Shown here: positions 1-64,000 of the stretch, piece by piece
Layout of the letters: every line of letters starts with the position of its first letter
Numbering within the stretch: the first letter of the stretch is position 1
NCBI RefSeq assembly: GCF_001700895.1
Contig: NZ_CP013259.1
Span: 434,001-498,000 of the forward strand
From: Buchnera aphidicola (Diuraphis noxia)
Lineage (GTDB): Bacteria > Pseudomonadota > Gammaproteobacteria > Enterobacterales > Enterobacteriaceae
DNA: 64,000 nucleotides
Direction of reading: 5' to 3'
The notes under the pieces: model-generated
Database searches by the model: none
What the model was told of the DNA's origin: nothing
What the model saw: the letters and a program-made list of their open reading frames with translations, nothing else
Program-made: the position numbers and the translations under genes

Positions 1-1244
1 ATTAAGTAGGCTTCAGAAGTAGAAAACACAAATTTACCTGAAGTGATATCAACTTGTCCTCCAGAAAAATTTACAGCATATATACCATAATCAACACTTT
101 TTATAATATCGTCTATTTTTGATTTTCCAGGCAACATATAAGTGTTCGTCATACGAGGCATAGGCAAATAAGAATAAGATTCACGACGACCATTTCCTGT
201 AGATTTTGTACCCATTAAGTGTGCATTAAGTTTATCTTGCATATATTTTTTTAATATTCCCTTTTCAATTAATATATTATGTTGACCTGGAGTGCCTTCA
301 TCATCAATGTTCAATGAACCACGTTGATTAGATATTGTTCCATCATCAATGATAGTACATAATTCTGATGCTACTTTTTTACCAATCATATTCGTAAAAA
401 TAGAAGTTTTTCTTCTATTAAAATCACCTTCTAAACCATGTCCAATTGCTTCATGCAATAAAACACCTGGCCAACCAGATCCTAAAACTACTGGAAATGT
501 ACCTGATGGAGCTTCTTTAGAAGATAAATTTAGTAAAGCAATTCGTACTGCTTCTTTAGCCCAATAATCAATTCTCACTTCATTAGAATTTTCATATTTT
601 TTTAAAAAAAAGTCATAATTCGTACGACTACTTCCTCCACTTCTGCCCCGTTCTCTTTTCCCATGATCTTCAACTAAAACACTAATTGAAAAATATACTA
701 GCGGTCTTATATCTGCAGCTAAACTGCCATCAGTTGAAGCAACTAACACTTGTTCGTATGAGCCTGTTAAAGTAACATTGACTTCTACAACACGATGATC
801 AAAGCTACGAGCAATATGATTTGCCCTATAAAGCAAGTCATTTTTATCTTGAGAAGAAAATTTATGTAAAGGATTAATATTAGTGTAAAATGGTACTGTA
901 TTTTTTGTTGATAATGTTTTTGTTTTACCTCCTCCTTTTGTAAATATAATACTATTAGCCATATTTGTACTTTTTATTAAAGATTTTAGTGATATTTGAT
1001 CTGCGTATGCAAAGCCTGTAGTCTCTCCTTGAATAGCTCTTACTCCCACGCCTTGATCTGAATGACAACTACCTTCTTTAATAATTCCATTTTCTAAATG
1101 CCAAGATTCATAAAGATGAGATTGAAAATAAAAATCCCCGTAATCTATTTTACGCTTACAAAGTTCTTCTAAACAAATAAAAATATCTTGATGATTTATT
1201 TTATTTACAGTTAATAAAGATTCAGTAACTAATTCAACTGTCAT
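1..1244 (-). CDS. tldD: TldD metalloprotease subunit (partial, 3' end outside window)
   Basis: The reading frame is open from an ATG at 1244 ([11 protein letters not shown]) to the window edge, covering about 414 of the roughly 480 residues usual for TldD. TldD forms a heterodimeric zinc protease with TldE/PmbA that degrades or matures unfolded peptides in the cytoplasm. The zinc motif [11 protein letters not shown] is intact (HExxxH), and the tract DYGDFYFQS near residue 40 and [13 protein letters not shown] near the visible end match E. coli TldD along their whole length. It is transcribed divergently from aroQ, with about 110 bp between them. The C-terminus cannot be judged. Confidence 0.95.
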
Positions 1245-1356
1245 TTGAACCCGCTTAATTTATAATGGTCTTGTAAAAACTTATTATAAAATATAAAATA
1301 AAAAATAAACAACATTTTTTATATGTTTAAAACAATTCTTAAGTAGAGATTTCTAT

Positions 1357-1806
1357 ATGAAACAAAATAAAAACATATTAATAGTAAATGGACCTAATTT
1401 AAATCTTTTAGGGACAAGGGAAATCGAAATCTATGGACATCTTAGTTTGCTTGATTTATTAGAAAAATTAGAAAAAGAAGCTAAAAAACTAAATTTTAAA
1501 TTACAACATTTACAATCTAATGCAGAACATGTTTTAATTGATACAATTCATGCTTCAAAAAATAAAATTGACTATATTATTATTAATCCTGCAGCATTTA
1601 CACATACTAGTATAGCAATTAGAGACGCTTTAATTTCTGTTGATATTCCATTTATTGAAGTTCATATTTCAAATATTTATTCAAGAGAAAACTTTCGTTC
1701 CCATTCATGGTTATCTGACATTTCTAAAGGTGTAATAAGTGGGCTGGGTGTCGACGGTTATATTTGGGCGCTAAAAACAATCTTTAACAGAATTGGGAAA
1801 ATATAA
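1357..1806 (+). CDS. aroQ: 3-dehydroquinate dehydratase, type II
   Basis: This 149-residue protein catalyses 3-dehydroquinate to 3-dehydroshikimate, the third step of the shikimate pathway that feeds aromatic amino acid synthesis for the host. It has the type II signature: [12 protein letters not shown] at 11-22, a tyrosine at 26 on the lid loop, NPAAFTHTS starting at 77 and the catalytic histidine in EVHISN at 103. Length is normal for the dodecameric type II family. E. coli uses the unrelated type I enzyme AroD for this step, so this is a non-homologous solution. It is a monocistronic gene facing fis tail to tail. Confidence 0.96.
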
Positions 1807-1850
1807 AAACATGAAAAAATTTATGAATATATTTTTTTAAAAAAAGATCT

Positions 1851-1898
1851 TGCACTCTCTTATAAGAAATTAATTCTTAATAAAACATAGAAAGTGCA
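1851..1898. terminator. Hairpin between convergent aroQ and fis
   Basis: The inverted repeat TGCACT (1851-1856) / AGTGCA (1893-1898) encloses a smaller AAGAA/TTCTT hairpin and is flanked by A-rich and T-rich tracts on both sides. It sits in the gap between two convergent genes, so a bidirectional terminator is a reasonable inference. The stem is short. Confidence 0.4.
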
Positions 1899-1923
1899 GA
1901 AAAAAATAATATTTAAATCTTCA

Positions 1924-2220
1924 CTAATTCATACCATATTGTTTTAATTTTTTACGTAATGTACTTCGATTAATTCCCATTAGTAAAGCTGCACGTGTTT
2001 GATTTCCTCGAGTATGTTGCATAACTATATCTAATAAAGGTTGTTCTAATTCAGCTAACACTAATTTATATAAATTATTTATACATTTTCCATTTAGATT
2101 TAATAGATAATGTTTTAAAGATTTTTTTACAGATTCACGCAAAGGTTTTTTGACAATTTGATTTCGAGAATTCATAAAAGATACGATTAAAAATTCTGTT
2201 TTTGTAGATTCATCTAACAT
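1924..2220 (-). CDS. fis: Nucleoid-associated protein Fis
   Basis: At 98 residues it has exactly the family length. Fis is a homodimeric DNA-bending protein that activates stable-RNA promoters and shapes the nucleoid. The C-terminal helix-turn-helix (about 73-95), including [21 protein letters not shown], is almost identical to E. coli, as is the dimerisation core [15 protein letters not shown]. The N-terminal beta-hairpin region is more divergent. In E. coli fis is co-transcribed behind dusB; here dusB is absent and fis stands alone between aroQ and rluD. It is one of very few DNA-binding regulators in this window. Confidence 0.95.
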
Positions 2221-2345
2221 GATATTGGCAACTCTTTATTTTTTTAAATTAAAAAAATTATAAAATTAAAAAACAAGTAAATTTAGAATAAATAATATGT
2301 TTTATTTAAAATAAATACAATAAATAAAAAATAACTTTCCGATTT

Positions 2346-3287
2346 TTATAAATTCAAAAGAAGATTTTTCATATCTTGAGGAAGCGGAATTGTCCAAGAC
2401 ATCAAAGATCGACTAGCAGGATGACAAAAAGCAATATGACTGGCATGTAATGCTTGACGAGAAAATTGATATTTTTTTTTATATACATCCTGATATTTTT
2501 GATAACTTATACAACGATTAAGACCTCTATATAGAGGATCTCCAACCAAGGGATAGCCAATATGTAACATGTGAACACGAATTTGATGTGTTCGCCCTGT
2601 TTCCAATCGTATCAATATATGAGTATGACATTTAAAACCATTGATGATTTTGTAGTGCGTAACTGATTTTTTTCCCAAATGATGAACCATCATACATATT
2701 CTCTTTTTATGGTGACGCATAATAGGAGCATTTATAGTTCCACCAGAAATCATTTTTCCTTTGACAATGCCCTGGTATTCTCTAGAAATTTTTCTTTTTT
2801 TTAACAATTTTAATAAAAAATTGTAAGAAAAAATAGTTTTTGCTATTACCATTAATCCACTTGTATTTTTATCTAAACGATGAACGATACCTGCTCGCGG
2901 TAAATATTTAATATTTTTATAATGATATAATAAAGCATTAAAAATAGTACCTGTATTATTACCAGCACCTGGATGAACAACTAAACCCGCAGGTTTGTTA
3001 ATAACTAATATTTCATTATCTTCATAAACAATATTCAAATTAATTTTCTCTGGCAGATTAAATGAAATATCATTTAAAAAAATATAGACAGTAATTATTT
3101 CTCCGCCTAATATTTTTCTATCAGGTTGATTAACTATATGATCATTAATAAAAACTTGATTAATTAAAATTAATTGTTTTAAATATGAACGAGAATATTC
3201 TTTAAACAATTTAGATAACACCTGATCTAATCTTTTCCCTGATAAAGAAACAGAAGATACAATGGCATTTAGTTTTATTTTTTTCAA
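2346..3287 (-). CDS. rluD: 23S rRNA pseudouridine synthase D
   Basis: This 313-residue protein isomerises uridines 1911, 1915 and 1917 in helix 69 of 23S rRNA. An N-terminal S4 RNA-binding domain (about 15-75) is followed by the catalytic domain with HRLDKNTSGLM, whose aspartate at about 139 is the nucleophile. The later motif LETGRTHQIRVH is also present. Length is close to the E. coli protein (326). The gene is divergent from bamD, the same pairing as rluD/bamD in E. coli. Confidence 0.95.
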   Translation of the reverse strand: MKKIKLNAIVSSVSLSGKRLDQVLSKLFKEYSRSYLKQLILINQVFINDHIVNQPDRKILGGEIITVYIFLNDISFNLPEKINLNIVYEDNEILVINKPAGLVVHPGAGNNTGTIFNALLYHYKNIKYLPRAGIVHRLDKNTSGLMVIAKTIFSYNFLLKLLKKRKISREYQGIVKGKMISGGTINAPIMRHHKKRICMMVHHLGKKSVTHYKIINGFKCHTHILIRLETGRTHQIRVHMLHIGYPLVGDPLYRGLNRCISYQKYQDVYKKKYQFSRQALHASHIAFCHPASRSLMSWTIPLPQDMKNLLLNL

Positions 3288-3429
3288 AAATATTATCCTC
3301 GCTATAATTAAATATTATATACATTTATAAACTTAATTCTAAAAATTTATAAAAAATAATATTTAATAATACTATTAAATATAAATTTTTTTAATAAAAA
3401 TTTTATTAAATCAAACTGAATAAATCATA

Positions 3430-4164
3430 ATGAAAACAAAATACAAAGCTATATTTATTTTTATCATTCTATTTTTAAATTTAACAGTACATTGTCAAAC
3501 TTTAAAGTATTTTCCTTTAATCAAAAAAAATATGCTTTACGAAAATGCTAAAAAAAAATTAAAAGAAAAAAAATTTGATGAAGCAATAACCATCTTAGAA
3601 AATATAAAAAAAAATAATATTTTTAATACTGATAATGATAAAATTCAAATAAATTTAATTTATGTATATTACAAAAATTTTAATTTTAATATGGCTCAAA
3701 AAACTGTACAAGAATTTATCAGTCTTTATCCACATCATCCAAATTTAGATTATGTATTATACATGAAAGCTTTAATTGTTTTAGCTATGGATAAACATAT
3801 ATTCTTTAAAATTTTTCCTATAGAATATGATAAAAACGATCCTATTCACGCAATAAATGCATTTTTTCAATTTAAATATTTAATTGATAGATATCCTAAT
3901 AGTCCATATGTAATAAATTCTAAAAAACACATGATATGTATAAAACGTCGTTTATCAGAATATGATCTGAAAATTTTAAAATTTTATTTTTCACGTAAAA
4001 AATATATAGCAGTTATTAATAGAGGTGAAGAAATCATTCAGAAATATCCAGAAACATTAGCTGCACGAAAAGCATTGACATATATGAAACAATCTTTTTT
4101 TGCTCTAAAGATTTTCGATACTGCTAAAAAAATATCAAAAATAATATCGTTAAACAATAATTGA
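3430..4164 (+). CDS. bamD: Outer-membrane protein assembly factor BamD
   Basis: This 244-residue protein is built of tetratricopeptide-like repeats. It is an essential partner of BamA in inserting beta-barrel proteins into the outer membrane. It matches E. coli BamD across its length, for example NLIYVYYKNFNFNMAQ and the tract HPNLDYVLYMKAL. The N-terminus has a hydrophobic signal segment (residues 6-20), but the expected lipobox reads T-V-H-C with Cys22. Histidine at the -1 position is atypical where Gly, Ala or Ser is normal, so lipid attachment is uncertain. The position next to rluD is as in E. coli. Confidence 0.93.
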   Translation: MKTKYKAIFIFIILFLNLTVHCQTLKYFPLIKKNMLYENAKKKLKEKKFDEAITILENIKKNNIFNTDNDKIQINLIYVYYKNFNFNMAQKTVQEFISLYPHHPNLDYVLYMKALIVLAMDKHIFFKIFPIEYDKNDPIHAINAFFQFKYLIDRYPNSPYVINSKKHMICIKRRLSEYDLKILKFYFSRKKYIAVINRGEEIIQKYPETLAARKALTYMKQSFFALKIFDTAKKISKIISLNNN

Positions 4165-4236
4165 AAAACTAATTAATAGTTTTAAAAATATTGAAGTATA
4201 AATTAATATTTGATTTTAAAATTAAAAAGAATAATC

Positions 4237-6891
4237 ATGAATAAAACAACCAGTGAAATACGTCAAGATTTTCTAAAATTTTTTCAAAATAAAGGACATA
4301 TAATTCTTCCAGGTAGTTCTTTAGTTCCAGAAGACGATTCTACTTTATTATTTACTAATGCTGGTATGAATCAATTTAAAGAAATTTTTTTAGGTCAAAA
4401 AAAAATTAATCACTCTCGTGTTGTTACAGTTCAAAACTGTTTAAGAACTGGTGGAAAACATAATGATTTAGAAAATGTAGGATATACTTCTAAACATCAT
4501 ACATTTTTTGAAATGCTTGGTAATTTTAGTTTTAATGATTACTTTAAAGAAGAAGCTATACAATATGCTTGGGAATTATTAACATCAAAAAAATGGTTTA
4601 ATATACCTGAAGATAAATTATGGGTTTCAGTCTATAAAAATGATTATGAATCATATAAAATCTGGAAAAATATAATTCAAATACCTCCCGAACGTATTAT
4701 AAGGATAGGTGATAAAAATAATTGCAAGTATAATTCCGATAATTTTTGGCAAATGGGAGATACTGGTCCATGCGGACCATCAACGGAAATATTTTATAAT
4801 TATAGTGATAAATTAATAAAAAATTCATTAGAATTTTTCAAAAATGAAGGTAATTGTTTTCTTGAAATTTGGAATATTGTTTTTATAGAATTCAATCGAA
4901 TTTCAAAAACAAAAATAGTTCATTTACCAAACAAATGCATAGATACTGGTATGGGACTAGAAAGAATATCTGCTGTTTTACAAAACGTAAATTCTAATTA
5001 TGATATTGATATATTTCAAGAATTAATTAAAAATATATCCATGTTAACTTCTATAAAAGATTTAAATCACGTTTCATTGAGAATTATAGCTGATCACATT
5101 AGATCATGTGCATACATTATTTCAGATAATATTATTCCATCTAATGAAAACAGAGGTTACGTTTTAAGACGAATTATTAGAAGAGCCTTAAGACATGGGC
5201 ACAAACTTGGCATTAAAGAAAAGTTTTTTTATAAATTAGTATCTACTTTAATTAAAGTAATGGGTGAAAACTCTGATATATTAAAGAAAAAAAAAGAAAA
5301 AATAAAAAAAATATTAAAAATGGAAGAAATACAATTTTCTTATACTCTCGATAAAGGACTAAAAATATTAGATGACGAAATAAAAAAAGCAAATTCTAAC
5401 ACACTTTCTGGTGAAACCCTTTTTTATCTTTATGATACCTTTGGGTTTCCCATTGATTTAACATCTGATGTGTGTCGTGAAAAAAATATAAAAATAGATT
5501 ATATTAGTTATAAGTTACTAAAAGAAAAACAAAAAAGAGAATCTAGTAGAAAAAATAAATTCTATAAAAATTACAATAATAGTATCATTGTAAATGATAA
5601 ATGCTTATTTGAAGGATACAACAAACATAAGACAAAATCTGTAGTAAGATATATTTTTATAAAAAATCAATTAGTTAAAAAAATTATGAAAAATGAAACT
5701 GGAATTATTTTTCTTGATAAAACAACATTTTACGGAGAATCTGGTGGACAAATAGGAGATATAGGTGAATTATACAATAAAAATTCACGTTTTATAGTCG
5801 AAAATACAAAAAGATACGGGAAATCAATAGGACATATTGGAAAACTCATTATAGGGGAAATTAAAGTTCATGATTGTATATCTAGTCAGATCAATCAAAA
5901 TTATCGACATTCTATTCAAATAAACCATTCAGCTACACATTTACTACATGCTGCACTACGTGAAACTTTTGGAGATGATGTATTTCAAAAAGGTTCTTTG
6001 GTCTCTGATACACATTTAAGATTTGATTTTTCTTGCTTTAAAACCATAAAAACATCTCATATTCAAAAAATTGAACATATTATTAATATGAAAATTCGTG
6101 ATAATATTCTTATTAAAGCACAAATGTTAAATTTAGAAGAAGCAAAAAAAAAGAAAGCAATGTGTTTGTTTGAAAATAAATATAGCTCTAAAGTCAGAAC
6201 TGTCTTTATAAAAGATTTTTCGATTGAACTTTGCGGTGGAACTCATACAAAAAGAACTGGAGATATAGGACTTTTTAAAATTTTTTCTCAATCAAGTGTA
6301 TCTTCCGGAATTAAAAGAATTGAAGCTAAAACTGGACAAAAAGCAATAGCTTATTTACATGAAAAAGATAATAATATACAAGATATATCTTTTTTACTAA
6401 ATTGTAATTCTGCTTGCATTAAAGATAAAATCACAAAATTAATAAATAAAACAAAACAATTAGAAAATAAAATCATTGATTTTCAAAATAAAGAAAATGC
6501 AAAAAATATAAAAAAATTAGTTAAAAATGCTAATGAAATAAAAGGAATAAAATTTATATCACATATCTTTCATAATTATGAACATAAATTATTACGAACA
6601 ATAGTTAATCAATTAAAAAAAGAACTAAAGAACATAGTGATAATATTGGTTAATATTATAGATAACCATTTTACTATTGTGATTGGAGTGTCAAAAAATT
6701 TAATTAATCATATAACAGCTAAAAATATTATAAATATAATTATGAAAAAAATAAAAGGAAACGGTGGAGGAAAAGAAGAAATCGCCGAAGGAGGAGGTAT
6801 CAATACAAAAAAATTACCGATTATTTTAAATAGTATGCAATCATGGATTAATGTTAAATTAAAAAATAAAGATGATTTTTTAATATATTAA
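4237..6891 (+). CDS. alaS: Alanyl-tRNA synthetase
   Basis: I place the start at the ATG at 4237 (MNKTTSEIRQDF), matching the E. coli start, rather than an in-frame TTG 27 nt upstream. The protein is 884 residues (E. coli 876). Class II motifs are visible: TLLFTNAGMNQF (motif 1), the motif 2 region around YTSKHHTFFEMLGNFSF, and GYVLRRIIRRALRHG (motif 3). The editing domain is intact, with HSATHLLHAAL and CGGTHTKRTGDIG supplying zinc and catalytic residues. The C-terminal domain keeps the GNGGGKEEIAEGGG segment. It precedes csrA, as in E. coli. Confidence 0.97.
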   Translation: MNKTTSEIRQDFLKFFQNKGHIILPGSSLVPEDDSTLLFTNAGMNQFKEIFLGQKKINHSRVVTVQNCLRTGGKHNDLENVGYTSKHHTFFEMLGNFSFNDYFKEEAIQYAWELLTSKKWFNIPEDKLWVSVYKNDYESYKIWKNIIQIPPERIIRIGDKNNCKYNSDNFWQMGDTGPCGPSTEIFYNYSDKLIKNSLEFFKNEGNCFLEIWNIVFIEFNRISKTKIVHLPNKCIDTGMGLERISAVLQNVNSNYDIDIFQELIKNISMLTSIKDLNHVSLRIIADHIRSCAYIISDNIIPSNENRGYVLRRIIRRALRHGHKLGIKEKFFYKLVSTLIKVMGENSDILKKKKEKIKKILKMEEIQFSYTLDKGLKILDDEIKKANSNTLSGETLFYLYDTFGFPIDLTSDVCREKNIKIDYISYKLLKEKQKRESSRKNKFYKNYNNSIIVNDKCLFEGYNKHKTKSVVRYIFIKNQLVKKIMKNETGIIFLDKTTFYGESGGQIGDIGELYNKNSRFIVENTKRYGKSIGHIGKLIIGEIKVHDCISSQINQNYRHSIQINHSATHLLHAALRETFGDDVFQKGSLVSDTHLRFDFSCFKTIKTSHIQKIEHIINMKIRDNILIKAQMLNLEEAKKKKAMCLFENKYSSKVRTVFIKDFSIELCGGTHTKRTGDIGLFKIFSQSSVSSGIKRIEAKTGQKAIAYLHEKDNNIQDISFLLNCNSACIKDKITKLINKTKQLENKIIDFQNKENAKNIKKLVKNANEIKGIKFISHIFHNYEHKLLRTIVNQLKKELKNIVIILVNIIDNHFTIVIGVSKNLINHITAKNIINIIMKKIKGNGGGKEEIAEGGGINTKKLPIILNSMQSWINVKLKNKDDFLIY

Positions 6892-6939
6892 AAAGTAAAT
6901 TTATTTTAAATTAAAAGTTTTTAAACAAATAATACTAAT

Positions 6940-6969
6940 TTGTGTCAATCTACTTATAAAAAATATAAT
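6940..6969 (+). promoter_or_regulatory. Candidate sigma-70 promoter for csrA
   Basis: TTGTGT (6940-6945) and TATAAT (6964-6969) are separated by 18 bp and lie about 100 nt upstream of the csrA start. In such AT-rich DNA -10-like hexamers are frequent, so this remains a candidate. Confidence 0.35.
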
Positions 6970-7071
6970 ATATCATAAAATGTTTTTTGGTCTACGTTTA
7001 ACCCTATATTATTCATAAAACCAGGGATTGGAAAGACCGAACTCTTTTAATCTTTTAAGGAGCAAAAAATA

Positions 7072-7257
7072 ATGCTGATTCTAACTCGTCGAGTTGGCGA
7101 AACATTAATCATTGGAGATGAAATAACTGTAACAGTACTAGGAGTTAAAGGTAACCAAGTTCGAGTTGGTGTTAACGCCCCTAAAGAAGTTTCGGTACAT
7201 CGTGAAGAAATCTATCAACGTATTCAAGCTGAAAAAAAACAAAAAAAAAGTTTCTAA
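7072..7257 (+). CDS. csrA: Carbon storage regulator CsrA (RNA-binding)
   Basis: This 61-residue protein is nearly identical to E. coli CsrA, from [12 protein letters not shown] to [12 protein letters not shown]. CsrA is a homodimer that binds GGA motifs in mRNA leaders and controls their translation and decay. The RNA-binding residues at both ends (LTRRVGE and the RVGVNAP-VHREE region) are preserved. A strong Shine-Dalgarno AAGGAG lies 8-9 nt before the ATG, stronger than for most neighbours. It sits between alaS and tRNA-Ser as in E. coli and is followed by a clear terminator. Confidence 0.97.
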
Positions 7258-7263
7258 TGAATC

Positions 7264-7300
7264 ATGCATCTTACTACTTGTTAAGTAAGATGCATTTTTA
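7264..7300 (+). terminator. Rho-independent terminator of csrA
   Basis: A perfect 12-bp stem (ATGCATCTTACT at 7264-7275, AGTAAGATGCAT at 7284-7295) with an 8-nt loop is followed directly by a T run. It begins just after the csrA stop codon and separates csrA from the tRNA genes. Confidence 0.85.
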
Positions 7301-7329
7301 TTCATCTCTATGAAATTCATAAAATGTGT

Positions 7330-7357
7330 TTGACTTATATCTAAAAAAAAGTACAAT
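7330..7357 (+). promoter_or_regulatory. Sigma-70 promoter for the tRNA-Ser/tRNA-Arg pair
   Basis: TTGACT (7330-7335) and TACAAT (7352-7357) are separated by 16 bp and end 23 nt before tRNA-Ser. The -35 is close to consensus and the position directly upstream of a stable-RNA gene supports the call. Confidence 0.55.
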
Positions 7358-7380
7358 AATGATTGTAAAATAAAAAATCA

Positions 7381-7470
7381 GGTGAGATGGCCGAGAGGTT
7401 AAAGGCGCTCCCCTGCTAAGGGAGTATGTAAAAAAATTTTGCATCGAGGGTTCGAATCCCTCTCTCACCG
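7381..7470 (+). tRNA. serV: tRNA-Ser (GCU)
   Basis: A 90-nt type II tRNA with a 7-bp acceptor GGTGAGA/TCTCACC and discriminator G. The anticodon GCT lies in CCCTGCTAAGGG, the variable arm is long and the T-loop TTCGAATCC is standard. CCA is not encoded. It reads AGU/AGC. The place after csrA is that of E. coli serV. Confidence 0.96.
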
Positions 7471-7501
7471 AAATAATATTATAATTGATCAACATCAATA
7501 T

Positions 7502-7575
7502 GCATCCGTAGCTCAGTTGGATAGAGTACTCGGCTACGAACCGAGCGGTCGGAGGTTCGAATCCTTCCGGATGCA
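7502..7575 (+). tRNA. argV: tRNA-Arg (ACG)
   Basis: A 74-nt cloverleaf with acceptor GCATCCG/CGGATGC, discriminator A and anticodon ACG at 7536-7538. A34 must be deaminated to inosine by TadA to read CGN codons. E. coli has four tandem copies here (argV-Y-Z-Q); this genome keeps one. Confidence 0.96.
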
Positions 7576-7667
7576 TAAAATATACTAAAATATCTCTTTA
7601 ACATGAACATGAATATAAACAAACTTTTTCAAAATATAAAATAAACATGTTAAATCAGGAGTAAAAA

Positions 7668-9224
7668 TTGATACAAGATATCTCAGAAAAAATTTCCTGG
7701 TTAAAACAAAATCCTAGAATATTAAAAGGTATCTTTCGAGGAATTGAGCGTGAAACTTTGAGAATTCAAAAAAATGGACGATTTTCTGAATCTTCACATC
7801 CCAATTCTATTGGATCAGCTTTAACCCATAAATGGATTACTACTGATTTCGCAGAAAATTTATTAGAATTCATCACTCCAAGTAGCAATAACATCAATTA
7901 CTTATTATCTTTTTTGAAAGATATTCATTGTTTTGTAGCATCTAAAACACAAAATGAAAGAATGTGGCCATTTAGTATACCCTACTGTTACGATGATAAA
8001 ACAAATATTAAAATTGCTCAATACGGATCTTCTAATTTAGGAAGAAAAAAAACTACTTATCGTATGGGTCTAAAAGCGCGTTATGGTGATCTTAAGAATA
8101 CCATTTCTGGTATACATTATAACTTTTCATTACCCTTAAATTTTTGGCGTCATTGGAAAGAAAAAAATAAAATAGATTCTATTTCATCAGGATATTTAAA
8201 TTTAATTAGAAATTATTATAGATTTGGCTGGATTATTCCTTATTTGTTTGGCGCGTCTCCAGCAATTACATCACATTTTTTAAAAAATAAACAAAAAATA
8301 CATAAATTCAAAAAGAACAAAGATAATATATATTATTTACCATGGTCTACTGCACTAAGATTAAGTGATATGGGATATACTAATACGAACATTATGGATT
8401 TAAACATTACATTTAATAATTTAAATTCATATCTTAAATCACTACAATATGCAATGATGACTCCATCAAAAAAATTTATAGAAATAGGTTTACAAGATAT
8501 ATCTGGCAACGTTCAACAATTAAATACTAATATTTTACAAATAGAAAACGAACTTTATACACAAATCAGACCCAAAAGAACACCATACAATGGTGAAACA
8601 CTTATAGAAGCATTAAAAAAAAGAGGTATTGAATATGTAGAAATACGTTCATTAGATATAAATCCATTTTCATCAATAGGTATAGATAAAAGTCAAATAT
8701 TATTATTAGATTTATTTTTAATCTGGTGTACCTTAATTGATTCCCCAAAGATGAATAAATCGGATTTTATCCTGACCACTAGAAACTGGGAAAAAATTAT
8801 TTTTGAAGGAAGAAAACCGAATCAAAAAATTTATATTAATCAAAAAAATGAAACAAAAACACTAGTTGAAATTGGTGAAACCATTTTTCAAGATCTCAAT
8901 AATATTGCGTATATACTTGATAAAATAGAAAATAATCAATTGTATCAAGAAGTATGCGAAAAAATCATTTCATTTTTTAAAAATCCAGATTTAACTTATT
9001 CTGCTCAATGCTTAAAATATTTTCTTGAAATAGGTGCAAAAGAAACTGGTTTAAATTTTTCAAATAAATACCATGAAGAATTCATTAATAAATCACATAA
9101 AATTTTGCATCAAACATTACTAGAAAATGAAGTCATACATTCACATGAAAAACAAAAAATTATAGAACAAGAAGACAAAATATCTTTTGAAGATTACATC
9201 AAAAATAAAAACTACCCATGCTAA
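7668..9224 (+). CDS. gshA: Glutamate-cysteine ligase
   Basis: This 518-residue protein equals the E. coli length (518) and makes gamma-glutamylcysteine, the first step of glutathione synthesis. Conserved tracts include GIERETLR near residue 26, [27 protein letters not shown] and [14 protein letters not shown]. The start is TTG at 7668 ([11 protein letters not shown]), preceded by AGGAG at 7-8 nt; E. coli gshA also begins with TTG at this position. It follows the tRNA-Ser/Arg pair as in E. coli. gshB, the next enzyme, is not in this window. Confidence 0.96.
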
Positions 9225-9351
9225 CAATAAACATGGGCAATATTACAATGACCATATATTCTTATTCATAAAACATTCTTTTTATCTTTAAAAATTGATA
9301 TACTCAAAAAATATTTAATATTTAGCATTGAAAATTTTAAATCATATTACA

Positions 9352-10491
9352 TTATTTTGATAATTGATCTATTTTATCAGTTTTTTCCCAGGGAAACTCA
9401 TTTCTTCCAAAATGACCGTAAACTGCTGTACTAAGATAAATTGGCTGTATAAGATCTAACATCTTAATTAATCCATATGGACGTAAATCAAAAATATCAC
9501 GAATCAAAAAAATTAAAGATTGATTGCTGATTTTCCCAGTATTAAATGTTTCAACCATAATAGAAATTGGTTCTGCTATTCCAATTGCATATGATAATTG
9601 AATTTCACAACGATCAGCTAAACCAGCTGCCACAATATTTTTAGCTACATATCTAGCTGCATATGCTGCAGAACGATCTACTTTAGAAGGATCTTTGCCA
9701 GAAAAAGCTCCTCCACCGTGTCTAGACATACCACCGTAAGTATCTACAATAATTTTGCGACCAGTTAAACCGCAATCTGCAACTGGACCTCCTATAACAA
9801 ATCTACCGGTAGGATTAATAAAAAATTTAGTGTTTTTTGTTAGCCATTTTTTTGGTAAAACTGGTTTTATAATTTCATCCATAATTGCATCTTTTAAAAT
9901 ATTTTGAGAAATATTTTCTCGATGTTGTGTTGAAAAAACTACAGTGTCTATTGCTACTATATTTCCATTTTTATATCTAAACGTTACTTGACTTTTAGCA
10001 TCAGGCCTCAACCAAGGTAAAATTTTATTTTTTCTTAATTCAGATTGTTTTTTCATTAAAAGATGAGCATAAGTAATAGGAGCTGGCATGAAAACATCAG
10101 TCTCATTAGTAGCATAACCAAATATAATTCCTTGATCTCCAGCTCCTTGTTCTAAAGGATTAATACGATCTACACCTTGATTTATATCAATAGATTGTTT
10201 TCCAATTGTGCTTAAAACAGAACAAGAATCAGCATTAAACCCCGTATCAGAATCAATATAGCCGATATTTTTAATAGTATTACGAGTGATTTGTTCTACA
10301 TCAACCCATGCAGTTGTTGTAATTTCTCCTCCAATTAAAACCATCCCTGTTTTAACATATGTTTCACAGGCAACACGTGCTTTTTTATCTTGTTTAAGAA
10401 TTTCATCAAGTAAAGCATCAGAAATCTGATCAGCTATTTTATCTGGATGACCTTCTGAAACAGACTCAGATGTAAAAAGATATTCATTCAT
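9352..10491 (-). CDS. metK: S-adenosylmethionine synthetase
   Basis: This enzyme makes S-adenosylmethionine from ATP and methionine, supplying RsmE, CysG (SUMT domain), MiaB and QueE in this same window. The motifs [21 protein letters not shown] and [10 protein letters not shown] are intact. Two ATGs are close: 10497 and 10491. The AAGG box is only 3 nt from the first but 9 nt from the second, so I prefer 10491 ([10 protein letters not shown], 379 residues; E. coli 384). The gene is divergent from endA across about 250 bp. Confidence 0.96.
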
Positions 10492-10760
10492 TTTCATTTA
10501 CCTTTTTTTTATTGATATTTAACAAATTTATCATGTGAAATTTTATAAAAATATAACATCATGCATATGAAATATGTATTAATTTCTTACTATAAAAAAT
10601 TGTTTTTATATGATATTTCTTTTTAAGAATATTTCTTGATATTTATTTTCAAAAAAATTAATATATATTGTATATTCATATTAATTAAAAAAATGTTACA
10701 CATGTTTTTAATATAATTTATTATACAAAATTAATTTTTAAAAATTGATAAAAATACAAA

Positions 10761-11473
10761 ATGATAAAAAAAATAATAATTATAATCAGTATGTTTTTTT
10801 TTTCTTTTCAATTAAACAAAATCATTTCAAACAACAAAAAATAAAAAATTTTCATCAAGCTAAACTAAAAGCAATAAAAATTCACCAACAAGTTCCAGGC
10901 TCATTTTATTGTGGATGTAAAATTATCTGGAAGCAAAAAAAAGGTATTCCTATTTTATCATCTTGTGGGTATAAAATCCGTAAAAATAAAAATAGAGCTA
11001 CACGAATTGAATGGGAACATGTAGTACCAGCATGGCAATTTGGACATGAAAAAACATGTTGGAAAAAAGGTGGTCGTAAAAAATGTACAAAAAATCAAAT
11101 TTATAATAATATTGAATCAGATCTTTATAATTTAGAACCAGTTATTGGCGAAATCAATGGAGATCGTTCTAATTTCATGTACGATGAATTAAATAAACAA
11201 ACTTCAAAATATGGAAAATGTAATTTTAAAATAGATTTTACAAAAAAACTAGTCGAACCACCTGTAAGAGCTCGGGGAGCTATAGCTAGAACTTATTTTT
11301 ATATGAGTAAACGATACAACATTTCGTTATCTCTTAAACAAAAAAAAATATTTGAAAAGTGGGATATAGAATTTCCTGTTACAAATTGGGAATGTAAAAG
11401 AGAGGGGTTAATATTTCAAATACAAGGCCATCATAATAATTATGTGTATAGAAAATGTCTTATTAAGAGGTGA
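10761..11473 (+). CDS. endA: Endonuclease I, frame broken in a T10 run between signal peptide and enzyme
   Basis: The mature periplasmic nuclease is intact: [19 protein letters not shown], the catalytic segment [16 protein letters not shown], and [12 protein letters not shown] all match E. coli EndA. In the same frame the N-terminus upstream is hydrophilic and does not look like a secretion signal. In another frame an ATG at 10761 codes [14 protein letters not shown], a typical signal peptide, but that frame stops soon after. The two frames meet at a run of ten T (10794-10803). One extra T would join them into a 237-residue protein (E. coli 235). I infer either a recent one-base loss rescued by polymerase slippage or loss of export. 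No other lesion is visible. Confidence 0.85.
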
Positions 11474-11484
11474 GATTTAATCTT

Positions 11485-12234
11485 ATGAAACATAAGATAC
11501 CACGTATTTATATGAAAGAACATTTACAAATAAATCAAACTTATAATTTGTCAAAAGACAATAGTCATTACCTTAGCAAGGTTTTAAGAATAAAAATTCA
11601 AGATAAAATAGAAATATTTAATAATACTAATTATGTTTTTTTTGCTAAAATAATATGTATTACCTTTCACGCAATAAAAATTAAAATTTATAAAAATGAA
11701 ATTAAAAATAATGAATCTTCTATTAATATCCACATAGGACAAGTGATTTCTAAAAATGATAAAATAGAATTTATTATACAAAAATCTACTGAAATGGGTA
11801 TTAAACAAATTACACCTTTATTTTCTGAAAATTGTAATATTCAGCAAAAATTCTTTAATTTTTCTCATAAAATAAAACGCTGGAAAAAAATAATAATATC
11901 TTCTTGTCAACAATGTAATCGTAATATTATTCCTAAAATAAAAAAACCTGAAGATATTTTATCATGGTGTAAAAACAATAAAAAAAATGATATGAAAATT
12001 ATTTTCCATCCGGAATCTGATGTCACAATTAATCAACTAACTGAATTTAAAAAATACATTAGAATAGTTATTGGTCCTGAAGGTGGATTTTCAAAAAATG
12101 AGATTAAAAAAATTATTAAATGTGGATTTACTTCCGTTAAATTAGGTCCTAGAATATTAAGAACAGAAACGGCTGCTATTGTAGCAATCACTGCGCTACA
12201 AACAAAATTTGGTGAGCTAAAAAATAGTTTTTGA
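11485..12234 (+). CDS. rsmE: 16S rRNA m3U1498 methyltransferase
   Basis: A SPOUT-family enzyme of about 249 residues that methylates U1498 in 16S rRNA using S-adenosylmethionine. KIPRIYMKE at the N-terminus opens the PUA-like domain. The knotted SAM-binding domain shows RIVIGPEGGFSKNE and LGPRILRTETAA, the family hallmarks. I choose ATG 11485 because KIPRIY aligns with E. coli MRIPRIY; a GTG at 11470 is an alternative overlapping endA. The endA-rsmE order is that of E. coli. Confidence 0.94.
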   Translation: MKHKIPRIYMKEHLQINQTYNLSKDNSHYLSKVLRIKIQDKIEIFNNTNYVFFAKIICITFHAIKIKIYKNEIKNNESSINIHIGQVISKNDKIEFIIQKSTEMGIKQITPLFSENCNIQQKFFNFSHKIKRWKKIIISSCQQCNRNIIPKIKKPEDILSWCKNNKKNDMKIIFHPESDVTINQLTEFKKYIRIVIGPEGGFSKNEIKKIIKCGFTSVKLGPRILRTETAAIVAITALQTKFGELKNSF

Positions 12235-12249
12235 TAAAACTCTTATCAA
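12231..12249 (+). terminator. Weak hairpin at the rsmE stop codon
   Basis: TTGATAA/TTATCAA with a 5-nt loop overlaps the rsmE TGA and is followed by an AT-rich tract with a short T run. The stem is only 7 bp and AT-rich, so function is uncertain. Confidence 0.35.
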
Positions 12250-12810
12250 TTATAATTTTTAATATTATATCTAAAAAACTTATCTTTTAGTAAGGATAAA
12301 CACTATTAGTAACCCATGAAAAAATTATAAGATAACTGACTAGAAAAATTTTTTATCATAATTTCTGAAAAAAATAATTAAAGTTTTTCCCATTCCTAAT
12401 TTTACAAAAATTCGATAAAAATCGATTAAAATGATATTATCATATTTAAACTAGAAACTAAAATCACATCTTTAACAATTAAAAATAGATTCTAATATGT
12501 TACATTGATAATAATATAAAATATAGTAAAAAGTAAAACGAACACGATATATGTTTTTTAAAAAAACATGTTTAGAAACAAAAATTTTTTTATATTTATC
12601 TGCTGTCACTTTATCTTTAAAAAAACTTGAATCGATTGCATTGTAAAATAGTCAAACAAGAAACATGCTTAGTATCATATATACATTTATATTTATATAA
12701 TATTTTAGAAGTGTTAATGAATTTATTATATTTTTCTGTGCAATTTAATTATTAACGGATAATTTATATATACAAATATTATTTCTAATTTTAAATTTTT
12801 TTGAATATAG
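12250..12810. other. Gene-free spacer between rsmE and rpiA
   Basis: About 560 bp with no open frame of note, no tRNA and no recognisable protein remnant on either strand. Base composition is even more AT-rich than the genes. A small palindrome around 12551-12570 (ATGTTTTTT/AAAAAACAT) is the only structure I see. In E. coli rsmE is followed by gshB, yqgE and yqgF, so eroded remains of such genes are possible, but I cannot recognise any. Confidence 0.6.
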
Positions 12811-13479
12811 TTAAAATTTATTTTTTTTAATAACTTTAACACCTTTTCGTGTACCAATTAAAACAATATCGGCAGATCTTGAGGCAAATAAGCCTACTGT
12901 TACTACACCAGGTAGTGAATTAATTTTTTTTTCTAAAAAGACAGGATCTTTTATATGTAAATTATATACATCTATAATAATGTTCCCATTATCTGTAATG
13001 ATATTTTTTCGATATTTTGGTTGTCCTCCAATTTTTATTATTTCTTTTGAAATATAAGACAACGCCTTAGGAATTACTTCAATAGGTAAGGGAAAATTAC
13101 TAAAAACATCTACTATTTTTGATTCATCAACAATACAAATGAATTTTTTTGCTATTGCAGCAATAATTTTTTCTCTAGTTAAAGCTGCTCCTCCTCCTTT
13201 AATCATTTGCATCTGATGATTGATTTCATCAGCACTATCAATATAAATAGGAAGTGAACTGAAATTTTGCAAATTAAACACCTGTATTCCATTTTTTTTT
13301 AATAATAACGTAGAATTATTAGAACTAGATACTGCTCCGTATATTATTTTTTTTATTGTACTTAATGCTTCAATAAAAAAAGAAACAGTAGTGCCAGTGC
13401 CAACTCCAATGATAGTACCAGGAAGAATATAATCTAATGCTGCCCATGCGGCTTTTTTTTTTAATTTATCTAAATTCAT
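12811..13479 (-). CDS. rpiA: Ribose-5-phosphate isomerase A
   Basis: This 222-residue enzyme (E. coli 219) interconverts ribose-5-phosphate and ribulose-5-phosphate in the pentose phosphate pathway. Visible motifs are [16 protein letters not shown], the active-site segment [25 protein letters not shown] and VDESKIV. An A10 run in codons 5-9 (13453-13462 on the plus strand as T10) is in frame here, coding L-K-K-K-A. It serves as an internal comparison for genes where similar runs break the frame. Confidence 0.96.
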
Positions 13480-13613
13480 AGTATAAAAATTTATCTTAAC
13501 AATTTAAAATAATAAATTATTTGTTAGTTGAATTAAAAATTAATAAACACTAAAAAATAACATGATTTTTAAATGTTATTTTATATAGGAATTAAACAAG
13601 ATAGTACCCAGAT

Positions 13614-13688
13614 TGGCTGGGGTACCTGGATTCGAACCAGGGATGCCGGTATCAAAAACCGGTGCCTTAACCTCTTGGCTATACCCCA
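13614..13688 (-). tRNA. glnU: tRNA-Gln (UUG)
   Basis: The minus strand folds with acceptor TGGGGTA/TACCCCA, discriminator G and an encoded CCA (13614-13616). The anticodon TTG sits in GGTTTTTGATACC. It is third in the Met-Leu-Gln cluster, the order of E. coli metT-leuW-glnU. Its charging enzyme glnS lies just upstream on the other strand. Confidence 0.95.
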
Positions 13689-13712
13689 TTTCTTATTGTA
13701 TGTTGTAAAATA

Positions 13713-13794
13713 TACGGGAGGCGAGATTTGAACTCGCATACCTTTCGGCGCCAGAACCTAAATCTGGTGCGTCTACCAATTTCGCCACTCCCGC
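13713..13794 (-). tRNA. leuW: tRNA-Leu (UAG)
   Basis: An 82-nt type II tRNA with acceptor GCGGGAG/CTCCCGT (one G-T pair), discriminator A, anticodon TAG in CAGATTTAGGTTCTG, and a long variable arm. CCA is not encoded. It is the middle gene of the metT-leuW-glnU-like cluster. Confidence 0.95.
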
Positions 13795-13808
13795 GCTAAA
13801 ATATCTAG

Positions 13809-13882
13809 TAGCTACGACGGGATTCGAACCCATGACCCCAGCGTTATGAGTGCTGTGCTCTAACCAACTGAGCTACGTAGCC
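13809..13882 (-). tRNA. metT: tRNA-Met (CAU), elongator
   Basis: A 74-nt cloverleaf with acceptor GGCTACG/CGTAGCT, discriminator A and anticodon CAT in CACTCATAACG. It is nearly identical to E. coli elongator tRNA-Met (metT/metU) and lacks the initiator C1-A72 mismatch. Confidence 0.95.
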
Positions 13883-13921
13883 TATTAAATAAATTTTTAA
13901 TTATCTAAGAGTTGTTATACT

Positions 13922-13950
13922 TTATAATATATCTATCGAATAATCAACAA
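13922..13950 (-). promoter_or_regulatory. Candidate promoter of the tRNA Met-Leu-Gln cluster
   Basis: On the minus strand TTGTTG (13950-13945) and TTATAA (13927-13922) are 17 bp apart and lie about 40 nt upstream of tRNA-Met. A TATAAT on the plus strand (13923-13928) overlaps the -10 and could serve glnS, so the divergent promoters may share this spot. Confidence 0.35.
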
Positions 13951-13995
13951 AAATATTTTTATCAATTTAGATAAAGAATAACAAACGAGAAATAG

Positions 13996-15657
13996 ATGAA
14001 TAATAAAAAAAAGAAATATAAAAATAATTTTATCAGTCAAATCATTAACAACGATTTTGATGAAGATCAAAACTTATCCTTACATACTAGATTTCCACCT
14101 GAACCTAATGGATATCTTCATATTGGTCATGCAAAATCAATATGTTTAAATTTTGAACTGGCAAAATTATATAATGGAAAATGTAATCTTCGATTTGATG
14201 ATACCAATCCATTAAAAGAAAATATAAAATATATCAATGCAATTCAAGAAGACATTAAATGGCTTGGTTATAAATGGAACAATAATGTTCATTATTCTTC
14301 TGATTATTTTCCAAAATTGTATAAATATGCAAAAGAATTAATAAAAAAGGGTCTTGCATATGTAGATCAACTAACAAAGGAACAAATACGTGAATATAGA
14401 GGGAGTTTGAAAAAACCAGGAAAAAATAGTCCATATAGAGATAGAACTATTCAGGACAATATAAAATTATTTCAGAAGATGAAAAAAGGCGAATTTTCTG
14501 AAGGAGAAGTATGTTTGAGAGCCAAAATTGATATGCAATCTTCTTTTATGGTTATGCGTGATCCTGTAATATATAGAATTATTTTTTCTGAACATCACCA
14601 AACTAAAAATAAATGGTGCATATATCCAATGTATGATTTTACTCATTGTCTTTCAGATTCTATTGAAGGAATTACTCACTCGTTATGCACATTAGAATTT
14701 CAGGACAACAAATCGTTATATAACTGGATTTTAAAAAATACTAGTGTAAAAAAATACCCTAAACAATATGAATTTTCTCGATTAAATTTAGAATTTTGTG
14801 TTTTATCTAAAAGAAAATTATCAATTTTAATTAAAAAAAAATTTGTAAACGGATGGAACGATCCTCGTATACCTACTCTTTCTGGTTTAAAAAGAAAAGG
14901 TTACACTCCTGCTTCTATTAAAAATTTTTGTGAAAACATTGGTATAACGAAACAAAATAATCTAATAGAATTTTCTATGTTAGAGTACTGTATTAGAAAA
15001 GATTTGAATAAAATAGCTATTCGCACTATGGCCGTATTAGAACCAATTAAAATATATTTATATAATCTAGATGACAATTATGAAGAAAAATTTATAGTTC
15101 CTAATCATCCAAGTATTCCAGAATTAGGTACTCATGAAATTATTTTTACCAAAATTATATATATTGATCGTGTAGATTTTCAAGAAAAATACAATAAAAA
15201 ATATAAAAGATTGAAACTTGGTGGAGAAGTACGTCTAAGGTATGCATATGTAATAAAAGCAGAAAAAATAGAAAAAGACAAATACAACAATATAGTTAAA
15301 ATCATATGTTTTTGTGATCTAAATACTTTAGGAAAAAAAACAAAAAACAATAAAAATCCTGCAGTAATACACTGGATTTCAGTCAATAATACATTTCCTG
15401 CAGAATTTCGACTGTATAATCATTTATTTAATATTAAAAATCCGGAAAGAGAAAAAAATTTTCTTTCGTATATAAATCCAAAATCGTTAATAATAAAAAA
15501 TGGTTTTATAGAAAAAACAGTAATCAAGATAAAGAACATATTTTTTCAATTTGAAAGAATTGGTTACTTTTGTATAGACGAAATTGATTCTATAAAAGAT
15601 AAATTAGTATTTAATCGCACTGTAGGTTTACGCGAATTATGGAATTCAAAAAAATAA
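13996..15657 (+). CDS. glnS: Glutaminyl-tRNA synthetase
   Basis: A class I synthetase of 553 residues (E. coli 554) that charges tRNA-Gln; the tRNA-Gln gene lies about 300 bp away on the opposite strand. The HIGH motif appears as [15 protein letters not shown] and the KMSKS motif as VLSKRKL (E. coli VMSKR). The acceptor-binding segment [14 protein letters not shown] and the C-terminal anticodon-binding barrels ([21 protein letters not shown]) are preserved. Several weak insertions of Lys and Asn are typical of AT bias. Confidence 0.96.
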
Positions 15658-15872
15658 ATTATTTTAATAAAAAATATTACTAAAAACAAGTATAAGTATA
15701 TAATAAAATTTATTCGAATAAAAATTAATTTATTTTACAAAATCAATAACGTGTTAATTTTTAACAAAAAAATCTTTTTTGCAAATATATTTTACAATTC
15801 AATATCATAATAAAATATTTTAAGTTAAAAAATTATGATTTTAATTCAAAAATATTCATTTATCTTAACTAA

Positions 15873-17534
<1,662 letters not shown>

Positions 17535-17568
17535 ATCATAACAGTATTGAAACATATTAAGGTAAAAC

Positions 17569-18861
17569 ATGTCTAAAATTATCAAAATTATAGCTCGTGA
17601 AATAATAGATTCTCGAGGAAACCCTACTATAGAATCCGAAGTACATTTGAAGAGTGGTTTTATTGGTTTGGCTTCATCTCCTTCTGGAGCTTCTACAGGT
17701 TCTTTTGAAGCTTTAGAACTAAGAGACAAAAATATAAATAGATTCAATGGTATGGGTGTAAAAAAAGCAGTTGCTTTAATTAATGAAAAAATTTCAGATG
17801 CTTTAAAAAATAAAGATGCCAACAATCAAAATGACATTGATCATACTATGATTAATTTAGATGGTACATCTAATAAATCTAAATTAGGTGCAAATGCTAT
17901 TTTATCTGTTTCTCTAGCTGTTGCAAAAGCAGCGGCTTTATCTAAAAAAATCCCTTTATATCAACATATAGCTGATATTAATAATACTACAGGAGTTTTT
18001 TCTATGCCACTGCCAATGATCAATATTATTAATGGTGGAAAGCATGCTAATAACAACATTGATATTCAAGAATTTATGATCCAACCTGTTAGTGCAAAAA
18101 CAATTAAAGAAGCTATAAAAATGGGATGTGAAGTGTTTTATGCATTAGGTTTATTATTAAAAGAAAAAAATATGAGTACAACAGTAGGAGATGAAGGCGG
18201 ATATGCACCTAATTTAAGATCTAATGAAGAAGCATTAAATCTTATTCAAGATGCTATACAAAAAACTAAATATAAATTAGGAAAAGATATCAAACTAGCT
18301 ATCGATTGTGCAGCATCTGAATTATATTGTAAAAACACTAAAACATATCAACTTCAAGGTGAAAAAAAGAATTTTTCTTCACAAGAATTTACCCGTTATT
18401 TAGAAGAATTATCTAATAAATATCCTATTTCTTCAATTGAAGATGGACAAGATGAATTTGATTGGGAAGGATTTAAGTATCAAACAAATGTATTAGGAAA
18501 AAAAATACAACTTGTAGGGGATGATTTATTTGTGACTAATACAAAAATTTTAAAAAAAGGCATTAAAAATAGTATAGCTAATGCTATTTTAATTAAATTA
18601 AATCAAATAGGAACATTGACAGAAACACTTGAAGCTATAAATATAGCAAAAAAATCCAATTATGGTGTAATTATCTCGCATCGTTCAGGTGAAACAGAAG
18701 ATACATCTATAGCAGATTTATCAGTAGGAACAGCATCAGGTCAAATTAAAACTGGTTCTATGAGTCGTTCTGATAGAACTGCGAAATATAATCAATTAAT
18801 TAGAATAGAAGAACATTTAGGCAAAAAAAATGCACCATTTTATAAAGCAATAAAAAATTAA
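17569..18861 (+). CDS. eno: Enolase
   Basis: This 430-residue glycolytic enzyme (E. coli 432) converts 2-phosphoglycerate to phosphoenolpyruvate. SPSGASTG binds substrate through the mobile loop. The magnesium ligands lie in [20 protein letters not shown] and [10 protein letters not shown], and SHRSGETED carries catalytic and substrate-binding residues. Conservation is very high throughout. It is followed by a clear hairpin terminator at 18898-18937, so it ends the pyrG-eno unit. Confidence 0.98.
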
Positions 18862-18897
18862 ATTATCACTAACAATATACAATACTCTTCTAAAAAA

Positions 18898-18937
18898 AAG
18901 AATCAGGTATTTTTTAAATATGCCTGCTTCTTATTTT
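18898..18937 (+). terminator. Terminator after eno
   Basis: AAGAA-T-CAGGTAT (18898-18910) pairs with ATGCCTG-C-TTCTT (18920-18932), with one mismatch and one G-T pair. It is followed by ATTTT, about 35 nt beyond the eno stop. Confidence 0.65.
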
Positions 18938-18972
18938 AGTATAAAAAAACCTAATTAATTTATGAGACAATT

Positions 18973-19632
18973 ATGTATTATTCAATTAATGAAATCTTTC
19001 AAACAATACAAGGAGAAGGTTATTATACTGGAACTCCATCTATTTTTATTCGAATACAAGGTTGTGCAGTTCATTGTAAATGGTGTGATACAAAATATAC
19101 TTGGTCATGTATACATAACAACAAAATCCCTTTTCAGGAATTGATGAAAAAAAAGATATCAAATAATAAATGGAGTTATATGAATGTTAAAGAAATAATT
19201 TTAAATATAAAAGAAAAAAAATGGAAAGCTAAACACGTAGTTATCACAGGTGGAGAGCCATGTATATATAATTTACGTTCTCTTACAAATAAACTAGAAA
19301 AACAAGGATTTACCTGTCAAATAGAAACAAGTGGTACTCAATTACTTGATTGTTCTTTTAATACTTGGGTTACTCTTTCTCCAAAAAAACATAAAACAAC
19401 TTTATATACTTCAATAATACGTGCAAATGAAATTAAATTTCCAGTATTACAAGAACAAGATTTATTATATTTAGAAATAATTTTGTCAATATTAAAACAT
19501 CGAAAAACATGTCATATTTTTTTACAACCCATTAGTCAAAATCCAGAATCTTTAAAAATTTGTATGAAAATATGTACAGTTAAAAATTGGCGTCTTTCTA
19601 TACAAACTCATAAATACCTTTTAATAAGGTGA
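18973..19632 (+). CDS. queE: 7-carboxy-7-deazaguanine synthase (radical SAM)
   Basis: This 219-residue enzyme (E. coli 223) catalyses the ring contraction in queuosine biosynthesis. The N-terminus YYSINEIFQTIQGEGYYTG is a family signature. The radical-SAM cysteines lie in QGCAVHCKWCDTKYTW (CxxxCxxC, the E. coli spacing), followed by VVITGGEPC, and the C-terminus WRLSIQTHKYL is typical. It faces queD tail to tail; the two act in consecutive steps of the pathway. Confidence 0.95.
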   Translation: MYYSINEIFQTIQGEGYYTGTPSIFIRIQGCAVHCKWCDTKYTWSCIHNNKIPFQELMKKKISNNKWSYMNVKEIILNIKEKKWKAKHVVITGGEPCIYNLRSLTNKLEKQGFTCQIETSGTQLLDCSFNTWVTLSPKKHKTTLYTSIIRANEIKFPVLQEQDLLYLEIILSILKHRKTCHIFLQPISQNPESLKICMKICTVKNWRLSIQTHKYLLIR

Positions 19633-19667
19633 TTTGTGTTTATAAATCTTTTCTTTTTAATCACCTT
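19626..19667. terminator. Shared hairpin over the queE and queD stop codons
   Basis: A perfect 9-bp repeat, AAGGTGATT (19626-19634) and AATCACCTT (19659-19667), includes the queE TGA on one arm and borders the queD TAA on the other. A CTTTTT tract lies in the loop. It probably serves both convergent genes. Confidence 0.5.
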
Positions 19668-20019
19668 TATAAATACATCCAGATGTACAAGTTTCCTTAA
19701 TTATTACAGAAGTTAATAAAGGCAATTTCGGCTTTAAATTATTCCAAATCCATTTTGCTAACATCTCACTAGTAGGATTTTCTAATCCAGATATTTCATT
19801 TAAAAAATGATGATCTAATTGATCATAAATTGGTTTAAATTTTAATTTAATATCAGAATAATCCATTATCCATCCAGTTTCTTTGTGAATTTTACCTTCT
19901 ACTTCTAAACGTACTAAAAAAGAATGACCATGTAATCTACCACATTTATGTTGTTTATCAACGAAAGGTAAATAATGTGCGGCTTCAAAATAAAACTCTT
20001 TAAATATTATAGTTGTCAT
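19657..20019 (-). CDS. queD: 6-carboxytetrahydropterin synthase
   Basis: This 120-residue enzyme (E. coli 121) makes 6-carboxy-tetrahydropterin from 7,8-dihydroneopterin triphosphate, the substrate supplied to QueE. Zinc ligands are the histidine in FEAAHYLP and the two in RLHGHS, and the catalytic cysteine is in KCGRLHGH. The C-terminal [13 protein letters not shown] is conserved. It opens toward nlpD's 3' end with 28 bp between and probably has its own promoter inside the spacer or nlpD. Confidence 0.95.
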
Positions 20020-20047
20020 ATGATTATCAACATTTATTTTAATGGAT

Positions 20048-21088
20048 TTAAAAATTAAAATCTAAAATTTTTTTATCAATTTTAGGTAAAATTTTTAATG
20101 GATTTACGGATTCTCCTTTATAACGTATTTCAAAATAAAGTCGAACTATATTCTTGTCAGAAAAACCCATTGTAGAAATTTTTTGTTGTGCATGCACCTT
20201 GTCTCGTGGTTTGACTAAAATCACATCATTAAATGCATAAATACTAAGATAATTTTCATTGTGTCGAATGATAATCAATCGACCATATTTTTCGAATAAA
20301 TCAGTTATATAAACTACTTCTCCATCAGCTGCTGCAAAAACTGATTGGCCTTTAAAACCAGGAATTTCTATATGTTGATTTCTTGATTTAATATCATAAA
20401 CATATTGAATATGTTTACTTTTTACAGGCCAAAACCAATTATTTGAAAAAAAATTGTTTTTTAAAGGAAAATTACTGATATTACAATTATAATTGCAAGA
20501 AAAACATATTTTTATTGATTTTTTATCATATGTGTTTTTTACATTATTCAAAAAATTTTTCAAATTTAAAGTATTATTAAAAATAAATTTACAAGGAGTA
20601 ACATTATTTTTATTTAATTCTACAACAGAACAGTTATCTACATAATTATCAACAAAAAAATCACCTACCCATATCTTTTGACCAACAAAAATTTTATAAG
20701 GTTTTTTAATAACATTCAATCTAGATAATTCATAATAACTGTGACCAGATTTTTTCCCAATCGAATAAAGCGTATCTTTAGGTTTAACAACGTAAAACAT
20801 CTTAAATTTATTTTTTTGAAAAATTCCAGTAAAATTGCTATTAGAAATAATCAAATCTGTTTTTTTAAAAAAAACATTATATTTTGAAAACAAAAAACAT
20901 TCATTTTTTTTTAAAAAAATAAATTTTTTTTCTTTTTTTTGAATGAATTCAATATTTGAATATTTTTTTTGATATACATAATTATTTTTTTCTTGCTTTT
21001 TATTAGATAACGCAACAGAAACATGACTGAAAGTAATTAATACTAAAATAAAAAAAAATAATTTATATAAAACTTTTTTTAATTCCAT
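20048..21088 (-). CDS. nlpD: NlpD-like murein hydrolase activator (LysM + LytM)
   Basis: This 346-residue protein has an N-terminal hydrophobic segment (about 7-26), a LysM peptidoglycan-binding domain ([23 protein letters not shown] to FVGQKIWVG, about 98-141, read in pieces) and a C-terminal M23-like domain with ADGEVVYI and [15 protein letters not shown]. In E. coli NlpD activates the amidase AmiC at division and is a lipoprotein; here no lipobox cysteine follows the signal segment. The long lysine-rich middle is poorly conserved. Placement beside ispF fits the E. coli nlpD locus after loss of pcm, surE and truD; rpoS is absent. Confidence 0.88.
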
Positions 21089-21118
21089 TATATTTCCATT
21101 GAATTTATAAAAAAATTT

Positions 21119-21595
21119 TTATAAATCTTTAACAAGCATAACTACAGCTTGGCAAGCAATCCCTTCTTTTCTTCCAATAGCTCCTATCTTTTTTGCACTT
21201 GTAGCTTTAATACTAATATTATCTATTTTAGTATTAAGATCTAATGCTAAGTTAGATCGCATAAAAAATATATAAGATGCCATTTTAGGAGACTCTGTAA
21301 TAATAGTAATATCAATATTAGATATAATATAATTTGTTAATTTAATTTTTTTCCAAATACTACTAAGTAGTATTCTACTATCAATATTTTTATATATTAT
21401 ATTACTACTTGGAAAGAAACTACCAATGTCACCCATAGCTAATGCGCCTAATAATGCATCTATTACAGTATGGATTAATACATCACCATTAGAATGAGAA
21501 ATTAAACCCGTTGAATAAGGAATTAAAACACCACCAATAATTAAAGGTTTTTTACTACCAAAAGCATGCAGATCAAAACCATATCCAATTTTCAA
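21119..21595 (-). CDS. ispF: 2-C-methyl-D-erythritol 2,4-cyclodiphosphate synthase
   Basis: This enzyme of the non-mevalonate isoprenoid pathway has 158 residues from the start chosen here (E. coli 159). Metal-binding residues lie in [10 protein letters not shown] and [10 protein letters not shown], and the C-terminal [14 protein letters not shown] is typical. The frame opens at a GTG at 21613 that overlaps the ispD stop, but homologues begin at (M)KIGYGFD. A TTG at 21595 preceded by AAGGA at about 6 nt fits better, so I use that start. Confidence 0.92.
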
Positions 21596-21612
21596 AGTAC
21601 ATCCTTTTTTCA

Positions 21613-22314
21613 CTAATTAATATCATAATTTTTTAAATAAAATTCGGCAATACTTAAATCTTCTGGACAAGTAATTTTAATATTTCTACTATTCCCTATA
21701 ATTAACAATGGATTATATCCGTAGTATTCCAGTGCTGATGCTTCATCTGTAACATTAATTTTATTTTTTATCACATTTTTTAAACAATTTTTTAAAACGT
21801 TTATTTGAAACAATTGAGGTGTTAAAGCATGCCATAAATGATTTCTGTTGAGAGTATATAAAGTTTTCTTACCTTTTTTATCACTATATTTAATAGTATC
21901 AGAAACAGGTCTAGCTAAAATTGCCCCTATAGGTTTTTTTTTAACAATAGATATTAATCTATCTAAATCTTGATAACTTAAACAAGGACGAACTGCATCA
22001 TGTATTATCACCCAGTGAGCATTTGTTTTTATTTTTAGTCCTGATAATACAGAATTTATTCTATCTTTTCCTCCTATGACAGGAATAATTCGAAAATGTG
22101 ACGATACGGGTAATTTATAAAAATATTTATCTTCTTTATGCAAACTTACAATTATTTTAACAATGTTAGGATGCAATAATAATGTATGTAAGGTATATTC
22201 AAGGATAGTAAAATTTTTAATTTTTATATATTGTTTCGGTAAACTAGACTGCATTCTACTTCCAATTCCTGCAGCTGGTACTATAGCAATAATTTTTAAT
22301 TTTAGTAAATTCAC
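21613..22314 (-). CDS. ispD: 2-C-methyl-D-erythritol 4-phosphate cytidylyltransferase
   Basis: This 233-residue enzyme (E. coli 236) joins CTP with methylerythritol phosphate. The nucleotide-binding signature [20 protein letters not shown] is at residues 10-29. Further motifs are [12 protein letters not shown] (metal site), VSDTIKYS and TDEASALEY. It is translationally coupled to ispF, and the ftsB-ispD-ispF order is that of E. coli. Confidence 0.96.
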
Positions 22315-22401
22315 TAATATTTTTTCACATCCATTAAAATAACTCTAAAAATTTTGAATATATAATAAAATTATAAAATAATTACAAAAACTATATTTGT
22401 T

Positions 22402-22605
22402 TTAATCATTTTTTATATGATTATTTAATTTCTGCAGTTCTAAAATAATTTTTTGGTTACGAAAATTAAGATCTATATTTTCTTTTTTTTGCAAACATAC
22501 TTTTTTACGTATTGTTATATAATCAAACACACCATTTTTCCCCCACCAAAGAGAATATTGCAACCAAATTAATAAAAACAACAAGAACATTTTCAATGTA
22601 TTCAT
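22402..22605 (-). CDS. ftsB: Cell division protein FtsB, shortened
   Basis: This 67-residue bitopic protein has one transmembrane helix (about 5-20). The conserved WLQYSLWWGKNGVFDY follows the E. coli FtsB pattern, then a short coiled-coil segment. E. coli FtsB has 103 residues; the periplasmic C-terminal third, after the coiled coil, is missing. The bases beyond the stop show no continuation in another frame, so this looks like true truncation rather than a frameshift. FtsB bridges FtsL and FtsQ in the divisome. Confidence 0.88.
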   Translation of the reverse strand: MNTLKMFLLFLLIWLQYSLWWGKNGVFDYITIRKKVCLQKKENIDLNFRNQKIILELQKLNNHIKND

Positions 22606-22650
22606 CTTTTACTCTAATTGATCAATTTTATAAAGAGTAAATTTTTTTAT

Positions 22651-23274
22651 TTAATCAAAATTAAAAAAAGATATAATATCACGAAAATATAGAATTTTAA
22701 TTAATTTTTTTGCATTTTTTTCTAAAGATTGCGTACCATCTAAAATCAGATCAGGTTTTTCTGGTATTTCATATTTTGCATGAATACCAGTAAAATCAAG
22801 TATTTTCCCTGTACGAGCTTTTTTATACAAATTCTTAGGATCTCTATTTTCACATATATTGATTGGAGTATTCACAAAAACTTCTAAAAAATTTGATTTA
22901 CCTAGCATCCTACTAATCATTTCTCTTTGATATCGAAATGGAGAAATGACAGATACTAATACTATCATACCTGAATCTAACATTAATTTCACTACTTCTC
23001 CAATACGTCTGATATTTTCTTCTCTATCAGAACGACTAAAATTTAAATTAGAACATAAACCAGATCTAATATTATCTCCATCTAATAAGTAAGTTTTAAT
23101 ATTATTTTTAAATAATATTGTTTCAAAAAAATTTGCAATTGTTGATTTACCTGAACCTGATAAACCTGTAAACCATACTGCAATTGATTTATGACTATAT
23201 TTTTTTTCACGTTGTACACGTGTAATAGAATGTTTATGCCAAGTAATATTATTTTTAAAATTATCATCGTTCAT
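22651..23274 (-). CDS. cysC: Adenylylsulfate kinase
   Basis: This 207-residue enzyme (E. coli 201) phosphorylates APS to PAPS. The P-loop is GLSGSGKST at about 36-44, followed by LLDGDNIRSGL (substrate-binding aspartate) and the lid region GKILDFTGIHAKYE. It starts 1 nt after the stop of cysN and ends the cysD-N-C unit, the order found in E. coli. Confidence 0.95.
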   Translation of the reverse strand: MNDDNFKNNITWHKHSITRVQREKKYSHKSIAVWFTGLSGSGKSTIANFFETILFKNNIKTYLLDGDNIRSGLCSNLNFSRSDREENIRRIGEVVKLMLDSGMIVLVSVISPFRYQREMISRMLGKSNFLEVFVNTPINICENRDPKNLYKKARTGKILDFTGIHAKYEIPEKPDLILDGTQSLEKNAKKLIKILYFRDIISFFNFD

Positions 23275-23275
23275 A

Positions 23276-24696
23276 TTAGTTAAAAACTTTTTTTTTTGCT
23301 AATTTAGGTATATTCCAATGTGGAAAATGTTGAGAAATAAAAGCATGGAAACTTAATTCGAAATCATTTTTATTATCAGTTGGGGTGATTTCTTTTCCTT
23401 TCAATTTTTTTTTCATCATCCCTGCTCCTACGGTGCTATTTGTTAAAAGATCAATAAAAATTATATTTCCTGTCATTCGATTATCATGATAATCGTCAAA
23501 AATAACAGATTCACTAAAGATTACTTTTATTTGACCAATATTATTTAATGTTAGGAAGTTTGCTTTTTTTTTCATTAAAGTATTTATATCTGTTCTAGAT
23601 ATAATTTCTTTGACATAAACACGTATTATTTTACCTGACAATTTAGCATTGTATGATTGTCCGATTGATAAAATTTTACTTGTCATCCAAACGATATCAA
23701 TAATAGCTTCTTGCATAGGTTGTAAATCAGAATTAATGTTTACAAAAAAATCTCCTCTATTAATATCTATTTCTTTTTCTAAAACTATTGTAATCGGTTG
23801 TCCAATTTCTGCATATTTTAAATCCTTATTAAATTCAATAATACGAGCAATACGAGAAGTTATATTGATAGGTAAAATTTTAATAAATTGTCCAACATGA
23901 ATAGTACCAGATACTAATGTACCTGAATATCCGCGAAAATTTGAATTAGGACGATTTACATACTGTATCGGAAATCTCATTTCAACTAATCTATTATTGT
24001 TTTGAATTTTCACTGTTTCTAAAATATTTAATAATGTTAAACCATTATACCAAGGCATAAAATTATTTTTAAAAACAATATTTTCACCAATTAATGCAGA
24101 AATAGGAATAAAAAAACTTTCAAGTTATTAGACAGTTTTTTAGAAAATTTTAAAAAATTTTTTTTAATATTAATAAAAATATCTTTTTGATAGTTTACTA
24201 AATCCATTTTATTAACAGCAACTATTAAATATTTTATTCCAAGTAAAGTCGAAATAAAACTATGTCGATAAGTTTGTTCTAATAAACCCTTTCTTGAATC
24301 AACTAATAAAATAGACAAATCGCAAGTAGACGCTCCTGTAACCATATTACACGTATACTGTTCATGACCAGGAGTATCAGCAATAATAAATTTTCTTTTA
24401 TCAGTAGAAAAATAACGATACGCTACATCAATAGTAATTCCTTGTTCACGTTCAGATTGAAGACCATCTACTAATAATGCAAAATCTATTTGTTTTCCTT
24501 GAGTTCCATGACGTTTACTATCATCCTTTAACGAAGATAATTGATCATCATAAATTTGTTTAGTATCATATAATAAACGACCAATTAAGGTACTTTTTCC
24601 ATCGTCTACACTACCACATGTTAAAAATTTTAATAAAGTTTTCTTTTGATGTAAATTTAACCAGTTTTGAAAATCATTTTTCGCATTACTATTCAT
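23276..24696 (-). pseudogene. cysN: Sulfate adenylyltransferase large (GTPase) subunit, one-base frameshift
   Basis: Two abutting frames encode a complete CysN. The first (from ATG 24696) has the G1 motif [18 protein letters not shown] and NKMDLV, and runs off into an early stop at 24091. The second begins within the same protein at [12 protein letters not shown] and continues through the beta-barrel domains to VGAGMM and FPHW. The junction is a 7-nt A run on the plus strand (24110-24116). One added base gives [12 protein letters not shown] and a 473-residue protein (E. coli 475). All other cys genes here look intact, so either the break is recent, it is read through by slippage, or it is a sequence error. 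CysN drives CysD by GTP hydrolysis. Confidence 0.85.
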
Positions 24697-24715
24697 ATTT
24701 AAAAACACCTTTTAT

Positions 24716-25624
24716 TTAAAAATAACCTTGTCTTTTTTTAAGTTCCATTGAACTTTTTTGGTTATAATCAATAACTCGACCTATTCGTTCACTAGTTTTG
24801 ACAGCAAGTGTTTCTATAATAACTTCTTCAAGATTTTTTGCTTTAGATTCAATTGCACTTGTTAAAGGCCAACAACCTAAAGTACGAAATCTAATCATTT
24901 TATTTTTTATAGCTTCATTTGAATCAAGTTTAATACGTTTATCATCAATCATTATTAACATGTTATCTCTTTTTAACACTGGACGTATAGCAGCAAAATA
25001 AAGTGGAACAATCTCTATTTTTTCCAAAAAAATATATTGCCAAATATCTAATTCAGTCCAATTTGAAAGAGGAAAAACACGAATATTTTCTCCTTTATTA
25101 ATTTGCCCATTATAATTCCACCATAATTCAGGACGTTGTTTTTTTGGATCCCATTGATGGAAAGAATCACGAAAAGAGTAAATACGTTCTTTAGATCTCG
25201 ATTTTTCTTCATCTCGTCTAGCTCCTCCAAAAGCTGCATCGAAATTATATTTATTTATAGCTTCTTTAAGACTTTCAGTTTTCATAATATCAGTGTACTT
25301 GTTACCTCCATTTTTAAATGGATTTAAATTTAATAATTTACCTTGTGAATTACAATGAATTATTAATTCTATTTCATTAGTATTTGCCACATAATCTCTA
25401 AATTTATACATTTCTTGAAATTTCCATCCAGTATCTATATGTAAAAGTGGAAATGGTAAATTTCCAGGATAAAAAGATTTTTTTGCAAGATGAAGCATTA
25501 CTGAAGAATCTTTTCCAATAGAATATAGCATAACAGGATTCTGAAACTCTGATACAACCTCTCGTATTATATAAATACTTTCTGATTCTAATTGACGGAG
25601 ATGAGTAGTATTTTCTTTAAACAT
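24716..25624 (-). CDS. cysD: Sulfate adenylyltransferase small (catalytic) subunit
   Basis: This 302-residue protein has the same length as E. coli CysD. It adenylates sulfate to APS with ATP. PP-loop features [28 protein letters not shown] and [14 protein letters not shown] are all present, as is the C-terminal [21 protein letters not shown] split by short variable residues. It lies 10 nt after cysG and about 20 nt before cysN, so cysG-D-N-C appear to form one transcript. Confidence 0.96.
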
Positions 25625-25633
25625 TAATTTACC

Positions 25634-27058
25634 TTAAATCAATTTTATTATAGAATTTGATATATTATCGATATTATTAAAGCTATGATTAGTATTAAAC
25701 CATTTTAATTTCTCATGAAAAAGAACAACTTCTCCTATAATCAATAAAGATGGAGTTTTAATAAGGTGAATTATTTTTTTAATTTCATCTAAACGTCCTA
25801 TTATAACTTTTTGATTCATAGTAGTTCCTTCACTTATAATTGCTATAGGTGTTGATTTTAGACGACCATACATAATAAGTTTTTCAGAAATTTCTATAGC
25901 GTTTAAAGTGCCCATATATACTACTAAGGTATAAAAAGGATTGCATAAAATAGAAAAATTATTCACAAAATTATTTTTATATTTATGACCTGTTATGAAA
26001 ACAACACCATGAGAATATTTACGATGTGTTAGTGGTATACCGGTATATGCTGAAATACCAATTGCAGAAGTAATGCCTGGAATAATTTGAAAATCAATAT
26101 CTGCATTTTTTGCTGCTTCGATTTCTTCACCTCCTCTACCAAATATGAAAGAATCTCCTCCTTTTAAACGTACTACTCTTTTACCTTGTCGCGCTAAAAA
26201 TATTAATAGTTTAATAATTTTTTCTTGAGATATGGTTTTTACACCTACACGTTTACCTACATAAATACGTTTTGCATCACGACGAATTAAATTTAAAATA
26301 TCTTTAGAAACTAATCTGTCATATAATACTACATCTGCTTGCTGCAGTACCTGTAAACCTCTTAAAGTTAATAATCCACTATCTCCAGGTCCTGCTCCTA
26401 CTAAACTAATTTGACCTTTTAATAAGGTATGTTCTTGAAGAGTGTTTTTTAGAATCCTAGTCGCTTGTTCTGTATTTTCATTTAAAATATGTTCAGTAAA
26501 AATACCTTTAAATAATTTTTCCCAAAATCGACGTCTTGCTAACAAACTATTAAAACTGTTTTTAACTACTTCCCTCCATTTTCCAGAAATTTTTGCAACT
26601 TTACCTAATTTCATAGGCAAAATTGATTCGATTTTTTCACGTAATAAACGTAATAAAACAGGAGCGGTTCCTCCTGAAGAAAGCGATATAATAATAGGGG
26701 AACGATCAATAATAGAAGGAAAAATAAAAGAACATTTTGATTTATCATCAACAACATTTACGAATAAACAACGATTATTACATAATTTAAATACATACTG
26801 ATTTAATTTTAAATCATTTGTAGCTGCAATTACTAAAAACATTTTTTTTAAAAACAATGAATCAAATTCTCTAGATATCCATGTTATTTTGTTTTCATGT
26901 AAAAGATTTTCTACATCTGTACACAAGTCTTTTGCGATAACATTAACTTTAGCATTTGCTTTAAGTAATAATGTAATCTTATTAAAAGCAACTTCTCCAC
27001 CACCAACAATTAATATATTTTTAGATGTTAAATCTAAAAAAAGAGGAAGATAATTCAC
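25634..27058 (-). CDS. cysG: Siroheme synthase (multifunctional CysG)
   Basis: This 474-residue protein (E. coli 457) makes siroheme for sulfite reductase. Residues 1 to about 210 form the precorrin-2 dehydrogenase/ferrochelatase half, with the NAD motif ILIVGGGEVAFNK and SSGGTAPVLLRLLRE. The C-terminal half is the uroporphyrinogen III methyltransferase, with SLVGAGPGDSGLLTLRG, VRLKGGDSFIFGRGGEE and PGITSAIG. In E. coli cysG sits in the nir locus; here it is inserted between cysH and cysD, putting the cofactor enzyme inside the sulfur cluster. Confidence 0.96.
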   Translation of the reverse strand: MNYLPLFLDLTSKNILIVGGGEVAFNKITLLLKANAKVNVIAKDLCTDVENLLHENKITWISREFDSLFLKKMFLVIAATNDLKLNQYVFKLCNNRCLFVNVVDDKSKCSFIFPSIIDRSPIIISLSSGGTAPVLLRLLREKIESILPMKLGKVAKISGKWREVVKNSFNSLLARRRFWEKLFKGIFTEHILNENTEQATRILKNTLQEHTLLKGQISLVGAGPGDSGLLTLRGLQVLQQADVVLYDRLVSKDILNLIRRDAKRIYVGKRVGVKTISQEKIIKLLIFLARQGKRVVRLKGGDSFIFGRGGEEIEAAKNADIDFQIIPGITSAIGISAYTGIPLTHRKYSHGVVFITGHKYKNNFVNNFSILCNPFYTLVVYMGTLNAIEISEKLIMYGRLKSTPIAIISEGTTMNQKVIIGRLDEIKKIIHLIKTPSLLIIGEVVLFHEKLKWFNTNHSFNNIDNISNSIIKLI

Positions 27059-27307
27059 ATTTACCTTTTACTAAAATAAATAAGATTTTTAAAGTATCGT
27101 AAAAAAAATTACAAAACCAATTATGAAAATATTATCTAAAAATATTTTTTATATCTCTAATTAATTTATATTTTTATAAATACTGGTCATTTGATATAAT
27201 TAATTAAAAATATAAATATAAAATATTTTAAAAGAATATATTTATGAATATAATAAAATTTTTTAACAAACATATTATTATATAGTACTACTTTTAAAGT
27301 ATTAAAC

Positions 27308-28042
27308 TTAATCTTCATGCAAACCACATTCTCGTTTTAATCCAAAAAACCGGGTTTTTTCCTCTAACATTCCTGGTATATATTTAATAGTAGTATGTAT
27401 ATCACCAACAGAAACATATCCATTTTTTGATAAAGGATGAATATCTAGATTATTCTTTTTCAAATATTTATGTATTTGATCATTAGACCAATCTAATATT
27501 GGTAATACTTTAAAAACTTTTTTCTGAATAGAAAGATAATTTAATAAATTTCGGGTTTTTGATTGATCACGACGTAATCCAGAAAACCAAGTTTTTACTG
27601 ATAATTCATTTAAAGCACAGTTCATAGGTTCTACTTTATTTATTTTATTATAAAAATTAATTCCTTGTATTCCTTTCTTCCATAATTTTCCGTATCGAGC
27701 TTCTTGCCATGCCGGAGATATTTTTGACCTGAAAATTTTTAAATTTAAATTATATTTTTTATTTATCAGATCAATAAATTTATACGTTTCAGGAAATAAA
27801 TAACCTGTATCAATCAATACTATAGGAATATCAGGTTTTTGTTGTATGATGATATGCAATAAAACCATTGATTGAATACCAAAACTAGATGACATAATAT
27901 GCGTATCAGGTAAATTTTTTAATGACCAATATACTCGTTCTTCTGCGGAATAGTTTGAGATTAATAAATTAAATTCAGATAAAATGTTGTTTTTTTTGTC
28001 TGAGTTTAATAAATTAATATCTTGAATATTAAATCTGGACAT
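27308..28042 (-). CDS. cysH: Phosphoadenylylsulfate reductase
   Basis: This 244-residue enzyme has E. coli length (244) and reduces PAPS to sulfite using thioredoxin or glutaredoxin. The fold signature [15 protein letters not shown] and [12 protein letters not shown] is present, as is [10 protein letters not shown]. The catalytic cysteine lies in KRECGLHED at the C-terminus, the standard ECGLH motif. It follows cysI with about 15 nt between and is separated from cysG by 249 bp of plain spacer. Confidence 0.96.
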
Positions 28043-28057
28043 TATATTTTCTCCACA

Positions 28058-29770
28058 TTATTTCCAGAAATCAGCAATGGGATTAACAATTTTTTTTATA
28101 ATATTATTTCGAATAACAAAATCTCCAAAATCTTCTTGATTTAATCTTTTTGAAGACCAATTTTGAATTAAATTTTCTAGATAAAAAAGTATTTCTTTTT
28201 CAGTAATATTTTCTTTATACATCTTTGGAATGCGATTGCCTATTTTATTACCGCCTATATATAAATTATATCGACCTTTTGATTTTCCTATCAAACCGAT
28301 TTCAGATAATAAGGATCTTCCGCAACCATTTGGGCATCCAGAAATACGAAAAACTATTATTTCTTTTTGAACACCATATTTCAACATGATATCTTCTAAT
28401 TTAGTAATAAAAAAAGAAAGAACTCTTTCAGCTTCAGCCATTGCTAAAGGACAAGTAGGAAATGAAACGCATGCCATGGAATGTAAACGCAAATTACTAA
28501 TGTTCTTTATTAATCCATTTAATATAGCAATTTCTTGTATTGTATTTTTATTTTTTTCAGATATTTCTGAAATAATTATGTTTTGATTAGATGTTAATCT
28601 AAAATTACCATCATGTATTTTTGCTATTTTTGCCAATCCAGATTTTAATGATGCATTACCATTATCATCTATCCGTCCATTAGGAATGAACAAAGTTAAA
28701 TTCCAATGATGATTTATATCTTTACTCCAACCAAATTTATCTCCTCTATTTGTGAAATTATAAAATCGAATTGGTTCAAAAATTACATTAGCTCTTTTTT
28801 CAACTTCTTTTTTAAAAACTTCTAAACTGAAATTATTAATCGTATATCTAGTTTTTGCATTATTACGATCAGTACGATTGCCCCAATCTCTCTGTGTTGT
28901 TACTATAGCTTTAGCAACGAGTAAAGTATTTTCTATCGAAATATAACCTAATTCTCTTGCAAGAGATGGCCATGTTTTTTTATTCCCATGAACAAAAGAT
29001 AAACCTCCACCTATTAAAACATTAAAACCAATGATCTTTTTATTTTTGACAATTGCAACAAAATTCATATCATTAGCATATAAATCTACATCATTATTGG
29101 GTGGGATAACTACTGTCGTTTTAAATTTTCTTGGTAAATAAGTTTTACCTAAAATCGGTTCATTATCTGTCGTATACACTTTTTTTTGATTTAACCAAAT
29201 TTCCGCATATGCTTTGGTATGGGGTAATAAAAATTCTGAAATTTTTTTTGCCCATTTATAAGCTTCTTTATGAACGATAGATTCCATTGGATTAGATGTA
29301 CAAAGAACATTTCTATTTACATCATTTGCTGTCCCTAAAGAATCTAATTCTATATCATGTAACATTTTATGTGCATCTTTCAATTTCTTCTTTATAATGC
29401 CATGAAATTGAAAAGTTTGACGATTAGTTAATCTAATTGTACCGTACAATGTATATTTACTAGCAAAATGATCAATTTTTAACCATTTTTTTGCTTTAAT
29501 AATACCACCTGGTAATCTACAACGTAACATCATAGCATAACGAGGTTCTAATTTCTGTTCATGGCGTTCTAAGCGTAAATCGCGATCATCTTGTTGATAC
29601 ATTCCATGAAATCGAATCAGTGAAAAGTTATCTCCAGTGAAACCATTGGTAATTTCATTTTTTAAATCATTAACAATTGTACCTCTAAGATAATTACTAT
29701 TTTCTTTAACACGCTCTGCATCAGTAAGCGTTGTTTTCAATACTTTCTTTATTTTTTGATCATTATTCAT
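28058..29770 (-). CDS. cysI: Sulfite reductase hemoprotein (beta) subunit
   Basis: This 570-residue protein has the E. coli length (570). It carries siroheme and a 4Fe-4S cluster and reduces sulfite to sulfide. The cluster cysteines are in [17 protein letters not shown] and [11 protein letters not shown]. The substrate-binding arginines appear in [12 protein letters not shown] and [12 protein letters not shown]. Its ATG overlaps the cysJ stop by one base, a sign of translational coupling. Confidence 0.97.
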
Positions 29771-31572
29771 TAATATACATCTCTTTTATAGCGTTTCTTG
29801 ATACGTAAATTGTTTAAAAATTCATTAGCATCTTCAATATTCATATTACCATTTTTAGCAATGATATCTAATAATGCTAGTTCAACATCTTTAGCCATTT
29901 TTGAAGCATTTCCGCATACATATATTTGAGCACCATGTTCTATCCAAGACCAAACTTCGTTTCCATGTTCTTTTATTTTATCTTGTATGTATATTTTATT
30001 TTTTTGATCTTGTGACCAAGCTAAACTCATTTTAGTGAGTAAACCTTTTTTTATATATTCTTGCCACTCTATTTGATATAGAAAATCTTCTGTAAAGTGA
30101 GGATTTCCAAAAAATATCCAGTTTTTTCCTGTAGAACCATCGTTATCTCGTTGTTGCATAAAAGCACGAAAAGGCGCAATTCCTGTTCCTGACGCAATCA
30201 TTATAATGGGTGTAGTTTTATCTATAGGTAAACGAAAATTATTATTAATTTCAATGAAAATTTTTATTTTATTATTTGATTTTAAAGATTGTGAAAGATA
30301 ACCAGAGGCACCACCTAAATATATACAATTAGAAAAAATTTTTTGTACAACACCGACTGTAATATGAATTTCATCGTTTATTTCTGCTTGCGATGAAGCA
30401 ATAGAATATAATCGAGGTCTTAAAGGACGTAAAAAACTAATAAGTTGATCAGAAGATATTTTTGATGGATTATCATATATCATACTAACTAAGGGTGTGT
30501 TAATAACATATTGATTTAATTTTATTTCATCAGAAACAATATTTTTTAAGAAATTATTTTTTGAAAAATCAGCATATTTTCTTACTATATTTTTTGTATT
30601 AACAGTCAATTCAAAACTATTCTTCAAAGCATCATAAATTGTAATAATATGCTCTTTAAGATTAATTTTTTCAGATTCATTGATAGACAGTGATTTTAAT
30701 ATTTTTTTTATTAAATTAGTATCGTTTTGATACCACACACCAAGTGCATCACCAGGAGTATAACTTATGTTTAAATCATTTATATCAATTTCAATATGAC
30801 GTACATCTTTTTTAGAATATCGACCAGTTATTTTTTGATTTTTTGATATAGAAGCTATCGCAGGATTTGTTTTATTATAGAAAATAACAGAATTGACAAA
30901 ATTATTTTTTTGACTAAAATTTTTAATAGAAAAGTTATTGATGATATTTTTTTCATTAATAATGGATAACAGTTTTTTAGACCATTTATTATAATCATTT
31001 TCATATTCAATATCAGCATCAAATCTATCTAATAAAGAGTTTGCGCCTAATTCTTTTAATCTTTTATCAAAATCTTTTCCTGCTTGGCAAAACAAATCAT
31101 AAGATATATCTCCTAACCCAAAAATACTATAATACAAAAAATTTAATTTTGGTACTTGTGTTGACATTAAAAATTTGTAAAAAGATAACGCTTCTTCTGG
31201 AGGTTCACCTTCACCTTGAGTCGAAATAATTAAAATTAGTATTTTTTCATTTTTTATTTTTTTAAATTTATAATTTATAGCATCTATTAAACGATTTTTT
31301 ATATTATTTTTTGTTAAATATTCATGAAGTCGTTGAGATAATAATTTTGCATTACCAGTTTGAGAAGCTGAAATAATAGTAATTATTGTATCTTTATTAT
31401 TTTGATTTTCTTTCAAAGAAATAGAGTTAGAATCTTTATTTGCAATTTTCCAAAAATAACCTGATAACCATGCGCATTGAAGATCAGAACAAGTATCTTC
31501 TAACTGTTTTAAGAAATTTAATTGTTCTAATCCTAATGGAGCTAAAAGATCAAAAATTTTTTGATTTTTCAT
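29770..31572 (-). CDS. cysJ: Sulfite reductase flavoprotein (alpha) subunit
   Basis: This 600-residue protein (E. coli 599) transfers electrons from NADPH through FAD and FMN to CysI. An N-terminal flavodoxin domain (about 60-205) shows [26 protein letters not shown] and FGLGDISYD. It is followed by the FAD domain with RLYSIASS and the NADPH domain with [17 protein letters not shown] and [14 protein letters not shown]. It is the first gene of cysJIH, as in E. coli. The 170-bp upstream region is AT-rich and shows no clear regulator site. Confidence 0.97.
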
Positions 31573-31742
31573 TATATTAAAAATCCAAATTTCATTATAT
31601 GAAATAATTAATATTGTTGATAAAATGTAATTTATGAAAAATTAATTATTATTACATTTTTATAACGTTAAAAAAATTTTAATTAAAATATGATTGTAAG
31701 TGTAATTGTTATGAAGCAACATTTTAAAAAACTAAAGTTCTT

Positions 31743-34122
31743 CTAATTCCATGAATTTTCTTTTGCATTCTTGATAACAGAATCAGGTAATCCTGATATT
31801 GATGCTACCGATATACCGTAATTTTTCTTACAAATACCATGTTTAATTTGATATAAAAATGCTATGTGACCGTTACTATTAAAGGCAGTAAAACAAAAAT
31901 GTTTCACAAAATTTTCACTTGAAGCTAATTTTGTCAATTCAATAAAATGAGTAGATAATAATGTGAAACACTTCGTGTGATTAATTAAATATTTAGAACA
32001 TGACCAAGCCAATGCTAATCCTTCATTAGTTGAAGTTCCTCGGACCAACTCATCTATTAAAACTAAACTATTAGATGTTGCATTATAAAGAATATTAGAT
32101 ATTTCTGTCATTTCCATCATAAACGTTAAATATCCATTACTTAAATCATCAGCTGCACCAATTCTTGTGAAAATTTTATCAATAAGACCAATTAAAGCAT
32201 ATTCTGCAGGAACAAAACTACCTAACCAAGCCATTATTATAATAAGAGCAATTTGACGCATATAAGTACTTTTTCCACCCATATTAGGACCTGTTATAAT
32301 AAGCATTTTTTGCTGTTTTGATAAAACTACAGAATTTTTTATAAATGGTGTGGTCAAGAAACATTCAACAACTGGATGTCGACTTTTTAATAAAGAAATA
32401 TTATGTTTTTTAGTCATAATAGGACGTGTATAATTTAAAGACATGGAACGTTCAGAAGAATTTACTAATACATCTAACTCTGAAAAAGCTAACGCACTAT
32501 TTTTTAAATCTTGTAAAAATGGTGCTAAATGGTCAAATATCTCTATATATATTTTTTTTCTAACAACAAAGATTCGTTTTCAGCATTCACAACTTTTTGT
32601 TCATATTCTTTTAATAATGGAATATTATAACATTCAGTATATTTTAATGTTTGTACTCTATTATAATTTTTCGGGATCAAATGAGTATGACGTTTATTTA
32701 CTTGAATATAATATCGAATAATATTGTTATATTTTATTTTTAATGATTCAATCATTAGTATTTTTTTTCAAAATTATTAATATACTCTTTTGAATTTTTT
32801 TGATAGCTCGTAAAATATCTAATTGAACATTATATCCATCAGCTATAACATCTCCATCTCGAATAGATTTAGATGGATCTAGACGAATAGCTTTTTCTAA
32901 TAAGAGCAAAATTTTTTCAAAATAACCAATATTAAGATCTATATCTTGAATATATTTCAATTTAATTTTTTTAATATTAAGTGAAAATTAGGTAAAATTC
33001 TTAATGTGGAACACATACGTGTAAAATCATAAGGCAACGCGTAAGTAAAGATAATCGAGAATAAATTCTTTCTAAATCATTGACTTTTCGCAGAATAGAT
33101 TATAGTGCTTTATAAAAGATTGTAAAATCTTGACACTATCATGACGTTTTTGATCAAATTAAAATTTTTTAATGGAGAATTTAGCCAACGATATAACATT
33201 CAACTACCCATAGAAGTAGTAGTTTTATTTAATATCGAAAATAACGTGTTCTTATTTTCCCTTAAAAAATTTTGAGTGATTTCTAAATTTCTACGAGTAC
33301 TTACGTTCATAAAAATATGGTCTTCTATATAATTATTTTTTAACATTCGAATATGAGGTATTGCATTCATATTCGTCAATTTAATATATCGAAGTAAACA
33401 ACTAGCAGGACGTATTATAAAATCATTTTTTTCTATTCCAAATCCATTTAAACTATGCGTTTTAAACTGTAAATTTAATAATGTATATGAAGTTTCTAAA
33501 TCAAATTCTGATAATGGACGTTTCTGAATACATCTTCTGCTTGAAATTAACAAAACATCTGAAAAATTTTCTGGATAAAGTATTTCTTTAGGGTTGGTGC
33601 GTTCAATTTCTGCAAGTAAAGAAGTTTGGTTAAAGTGCTTAGAAACACCAAAAAAACCTAAAGAAAGGTCTAAAATAGCATATCTAAATATATTTTTTTC
33701 TTTCCATATAGAAGATATAAAATTATCTTCATTGGCTTCAAGAAAAATTTCATCTGTTGTAGTTCCTGGAATAACTATACGAACTATCTTACGAGTAATT
33801 AAATTTTTTTAAAATGTTTATCTTTTATTTGATCACAAATTACAATAGATTCACCTAACTTAATAAGTTTTGATAAATAATGATTAGCTGTATGACATGG
33901 AATTCCAGCCATTGGTATAATTTTTTTATTTGAGTATCCTTTTTTTGTTAAAGTAATTTTTAATAATTGAGAAATACGTTTTGCATCTTCATAAAACAAT
34001 TCATAAAAATCACCCATTTGATAAAAAGCAACGTTTCAGGATATTGTGATTTTAAAAGATAAATATTGTTTTATCATTGGTGTATGATATTCCAGATTAA
34101 TATTTATATTTTTTTTGTTCAT
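31743..34122 (-). pseudogene. mutS: Mismatch repair protein MutS, multiply disrupted
   Basis: The whole gene is recognisable from MNKKNINI (ATG at 34122) to the C-terminal ATPase, but no frame runs through it. Lesions seen: a frame change near 34050; another at an A7 run (33804-33810); a TGA stop at 33200-33202 where the family has arginine (TTSMGS-stop-MLYRWL); several frame changes between about 33160 and 32990; and further ones near 32750 and 32540. The longest intact piece (to 31743) keeps the Walker A GPNMGGKSTYMRQ and the signature segment as DELVRGTST rather than DEIGRGTST. A functional MutS is very unlikely. Confidence 0.93.
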
Positions 34123-34295
34123 TATAGAAAATTCATTTTTTCATATTTATGTAAAATTTTTTTAACATATTTATAACATCAAAAAAATATATATATCAAT
34201 AAAATTATAACGTGTTACAGTACATTTTTAAAATTATCCTTTACTTTAATAAATTTATAATATAAAAATAATAAACAATAAAATTCGGTGATAAA

Positions 34296-34924
34296 ATGAA
34301 AACAATATTAATTTTTTTATATATTATTTTTTTATCTTTTAACGTTTCATCTGCAGAATTTATTAATAAAAAAGAATATAGTATAAAAAAAAAAGTATAC
34401 ACGATGTTCCTCATGTAATGGTTTTTTTTTCGTTTTTTTGTCCGTATTGTTATGAATTTGAAAAAACACATAACACAATGAAATTAATCAAAAAAAATAT
34501 AAATAAAAATATAACATTTCATGCATATCATGTTAACTTATCAGGAGGAACGTTAAATTATATATTAACAAAATCTTGGATAATAGCAGAACAAATAGGT
34601 ATTGAAGAAAAAATTATGATGCCAATTTTTAATGGCATTCAAAAAACTCATACCATTTATGATATCAATAGTATAAAAAAATTATTTAAAAAAAAAGCAG
34701 GGATTAATGAAAATACATTCGATAATTTTTGGAATAGTTTAACAATAGAAATATTACTTAAAAAATACAAGCAAGATATTAACAAATCTAAATTAAAACA
34801 TGTACCAATACTCCTTGTTAACGGAAAATATATAGTTGATTATTTTAATATAGAAAAAATTTTTAAAGATAATTTTGCACAAAAATATATTAGATTAATT
34901 CAATTTTTAATTCAAAAAAAATAG
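34296..34924 (+). CDS. dsbA: Thiol:disulfide oxidoreductase DsbA, frame broken in an A10 run
   Basis: A signal peptide (MKTILIFLYIIFLSFNVSSA) starts at ATG 34296, but that frame ends near 34415. The rest of the protein continues in another frame: FFSFFCPYCYEFEK holds the redox site and HVPILLVNGKY holds the cis-proline loop. The frames meet at a run of ten A (34385-34394). One extra A gives a 209-residue protein (E. coli 208). The active site reads CPYC where E. coli has CPHC. It would act in the periplasm. I regard it as probably functional through slippage, but this is inference. Confidence 0.87.
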
Positions 34925-34997
34925 ATATTAAAATTTTTTTTAAATAAATTCAAAAAAATATTAACTTGAATATAGTAAATAATATAAAAGAGGAAAC

Positions 34998-35847
34998 ATG
35001 TCGCAAAAACAAGCACCCGTTATAATAATAGATGGAAATTTATATTTATATACCGCTTATTATGGATTTAATCATTTCAAAAACATAAAAGGAAAACCAT
35101 ATGGAGCTATATATGGAATGCTAAAAATGATAGATAACATTTTAAAAAAATATAATCATTCCAAAAAACTCATTATTATTTTTGATTCATTTAAAACAAC
35201 ATTTAGAAAAAAAATATTTAAAGAATATAAAAACAATAGATCCCCTATGCCAAATGCATTATATGTTCAAATTCAACCTTTACTTAAAATATTACAAGAC
35301 ATTGGCATTAAAATATTAAGTATTCCAGGAATAGAAGCAGATGATATTATTGGAAGTTTGGCATATAAATTAGAAAAAGAAGGAGATAAAGTATTAATTG
35401 CAAGCCATGACAAAGACATGTTGCAACTAGTCACAGAAAATATTAGTATTTTAAATAAAAAAAAAATATCTGATCACATCAGAAACAATAAAACACGAAT
35501 ATGGTATTAAACCTAAAGAATATATCGATTTTTTAGCGTTAATCGGAGATGCTTCAGATAATATCCCAGGTGTTCCTAAAATAGGCAAAAAAACTGCATT
35601 ATTTTTAATCAAACAGTTTTCTAGCATTGAAAATATTTATTGTAATATTCAAAAAATACCACTTTTACCTTTTCGAAATGCTAAAAATGTTACAATCCAA
35701 CTTAAAAATTATAAAAAATTAGCTTTTCTTTCATACAAACTAGTAAAAATCAAAATAGATATTCCTATTAATATAACGTCAAAAGATATGTTTTTAAACA
35801 CATGTCATACTGAAAATTTATTCAAATTTTTTAATACTATTTTTTGA
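34998..35847 (+). CDS. polA: DNA polymerase I, 5'-3' exonuclease domain only, frame broken in an A10 run
   Basis: Residues 1 to about 155 cover the N-terminal half of the 5' nuclease: IIIDGNLYLYTAYYGF, IIFDSFKTTFRKKIF and PGIEADDIIGSLAY, with SHDKDMLQLV. A run of ten A (35457-35466) then breaks the frame. The continuation, one base out of phase, supplies YIDFLALIGDASDNIPGVPKIGKKTA (read in pieces) to a stop at 35845-35847. With nine A the product is 282 residues. No 3'-5' exonuclease or polymerase domain follows, so even when read through it would only remove RNA primers and flaps. Its 3' end overlaps engB by 30 bp. Confidence 0.88.
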
Positions 35848-36483
35848 AAAAATTGAATTTTTTATTATGATATGTTTTTGATAAAATGTATTTAAATTTA
35901 ATTTTAATTCTTTAATACCTATCTTTTTTAGAGATGAAAACAATTGAACTTGAAAAGATTTTTTTAATAATACATGTAGTTTTTTATATACTTTACATAA
36001 TTGAATTCGTTGTTGATTTTTTTTAAATTTATCACATTTGTTTAATAACACTAAAACAAAAATTTTATTATATATTGCAATATTGATTATATCCTGATCA
36101 AGAACTTTAAAAGGATGTCGAATATCCATTAATAACACTAAACATTTGAGTTGTGTCCGCTTTTCTAAATAATTATATATCATTTTTTTTATTTTATTTT
36201 TCAAAAACAAGGGCACTTCAGAATAACCATATCCTGGAAGATCAACTATTCTAAAACCTGAAACTACCTCAAAAACATTAATTAATTGAGTTCTTCCAGG
36301 AATTTTACTGAAACGAGCTAATTTTTTTTGATTAGTTAATGAATTAATGACACTAGATTTTCCTGAATTAGAATAACCAAAAAATCCAATTTCAATACCA
36401 TCTTGAATTTCTATATCATTAGTTTTCGAATAACTTTTTAAAAATTTTGTTTTATGATAGTTCAATAAATGCAAAATTTTCAT
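35818..36483 (-). CDS. engB: Ribosome biogenesis GTPase EngB (YihA/YsxC)
   Basis: A 221-residue TRAFAC-class GTPase (E. coli 210) required for 50S subunit assembly. G1 is GYSNSGKSS at about 35-43, the G2 threonine is in PGRTQLINVFE, G3 is DLPGYGYSEVP and G4 is NKCDK. It follows polA on the opposite strand, as in E. coli, where the Spot 42 RNA gene lies between them; there is no room for that RNA here because the coding ends overlap by 30 bp. Confidence 0.95.
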   Translation of the reverse strand: MKILHLLNYHKTKFLKSYSKTNDIEIQDGIEIGFFGYSNSGKSSVINSLTNQKKLARFSKIPGRTQLINVFEVVSGFRIVDLPGYGYSEVPLFLKNKIKKMIYNYLEKRTQLKCLVLLMDIRHPFKVLDQDIINIAIYNKIFVLVLLNKCDKFKKNQQRIQLCKVYKKLHVLLKKSFQVQLFSSLKKIGIKELKLNLNTFYQKHIIIKNSIFSKNSIKKFE

Positions 36484-36663
36484 CCTAATTATGAAATAAT
36501 TAAAAATTATTAGTTTATAAACTATATTTATAAAATATTTTTTAGTTTAATATATAAATACTATTTCTGCAAACAATGAATCTTTTTTTGTAATTCTATC
36601 TAAAATTAGTCTAAAGTATATATTTTTGATGAAATACATGAAATCATATTTAAAGAGAAAAAT

Positions 36664-38484
36664 ATGCATAAAAATATAAGAAACATAGCTATTATAGCAC
36701 ATGTTGATCATGGAAAAACAACATTACTTGACCAATTATTACAACAATCAGGGACATTTCAGAAACATGAACAAAAAACTGAACGTATTATGGATTCTAA
36801 TGATTTAGAAAAAGAAAGGGGTATCACAATATTATCTAAAAACACTTCTATAAAATGGAATAATTATAAAATTAATATAGTAGATACTCCTGGTCATTCT
36901 GATTTCGGTGGCGAAGTAGAACGCGTTATGTCTATGGTAGACTCAGTACTTTTAGTAGTAGATGCATTAGATGGACCAATGCCTCAAACAAGATTCGTAA
37001 CTAAAAAAGCTTTTAAATATGGTTTAAATCCTATTGTAGTAATTAATAAAATAGATAGAGTAAACGCTCGTCCTGATTGGGTAGTAAATCAAATATTTGA
37101 TCTTTTCGTGAATCTTGATGCTAACGATGAACAACTTGATTTTCCTATCCTTTATACTTCTGCAATCTTAGGTACTGCAGGGATAGATTATCTAAAAATG
37201 GAAAAAAATATGATTCCATTATATGAATCTATTATTAAATATGCTCCAGCTCCAAACGTTGATCCTAATCAAAAATTTCAAATGCAAATTTCACAACTTG
37301 ATTATAATAATTATTTAGGAAGTATAGGAGTTGGACGTATTAAACAAGGTTCTGTAAAATCAAATGATCAAGTAATAATTATTGATAATTCTGGGAAAAT
37401 ACGTAATGGAAAAATCAATAAAGTCCTAAGTTACTTTGGATTAAAAAGAATTGAGATAGAAAAAGGAGTAGCTGGTGATATAATTGCGATTACAGGTCTT
37501 AATAAATTAAATATTTCTGATACAATTTGTCACCCAGAAAATTTCAAACCCTTACCCCCACTAAGTATAGATCAGCCAACAGTAAACATGTTATTCTCAG
37601 TAAATACATCGCCTTTTTCAGGAAAAGAAGGAAAATATGTTACATCTCGTCAAATATTAGAGCGATTAAAAAAGGAGACGATGCATAATGTTGCTTTACA
37701 AATGGAAGAAACAAAAGATTCAAATATTTTTTCTGTATCTGGACGTGGTGAATTACATTTATCTATATTAATTGAAAATATGCGTCGTGAAGGATTTGAA
37801 TTAGAAGTCTCTCGTCCTAAAATAATTTTTCGTGAAATTAATGGAATTAAAAAAGAACCATTTGAAAATGTACTTTTAGATATTCAAGAAACACACCAGG
37901 GTAATATTATGAAATTTATAGGAGAAAGAAAAGGCGAATTAAAGAACATGAAGATAGATGAAAATAAAAGAGTACGTTTAGAATATGTTTTATCTAGTAG
38001 GGCACTAATTGGATTTCGTTCAGAATTTATGAGTATTACTTCTGGAACAGGATTATTTTATTCATCTTTTAATCATTACGATACTTATAAAAATAATAAT
38101 ATTGGACAAAGAAAAAATGGAGTTTTAATTGCTAATAATACCGGTATAGCTGTTGCTTTTTCTTTATTCAATTTACAAGAACGAGGAAAATTGTTTATTA
38201 GACATGGTGAAAAAATATATGAAGGACAGATAATAGGACTTCATAATCGTTCTAATGATTTAACAGTGAATTGTTTAACAGGTAAAAAATTAACTAATAT
38301 GCGAGCTTCTGGAACTGATGAAGCCATAAATTTAACTACTACTACCGATTTTACACTTGAAGAAGCATTGGGATTTATAAACGATGATGAACTTGTAGAA
38401 GTAACACCACATTCTATAAGATTACGTAAACGATATTTAAAAGAAAATGAACGCAAAAAATTTCATCGTAATAAAAATATTTAG
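36664..38484 (+). CDS. typA: Ribosome-associated GTPase TypA/BipA
   Basis: This 606-residue translational GTPase (E. coli 607) has the family domain plan: G domain with AIIAHVDHGKTTLLDQLL, switch II DTPGHSDFGGEVERVMSMVD and NKIDR, then the barrel domain, the EF-G-like domains III and V and the TypA-specific C-terminal domain with RALIGFRSEFMSITSGTG. It helps large-subunit assembly, especially under stress. A 15-bp hairpin follows the stop. Confidence 0.97.
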   Translation: MHKNIRNIAIIAHVDHGKTTLLDQLLQQSGTFQKHEQKTERIMDSNDLEKERGITILSKNTSIKWNNYKINIVDTPGHSDFGGEVERVMSMVDSVLLVVDALDGPMPQTRFVTKKAFKYGLNPIVVINKIDRVNARPDWVVNQIFDLFVNLDANDEQLDFPILYTSAILGTAGIDYLKMEKNMIPLYESIIKYAPAPNVDPNQKFQMQISQLDYNNYLGSIGVGRIKQGSVKSNDQVIIIDNSGKIRNGKINKVLSYFGLKRIEIEKGVAGDIIAITGLNKLNISDTICHPENFKPLPPLSIDQPTVNMLFSVNTSPFSGKEGKYVTSRQILERLKKETMHNVALQMEETKDSNIFSVSGRGELHLSILIENMRREGFELEVSRPKIIFREINGIKKEPFENVLLDIQETHQGNIMKFIGERKGELKNMKIDENKRVRLEYVLSSRALIGFRSEFMSITSGTGLFYSSFNHYDTYKNNNIGQRKNGVLIANNTGIAVAFSLFNLQERGKLFIRHGEKIYEGQIIGLHNRSNDLTVNCLTGKKLTNMRASGTDEAINLTTTTDFTLEEALGFINDDELVEVTPHSIRLRKRYLKENERKKFHRNKNI

Positions 38485-38520
38485 TTTCAATGAACATTTA
38501 TAAAAATATAATTTTGCTAA

Positions 38521-38555
38521 TTATATAATTCTATTTTTTCAATAGAATTATATAA
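38521..38555. terminator. Hairpin between convergent typA and gmk
   Basis: A perfect 15-bp inverted repeat (38521-38535 with 38541-38555) encloses a 5-nt loop. It sits 36 nt past typA and 27 nt past the end of gmk on the other strand. Although AT-rich, its perfection and position support a bidirectional terminator. Confidence 0.65.
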
Positions 38556-38581
38556 AATATTTTTACAATTGTTTACAAAAA

Positions 38582-39205
38582 TTAACGTTTTAATAAATTA
38601 GAAATTAAAATATTATATTTATGTTTTTGATGTAATAAACATAAATGTTCAGAAGAAATAATGGTGATTAAATCATTAATGGCTTTTTCAAAATCATCAT
38701 TAATAATCAAATAATCATATTCTAAATAATGTTCCATTTCATCTACTGCTTGTTCCATTCTTTTAGCAATTACTATATCGCTATCTTGACCTCTGTTTCT
38801 TAATCTTTTATACAATATATCTTTAGATGGCGGTAACAAAAAAATACTTTTTGATTTAGGTATTTTATATCGAATTTGCTTTGCTCCTTGCCAATCAATA
38901 TCAAGAAAAACATCAATTCCAGAATGCAACATGTCTTCAATAAATTCGCGAGAAGTTCCATAGTAATGATTAAAAACTTTTGCATATTCTAAAAAAGATT
39001 CTTGTTGAATCATAATTTTAAATTCTCTTTTAGAAATAAAATAATAATCTTTTCCATGCAATTCTCCAGGACGTATACTACGAGTAGTATGAGAAATAGA
39101 TGCTTTAATATTGTTTAGAAATTGTGATTTTAATAATCCTTTAATTAAACTTGATTTCCCTGTTCCACTTGGTGCTGAAATAATAAAAAGAATGCCTAGA
39201 GACAT
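38582..39205 (-). CDS. gmk: Guanylate kinase
   Basis: This 207-residue protein has the E. coli length (207) and phosphorylates GMP to GDP. The P-loop is [14 protein letters not shown] at 6-19. The GMP-binding segment includes [18 protein letters not shown], and the lid contains [17 protein letters not shown]. It is monocistronic; the E. coli partners rpoZ and spoT are not adjacent. Confidence 0.96.
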
Positions 39206-39321
39206 GATATTTAAGCGATTAATTTCAATAAAAAAATAAAAATAAATGTCGTATGTTATTATACATGTGATTTTATTTCTATATAAAATACGTCTAAAAA
39301 AGATATATTTTTAAAAAATGA

Positions 39322-40284
39322 TTATATAGTTGTCATAAAAAAAACATTTCTAAATCCACATATTCTAAATGAATTATTGACATTTACAGATTTATGCAAT
39401 ACTGTTTGTATTAATGTTTCTTCAGCATCAATATGAACTAGAGATAATAAAACACCTATCTTATACCATTTTTTTTCTAATTTAGTTTCAATAAAAGAAC
39501 CAATCTCAGGGAAAATTTTTCCATTTCCTATTAAATAACATAAGTAACGTTTATTTAAATTTTTAAAAAATATTCGTGCGACTGTTTCCTGTCCATAATA
39601 ACATCCTTTTTTAAAACTAATCGCTTTAAGCTGATCTAAATTAATAGCTTGAGGCGTAAACTTGATAGAACATTTTTTATCAATAATTGGAAAACCAGCT
39701 TCTATATCTAAAGCCAACCATTGTTTGCTATTATTGAAAAAAATTTTGTTAGTAATGCTTTTTTTAAAAAATAAAAAATCTGATACATTTAAAATTAGTA
39801 AAAACCGTTCTAATGGATCAGAAAACCATAGTATGGTCTTTCCGTTATCATAAATTATTGGTGAATTCACATCAGGTATATTTACAAAAAATTTTAATAA
39901 AAATAATCTTGCATTCAAACCTGTGATTCCTATTAAATAAATATTATTTAATTCATGAATTTTTACTTTTGAAAATATAGCATATTTTTGTAATTCTTTT
40001 ATTTGTATTGTAGAAATACTTTTTCTTTGAATATAAGCATAACCTTGATCATAATGAAATAAACGCATCGTACTCCATACTTTACCATTAAAATTACAAT
40101 GTGCACACAACATGTGATCATTTTTTCTTAAATCGTTCATGTCAATTGTAAATTGACTTTGAAGATATTTCTTTGCATCAAGACCTTCTATATAAACAAA
40201 TGACCATTCTTCTAGTAATATCATAGTTAAAGATAAATGACGTGAAGGATACACTTGATTTTGTCGTAATATAAATGATGACAT
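39322..40284 (-). CDS. ygfZ: Folate-binding Fe-S cluster protein YgfZ
   Basis: This 320-residue protein (E. coli 326) belongs to the GcvT-like folate-binding family. The YgfZ signature KGCYYGQETVARI is present (canonical KGCYxGQE) with its reactive cysteine, as is the N-terminal IEGLDAKKYLQSQFTIDM. YgfZ supports repair or assembly of some Fe-S enzymes; MiaB, a known beneficiary in E. coli, is encoded about 6 kb away. It is divergent from prfB, as in E. coli where both lie near lysS. Confidence 0.93.
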   Translation of the reverse strand: MSSFILRQNQVYPSRHLSLTMILLEEWSFVYIEGLDAKKYLQSQFTIDMNDLRKNDHMLCAHCNFNGKVWSTMRLFHYDQGYAYIQRKSISTIQIKELQKYAIFSKVKIHELNNIYLIGITGLNARLFLLKFFVNIPDVNSPIIYDNGKTILWFSDPLERFLLILNVSDFLFFKKSITNKIFFNNSKQWLALDIEAGFPIIDKKCSIKFTPQAINLDQLKAISFKKGCYYGQETVARIFFKNLNKRYLCYLIGNGKIFPEIGSFIETKLEKKWYKIGVLLSLVHIDAEETLIQTVLHKSVNVNNSFRICGFRNVFFMTTI

Positions 40285-40486
40285 TTTTAAATTTTTTCCT
40301 TTTTTCTATACAAAATACTGAAAATATATTATACAAAATTAAAATAAAATAAATTTATTTAAAATAATATATATAATAGAAATATATAGTTTTTATACGC
40401 AAAAAAAACTATATATTAAAATTAGTTAAAAATTTTTTATCATTTTTATGATTAATTCACACGCTATAAAACATATTGGAAAAACA

Positions 40487-41570
40487 ATGATTTCAAATCA
40501 AATTAATAATTTACAAAAAAGAATAAAAGATCTTAAGAGGTATCTTTGACTATGGTAAAAAAAACGCTCGTATTTTAGAAATTGACTTAGAATTATTATC
40601 ACCTATAACATGGAAAAAACAAGAATCTATAAAAAAACTGAATAAAGAAAAATATTACTTAAAAACAATAATTGATAATATTAATGAAATAGAAACTGAG
40701 ATTAACGAAATAATTGTTTTTTTAGAGTTAGGTATAGAAACAAAAGATAATCAATTAATTAAAGAGGTTTTTTTTAAAAGTCAAAAAATTGACAAAAAAA
40801 TCCAAAAAATTGAGTTTTATCGTATGTTTGCAAAAGAAAATGATAACTGTAATTGTTACGTAGACATACAATCTGGATCAGGAGGAACAGATGCCCAAGA
40901 TTGGGCTAAAATGTTACTTAGAATGTATTTAAAATGGTTGGATAAAAAGGGGTTTCAAACAGATATTGTTCATGAATCTTCTGGAGAAATAATAGGAATT
41001 AAATCTGCTACAATTAAAGTCTATGGAGAATATTCTTTTGGATGGTTAAGAACAGAAACAGGGATACATCGTTTAATTAGAAAAAGTCCTTTTGATTCCG
41101 GAAGAAGACGACATACCTCTTTTAGTTCAGTTTTTGTATATCCAGATATAGACGACAAAATTTATATAAATCTAAATTCATCTGAATTAAGAATAGATGT
41201 TTATAGATCTTCTGGAGCCGGTGGACAACATGTTAATCGCACAGAATCAGCTGTACGTGTTACTCATTTACCTACGAATGTTGTAACTCAATGTCAAAGC
41301 AATCGTTCTCAACATAAAAACAAAGAACAAGCAATCAAACAAATGAAATCCAAATTATATGAAATACAAAAAAGAGAAAAACAGAAAGAGAAAAAAGAAT
41401 TAGAAAAAAACAAATCAAATATAACTTGGGGTAATCAAATACGTTCATACATATTAGATAATTCCAAAATAAAAGATCTTCGTACAGGTATAGAGACAAA
41501 TAATATTCAATCAATATTAGATGGTGATTTAGATGAATTTATTGAACAAAGCTTAATAATGGGATTATAA
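40487..41570 (+). CDS. prfB: Peptide chain release factor 2 (programmed +1 frameshift)
   Basis: RF2 terminates translation at UGA and UAA. Frame 0 begins at ATG 40487 ([20 protein letters not shown]), has a GGA ribosome-binding site 6 nt upstream, and meets UGA at 40547-40549. Skipping the U at 40547 continues as [14 protein letters not shown] through to MGL at 41570, giving 360 residues (E. coli 365). The slippery CTT-TGA-C is conserved and an internal GAGG lies 3 nt before it. GGQ is in [16 protein letters not shown] and the stop-reading tripeptide appears as SPF. This is the autoregulatory frameshift of bacterial prfB, not a lesion. Confidence 0.96.
40531..40549 (+). promoter_or_regulatory. 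prfB programmed frameshift site
   Basis: TCTTAAGAGGTATCTTTGA contains an internal Shine-Dalgarno-like AAGAGG, a 3-nt spacer, the slippery CTT and an in-frame TGA followed by C. E. coli has AGGGGGTATCTTTGAC. Low RF2 lets the ribosome slip by +1, so RF2 controls its own synthesis. The internal Shine-Dalgarno element is weaker than in E. coli. Confidence 0.9.
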
Positions 41571-41579
41571 GGAAGAAAA

Positions 41580-43082
41580 ATGTTAGAAAAAAAAAACAAT
41601 GTTTATAATCATGAGATACATATTAGAAAAGAAAAACTTATAAATATGAAAAACGCAGGATTTTCTTTTCCAAATAACTTTAAGATAAATACCAATCCAA
41701 AAAGAATACATCAAAAGTACGATCAAAAAAATGCTAATGAACTGAAAACACTAAAAATTAAAGTTTCTATTGCTGGTCGTATGACACGAAGACGAATTAT
41801 GGGGAAAGCATCTTTTTTTACGTTACAGGACGTAAAAGGAAAAATACAAGTATATATAACAGAATCTAACATATCTCCTGAACACTACAATAAAAATTTT
41901 AAAAAATGGGATATTGGGGATATTTTAGGAGTAATAGGAACATTATTTAAAACCAAAACTGAAGAATTATCAGTTTATTGTAGTAACATACAAATACTTA
42001 ATAAATCATTAAAACCTTTACCTGATAAATTTCATGGATTATCTAATCAAGAAACTCGGTATCGAAAACGTTATTTAGATTTAATTAGTAATAGTAAATT
42101 ATATCATGTGTTTAAAAATCGTTCTAAAATTATTATGGAAATTAGAAATTTTATGAAAAAACATAATTTTTTAGAAGTAGAAACTCCAATGTTGCAAAAT
42201 ATTCCTGGAGGAGCTAACGCTCGTCCTTTTATTACTCATCATAACGAAATCAATACGCAAATGTATTTAAGAATAGCACCAGAATTATACTTAAAACAAT
42301 TGATTATCGGTGGATTTGAACGAATTTTTGAACTTAACAAAAATTTTCGTAATGAGGGAGTATCTAGTCGACACAATCCAGAATTTACCATGATGGAAGC
42401 ATACATGGCATATTCCGATTACACAGATATGATGAAATTTACAGAAAATCTTATTAATAGAATTATAAAATCAATTTTTAAAAATACTACAATCAAATTT
42501 AATAATTATTATGTTAATTTTAACAAACCATTTCATAAAATTACCATGAAAAATGCTATTCTTAAATTTAATTCTGAAATTCAATTATCTGATTTAAATA
42601 ACTTAGATAATCTTAAAAAGATTGCTATATCAAAGAATATAAAAATAGAAAAAACATGGGAAATAGGTCAAATAGAAAATGAGATTTTTGAAAAAACTGT
42701 AGAAAAAAACTTAATTCAACCTACTTTTATAACTGAGTATCCAGTCGAAGTATCTCCATTAGCCAAACGTAATAATATTAACCACAATGTAACAGATAGA
42801 TTTGAGCTTTTCATTGCTGGATATGAGATTAGTAATGGATTTTCAGAATTAAATGATGTAGAAGATCAAAAAAATAGATTTTTAAATCAAATTAAAAAAG
42901 AAAAACAAACAAATAATAAAGATGTTTTTTACGATAAAGATTATATAGACGCGTTAAAATACGGTTTACCACCAACATCTGGATTAGGAATTGGTATTGA
43001 TCGTTTAGCTATGATATTAACTAATCAAAACAACATTCGTGATGTAATTTTTTTTCCAATATTACGTCAATTAAAAAAATAA
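41580..43082 (+). CDS. lysS: Lysyl-tRNA synthetase (class II)
   Basis: This 500-residue protein (E. coli LysS 505) has an N-terminal OB-fold anticodon-binding domain (VSIAGRMTRRRIMGKASFFTLQD split by variable residues) and a class II catalytic domain. Motif 2 is in FRNEGVSSRHNPEFTMME and motif 3 in GLGIGIDRLAMI. It starts 9 nt after prfB, the arrangement in E. coli. Lysine is the commonest charged codon family in this AT-rich genome, so demand should be high. Confidence 0.97.
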   Translation: MLEKKNNVYNHEIHIRKEKLINMKNAGFSFPNNFKINTNPKRIHQKYDQKNANELKTLKIKVSIAGRMTRRRIMGKASFFTLQDVKGKIQVYITESNISPEHYNKNFKKWDIGDILGVIGTLFKTKTEELSVYCSNIQILNKSLKPLPDKFHGLSNQETRYRKRYLDLISNSKLYHVFKNRSKIIMEIRNFMKKHNFLEVETPMLQNIPGGANARPFITHHNEINTQMYLRIAPELYLKQLIIGGFERIFELNKNFRNEGVSSRHNPEFTMMEAYMAYSDYTDMMKFTENLINRIIKSIFKNTTIKFNNYYVNFNKPFHKITMKNAILKFNSEIQLSDLNNLDNLKKIAISKNIKIEKTWEIGQIENEIFEKTVEKNLIQPTFITEYPVEVSPLAKRNNINHNVTDRFELFIAGYEISNGFSELNDVEDQKNRFLNQIKKEKQTNNKDVFYDKDYIDALKYGLPPTSGLGIGIDRLAMILTNQNNIRDVIFFPILRQLKK

Positions 43083-43150
43083 TATTGTAAATTAAAAAAT
43101 AATTTTACGTATAAAAATGAATCTTTTTATAAGGCAAACAAGGAAATACA

Positions 43151-44398
43151 ATGCCATATTGTTTAAATGATATAAAAAATAATTTTAATGAAGAAAAAAT
43201 AAAAGATTTAATAAAACAATATCAACCACCTTTCTGGGTTTATGATGCTAATATTATTTATAAAAAAATAAAATTATTGCAAGAATTTGATGTAATTAGA
43301 TTTGCTCAAAAATCTTGTTCAAATATTCATATATTACGCTTAATGAAAAACAAAAATGTCAAAGTAGACGCGGTTTCATTAGGTGAGATTCAACGAGCTT
43401 TATTATCCGGTTTTAAACATAATACAAATGATATAGTTTTTACTGCTGATATTTTAGATGACAAAACCTTGTCTCAAGTAGTAAATTTTAACATACCAGT
43501 TAATGCTGGTTCTTTAGATATGTTGGAACAATTAGGAAAAGCATCTTCTGGTCATAACGTTTGGTTGCGAATCAATCCAGGATTTGGATACGGACATAGT
43601 AAAAAAACAAATACTGGAGGAGAAAATAGCAAACATGGGATCTGGGATCCGTTACTAGCAATACCAATTATAAAAAAATATCAATTAAAATTAATAGGTT
43701 TACATATGCATATTGGATCAGGAGTAAATTATATTCATCTAAAAAAAGTGTGTAAATCGATGATAGAAAACGTAATCAAATTAAATCAAAAAATATCATC
43801 TATTTCTGCTGGTGGTGGTTTACCGATACCATATAAATTTAATGAAAAACCTATCAATATAAAAAAATATTTTATTTTATGGGATTTAGCTAGAAAAGAA
43901 ATATCTAAATTTTTAGGCAAAAAAATTGAATTAGAAATCGAACCTGGAAGATTTTTAGTGGCTGAATCAGGTATTTTAATTTCGCAAGTATGGTCTGTAA
44001 AAAAAATGGGAAATAAAAATTTTGTTTTAGTAGATGTGGGATTTAATGATTTAATGAGACCAGCTATGTATGGTAGTTATCACCATATATCAGTAATTTC
44101 TGGAGATAATCGAAATATTGATGAAAAAAAAACAATAAAAACTGTCATTGCAGGACCTTTATGTGAATCAGGTGATATTTTTACGCAAAAAGAAGGAGGT
44201 ACGATCCAAACTAGACTATTACCAATAATTAAAAAAGGAGATTATTTAATTTTTCATGATACAGGTGCTTACGGTGCTTCAATGTCATCCAATTACAATA
44301 CTAGGCCCTTGATTCCTGAAATACTATTAAAAAACGATAATGTAATGCTTATTCGAAGAAGACAAAAAATAGAAGAAATTCTAAGTTTAGAAATATAA
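43151..44398 (+). CDS. lysA: Diaminopimelate decarboxylase
   Basis: This 415-residue PLP enzyme (E. coli 420) converts meso-diaminopimelate to lysine, an essential amino acid for the aphid host. The PLP lysine lies in VIRFAQKSCSNIH; HMHIGSG and EIEPGRFLVAESG bind phosphate and substrate, and PLCESGD contributes the active-site cysteine from the second subunit. asd, an earlier step of this pathway, is also in the window. The E. coli neighbour lysR is absent, so LysR-type control is not evident. Confidence 0.97.
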   Translation: MPYCLNDIKNNFNEEKIKDLIKQYQPPFWVYDANIIYKKIKLLQEFDVIRFAQKSCSNIHILRLMKNKNVKVDAVSLGEIQRALLSGFKHNTNDIVFTADILDDKTLSQVVNFNIPVNAGSLDMLEQLGKASSGHNVWLRINPGFGYGHSKKTNTGGENSKHGIWDPLLAIPIIKKYQLKLIGLHMHIGSGVNYIHLKKVCKSMIENVIKLNQKISSISAGGGLPIPYKFNEKPINIKKYFILWDLARKEISKFLGKKIELEIEPGRFLVAESGILISQVWSVKKMGNKNFVLVDVGFNDLMRPAMYGSYHHISVISGDNRNIDEKKTIKTVIAGPLCESGDIFTQKEGGTIQTRLLPIIKKGDYLIFHDTGAYGASMSSNYNTRPLIPEILLKNDNVMLIRRRQKIEEILSLEI

Positions 44399-44453
44399 TT
44401 TTTTTCAAAGAAAAAATAAAAAGAATTTTTAATAAAAAAGGGGTTGTGAAAAA

Positions 44454-45332
44454 ATGTATATCAAATTTCCTAATTTGAATCCTATTATTTTTTCTATTGG
44501 TCCTATATCTGCCCATTGGTATGGGCTCATGTATTTTATTAGCCTTATTTTTGCTTTATGGTATGGTAAAAAAAAAATAATTAAAGACAAAAACATATGG
44601 TATGAAAAAAAAATAGAAACATTGATATATTCTGTTTTTTTAGGTTCTTGTATAGGAGGTAGAATAGGCTATTTTATTTTTTATAACTTTTCATATTTTT
44701 CTGAAAATATACTACGTTTTTTTTATATCTGGGAAGGCGGAATGTCGTTTCATGGAGGATTAATAGGAGCTATAATTACAATATTATATTTTTCTTTTAA
44801 ATATCAAAAAAAAATGCTAGAAATATCTGATCTTATCACTCCTCTAGTACCTTTTGGGTTAGGTGCTGGAAGACTAGGAAATTTTATCAATAGTGAACTA
44901 TGGGGTCGTGTATCACCCAATTTTTCATATGCAATGATTTTTCCTAATTCTCGATATCAAGATTTACAAACAATTGAAAAATATCCAAAACTAAAAAGTT
45001 TATTTGATCAATATGGAGGATTACCCCGTCATCCTTCACAATTATATGAATTTTTTTTAGAAGGTATCATTTTATTTTGTATAATTAATTTTTTTACTAA
45101 AAAAAATAGACCTACAGGTAGTGTTAGCGGTTTATTTTTAATTTTTTATGGAATATTTAGAATTATTATAGAATTTTTTCGAGAACCAGATCCTCAAATA
45201 GGATTATTCAAAAATTTAATGACTATGGGTCAAATTTTATCTATTCCGATGATTTTTCTAGGATTGATTATTATATTGCAAGCTTTTTATAAAAGAAATT
45301 GGATTATGGAAAACAATGAAACAATATCTTAA
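44454..45332 (+). CDS. lgt: Prolipoprotein diacylglyceryl transferase
   Basis: This 292-residue polytopic inner-membrane enzyme (E. coli 291) transfers diacylglycerol to the lipobox cysteine. Hydrophobic helices alternate through the length. [10 protein letters not shown] holds the essential histidine, and [18 protein letters not shown] holds the signature arginine and asparagine. The lgt-thyA pair, with 17 bp overlap, is as in E. coli. Retention is interesting because BamD here has an atypical lipobox and NlpD has none. Confidence 0.96.
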
Positions 45333-46110
45333 ATTAATAAAAAAAATCATTAAAAGTGGAAATCAAAAAGAAGATCGTACAGGAACAGGAACTTTGTCTA
45401 TTTTCGGTTATAATATGAGATTTAATTTAAAAAAAGGTTTTCCACTAATCACAACAAAAAAATGTCATATTCCATCTATTATTCACGAACTTTTATGGTT
45501 TTTAAATGGTGATACTAATATTAAGTATTTAAATGAAAATAAAATATCTATTTGGGATCATTGGGCAGATAAATTTGGAAACGTTGGTCCTATTTATGGT
45601 CAACAATGGAGAAATTGGAATACACTAGAAAATAAAAAAATTGATCAGATCAAAAATATATTAATTAAATTAAAAAAAGACCCTAATTCTCGTAGAATTT
45701 TAGTATCTAGTTGGAATGTTGGCGAAATAGATCAAATGGGATTACCTCCTTGCCATGTTCTTTTTCAGTTCTATGTGTTCAAAAAAACACTAAGCTGTCA
45801 ACTATATCAACGTTCATGTGATGTATTTCTTGGATTACCTTTTAATATAGCTAGTTATTCCTTGCTTATACATATGATAGCACAACAATGTGACTTAAAA
45901 GTAGGAGAATTTTTATGGACAGGAGGCGATGTTCATTTATATCAAAATCACATTGAGCAAGCAAAAACACAAATAAAAAGAACTCCTTTAACACTTCCAA
46001 AACTAGTAATAATGAATAAACCACCATCATTGTTTCAATACTCTTTTCAAGATTTTAAAATTATTGGATATAATCCTTATGCTTCTATTAAAGCAAAAAT
46101 ATCTATATAA
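45316..46110 (+). CDS. thyA: Thymidylate synthase
   Basis: This 264-residue protein has the E. coli length (264) and methylates dUMP to dTMP with methylenetetrahydrofolate. The catalytic cysteine is in [13 protein letters not shown]. The dUMP-binding region [19 protein letters not shown] (arginine and serine) and the folate region HDVHLYxNH-like [13 protein letters not shown] are intact. Its ATG lies inside the end of lgt, suggesting coupled translation. Confidence 0.97.
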
Positions 46111-46135
46111 ACATTAAATAGGCTTTTTTAAAAAT

Positions 46136-47455
46136 ATGAAATATATATATATAAAAACTTGGGGCTGTCAAATGAATGAATATGATTCATCCATGATAGC
46201 TAGTTTACTTGAAAACAATAATGAATATTTAATCACTGAAAATGTAGAAAAAGCTGATATTTTAATATTAAATACTTGTTCTATAAGAGAAAAAGCGCAA
46301 GAAAAAGTTTTTCATCAATTGGGAAGATGGAGAAAATTAAAAAATAATAATCCTAAAATTATTATTGCTGTAGGAGGTTGCGTCGCAACCCAAGAAGGCA
46401 AAGAAATATTCAAAAGAGCAAGTTATGTAGATATTATATTTGGAACCCAAACTTTACATAAGTTACCAAATATGATTTCTGAAGTACAAGAAAATAAAAA
46501 ATCTACTATAGATATCAGCTTTCCTAAATTAGAAAAATTTAATTATTTGTTAAAACCTAAAAAAACAGGATCTACGAGTTTTATTTCTATAATGGAAGGA
46601 TGTAATAAATATTGTTCATTTTGTGTTGTACCATATACTAGAGGAGACGAAATTAGTCGACCATGTGATGATATTTTGTTTGAAATATCCAATCTAGCAG
46701 AAAATGGTGTTAGGGAGATTAATTTATTAGGACAAAATGTTAACGCTTATCAAGGTCGAACTTTTAATAACAAAATTTGCTATTTTTCAGAATTAATAAG
46801 ATTAGTTGCAGAAATAGAAGGCATTGATAGAATCCGTTTCACAACTAGTAATCCACTTGAATTTACTGATGATATTATTGAAGTATATCGTGATACACCA
46901 AAATTAGTAAGTTTTCTTCATCTTCCAGTACAAAGTGGTTCTAATAAAATACTTAATTTAATGAAACGATCATACACAACAGAAGATTATGAATCTATTA
47001 TTAATAAATTAATTTCTGTTAGACCTAATATTCAAATTAGTTCTGATTTTATTGTAGGTTTTCCAGGAGAATCCGAAACAGATTTTCAAGAAACTATAAC
47101 ATTTATAAAAAAAATTAATTTTGATATGAGTTTTAGTTTTATATATTCTAATCGACCTGGTACACCTGCATCCAAAATGAAAGATAACGTTGATTTAAAA
47201 GAAAAGAAGAAACGTTTATATTTTTTACAACACCTTATTAATATGCAAACAATGATGTGGAGCAGAAAAATGTTTAATAGCACACAATCAGTTTTAGTAG
47301 AAGGAATTTCTAATAAAAACATCATGGAATTATATGGTCGTACAGAAAACAATAGAATCGTAACTTTTACTGGAAAATATAATATGATTGGGAAATTTAT
47401 CAAGTTAAAAATCAAAAAAATACATACACATTCGTTAAAAGGTGAATTAATTTAA
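46136..47455 (+). CDS. miaB: tRNA i6A37 methylthiotransferase MiaB
   Basis: This 439-residue radical-SAM enzyme (E. coli 474) adds methylthio to N6-isopentenyl-A37 of tRNAs reading UNN codons. The N-terminal MTTase domain has cysteines in [22 protein letters not shown] and AVGGCVA. The radical-SAM cluster is [17 protein letters not shown] (CxxxCxxC), and a C-terminal TRAM domain ends at about 439. The C-terminus is shorter than in E. coli. miaB-ybeZ-ybeY-ybeX is the E. coli order; ybeZ (PhoH-like) is missing here. Confidence 0.95.
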
Positions 47456-47475
47456 TAACAACTAAATAAAAAAAT

Positions 47476-47933
47476 ATGAATAAAATAATTATAAATCTTC
47501 AAGTGTGTTGTAAGAAAAATGGGTTTATACCCAAAAAAATAGATTTTAAAAAATGGTTAAAAAAAATATTTCTTAAAAAAAAAATATTAATATAATTACA
47601 ATACGTATTGTTGATGAATGGGAAATAAAATATTTAAATTTTACCTATCGAGGACAAAACACAGCAACAAATGTTTTATCTTTTCCTGTCAATCAATTTA
47701 TTAAAACCAATTATAAATTGTTAGGAGATTTAGTTCTATGCAAACATATCATAGAATACGAATCTTTAAAATATAAAAAAATACTAGAATCTCGATGGGC
47801 TCACATGACAATACATGGAACTTTGCATTTATTAGGACACGATCATAAAAAAGAACGAGAAGCATACATTATGGAAAAAATAGAAAATAAAATTATGCTA
47901 TCTTTAAATTATGAAGAACCATACTTCTTTTAA
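47476..47933 (+). CDS. ybeY: Endoribonuclease YbeY, frame broken in an A10 run
   Basis: YbeY is a zinc endonuclease in 16S rRNA 3'-end maturation and ribosome quality control. An ATG at 47476 codes MNKIIINLQVCCKK, matching the E. coli start, but the frame stops at about 47595. The remainder (ITIRIVDEWEIKYLNFTYRG to EEPYFF) lies one base out of phase and has the zinc motif HGTLHLLGHDH. A run of ten A (47575-47584) is at the junction. One extra A restores a 152-residue protein (E. coli 155). A start at an internal ATG (47718) would lack the first half of the domain. Confidence 0.87.
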
Positions 47934-48024
47934 ATTATCTATTTCTATATAAAAATATTTTAACTTAAGTTATTCTACCATAGAATAACACAATATATTT
48001 TAAAAATAAAAAATACAAAACATT

Positions 48025-48900
48025 ATGAGCGACAACCATTCACGAAACTACGATAAAATAAATAGAAAAGGATTTTTTTCTATTTTGTTAAATCAAATTT
48101 TTCATGATGAACCTAAAAATCGAGAAGAACTACTAGTATTAATTCGAGATGCAGAACAAAATGAACTTATCGATCAAAATACTTGTGATATGTTAGAAGG
48201 AGTAATGCATATTGCAAAAAAAAGAATTAAAGAAATCATGATTCCAAGAACACAAATGATAACATTAAAATTAAATTATGATTTAAATAAATGTCTCGAT
48301 GTAATTATTGAATCAGCACATTCACGTTTTCCAGTAATGAATGCAGATAAAAATTACGTTGAAGGTGTTTTAATTGCAAAAGATTTATTACCTTTTATGA
48401 GAATGAATAATAATATTTTTTGCATAAAAAATATACTAAGATCAGCAGTTGTAGTTCCAGAAAGTAAATATGTAGACGAAATGTTAAGAGAATTTCGTTC
48501 AAAAAAAAATCATATGGCAATTGTAATAGATGAATTCGGTGCTGTTTCAGGTCTAGTTACTATAGAAGATGTATTAGAATTAATTGTTGGTGAAATTGAA
48601 GATGAATATGACAAAGAAACACTAAATATCAGAAAACTACAAAAATGTACATTTTCTATTAGAGCACTTACAGAAATCAAAGAATTCAATGAAACTTTTA
48701 ATACTAATTTTCAAGATGAAGAAGTCGATACTATTGGTGGATTAGTGATGAAAAAATTTGGTCATTTACCTAGTAGAGGAGAAATCTTAAATATTGGTGA
48801 TTATTCTTTTAAAGTTTCTATAGTAGACAGCAGAAAAATTATACAATTACATGTAACAGTTCCAAAAAACAACACGCCAGTTTTATTAGAAATAAAATAA
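48025..48900 (+). CDS. corC: CorC/YbeX family CBS-domain protein
   Basis: This 291-residue protein (E. coli 292) contains an N-terminal linker, two CBS domains (about 70-190) with MIPRTQMITLK and HMAIVIDEFGAVSGLVTIEDVLE (in pieces), and a C-terminal CorC_HlyC domain with the GGLVMKKFGHLPSRGE segment. YbeX was linked to magnesium and cobalt export and more recently to ribosome maturation beside YbeY; the exact role is unsettled. The next E. coli gene, lnt, is absent here, and leuS follows after 47 bp. Confidence 0.94.
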   Translation: MSDNHSRNYDKINRKGFFSILLNQIFHDEPKNREELLVLIRDAEQNELIDQNTCDMLEGVMHIAKKRIKEIMIPRTQMITLKLNYDLNKCLDVIIESAHSRFPVMNADKNYVEGVLIAKDLLPFMRMNNNIFCIKNILRSAVVVPESKYVDEMLREFRSKKNHMAIVIDEFGAVSGLVTIEDVLELIVGEIEDEYDKETLNIRKLQKCTFSIRALTEIKEFNETFNTNFQDEEVDTIGGLVMKKFGHLPSRGEILNIGDYSFKVSIVDSRKIIQLHVTVPKNNTPVLLEIK

Positions 48901-48947
48901 TATTACTTTTTATAGAGTAAAATTTGATTTTTTATAAAGAGACAACT

Positions 48948-51530
48948 ATGGAAAAAAAATATTCACCAAAAAAAATAGAATTTTACGTACAAAAACATTG
49001 GAAAGAAAAAAAAACTTTTGAAGTATTAGAAGACGCTAAAAAAGAAAAATATTATTGCCTCCCGATGCTTCCTTATCCTTCGGGAAAATTACATATGGGA
49101 CATGTTAGAAACTATACAATTAGTGATGTTATTGCGCGATATCAAAGAATGTTAGGAAAAAATGTTTTACAGCCAATGGGATGGGATGCTTTTGGCTTAC
49201 CTGCTGAAGAAGCTTCCATAAAAAATAATACTATACCGGAACATTGGACAAAAAAAAATATAAAATACATGAAAAAACAACTTCAATCATTAGGTTTTAG
49301 TTATGATTGGAGTAGAGAAATTACTACGTGTAAACCAGAATATTATCAATGGGAACAATGGTTTTTTACTCTGTTATATGAAAAAAAATTAGTTTATAAA
49401 AAAAATAGTTTCGTCAATTGGTGTTCATATGACAAGACTGTTTTAGCTAATGAACAAGTTATTGATGGCTGTTGTTGGCGTTGCCAAGGGAAAATTACAA
49501 TAAAAAAAATTCCTCAATGGTTTTTAAAAATTAGAAAATATGCTGAATCATTGTATCAAGATTTAAATACATTGAAAAACTGGCCTGAAAAAATAAAAAA
49601 CATGCAACGTAATTGGATAGGAAGAACAAAAGGATTTGAAATTACCTTAGATATTTTTAACTATAAGAAACAATTACAATCATTTACAAATAGATTAGAT
49701 CTCATCATGGGTGTTACATATATTTCGATATCTTTTTGTCATGAATTGTCTATATATCTAGCTAAAAAAAATAAAATAATTCAAGATTTTATAAAAAAAC
49801 ACGAAAATATTTCACCTAGAGAAATAGAAAAGTTCCAGTATGCAGGAATCAATACAAATATTTTTGCTATTCATCCTTTGACAAAAGAAAAAATACCTAT
49901 TTGGATTACAAATTTTACAATGAGGGAATATGGAATAAATTCTATGCTATCTATTCCTGCTCATAATAAGTATCATTGGAATTTTGCAATTGCACATAAT
50001 TTAAAAATAAAATATGTAATTTTGAATGCTAAAAATGCTAAACATTACCCATCTACGTCATTTTTAGATACAAAAGGAATACTATTTAATTCACAGGAAT
50101 TTAATGGTTTGAATTTCAAAGATAGTACAAAAATAATAAAAAATATATTGATTCAGAAAAAAATATTAGTAAAAAAAATTCATTATAAGTTACAAGATTG
50201 GTGTATATCGCGACAAAGATATTGGGGAGCTCCTATTCCGATAGCAAAATTAAAAAACGGAAAAATAGTTTTAATACCTAAAAACGAACTACCAGTTGTA
50301 TTACCAAAAATTAAAAACAGTGCTACTAATATTTTAAGAAATCCTATTAGTCCTGATTCTAAATGGGCTAAAATTTTTATTAATAATCAAGAAGCTATTA
50401 GAGAAACAGATACTTTTGATACATTTATGGAATCATCTTGGTATTATGCAAGATATACTTGTCCACATTTTAAACTAGGAATGATTGATTCAGTAGCATC
50501 TAAATATTGGTTACCTGTTGATCAATATATTGGAGGAGTAGAGCATGCAACAATGCATCTAATATATTTTAGATTTTATCATAAATTATTACGTGATTTT
50601 AAATTAGTTGATTTTGATGAACCTGTAGATAACTTATTATGTCAAGGAATGGTGCTTGCTGATGCTTTTTATGATATTGGAAACAATTCAGAACGTAATT
50701 GGCTGCCTTTATCATCACTTTTAATTGAGCGCAATTCAAAAGGCCAAATTATTAAATCATATACTAAAAAAGGGAAAGAAGTAACTTATGCGGGTATGAT
50801 AAAAATGTCCAAATCTAAAAACAATGGAATTGAACCAGAAATAACAATAAAACATTACGGAGCTGATACCATTCGTTTATTTATTATGTTTGCTGCTCCT
50901 ATAGAATCTTCTTTAGAATGGAACGAATCTGGTGTTCAAGGAACACATCGTTTTTTAAAAAAACTGTGGTTGTTAATCTTCAATTACATTCATGTAACAA
51001 AAAATAATATTAATATAAATACTTCTTTTCGAGAAAATCAAACCAATGAATTACAATATCAATTACACAAAACCATAGCTAAAGTATCAGATGATATCGG
51101 TCGTCGAAAATCATTTAATACAGCTATCTCTACAATAATGAAATTAGTAAATAAATTAGAAAATATTGTAACAAAAACACAACAAGATCAATTTATTATA
51201 AGAGAATGTTTAATTTGTATAATTAAAATGCTATATCCTTTTACACCTCATTTTTGTTTCATGGTTTGGAAACATCTAAATCAAAAAACATCCATTGATG
51301 AAGAGACATGGCCAATTTTTGATAAAAAAATATTGTTAAAAGAATATAATGTTATTGTCATTCAAATTAACGGAAAAAAACGCTGTATCATAAAAGTATC
51401 TAATCAGATTAGCGAAAAAGAAATTTTCTTACATGCAAAAAAACAAAATGTTATTAAAAAATATTTAAAATTTGCTACCATAAAAAAAATAATACATATT
51501 CCAAACAAAATTATAAACTTTGTAATATAA
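48948..51530 (+). CDS. leuS: Leucyl-tRNA synthetase with a degraded editing site
   Basis: I start at ATG 48948 (MEKKYSPKKIE, 860 residues; E. coli 860), not a TTG 24 nt upstream. The synthetic site is intact: MLPYPSGKLHMGHVRNY and KMSKSKNNGIEPE. The CP1 editing domain is present in length but its key residues are changed: the TTRPDT loop reads TNRLDL at 247-252 (numbering coincides with E. coli), and the GHDQRD segment that holds Asp345 in E. coli reads AHNKYH. Loss of Thr252 and Asp345 equivalents predicts weak or absent proofreading of mischarged tRNA-Leu. It is followed closely by holA; E. coli lptE between them is missing. Confidence 0.96.
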   Translation: MEKKYSPKKIEFYVQKHWKEKKTFEVLEDAKKEKYYCLPMLPYPSGKLHMGHVRNYTISDVIARYQRMLGKNVLQPMGWDAFGLPAEEASIKNNTIPEHWTKKNIKYMKKQLQSLGFSYDWSREITTCKPEYYQWEQWFFTLLYEKKLVYKKNSFVNWCSYDKTVLANEQVIDGCCWRCQGKITIKKIPQWFLKIRKYAESLYQDLNTLKNWPEKIKNMQRNWIGRTKGFEITLDIFNYKKQLQSFTNRLDLIMGVTYISISFCHELSIYLAKKNKIIQDFIKKHENISPREIEKFQYAGINTNIFAIHPLTKEKIPIWITNFTMREYGINSMLSIPAHNKYHWNFAIAHNLKIKYVILNAKNAKHYPSTSFLDTKGILFNSQEFNGLNFKDSTKIIKNILIQKKILVKKIHYKLQDWCISRQRYWGAPIPIAKLKNGKIVLIPKNELPVVLPKIKNSATNILRNPISPDSKWAKIFINNQEAIRETDTFDTFMESSWYYARYTCPHFKLGMIDSVASKYWLPVDQYIGGVEHATMHLIYFRFYHKLLRDFKLVDFDEPVDNLLCQGMVLADAFYDIGNNSERNWLPLSSLLIERNSKGQIIKSYTKKGKEVTYAGMIKMSKSKNNGIEPEITIKHYGADTIRLFIMFAAPIESSLEWNESGVQGTHRFLKKLWLLIFNYIHVTKNNININTSFRENQTNELQYQLHKTIAKVSDDIGRRKSFNTAISTIMKLVNKLENIVTKTQQDQFIIRECLICIIKMLYPFTPHFCFMVWKHLNQKTSIDEETWPIFDKKILLKEYNVIVIQINGKKRCIIKVSNQISEKEIFLHAKKQNVIKKYLKFATIKKIIHIPNKIINFVI

Positions 51531-51567
51531 AGAATAACTTACTACAAAAAAAGATACACCGATTAAT

Positions 51568-52563
51568 ATGAATATCATACATCTCGATAAATTTCAGCAA
51601 CATTTAAACAATAAATTAAATTCTTGTTATATATTTCTAGGAGAAGATCTTTTCTTATTAAATAAAAATCAAAACTTACTTTTAAAATTTGCTAATCAAA
51701 ATGGATTTACTGAAATTTTTACAGTTAATATAGAAAACAATCAAGATTGGGAAAAAATTTTAAATTTTTGTAATAAAAGAAATTTATTTTTAAAAAAAAC
51801 AACTTTAATTATTAATTTCTCTATTACGTATCTAAATAAAAAAATAATAAAAAGTATTAATGAAATTAATTCTTTATTCTGTTCAGATATTTTATTTTTA
51901 TTAAAATTCAATCACTTATCTCATTTATTTAAAAACAATCAATCTTTAAATATAATAAAAAACTATGGAAATATGATTTCTTGTTGTACACCATATAATT
52001 TAGACTTTATAAATTGGATCAAATACGAAATTAATAAAAAAAATATAAAAATAGAAGAAAAAGCTTTTTTTTTATTATGCAAATATTATGAAGGAAATAC
52101 TTCATTTATAAACGACGTGTTAGATTTTTTATTTAAGACATGCCCAAATATTTCTATTACTATAGAAAATATGAAAAAAATTATTACAGAGTTTTTTAAT
52201 TTTCTTCCATTACATTGGATTAATGCTATACTCCAAAATAATAAAGAAAAAGCAATATATATTTTACATACGTTTTATCAAAAGAAATATAATCCTCTTA
52301 TTTTAATACGAATTTTACAAAAAGATTTACTGATACTTATTTATGCAAAACATGAAAAAATAATTAACATTAATATGTTATTAAAAAAACATAATGTTTG
52401 GAATACAAGATATAAATTTTTTAAACAAGCTATTGAAAATATTAATTATCAAAACTGTTTGCAAGCAATCAAAATTCTTTTAAAAATAGAAATAAATATT
52501 AAACAAAAATACAGTAAATCTGTGTGGATTCAATTATATGAATTAACTTTAACATTATGTTGA
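51568..52563 (+). CDS. holA: DNA polymerase III delta subunit
   Basis: This 331-residue protein (E. coli 343) is the wrench of the clamp loader that opens the beta clamp. It follows E. coli HolA in layout: an N-terminal YIFLGEDLFLLNKNQ, a central domain with NWIKYEINKKNIKIEEKAF (delta-type winged region) and a helical C-terminus. Sequence is weakly conserved and very rich in Lys, Asn and Ile, so identification relies on length, the opening motif and its place between leuS and nadD, as in E. coli. Confidence 0.88.
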   Translation: MNIIHLDKFQQHLNNKLNSCYIFLGEDLFLLNKNQNLLLKFANQNGFTEIFTVNIENNQDWEKILNFCNKRNLFLKKTTLIINFSITYLNKKIIKSINEINSLFCSDILFLLKFNHLSHLFKNNQSLNIIKNYGNMISCCTPYNLDFINWIKYEINKKNIKIEEKAFFLLCKYYEGNTSFINDVLDFLFKTCPNISITIENMKKIITEFFNFLPLHWINAILQNNKEKAIYILHTFYQKKYNPLILIRILQKDLLILIYAKHEKIININMLLKKHNVWNTRYKFFKQAIENINYQNCLQAIKILLKIEINIKQKYSKSVWIQLYELTLTLC

Positions 52564-52600
52564 AAAAAATTTATATCAGTTAACCCAAAAAATACAAAAA

Positions 52601-53233
52601 ATGAAAAAATTATATGCAATATTTGGTGGAAATTTTGATCCTATTCATTATGGTCATATTCATCTATCTAAACAATTATTAAAAGAACTATCTCTTAAAA
52701 AAATAATATTTTTACCAAATGAAAATCCTCCTCATAAAAAAAAAACTAAAACGTCTATTGTAGATAGATTAAAAATGATTAAATTAGCTATTAATAACCA
52801 CCCGTTTTTTCAAATTAGTTATTTAGAAACAAACACTAAAAAATTTTTTTATACTGTAGATACATTAAAAAAAATTAGAACAAAAATAGGCTTCTTAGAT
52901 TCTTTATGTTTTATTATAGGAGAAGATAATTTAGAAAATTTACATCTTTGGAAAAATTGGAAAGAAATATTATTATATTCACATTTATTAATTTATCCTA
53001 GAACACACATTAAAACAAACCTTAAAATAAAACATTGGATTAATTCACATCGAGTCACAGATTGTAGTTTACTTCATAAAAAATCATTTGGACTAATTTT
53101 CTGTTCAAATATGAATACTATTAATATTTCTTCTAGTGAAATTAGAGATAATTATTTAAAAGGAAAAAATCCTCATAAACTATTGCCGCCTATTGTACAT
53201 CAATATATCTTATCAAAAAAATTATATGTTTAA
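52601..53233 (+). CDS. nadD: Nicotinate-nucleotide adenylyltransferase
   Basis: This 210-residue enzyme (E. coli 213) makes deamido-NAD from nicotinate mononucleotide and ATP. The nucleotidyltransferase signature GGNFDPIHYGHIH is at 8-20, PNENPPHKKK follows, and ISSSEIRDNYLKGKNP carries the C-terminal ISSTxIR motif. The holA-nadD order is that of E. coli. The later E. coli genes rsfS and rlmH do not follow. Confidence 0.95.
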   Translation: MKKLYAIFGGNFDPIHYGHIHLSKQLLKELSLKKIIFLPNENPPHKKKTKTSIVDRLKMIKLAINNHPFFQISYLETNTKKFFYTVDTLKKIRTKIGFLDSLCFIIGEDNLENLHLWKNWKEILLYSHLLIYPRTHIKTNLKIKHWINSHRVTDCSLLHKKSFGLIFCSNMNTINISSSEIRDNYLKGKNPHKLLPPIVHQYILSKKLYV

Positions 53234-53313
53234 AAAAAATCATTTTTTATTAAAAATTTTTATTATTTAATAAATCTTATATTAATTAAAAAACAATTTA
53301 TAGTAAAAACATA

Positions 53314-53550
53314 ATGAAAAAAAAATATAATATCACATTAAATTTAATCGGATTAAGATGTCCAGAACCAATTATGATTATAAGAAAAACACTTCGTAAC
53401 ATGAAAAAAAATGAAAAAATATTAGTTTTATCAGATGATCCTTCTACAAAAAGAGATATTCCTAATTTTTGTTATTTTATGCAACATGTTTTATTAGAAA
53501 ATAAAATTGACAATAAACCTTATTACTATTTATTAAAAAAGGGAGTATAA
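53314..53550 (+). CDS. tusA: Sulfur carrier protein TusA
   Basis: This 78-residue protein (E. coli 81) receives persulfide from IscS and passes it on for 2-thiouridine formation at the wobble base of tRNAs Lys, Glu and Gln. The reactive cysteine is Cys16 in [15 protein letters not shown]. The core [20 protein letters not shown] is typical. It stands alone and faces asd tail to tail. Confidence 0.94.
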
Positions 53551-53561
53551 AAACTTTAATA

Positions 53562-53610
53562 TATACACTTAAATTTTAATATATTTAAATATATTAAAAT
53601 ATAGTGTATA
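53562..53610. terminator. Large hairpin between convergent tusA and asd
   Basis: TATACACT (53562-53569) pairs with AGTGTATA (53603-53610), and inside it lies a perfect 28-bp palindrome (53573-53600). It occupies much of the 96-bp gap between two genes that end toward each other. The AT-rich core could cruciform or terminate both transcripts. Confidence 0.6.
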
Positions 53611-53646
53611 AATGAAAATTTATTTTTTATTCATAAAAACATATAA

Positions 53647-54759
53647 TTATATTGCTATTAATATATTTAACATTCTTCTCAAAGGTTCTGCAGCTCCCCA
53701 TAACAATTGATCTCCCACTGTAAACGCAGATAAATATCTTTTACCCATATTTAATTTTCTTAAACGCCCAAGAGGAATATTTAAAGTTCCAGTTACAGCG
53801 GATGGAGTTAATTTTGATATGGTATCTTTAGGATTATTCGCAATAATATCAATCCAATCATTATGGTTTTTTAAAATATCTTTAATCATATCTAAAGAAA
53901 GATCTTTTTTTAATTTAATTAAAAATGATTGACTATGACATCGAAGTGAGCTTATCCTTACACACAAACCATCAATAATAACTTGATTATTTAAACCTAA
54001 AATTTTATTAGTTTCAGATTGACCTTTCCATTCTTCACGACTTTGACCATTACTCATTTTTTTATCAATCCATGGTATCAAACTACCAGCTAACGGGGCT
54101 GAAAAATAGTCTATAGGAAAATTAGGACTACGAGAAACTTCGGTTACTTTATGTTCGATATCTAAAATTGAAGAGTCGTTGAATAAATCTTTAGAACAAA
54201 TGTTATATAGCATACCCATTTGTTTTAATAATTCTATTATATGACGAGCACCTGCACCAGATGCAGCTTGATAAGTAGAAACGGAAATCCATTCAATTAA
54301 TTCTGTTGCAAATAATCCTCCTAGTGACATCAACATTAAACTAACTGTACAATTTCCTCCAACAAAAGTCTTAATTCCTTGGTTTATAGATTTATATATA
54401 AGTTTAGAATTAACTGGGTCTAAGACAATAATAGAATCGTTGTGCATACGTAAACTAGAAGATGCATCTATCCAATAACCTGACCAACCGGTTTTTCGTA
54501 ATTTGGGATAAATATTTTCAGTATACGAACTTCCTTGACATGTGATAATAATATCCATTTCTTTTAATAGTTCAAGATTATAAGCATCTTGTAATTCTTT
54601 GTTTGATACGTTTTTTATTGAAGGAATAGCTTGACCAGATTGCGATGTTGAAAAAAAAATAGCACGAATATTTAAAAAATCGTTTTCTTCTTTCATTCTC
54701 TTCATTAAGACTGATCCAACCATTCCTCGCCAACCTATAAATCCAACAGATTTTATCAT
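53647..54759 (-). CDS. asd: Aspartate-semialdehyde dehydrogenase
   Basis: This 370-residue enzyme (E. coli 367) reduces aspartyl phosphate, the branch point toward lysine, threonine and methionine. The NADP motif is [15 protein letters not shown], the catalytic cysteine is in [13 protein letters not shown], and the catalytic histidine region is [12 protein letters not shown]. It supports the same diaminopimelate route that lysA completes at 43-44 kb. It is monocistronic and divergent from yhgN across 262 bp of plain spacer. Confidence 0.97.
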
Positions 54760-55021
54760 TAATAAATATACGGATGATTTAAATTAACAGTAATTATTTA
54801 TAAATTTCACAACTAATTCAGTTAAAATCAAATTTTTATCCGCCTCCAAAAAATAATTAATAAAAACATATACTTTTTTTTAATAAAAATAAAAAATTAT
54901 ATTTTTATTTTAAATATACTATAAAATTATAATTTTATGTTAAAAATAAAATTTATATAATTAATTAAAAAAAATATTGCGTATAAAAACATGAAATTTT
55001 ACAAGGACATCAAACATTAAA

Positions 55022-55612
55022 ATGAATGAAATAATTTCAACAACAATATTGTTAATTCTAATTATGGATCCTTTAGGAAATCTTCCAATATTCATGACTA
55101 TATTAAAACATTTAGAAGAAAAAAGAAGAAGGATTGTAGTTATAAGAGAAATGATTATAGCATTAATTATTATGTTATTATTTTTATTTATTGGAGAAAA
55201 AATACTCATCATCTTAAATTTAAAAACTGAAACTGTTTCAATATCTGGTGGGATTATTCTTTTTTTAATTGCTGTCAAAATGATTTTTCCACCTGAAGAA
55301 AATCAAAATAATACTACTAATCATGAAGAGCCTTTTTTAGTTCCTTTAGCTATTCCATTAGTTGCAGGACCATCTTTGTTAGCAACTTTAATGCTATTAT
55401 CACATCAATATTTAAACCATATGTTTTATTTGGTAGGATCATTGCTAATAGCATGGTGCTTTACTATTATTACATTATTATTGTCTGGTTCATTTTTAAA
55501 ACTATTTGGAACGAAAGGAGTTAATGCCTTAGAACGTCTTATGGGTTTAATTTTAATCATGCTTTCTACTCAAATGTTTCTCGACGGAATTAAAATTTGG
55601 TTTAAGAATTAA
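55022..55612 (+). CDS. yhgN: MarC-family inner membrane protein YhgN
   Basis: This 196-residue protein (E. coli 197) has six hydrophobic segments. It matches E. coli YhgN: ILLILIMDPLGNLPIFM at the start, PPEENQN in the middle and VPLAIPLVAGPSLLATLM. Function is unknown in the family, though older literature suspected transport. The neighbour of asd is the same as in E. coli (asd-yhgN region). Confidence 0.93.
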   Translation: MNEIISTTILLILIMDPLGNLPIFMTILKHLEEKRRRIVVIREMIIALIIMLLFLFIGEKILIILNLKTETVSISGGIILFLIAVKMIFPPEENQNNTTNHEEPFLVPLAIPLVAGPSLLATLMLLSHQYLNHMFYLVGSLLIAWCFTIITLLLSGSFLKLFGTKGVNALERLMGLILIMLSTQMFLDGIKIWFKN

Positions 55613-55751
55613 TATAATATTTAAAATTAATACTAAAAAATATTTATTAATAAACAGTTTTAATTTATTTTAAAATAAAATATTTTTTAATGACTTGTAA
55701 TTAAAAAATTAATAGCTAGATAATACTATCTATAAAATGGATACTTATATT

Positions 55752-56921
55752 ATGAATATGATCAAAATGACTGAATTAAACATAACAGAAAAAACACTTT
55801 TGATTAGAAGTGATCTCAATGTTCCTATAAAAAATGGAATTATTCAATCTCATGCTAGAATATTAGCAGCACTTCCTACTATCGAAATAGCCATTAAACA
55901 AAATGCTAAAATAATTATTATGTCTCATTTAGGAAGACCAAAAGAAGGACATTACGAAAAAAAATATTCTTTATTACCTATATTTGAATTTTTAAAAAAA
56001 CAATTAAGTCATATAAAAATATATTTTTCTAATAATTACCTTGATGGAATACAGCTTAAACCAAAAGAAATTGTTATTTTAGAAAATGTTCGATTTAATT
56101 TAGGAGAATTAGAAAATAACGATGAATTATCTAAAAAATATGCCAATCTATGCGATATCTTCGTCATGGATGCTTTTGGAAGCGCACATAGAATGCAATC
56201 ATCTACTTATGGTGTAGGAAAATTTGCAAAAATAGCATGCGCTGGACCGCTTTTAATTAATGAAATAAAATGTTTAAAAAAATCATTAGAAAACCCTGAA
56301 CGTCCTATGACAGCTATAGTAGGAGGTGCAAAGGTATCAACTAAATTCAATGTATTACATAAATTAGCTACAATTGCAGATACTATTATAGTTGGAGGTG
56401 GAATAGCTAATACTTTTTTAGCAATTGATTACAACATTGGAAAATCATTATATGAACCAGATTTTATTGCGGAAGCTAAAAAGATACGTGATACATATAA
56501 TATTATTATACCGATTGATTCTCGCGTAGGGAAAAATTTTTCTAAAACTGAAGAATCTATAATTAGATTACCTTTTAATATAAATTCAGATGAAGAAATT
56601 ATGGATTTTGGAGATGAAACTATAAAAAAAATTATTCCAATTCTTAAAATGTCCAAAACAATTATTTGGAATGGTCCGGTTGGAGTTTTTGAATTTCCCA
56701 ATTTTCGTCAAGGGACTGAAACAATTGCAAAAACAATTTCAGCAAGCAATGCATTTTCTATTGCTGGAGGAGGTGATACATTGTCTGTTATAGATATGTT
56801 TAATATAAAGAATAATATCTCTTATATTTCAACTGGAGGAGGTGCTTTTTTAGAATTTATAGAAGGAAAAAAATTACCTTCAATAAGTATGTTGGAAGAA
56901 ACCTATAAAAAATGCAACTAA
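55752..56921 (+). CDS. pgk: Phosphoglycerate kinase
   Basis: This enzyme transfers phosphate from 1,3-bisphosphoglycerate to ADP. RSDLNVPIKNG, SHLGRP and LENVRFNLGE form the N-domain substrate site, and WNGPVGVFEFPNF with IAGGGDTLSV forms the nucleotide site. I prefer ATG 55752 (MNMIKMTEL, 389 residues, matching E. coli MSVIKMTDL) over the ATG at 55737, with GGAT about 10 nt upstream. The epd-pgk-fbaA order of E. coli is kept without epd. Confidence 0.96.
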   Translation: MNMIKMTELNITEKTLLIRSDLNVPIKNGIIQSHARILAALPTIEIAIKQNAKIIIMSHLGRPKEGHYEKKYSLLPIFEFLKKQLSHIKIYFSNNYLDGIQLKPKEIVILENVRFNLGELENNDELSKKYANLCDIFVMDAFGSAHRMQSSTYGVGKFAKIACAGPLLINEIKCLKKSLENPERPMTAIVGGAKVSTKFNVLHKLATIADTIIVGGGIANTFLAIDYNIGKSLYEPDFIAEAKKIRDTYNIIIPIDSRVGKNFSKTEESIIRLPFNINSDEEIMDFGDETIKKIIPILKMSKTIIWNGPVGVFEFPNFRQGTETIAKTISASNAFSIAGGGDTLSVIDMFNIKNNISYISTGGGAFLEFIEGKKLPSISMLEETYKKCN

Positions 56922-56965
56922 ATTAATAGAGATAAAACTTAAAACATTACGTAATAGGAAGAAAA

Positions 56966-58042
56966 TTGAATATTTTAAATATAATAAAACCCGGTGTTGT
57001 AACTGGCAACGAAGCACGAAAAATATTTGAATTTGCTAAAAAGAAAAAATTCGCAATTCCTGCTGTAAATTGTATAGGAACAGATTCTATAAACAGTGTA
57101 CTAGAGACCGCTGCTAGAATGAGAGCTCCAGTTATTATTCAATTTTCTCATGGAGGTGCTGCTTTTATTGCAGGATATAAAGAAAGATTTAAAAGTACTC
57201 AGGAACAAGCAATTCAAGGATCTATATCTGGAGCTAAACATGTACATTTGATGGCAAAATATTATAAAATTCCAGTAATACTTCACACAGATCATTGTTC
57301 AAAAGAAATATTGACATGGATTGATGAATTACTAAAAATTGGTAAAAATTATTATAAAAAATATAATAAACCCTTATTTACATCTCATATGATTGATTTA
57401 TCAAAAGAAAATTTAAAAGAAAATATATCTATTTGTAGAAATTATTTAAAAAAGATGAAAAAAATCAACATGATGTTAGAAATAGAATTAGGATGTACAG
57501 GAGGAGAAGAAGATGGTGTAAATAACAATGAAATAGATAAAAAACTGCTATATACACAACCTGAAGACGTTAATTATGCTTACGAAATATTATATAAAAT
57601 TAGTAATAATTTTACTATTGCTGCAGCATTTGGAAATGTACATGGTGTTTATCAACCTGGAAATGTTGATCTTAAACCTATTATCTTAAAAAATTCACAA
57701 AAATATGTCAGTATTAAACATAATTTAAAAAAAAATCCATTAAATTTAGTGTTTCATGGAGGTTCAGGATCTGATATAACAGAAATAAAAGAATCGATTA
57801 AATACGGAATAGTTAAAATGAATATTGATACAGATATGCAATGGGCTACATGGCATGGTGTATTAGACTTTTATAGAAAAAATAAAGAATTTTTACATAA
57901 CCAATTAGGAAATAATACTAATAAAAATCAACCAAATAAAAAATACTATGATCCAAGATCATGGATTAGAGCCTCTCAAGAATCAATGTCAAAAAGACTA
58001 GAACAATCATTTAAGGAATTAAATGCTTGTAATATTTTATGA
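56966..58042 (+). CDS. fbaA: Fructose-bisphosphate aldolase class II
   Basis: This 358-residue zinc aldolase (E. coli 359) cleaves fructose 1,6-bisphosphate. Zinc ligands lie in ILHTDHCSKE, ASFGNVHG-like AAFGNVHGVY and VFHGGSGSD. ELGCTGGEEDG is the class II signature. The start is TTG at 56966 with GGAAG 6-7 nt upstream; no ATG is nearby in frame, and the N-terminus aligns with E. coli. It follows pgk by 44 bp. Confidence 0.96.
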   Translation: MNILNIIKPGVVTGNEARKIFEFAKKKKFAIPAVNCIGTDSINSVLETAARMRAPVIIQFSHGGAAFIAGYKERFKSTQEQAIQGSISGAKHVHLMAKYYKIPVILHTDHCSKEILTWIDELLKIGKNYYKKYNKPLFTSHMIDLSKENLKENISICRNYLKKMKKINMMLEIELGCTGGEEDGVNNNEIDKKLLYTQPEDVNYAYEILYKISNNFTIAAAFGNVHGVYQPGNVDLKPIILKNSQKYVSIKHNLKKNPLNLVFHGGSGSDITEIKESIKYGIVKMNIDTDMQWATWHGVLDFYRKNKEFLHNQLGNNTNKNQPNKKYYDPRSWIRASQESMSKRLEQSFKELNACNIL

Positions 58043-58056
58043 CAATGTAAATTATA

Positions 58057-58118
58057 CTCCGGGGAATAAAAAAACTATTCTCCGAGATATTATTATATTA
58101 AAAGTATTATAATATCTC
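58057..58118 (+). terminator. Two overlapping hairpins after fbaA
   Basis: GGGGAATA (58061-58068) pairs with TATTCTCC (58076-58083), and GAGATATTA (58084-58092) pairs with TAATATCTC (58110-58118). The outer pairs of the first hairpin use the bases that begin the second, so they compete. No long T run follows, so terminator strength is doubtful. Confidence 0.4.
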
Positions 58119-58149
58119 CAAATATTAATTAAAATATACAGAGACAAAA

Positions 58150-59010
58150 ATGGATGAATTAAATGTAGTAAACGATATTAATCATGCAGGAAATTGGTTA
58201 ATGCGAAATCAAGAATTACTTGTTGAATATACAGTTAATCTGACATCTGCAATTATTATTTTAACTGTGGGAATGTTTATAGCAAAAATAATATCAAACG
58301 GAGTAAATCAAGTCCTAATAACTCGTAATATTGATGCAACAATCGCTGGATTTTTATCTGCATTAATGCGATATATCATCATCACTTTTACACTTATTGC
58401 TGCATTAGGTCGAATTGGAGTACAGACAACATCAGTAATTGCTATATTAGGAGCTGCTGGGATGACAATAGGTTTAGCATTACAGGGTTCATTATCTAAT
58501 TTTGCAGCTGGTGTTTTATTAGTCACTTTAAGACCGTTAAAAACAAGTGAATATGTTGATTTAGGAAACGTAGCAGGTACTGTATTAAATATCCATATTT
58601 TCTATACAACATTACGCACTTTAGATGGGAAAATTGTAGTAGTCCCAAATAATAAAATTATTTCTGGTAATGTTATTAATTATTCAAGAGAACCTGCACG
58701 TCGTAATGAATTTATTATTAGTGTAGCATATGATTCAGACATTGATTTTGTGATAAAAGTTTTACGAAATGTAATAGAAAATGAAGACAGAGTCATTAAA
58801 GATCGAGATATTATTGTAGGACTTAGTGAATTAGCTCCATCTTCCTTAAATTTTATAGTACGTTGTTGGAGTAACACAGATGATTTACATTCTGTATACT
58901 GGGATTTAATGGTGAAGTTTAAAAAAGCACTCGATGATAATAATATCAACATCCCTTATCCTCAAATAGATGTACATTTTTATCAAAAAAGTAAAAAAAA
59001 TAAATTATAA
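58150..59010 (+). CDS. mscS: Small-conductance mechanosensitive channel MscS
   Basis: This 286-residue protein has E. coli length (286). It opens under membrane tension to release osmolytes. Three transmembrane segments come first; TM3 carries the glycine- and alanine-rich pore helix [20 protein letters not shown], followed by the beta and alpha-beta cytoplasmic domains ([27 protein letters not shown]-like [12 protein letters not shown]). It follows fbaA as in E. coli. Confidence 0.96.
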
Positions 59011-59057
59011 AGATATTTTTTATTTTTCAGTGTTTATTTAAAAACAATTAGGTTATT

Positions 59058-62000
59058 ATGTTTATTATTTTTAGATCAAATAAAATAAATATACTTTTAT
59101 CAAAAGTATGTCAAATTATTCAAAAAAAACCACTTTCTAATATTTTCGAAAAAGAAATTTTTATTCATGATAGTAAAATACTATTTAAATATTTAAATAT
59201 ATTCATTTCAAATAATATAGGAATTTCAGCAAATTTTAAATTTTATCGTCCTCATGATTTTATATGGAAAGTGTTTCAATCAATCCTGTACAAAAATAAT
59301 TTAAAAAACACATGCACCCAATCTATTATAACTTGGAACATTATGAATGTGTTAAATAAAAAGAATTTTTGTGAACATATAAAAACAAAAGACAATGCAT
59401 ATAAAAAATTTAAATTTTCATATTTAATGGCAACAATTTTTCATCAATACCTTATATATCGTCCTAACTGGATTAACGAATGGGAACAAAATAAAAATAC
59501 ATGTTTAATTAACGAAGATGAAATATGGCAAGTAAAATTATGGAAAGAAATAATAAATCATTCTAAAAAAAATAATCAATCCGGTTATCATTTTGTAAAT
59601 TTATTCAATTATTTTCAATCTTTAAAGAATCATAATAAAATAAAAAAAAATGTTTTACCTAATCGTATTTTTATTATTTCTTCTTTTACATTAACGCCAT
59701 CGTATATAAAAATATTAAAAATTATTAGTAAATATACAAATATCTACTTTTTATATATAACACCTTTTAAAACAAATATATTTTATCCAAATACCATTAA
59801 AAATGGTAATCTTTCTCACAAAAAAAAACATCCAAATAATACAATATTATCATTATGGAGAAAATATGAAGAATATTATATAATTAAACTGATGCATTCT
59901 AAAAAAATAAAAATAACTAATTTTTTTAAAAATGAAGCAAACAAAAATATAAATTTATTAAATAATATAAAAAAAAATTTTCTTAAATTTGATTGTTTAA
60001 ATTTAAAAAACATTAAAAAAAAATCATTTCTTAAAATAGACAACTCTATTTCTATAAATATTTGTGACAATAAATATAATGAAATTCAAATTTTACATGA
60101 CACATTATTATTACATTTTAATAAAAATAAAAACCTAAAGCTAGATAATATAGTTGTGATTTGTGATTCAATTGATGATTATATGTCATCTATTCATGCA
60201 ATATTCGAAGCAAAAAATGAAAATGAAAATCTTCCTTTTTTTATTTCTACAAAAGTTTCCAAAAAAGAAGAAAAAATATTTTTATTTTTTAATAAAATAT
60301 TAAATTTATCATATAGTCGTTTTGAAAATGAAGAAATATTAGAATTTCTTAATATTCCAGAAATAGCTAATCATTTTAATATATCAGAAGACGATATAAA
60401 TATTTTATATCATTGGATACAAGAAGCTAATATTCGATGGGGTATTAACTCTAAACACAAAAAAAGTTTATCACTTCCTGAACATAATGCAAATACATGG
60501 GAATGGGGTATTGAAAAACTATTACTTAGTTATGCAACTAATACCACAGAAAATGTTTGGAATGATGTCGTGTCATGTAGCGTTATTAACACTTCTAGAG
60601 CAGATCTGATAGGAAAATTAATTATTTTTATAAACGTACTGAAAAAATGGAAAAAAAAAATATCTAAATCACAATATCTTTCATGTTGGCGCTCTTTGTT
60701 TAGAGAATTTATCAATGACTTTTTTTATAAAAAAACAAATAAACCTGTTCAAAATTTACATAAATCTTGGATCAAGATGATTGATGATATTTCATATTCT
60801 AACTATACGCAAAAAATTTCAATTAAAATACTAAAAAAACATTTTAATTGTACAATAAAAAGAACATACCAAAAATTTTTACCAGGTGTTATAAATTTTT
60901 GTCATCCATCTGATATATGTTATATTCCGTTTGAAATAATATGTATTATTGGTTCAGATTATAAAAGCACTTTAAAAAATAATAAACCAAATAGTTTTAT
61001 TAATATATTAAACAAATATCCATTAATTGGCGATTTAAATTTCTATGAACAGTATTGTTATTTATTTTTGCAAAATATTTCTTGTGCTCAAAAATATTTA
61101 TATATAAGTTATGTAGGCACTTCTATTAAAGATGAAAGTAAAACAAGTTCCTCAATTTTAATTGAACAATTATTAGATTACATCGCATTTAATTTTTTTC
61201 CTAAACATGATTATAATCTAAATATAAAAGACAATAAAAAAAGAATTATTAATTTATTATGTAAAAATTACAAAAAAGAATATTTTTACAAAAAAGAAAA
61301 TATAAAAAATACTTTAGATAACTCTATAAAAAATAAGATTAAAACAAACAACAATAAAACATATAATATAAAATTATTCAAAAATAATATTTCCAATAAA
61401 ATTCATCTAAAAGATCTAATTTTTTTCTGGAAAAATCCAATACGTTATTTTTTTAATCATTCTTTAAAAATTAAATTTAGATTTCAAAAAGAAAAAATTA
61501 ATAACACTGAACCTTTTTGCGTCAGTCAAATAGAGTCTTTTAAAATAAAAGAAATGTTATTGACGAACATAATCAATCAAAAAGACACCGAAAAAATTTT
61601 AAAAATTTATATTCTTTCTGGAAAATTACCTTACGGTTTTTTTGGAGAGAATATATTTAAAAAAATAAAAAAGGATATGGAATCCATAGCTAAATCAGTG
61701 ATAAAACACAAGTCTGTCACAAAAGAAAAAAAAATTAATTTTATTTTAAAAAAATTTCAAATACATGGTATTTTATATAACGTACAAAGTACAGGTCTGA
61801 TACGTTGGCAGCCTAATACAATTAGCTATAGTGATCGTATTGCTTTATGGATAGAACATTTAATGTATTCTTGTATAAAAGGATTCGGAGAAAGTAAGAT
61901 AATAGGTCCTAAAAATCAAATATGGTCTTATTCTTCTCTGAATCATGAAAAAGCATATAATTATCTTTATAAATATATAATAGGATATATAAAAGGTTCA

Positions 62001-62282
62001 AAAGAATTAATTTTATTAACAAAATCAGGTGCATCATGGTTAGACGCAGTTTATAATATAAAGAAAAATATCATTCAACATGATGATAATACAAAACTTA
62101 TAGGATACAAAAAATTGTTTAAAACTTGGATTGGAAATAATTATATTAAAGGTGAAAAAGAAGATTTATATATTAAAAAAACAATCACACAATTAGATTT
62201 AAGTAATGTAGAAAAAATTTGCAAAACAGCTAAAAAATGGATAATGCCATTATTAAGAAATAAAAAAATATATGAAAAATGA
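59058..62282 (+). CDS. recC: Exodeoxyribonuclease V gamma subunit RecC
   Basis: This 1074-residue protein (E. coli 1122) is the Chi-recognition and scaffold subunit of the RecBCD helicase-nuclease. It is more diverged than its neighbours but matches E. coli RecC along the length: YRPHDFIWKVF, YLIYRPNWINEWEQ, ICDNKYNEIQILHDTLL, WGINSKH, RTYQKFLPGVINFC, and LPYGFFGENIFKK. RecC has no intact nuclease or helicase motifs, which fits. It overlaps recB by 11 bp; E. coli ptrA between them is missing. Confidence 0.94.
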   Translation: MFIIFRSNKINILLSKVCQIIQKKPLSNIFEKEIFIHDSKILFKYLNIFISNNIGISANFKFYRPHDFIWKVFQSILYKNNLKNTCTQSIITWNIMNVLNKKNFCEHIKTKDNAYKKFKFSYLMATIFHQYLIYRPNWINEWEQNKNTCLINEDEIWQVKLWKEIINHSKKNNQSGYHFVNLFNYFQSLKNHNKIKKNVLPNRIFIISSFTLTPSYIKILKIISKYTNIYFLYITPFKTNIFYPNTIKNGNLSHKKKHPNNTILSLWRKYEEYYIIKLMHSKKIKITNFFKNEANKNINLLNNIKKNFLKFDCLNLKNIKKKSFLKIDNSISINICDNKYNEIQILHDTLLLHFNKNKNLKLDNIVVICDSIDDYMSSIHAIFEAKNENENLPFFISTKVSKKEEKIFLFFNKILNLSYSRFENEEILEFLNIPEIANHFNISEDDINILYHWIQEANIRWGINSKHKKSLSLPEHNANTWEWGIEKLLLSYATNTTENVWNDVVSCSVINTSRADLIGKLIIFINVLKKWKKKISKSQYLSCWRSLFREFINDFFYKKTNKPVQNLHKSWIKMIDDISYSNYTQKISIKILKKHFNCTIKRTYQKFLPGVINFCHPSDICYIPFEIICIIGSDYKSTLKNNKPNSFINILNKYPLIGDLNFYEQYCYLFLQNISCAQKYLYISYVGTSIKDESKTSSSILIEQLLDYIAFNFFPKHDYNLNIKDNKKRIINLLCKNYKKEYFYKKENIKNTLDNSIKNKIKTNNNKTYNIKLFKNNISNKIHLKDLIFFWKNPIRYFFNHSLKIKFRFQKEKINNTEPFCVSQIESFKIKEMLLTNIINQKDTEKILKIYILSGKLPYGFFGENIFKKIKKDMESIAKSVIKHKSVTKEKKINFILKKFQIHGILYNVQSTGLIRWQPNTISYSDRIALWIEHLMYSCIKGFGESKIIGPKNQIWSYSSLNHEKAYNYLYKYIIGYIKGSKELILLTKSGASWLDAVYNIKKNIIQHDDNTKLIGYKKLFKTWIGNNYIKGEKEDLYIKKTITQLDLSNVEKICKTAKKWIMPLLRNKKIYEK

Positions 62283-64000
62283 TAATTTGAAAAAACTAAA
62301 TCTTTTTAAGATACCACTGAACGGTATAAATTTAATAGAAGCTTCAGCTGGAACCGGAAAAACATTTACCATTGTATTATTGTATTTACGTTTATTATTA
62401 GGTATAGGAAACGATAAAAATCCAATTAAAAAACTTCTAATACATGAAATATTAGTAGTTACTTTTACTAATGCTGCGAAAGAAGAATTATATTTACGCA
62501 TTAAAACTGCAATTCAAAATTTATATTTAATTTGTACAAAAAAAATCAAACAACCATCTTTTTTAAAGGTCTTTTTAAAAAAAATAAAAAATTTAGAAGA
62601 AGCAATTAATATTTTAGAAGAAGCGCAAAAAAACATAAATAATATATCTATATATACAATACATGGATTTTGTAAAAAAATATTACAATTATATACTTTC
62701 GATTTTAATTCTGTTTTTAAAGAAAAAATTATCGAAAATGAAGAAAAGTTATATTTACAAGCCACACAAGATTTTTGGAGAAATTATTTCTATAAATTAC
62801 CAAAAGATATGATAAAAATCATATATAAATATTATAAAGATCCAAAACAGTTATTAAAGGAAGTGAAACCACTGTTATATATAAAATCAATAAAATTCCA
62901 AAAAAAAAATTTTAACAATGAAACATTGCTTGTATATCACAAAAGAAATATATATAAAATAAATTGTTTTAAAAAAATATGGTTAACTTATTATTCAACG
63001 ATATTAAATACAATTAAAACGTTAAAAATAAACAAAAAGATATATAATCAATCTAATATTAGTAGATGGGTAAAAGATATTACACAATGGTCAAAAAATG
63101 ATACTAAAGATTATATCTTACCAAATGCACTAAAATATTTTACAAAAGAATATCTACAAAACAACATAACAACTGAAACAAAAATGCAACATATTTTTTT
63201 TGACAAAATTGAAAAAATATTAAAAAAAAAATTCTCATTAAAAAATATTATTATTTTTTACGCTATAAAAACAATTCCTATAATTTTATCTAAAGAAAAA
63301 AACAAACAATCATTATTAGGATTTAATGATCTATTAAGTATTCTTTTAAAGAATATACAAAAAGAAAAATATTTAAAAAATCTAATTAGCAAAAAATATC
63401 CTGTAACATTTATTGATGAATTTCAAGATACGAATATTGAACAATATAAAATATTTGATTTAATATATAAAAACACAAAAAAAACTGCATTATTTTTAAT
63501 AGGAGACCCCAAACAAGCGATATACAGTTTTAGAGGCGCTGATATTTTTTCATATTTATACGTTCAAAAAAAAGTAAAAAAACACTATTATTTAGACACC
63601 AATTGGCGTTCTTCTATTAAAATGTGTAATAGTATTAATTATTTATTTTTTCAAAATAAAAATCCATTTATCTTCAAAGATATTTTATTTAAACCTGTTT
63701 TGCCTTGTTGTAAAAATTCAAAAATGGATTTTCAAATTAAAAAAATTTCTCAATCTTCACTTAGCTTTTTTATGCCACAAGAAAAAACAATTAATATAGA
63801 AGATTACCAAATATGGATAGCAAAACAATGCGCAAACGAAATTAGTTATTGGTTAAATGGCGCAAAAAACGACAAAGTGAAAATTATCACTAAAAAAGGC
63901 GAACAAACTCTAAAATCTAGTGATATTGCTATATTAATTAGAAACGAACAAGAAGCTCATATTATTCAAGAGGAATTAAAAAAACTAAACATACTTTCTT
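62272..64000 (+). CDS. recB: Exodeoxyribonuclease V beta subunit RecB (partial, 3' end outside window)
   Basis: The frame is open from ATG 62272 (MKNDNLKKLNLF) to the window edge, giving about 576 residues of a family near 1180. It is a UvrD-like helicase: Walker A in IEASAGTGKTFTIVLL, motif Ia VTFTNAAKEEL, SIYTIHGFCKK, motif II TFIDEFQDTN, motif III GDPKQAIYSFRGAD and motif IV LDTNWRSS. The C-terminal nuclease domain lies outside. Its start sits within the last codons of recC. Confidence 0.95.
   Translation, partial: MKNDNLKKLNLFKIPLNGINLIEASAGTGKTFTIVLLYLRLLLGIGNDKNPIKKLLIHEILVVTFTNAAKEELYLRIKTAIQNLYLICTKKIKQPSFLKVFLKKIKNLEEAINILEEAQKNINNISIYTIHGFCKKILQLYTFDFNSVFKEKIIENEEKLYLQATQDFWRNYFYKLPKDMIKIIYKYYKDPKQLLKEVKPLLYIKSIKFQKKNFNNETLLVYHKRNIYKINCFKKIWLTYYSTILNTIKTLKINKKIYNQSNISRWVKDITQWSKNDTKDYILPNALKYFTKEYLQNNITTETKMQHIFFDKIEKILKKKFSLKNIIIFYAIKTIPIILSKEKNKQSLLGFNDLLSILLKNIQKEKYLKNLISKKYPVTFIDEFQDTNIEQYKIFDLIYKNTKKTALFLIGDPKQAIYSFRGADIFSYLYVQKKVKKHYYLDTNWRSSIKMCNSINYLFFQNKNPFIFKDILFKPVLPCCKNSKMDFQIKKISQSSLSFFMPQEKTINIEDYQIWIAKQCANEISYWLNGAKNDKVKIITKKGEQTLKSSDIAILIRNEQEAHIIQEELKKLNILS

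Follow-up and report, generated by a model that had tools for sequence, protein, structure and literature searches.

The leucyl-tRNA synthetase (LeuRS) of Buchnera aphidicola from Diuraphis noxia appears to be an intact enzyme with a still-folding CP1 domain in which proofreading is probably gone, the editing pocket having been lost within the genus; judged from the sequence, we give this reading a probability of about 0.87. Among Buchnera genomes the pocket is lost inside the genus, being under strict selection in one clade (clade B) and free to change at most of its sites in the clade of this symbiont (clade A). From the substitutions, their distribution and this contrast in selection, we infer the loss of editing activity and an effect on the proteins of the symbiont. 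The organism is host-restricted, with a reduced genome of 636,266 bases, and the stretch of DNA analysed here, called the window, comprises 64,000 nucleotides of it (positions 434001-498000).

The leuS gene, its synthetic site and its CP1 domain

The features that bear on this reading are given below. Residues of the window LeuRS were numbered from the ATG at 48948, and E. coli K-12 LeuRS (NP_415175.1) was the reference for the alignment.

48948..51530, + strand: leuS, leucyl-tRNA synthetase, 859 amino acids after the first Met, with an intact synthetic site; no other full-length copy in the genome
49092..49103, + strand: HMGH signature of the synthetic site, intact (sequence and alignment to E. 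coli)
49611..50192, + strand: CP1 editing domain, residues 222-415 (PF13603, model and Foldseek)
49686..49703, + strand: threonine-rich loop, TNRLDL for E. coli TTRPDT, residues 247-252 (alignment)
49689..49691, + strand: codon AAT, T248 to Asn (sequence and alignment)
49701..49703, + strand: codon CTC, T252 to Leu (sequence and alignment)
49959..49976, + strand: second loop of the pocket, AHNKYH where E. coli has GHDQRD, residues 338-343 (alignment)
49974..49976, + strand: codon for His in place of D345 (alignment; role of D345 from PMC4932531)
50802..50816, + strand: KMSKS signature of the synthetic site, intact (sequence and alignment to E. coli)

A genome-wide search revealed a single full-length leuS match (1015 bits, no stops), and eight further matches, all below the cut-off, lay in the frames of other synthetases. 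The product belongs to the bacterial LeuRS family TIGR00396, which it matched over the whole gene length with 1015.2 bits (curated cut-off 548.4). HMGH and KMSKS were normal, as an earlier note on this DNA had reported. At the synthetic site, 18 of 20 columns checked were invariant in 36 genomes of the genus, and in the remaining two the window LeuRS has the E. coli residue.

The CP1 domain is also present at full length, with 180.9 bits to the LeuRS editing domain PF13603 at residues 221-400. Its identity to the E. coli domain is 35% (67/191), vs 57% (379/665) for the rest of LeuRS. The model of the full-length protein was poor (mean pLDDT 68.7), and a model of CP1 alone was used instead (mean pLDDT 88.8). 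The best Foldseek matches of this model were E. coli LeuRS structures, with TM scores of 0.87/0.91 to the editing domain in 2ajg_A, and the CP1 fold is predicted to be kept.

Substitutions in the editing pocket

Both loops lie exactly where the earlier note had placed them, aligned to TTRPDT and GHDQRD of E. coli, and the loss of T252 and D345 that it had claimed is confirmed as T252L and D345H. The alignment also revealed T248N and D342N, two further pocket losses absent from that note. The full set of changes regarding E. coli K-12 consists of T248N, P250L and T252L in the first loop, where T247, R249 and D251 are kept, and of G340A, D342N, Q343K, R344Y and D345H in the second, where H341 is kept. 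Among the residues of an editing-competent LeuRS, the window enzyme therefore has T247, R249, D251 and H341, and carries N, L, N and H at T248, T252, D342 and D345. Catalytic editing residues are thus lost next to a conserved synthetic site.

The same positions were read in named relatives outside the genus, for which the best 80 of 590 stretches were compared. T252 and D345 were both present in 80 of these 80, T248 in 79 and D342 in 77, and the set T247, T248, R249, D251, T252 and D345 was complete in 77; the three exceptions (L159, L160 and L169) were insect symbionts by name, namely Palibaumannia, a Sodalis and Steffania. Because T252 and D345 occurred in all of the best 80 named relatives, the substitutions of the window are more than chance. 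TTRDTD was found in 25 and STRDTD in one of 26 further outside loci, L063 and L070 (reduced genomes) having been left out of 28.

Distribution of the substitutions within the genus

A comparison of the two loops across Buchnera, proposed in the earlier note, was run on the 36 genus genomes. T247 was kept in 27 of them, T248 in 13, R249 in 34, D251 in 35, T252 in 13, H341 in 34, D342 in none and D345 in 29. T248, T252 and D345 were jointly kept in 12/36, a pattern that needs five changes on a tree built from five synthetases without the LeuRS CP1 (a quick search, with some weak branches).

Clade A comprises 19 genomes, all of which have lost T248. T252 is lost in 18 of the 19 (17 Leu, 1 Ile), with Thr retained in G034, and D345 in six, with His in its place every time. 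From the counts for D345 and H341 above, the alteration is only partial in several enzymes of clade A, a point against the loss of editing. By LeuRS, G007 comes closest to the window genome (77%), and its leu plasmid shares 99.3% identity with the one in Buchnera from Brevicoryne brassicae; G007 and G003, the nearest relatives, have L252 and H345 likewise. Outside clade A, the loop TNRLDL is found in G001 and G030, and G008 and G010, close relatives of G001, still have TTRLDT (identity between G010 and Buchnera from Schizaphis graminum, 88.7%). Elsewhere in the genus T252 is replaced by Ile (G019), Lys (G024) or Ala (G025).

Clade B comprises nine genomes, an Aphis symbiont among them (G028, a 100% match to Buchnera from Aphis glycines). 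No amino-acid change was found in this clade at 247, 248, 249, 251, 252, 330, 331, 333, 336 and 338, nor at 340, 341, 342 and 345; of 17 tabulated pocket positions only 250, 293 and 332 had changed, the CP1 mean in this clade being 1.29 changes per site. The corresponding numbers of changes in clade A were six at 247, eight at 248, two at 252, four at 333, three at 336, four at 338, four at 340 and two at 345.

Selection on the pocket

Codon changes were counted by parsimony on diverged sequences, so the counts are lower bounds. At eight pocket sites (247, 248, 252, 333, 336, 338, 340 and 345), chosen partly after viewing the alignment, nonsynonymous and synonymous changes numbered 36/32 in clade A vs 0/16 in clade B (Fisher 4e-5). 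The four sites known from the literature (247, 248, 252 and 345) gave 20/22 vs 0/6 (p 0.034). The rest of CP1 was alike in the two clades (714/439 in clade A and 267/176 in clade B). The 33 changes at the eight pocket sites were reached by 5 of 20,000 random CP1 sets in a permutation, a result weakened because the sites were picked after being seen.

A relaxation of the whole CP1 domain in clade A was not supported, with an A/B branch-length ratio of 3.00 vs 2.79 for the rest of LeuRS (IleRS 2.83, ValRS 3.01, ThrRS 2.27, PheT 2.53). CP1 overall is hardly faster in clade A, which counts against the loss of editing, and the change is placed in the pocket.

Two further signals at position 252 were considered and set aside. 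The unusual CTN codons at Leu252 resembled a signal at the nucleotide level, but 5 of 56 other Leu sites compared have more, and we read them as what conserved Leu sites ordinarily show. For a general preference for a bulky residue the picture is mixed in the family, where 20 of 43 genomes lack Thr252 and have Ile, Leu, Phe or Met in 11 cases vs Asn, Cys, Glu, Ala or Asp in nine. In five small genomes of the family (G040, G084, G111, G119 and G134; loci L074, L084, L090, L092 and L097) CP1 has shrunk to 145-166 residues over an E. coli span of 193, with the pocket changed in all of them; loss of the pocket may have been followed by loss of the domain. It was also observed that the LeuRS of another family symbiont (L099 in G136, a 258 kb contig) has 19 TGA codons in frame and is free of stops once TGA is translated as Trp, possibly a change of code.

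Editing sites of the other synthetases

The earlier note had held that alanyl-tRNA synthetase (AlaRS) keeps its editing motifs and that the loss is specific to LeuRS. The gene concerned lies in the window:

4210..6891, + strand: alaS, comparison enzyme, editing motifs HSATH and CGGTH kept (sequence and alignment)

The residue numbers used for the editing sites of the other synthetases follow the literature, and the E. coli letters there fit. The five AlaRS residues were kept in 30/30 loci read (36 matches were found, of which six were not read), in agreement with the first part of the claim. In 12 of the 36 genus genomes the alaS match contained one or two stops, with an open frame of nearly full length, possibly from reading beyond the gene end. 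Six checked editing residues of IleRS were kept in 36/36 genomes, and seven of ValRS in 35-36 of 36.

Specificity to LeuRS was refuted by ThrRS and PheRS, for which 35 of the 36 genomes were counted, G008 being dropped for genes broken near contig ends. ThrRS residues C182 and H186 were present in 0/35 genomes, and H73 and H77 in 2/35 each; R244, E334 and A356 of PheRS beta were present in 0/35, H265 in 1/35 and T354 in 2/35. The genome of the window has Y, H, D and Q at H73, H77 (kept), C182 and H186 of ThrRS, and L, N, S, Q and L at R244, H265, E334, T354 and A356 of PheRS beta. On this sequence comparison, three editing sites of the genome appear to be dead, those for Leu, Thr and Phe, and the sites of IleRS, ValRS and AlaRS are kept.

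The ThrRS pocket, at G000:C1:130305-131981 (L264, outside the window) and in 34 other genus genomes, is lost but mostly without drift. H77 is replaced by Gln in 33 of 35, C182 by Asp in 34, H186 by Gln in 35 and Y104 by Cys in 32, and K156 is kept in 34 and D180 in 35; these sites have 0-2 changes each vs a domain mean of 6.2, and H73 drifts with 10 changes. Several replacements are also nearly fixed in PheT, at G000:C1:134446-136833 (in L327, outside the window) and in 34 other genomes: of the 35, 34 have Leu for R244, 34 have Asn for H265 and all have Leu for A356. E334 (14 changes) and T354 (nine) drift.

Predicted consequences for translation

Given the roles of T248, T252 and D342 in the pocket, T248N would deprive the catalytic loop of one of its two hydroxyls, T252L would set a bulky side chain in the place of the substrate side chain, and with D342N and D345H the acidic anchors of the amino group would be gone. 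Mischarged tRNA-Leu, with norvaline above all, would then no longer fit and would escape hydrolysis.

In E. coli, the single change D345A makes LeuRS editing-deficient and error-prone (PMC4932531). In that study, spectral counting put norvaline at 8.47-8.81% of Leu after 10 and 30 h of microaerobic stationary phase, with no isoleucine misincorporation and 0.0072% valine. The Ile/Val/Met-like errors anticipated in the earlier note are thus doubtful as the main outcome, although proteomic studies cited in reviews do report Ile, Val and Met together with norvaline at Leu codons in a microsporidian, and Val in Mycoplasma. By analogy with D345A, norvaline is predicted to be the first error at Leu codons. 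The D345A strain was as fit as the wild type in aerobic competition and less fit in prolonged microaerobic stationary phase (PMC4932531), so loss of editing need not be costly in all conditions. Drift in small populations, together with a loss that is cheap, would be the simplest account of its cause.

Another cause is conceivable, in which editing was switched off by a preferred and selected route, with the pocket plugged and the plug maintained, and not by mere decay. In such a shut-down, T252 to Ile or Leu would act as the plug and T248N would break catalysis. T252A LeuRS hydrolyses correct Leu-tRNA-Leu, and plugging would be favoured because a half-broken pocket would destroy this correct product. 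Consistent with this route, clade A shares the loop TNRLDL with two further branches, Leu is mostly maintained at 252 next to a drifting 247 and 248, and several replacements are fixed in the ThrRS and PheRS pockets; Thr252 in G034, Lys252 in G024 and Ala252 in G025 argue against a strict rule, and on balance we consider the route unlikely.

Alternative explanations

An assembly error or a pseudogene has a negligible probability, given an open frame with a full-length family match and the same L252 and H345 in the nearest relatives. It is also improbable, though less so, that the pocket has been remodelled, so that Asn248, Leu252 and His345 together have a new specificity and continue to deacylate one or another wrong amino acid. 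Several observations would fit such a site: R249, L250 and D251 show no nonsynonymous change within clade A, and the loop therefore still has a job, structural or other, which also counts against the main reading; Leu252 is mostly held (two nonsynonymous vs 11 synonymous changes, p 0.0009 vs the CP1 mean); and there are the recurrence of TNRLDL in G001 and G030 and the His found in all six clade A genomes that lost D345. However, position 248 drifts among D, E, I, L, M, N and Q (9/4 nonsynonymous/synonymous in clade A) and position 247 among I, L and S (7/7), a pattern that fits no single chemistry. The test on L252 was moreover post hoc, and Leu-majority CP1 columns are conserved anyway, with a nonsynonymous share of 0.19-0.31.

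With proofreading taken to be lost, the reason could be that norvaline, the main target of editing, is scarce in the symbiont, so that the loss would be free of cost and the proteome still accurate; we hold this to be a real possibility, somewhat short of even odds. The gene ilvE was found in 0/36 genus genomes at E 0.001, and the ilvA family gave weak matches in 36/36 and none over a cut-off that only 2/14 control genomes reached. Judged from these searches, neither 2-ketobutyrate synthesis nor the last transamination seems to be within the symbiont's own capacity, and norvaline would be limited since ilvE was not found and all ilvA matches fell below the cut-off. In E. coli, a break in leuB ends norvaline synthesis (PMC4932531). 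Nevertheless, clade B is without the same genes and yet its pocket is strictly conserved, and the presence of leuA was unrelated to the state of the pocket in 43 reduced-size family genomes (eight kept and eight lost with leuA, 12 and 15 without; Fisher p 0.76). These were 43 of 45 family genomes up to 2.4 Mb, G000 (an assembly without a plasmid contig) and G086 (leuS in two pieces) being left out. The positives included G079, where leuA is cut to positions 1-380, and G126, where it is split into two pieces that score below the cut-off, and p was 1.0 when they were moved or excluded; a link with leuA was therefore rejected as an explanation. Ten leuA-negative genomes were assigned as the remainder of the draw, and a leuA on a plasmid may be absent from some single-contig family assemblies, as it is in the genus. 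There, leuA lies on contig 2 or 3 in 29/36 assemblies (e.g. L339-L341) and is missing only from seven single-contig ones, including that of the window, and G000 is probably an assembly without its plasmid. It is also conceivable, but in our view quite unlikely, that a synthetic site of greater stringency or a free-standing deacylase restores accuracy. Compensation of this kind is known for ProRS and mitochondrial PheRS (PMC11415595), and the discrimination factor of E. coli LeuRS against norvaline is 1169 (PMC4932531). At the largely invariant synthetic site of Buchnera LeuRS described above, the only fixed differences from E. coli are Pro at 39 and Gln at 526, common to Buchnera with editing kept and with editing lost. 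PheS A294 is unchanged in 34/34 Buchnera rows, and no stricter synthetic site was seen as compensation in the 20 LeuRS columns of 36 genomes or at PheS A294.

Comparison with known systems

Degenerate editing in ThrRS, PheRS and LeuRS is described for Mycoplasma (Li et al. 2011, as cited in PMC4014445, PMC7373986 and PMC10057733). The parallel with Mycoplasma drawn in the earlier note holds, since the same three enzymes are concerned in host-restricted bacteria with reduced genomes, and its proposal that LeuRS editing is lost is probably right, judging from T248N, T252L, D342N and D345H. Unlike Mycoplasma, the window enzyme has a CP1 of full length with point changes in the pocket, and belongs to a mutualist. 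According to PMC7373986, no Mycoplasma genome lacking three or more editing activities is known and an upper limit is suggested, vs three activities probably lacking in the genome of the window. If the selected shut-down were true, a genome with three dead sites would put this Mycoplasma-derived limit of two lost editing functions in doubt. Beyond Mycoplasma, however, a genome with three losses may be nothing new, since PMC10057733 states that editing is lost in many aminoacyl-tRNA synthetases of other host-restricted bacteria.

Among the engineered enzymes, E. coli LeuRS D345A has lost the same key residue as the window LeuRS, but through one engineered change, whereas the window enzyme is also altered at T248, T252 and D342, over evolutionary time (PMC4932531). 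E. coli LeuRS T252A (5omw, 5on2 and 5on3) is changed at the same position as in the window; unlike T252A, the Leu252 of the window would block the pocket.

Loss of editing in host-restricted bacteria has been described as a general phenomenon (Melnikov et al. 2018, as cited in PMC11020763, PMC11415595, PMC7373986 and PMC10057733), and it is probably shared by the intracellular, host-restricted symbiont studied here. Synthetase editing in Buchnera was not found as the topic of any paper in our literature search, subscription papers being outside its coverage. Buchnera is very probably covered already in the 2018 work of Melnikov and colleagues. The obligate mutualist of this study is probably without proofreading for Leu, Thr and Phe, which is then a trait not only of parasites thought to profit from variable proteins, and the same mutualist probably keeps the proofreading of isoleucine, valine and alanine. 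Because clades with and without the pocket live in host cells of one kind, a comparison across aphid species could test, without engineering, what mistranslation at Leu codons costs. The kind of phenomenon is known, and the new detail is the contrast within a genus between a clade whose pocket is kept under strict selection and a clade that has lost it, which the literature consulted on editing loss in host-restricted bacteria does not describe.
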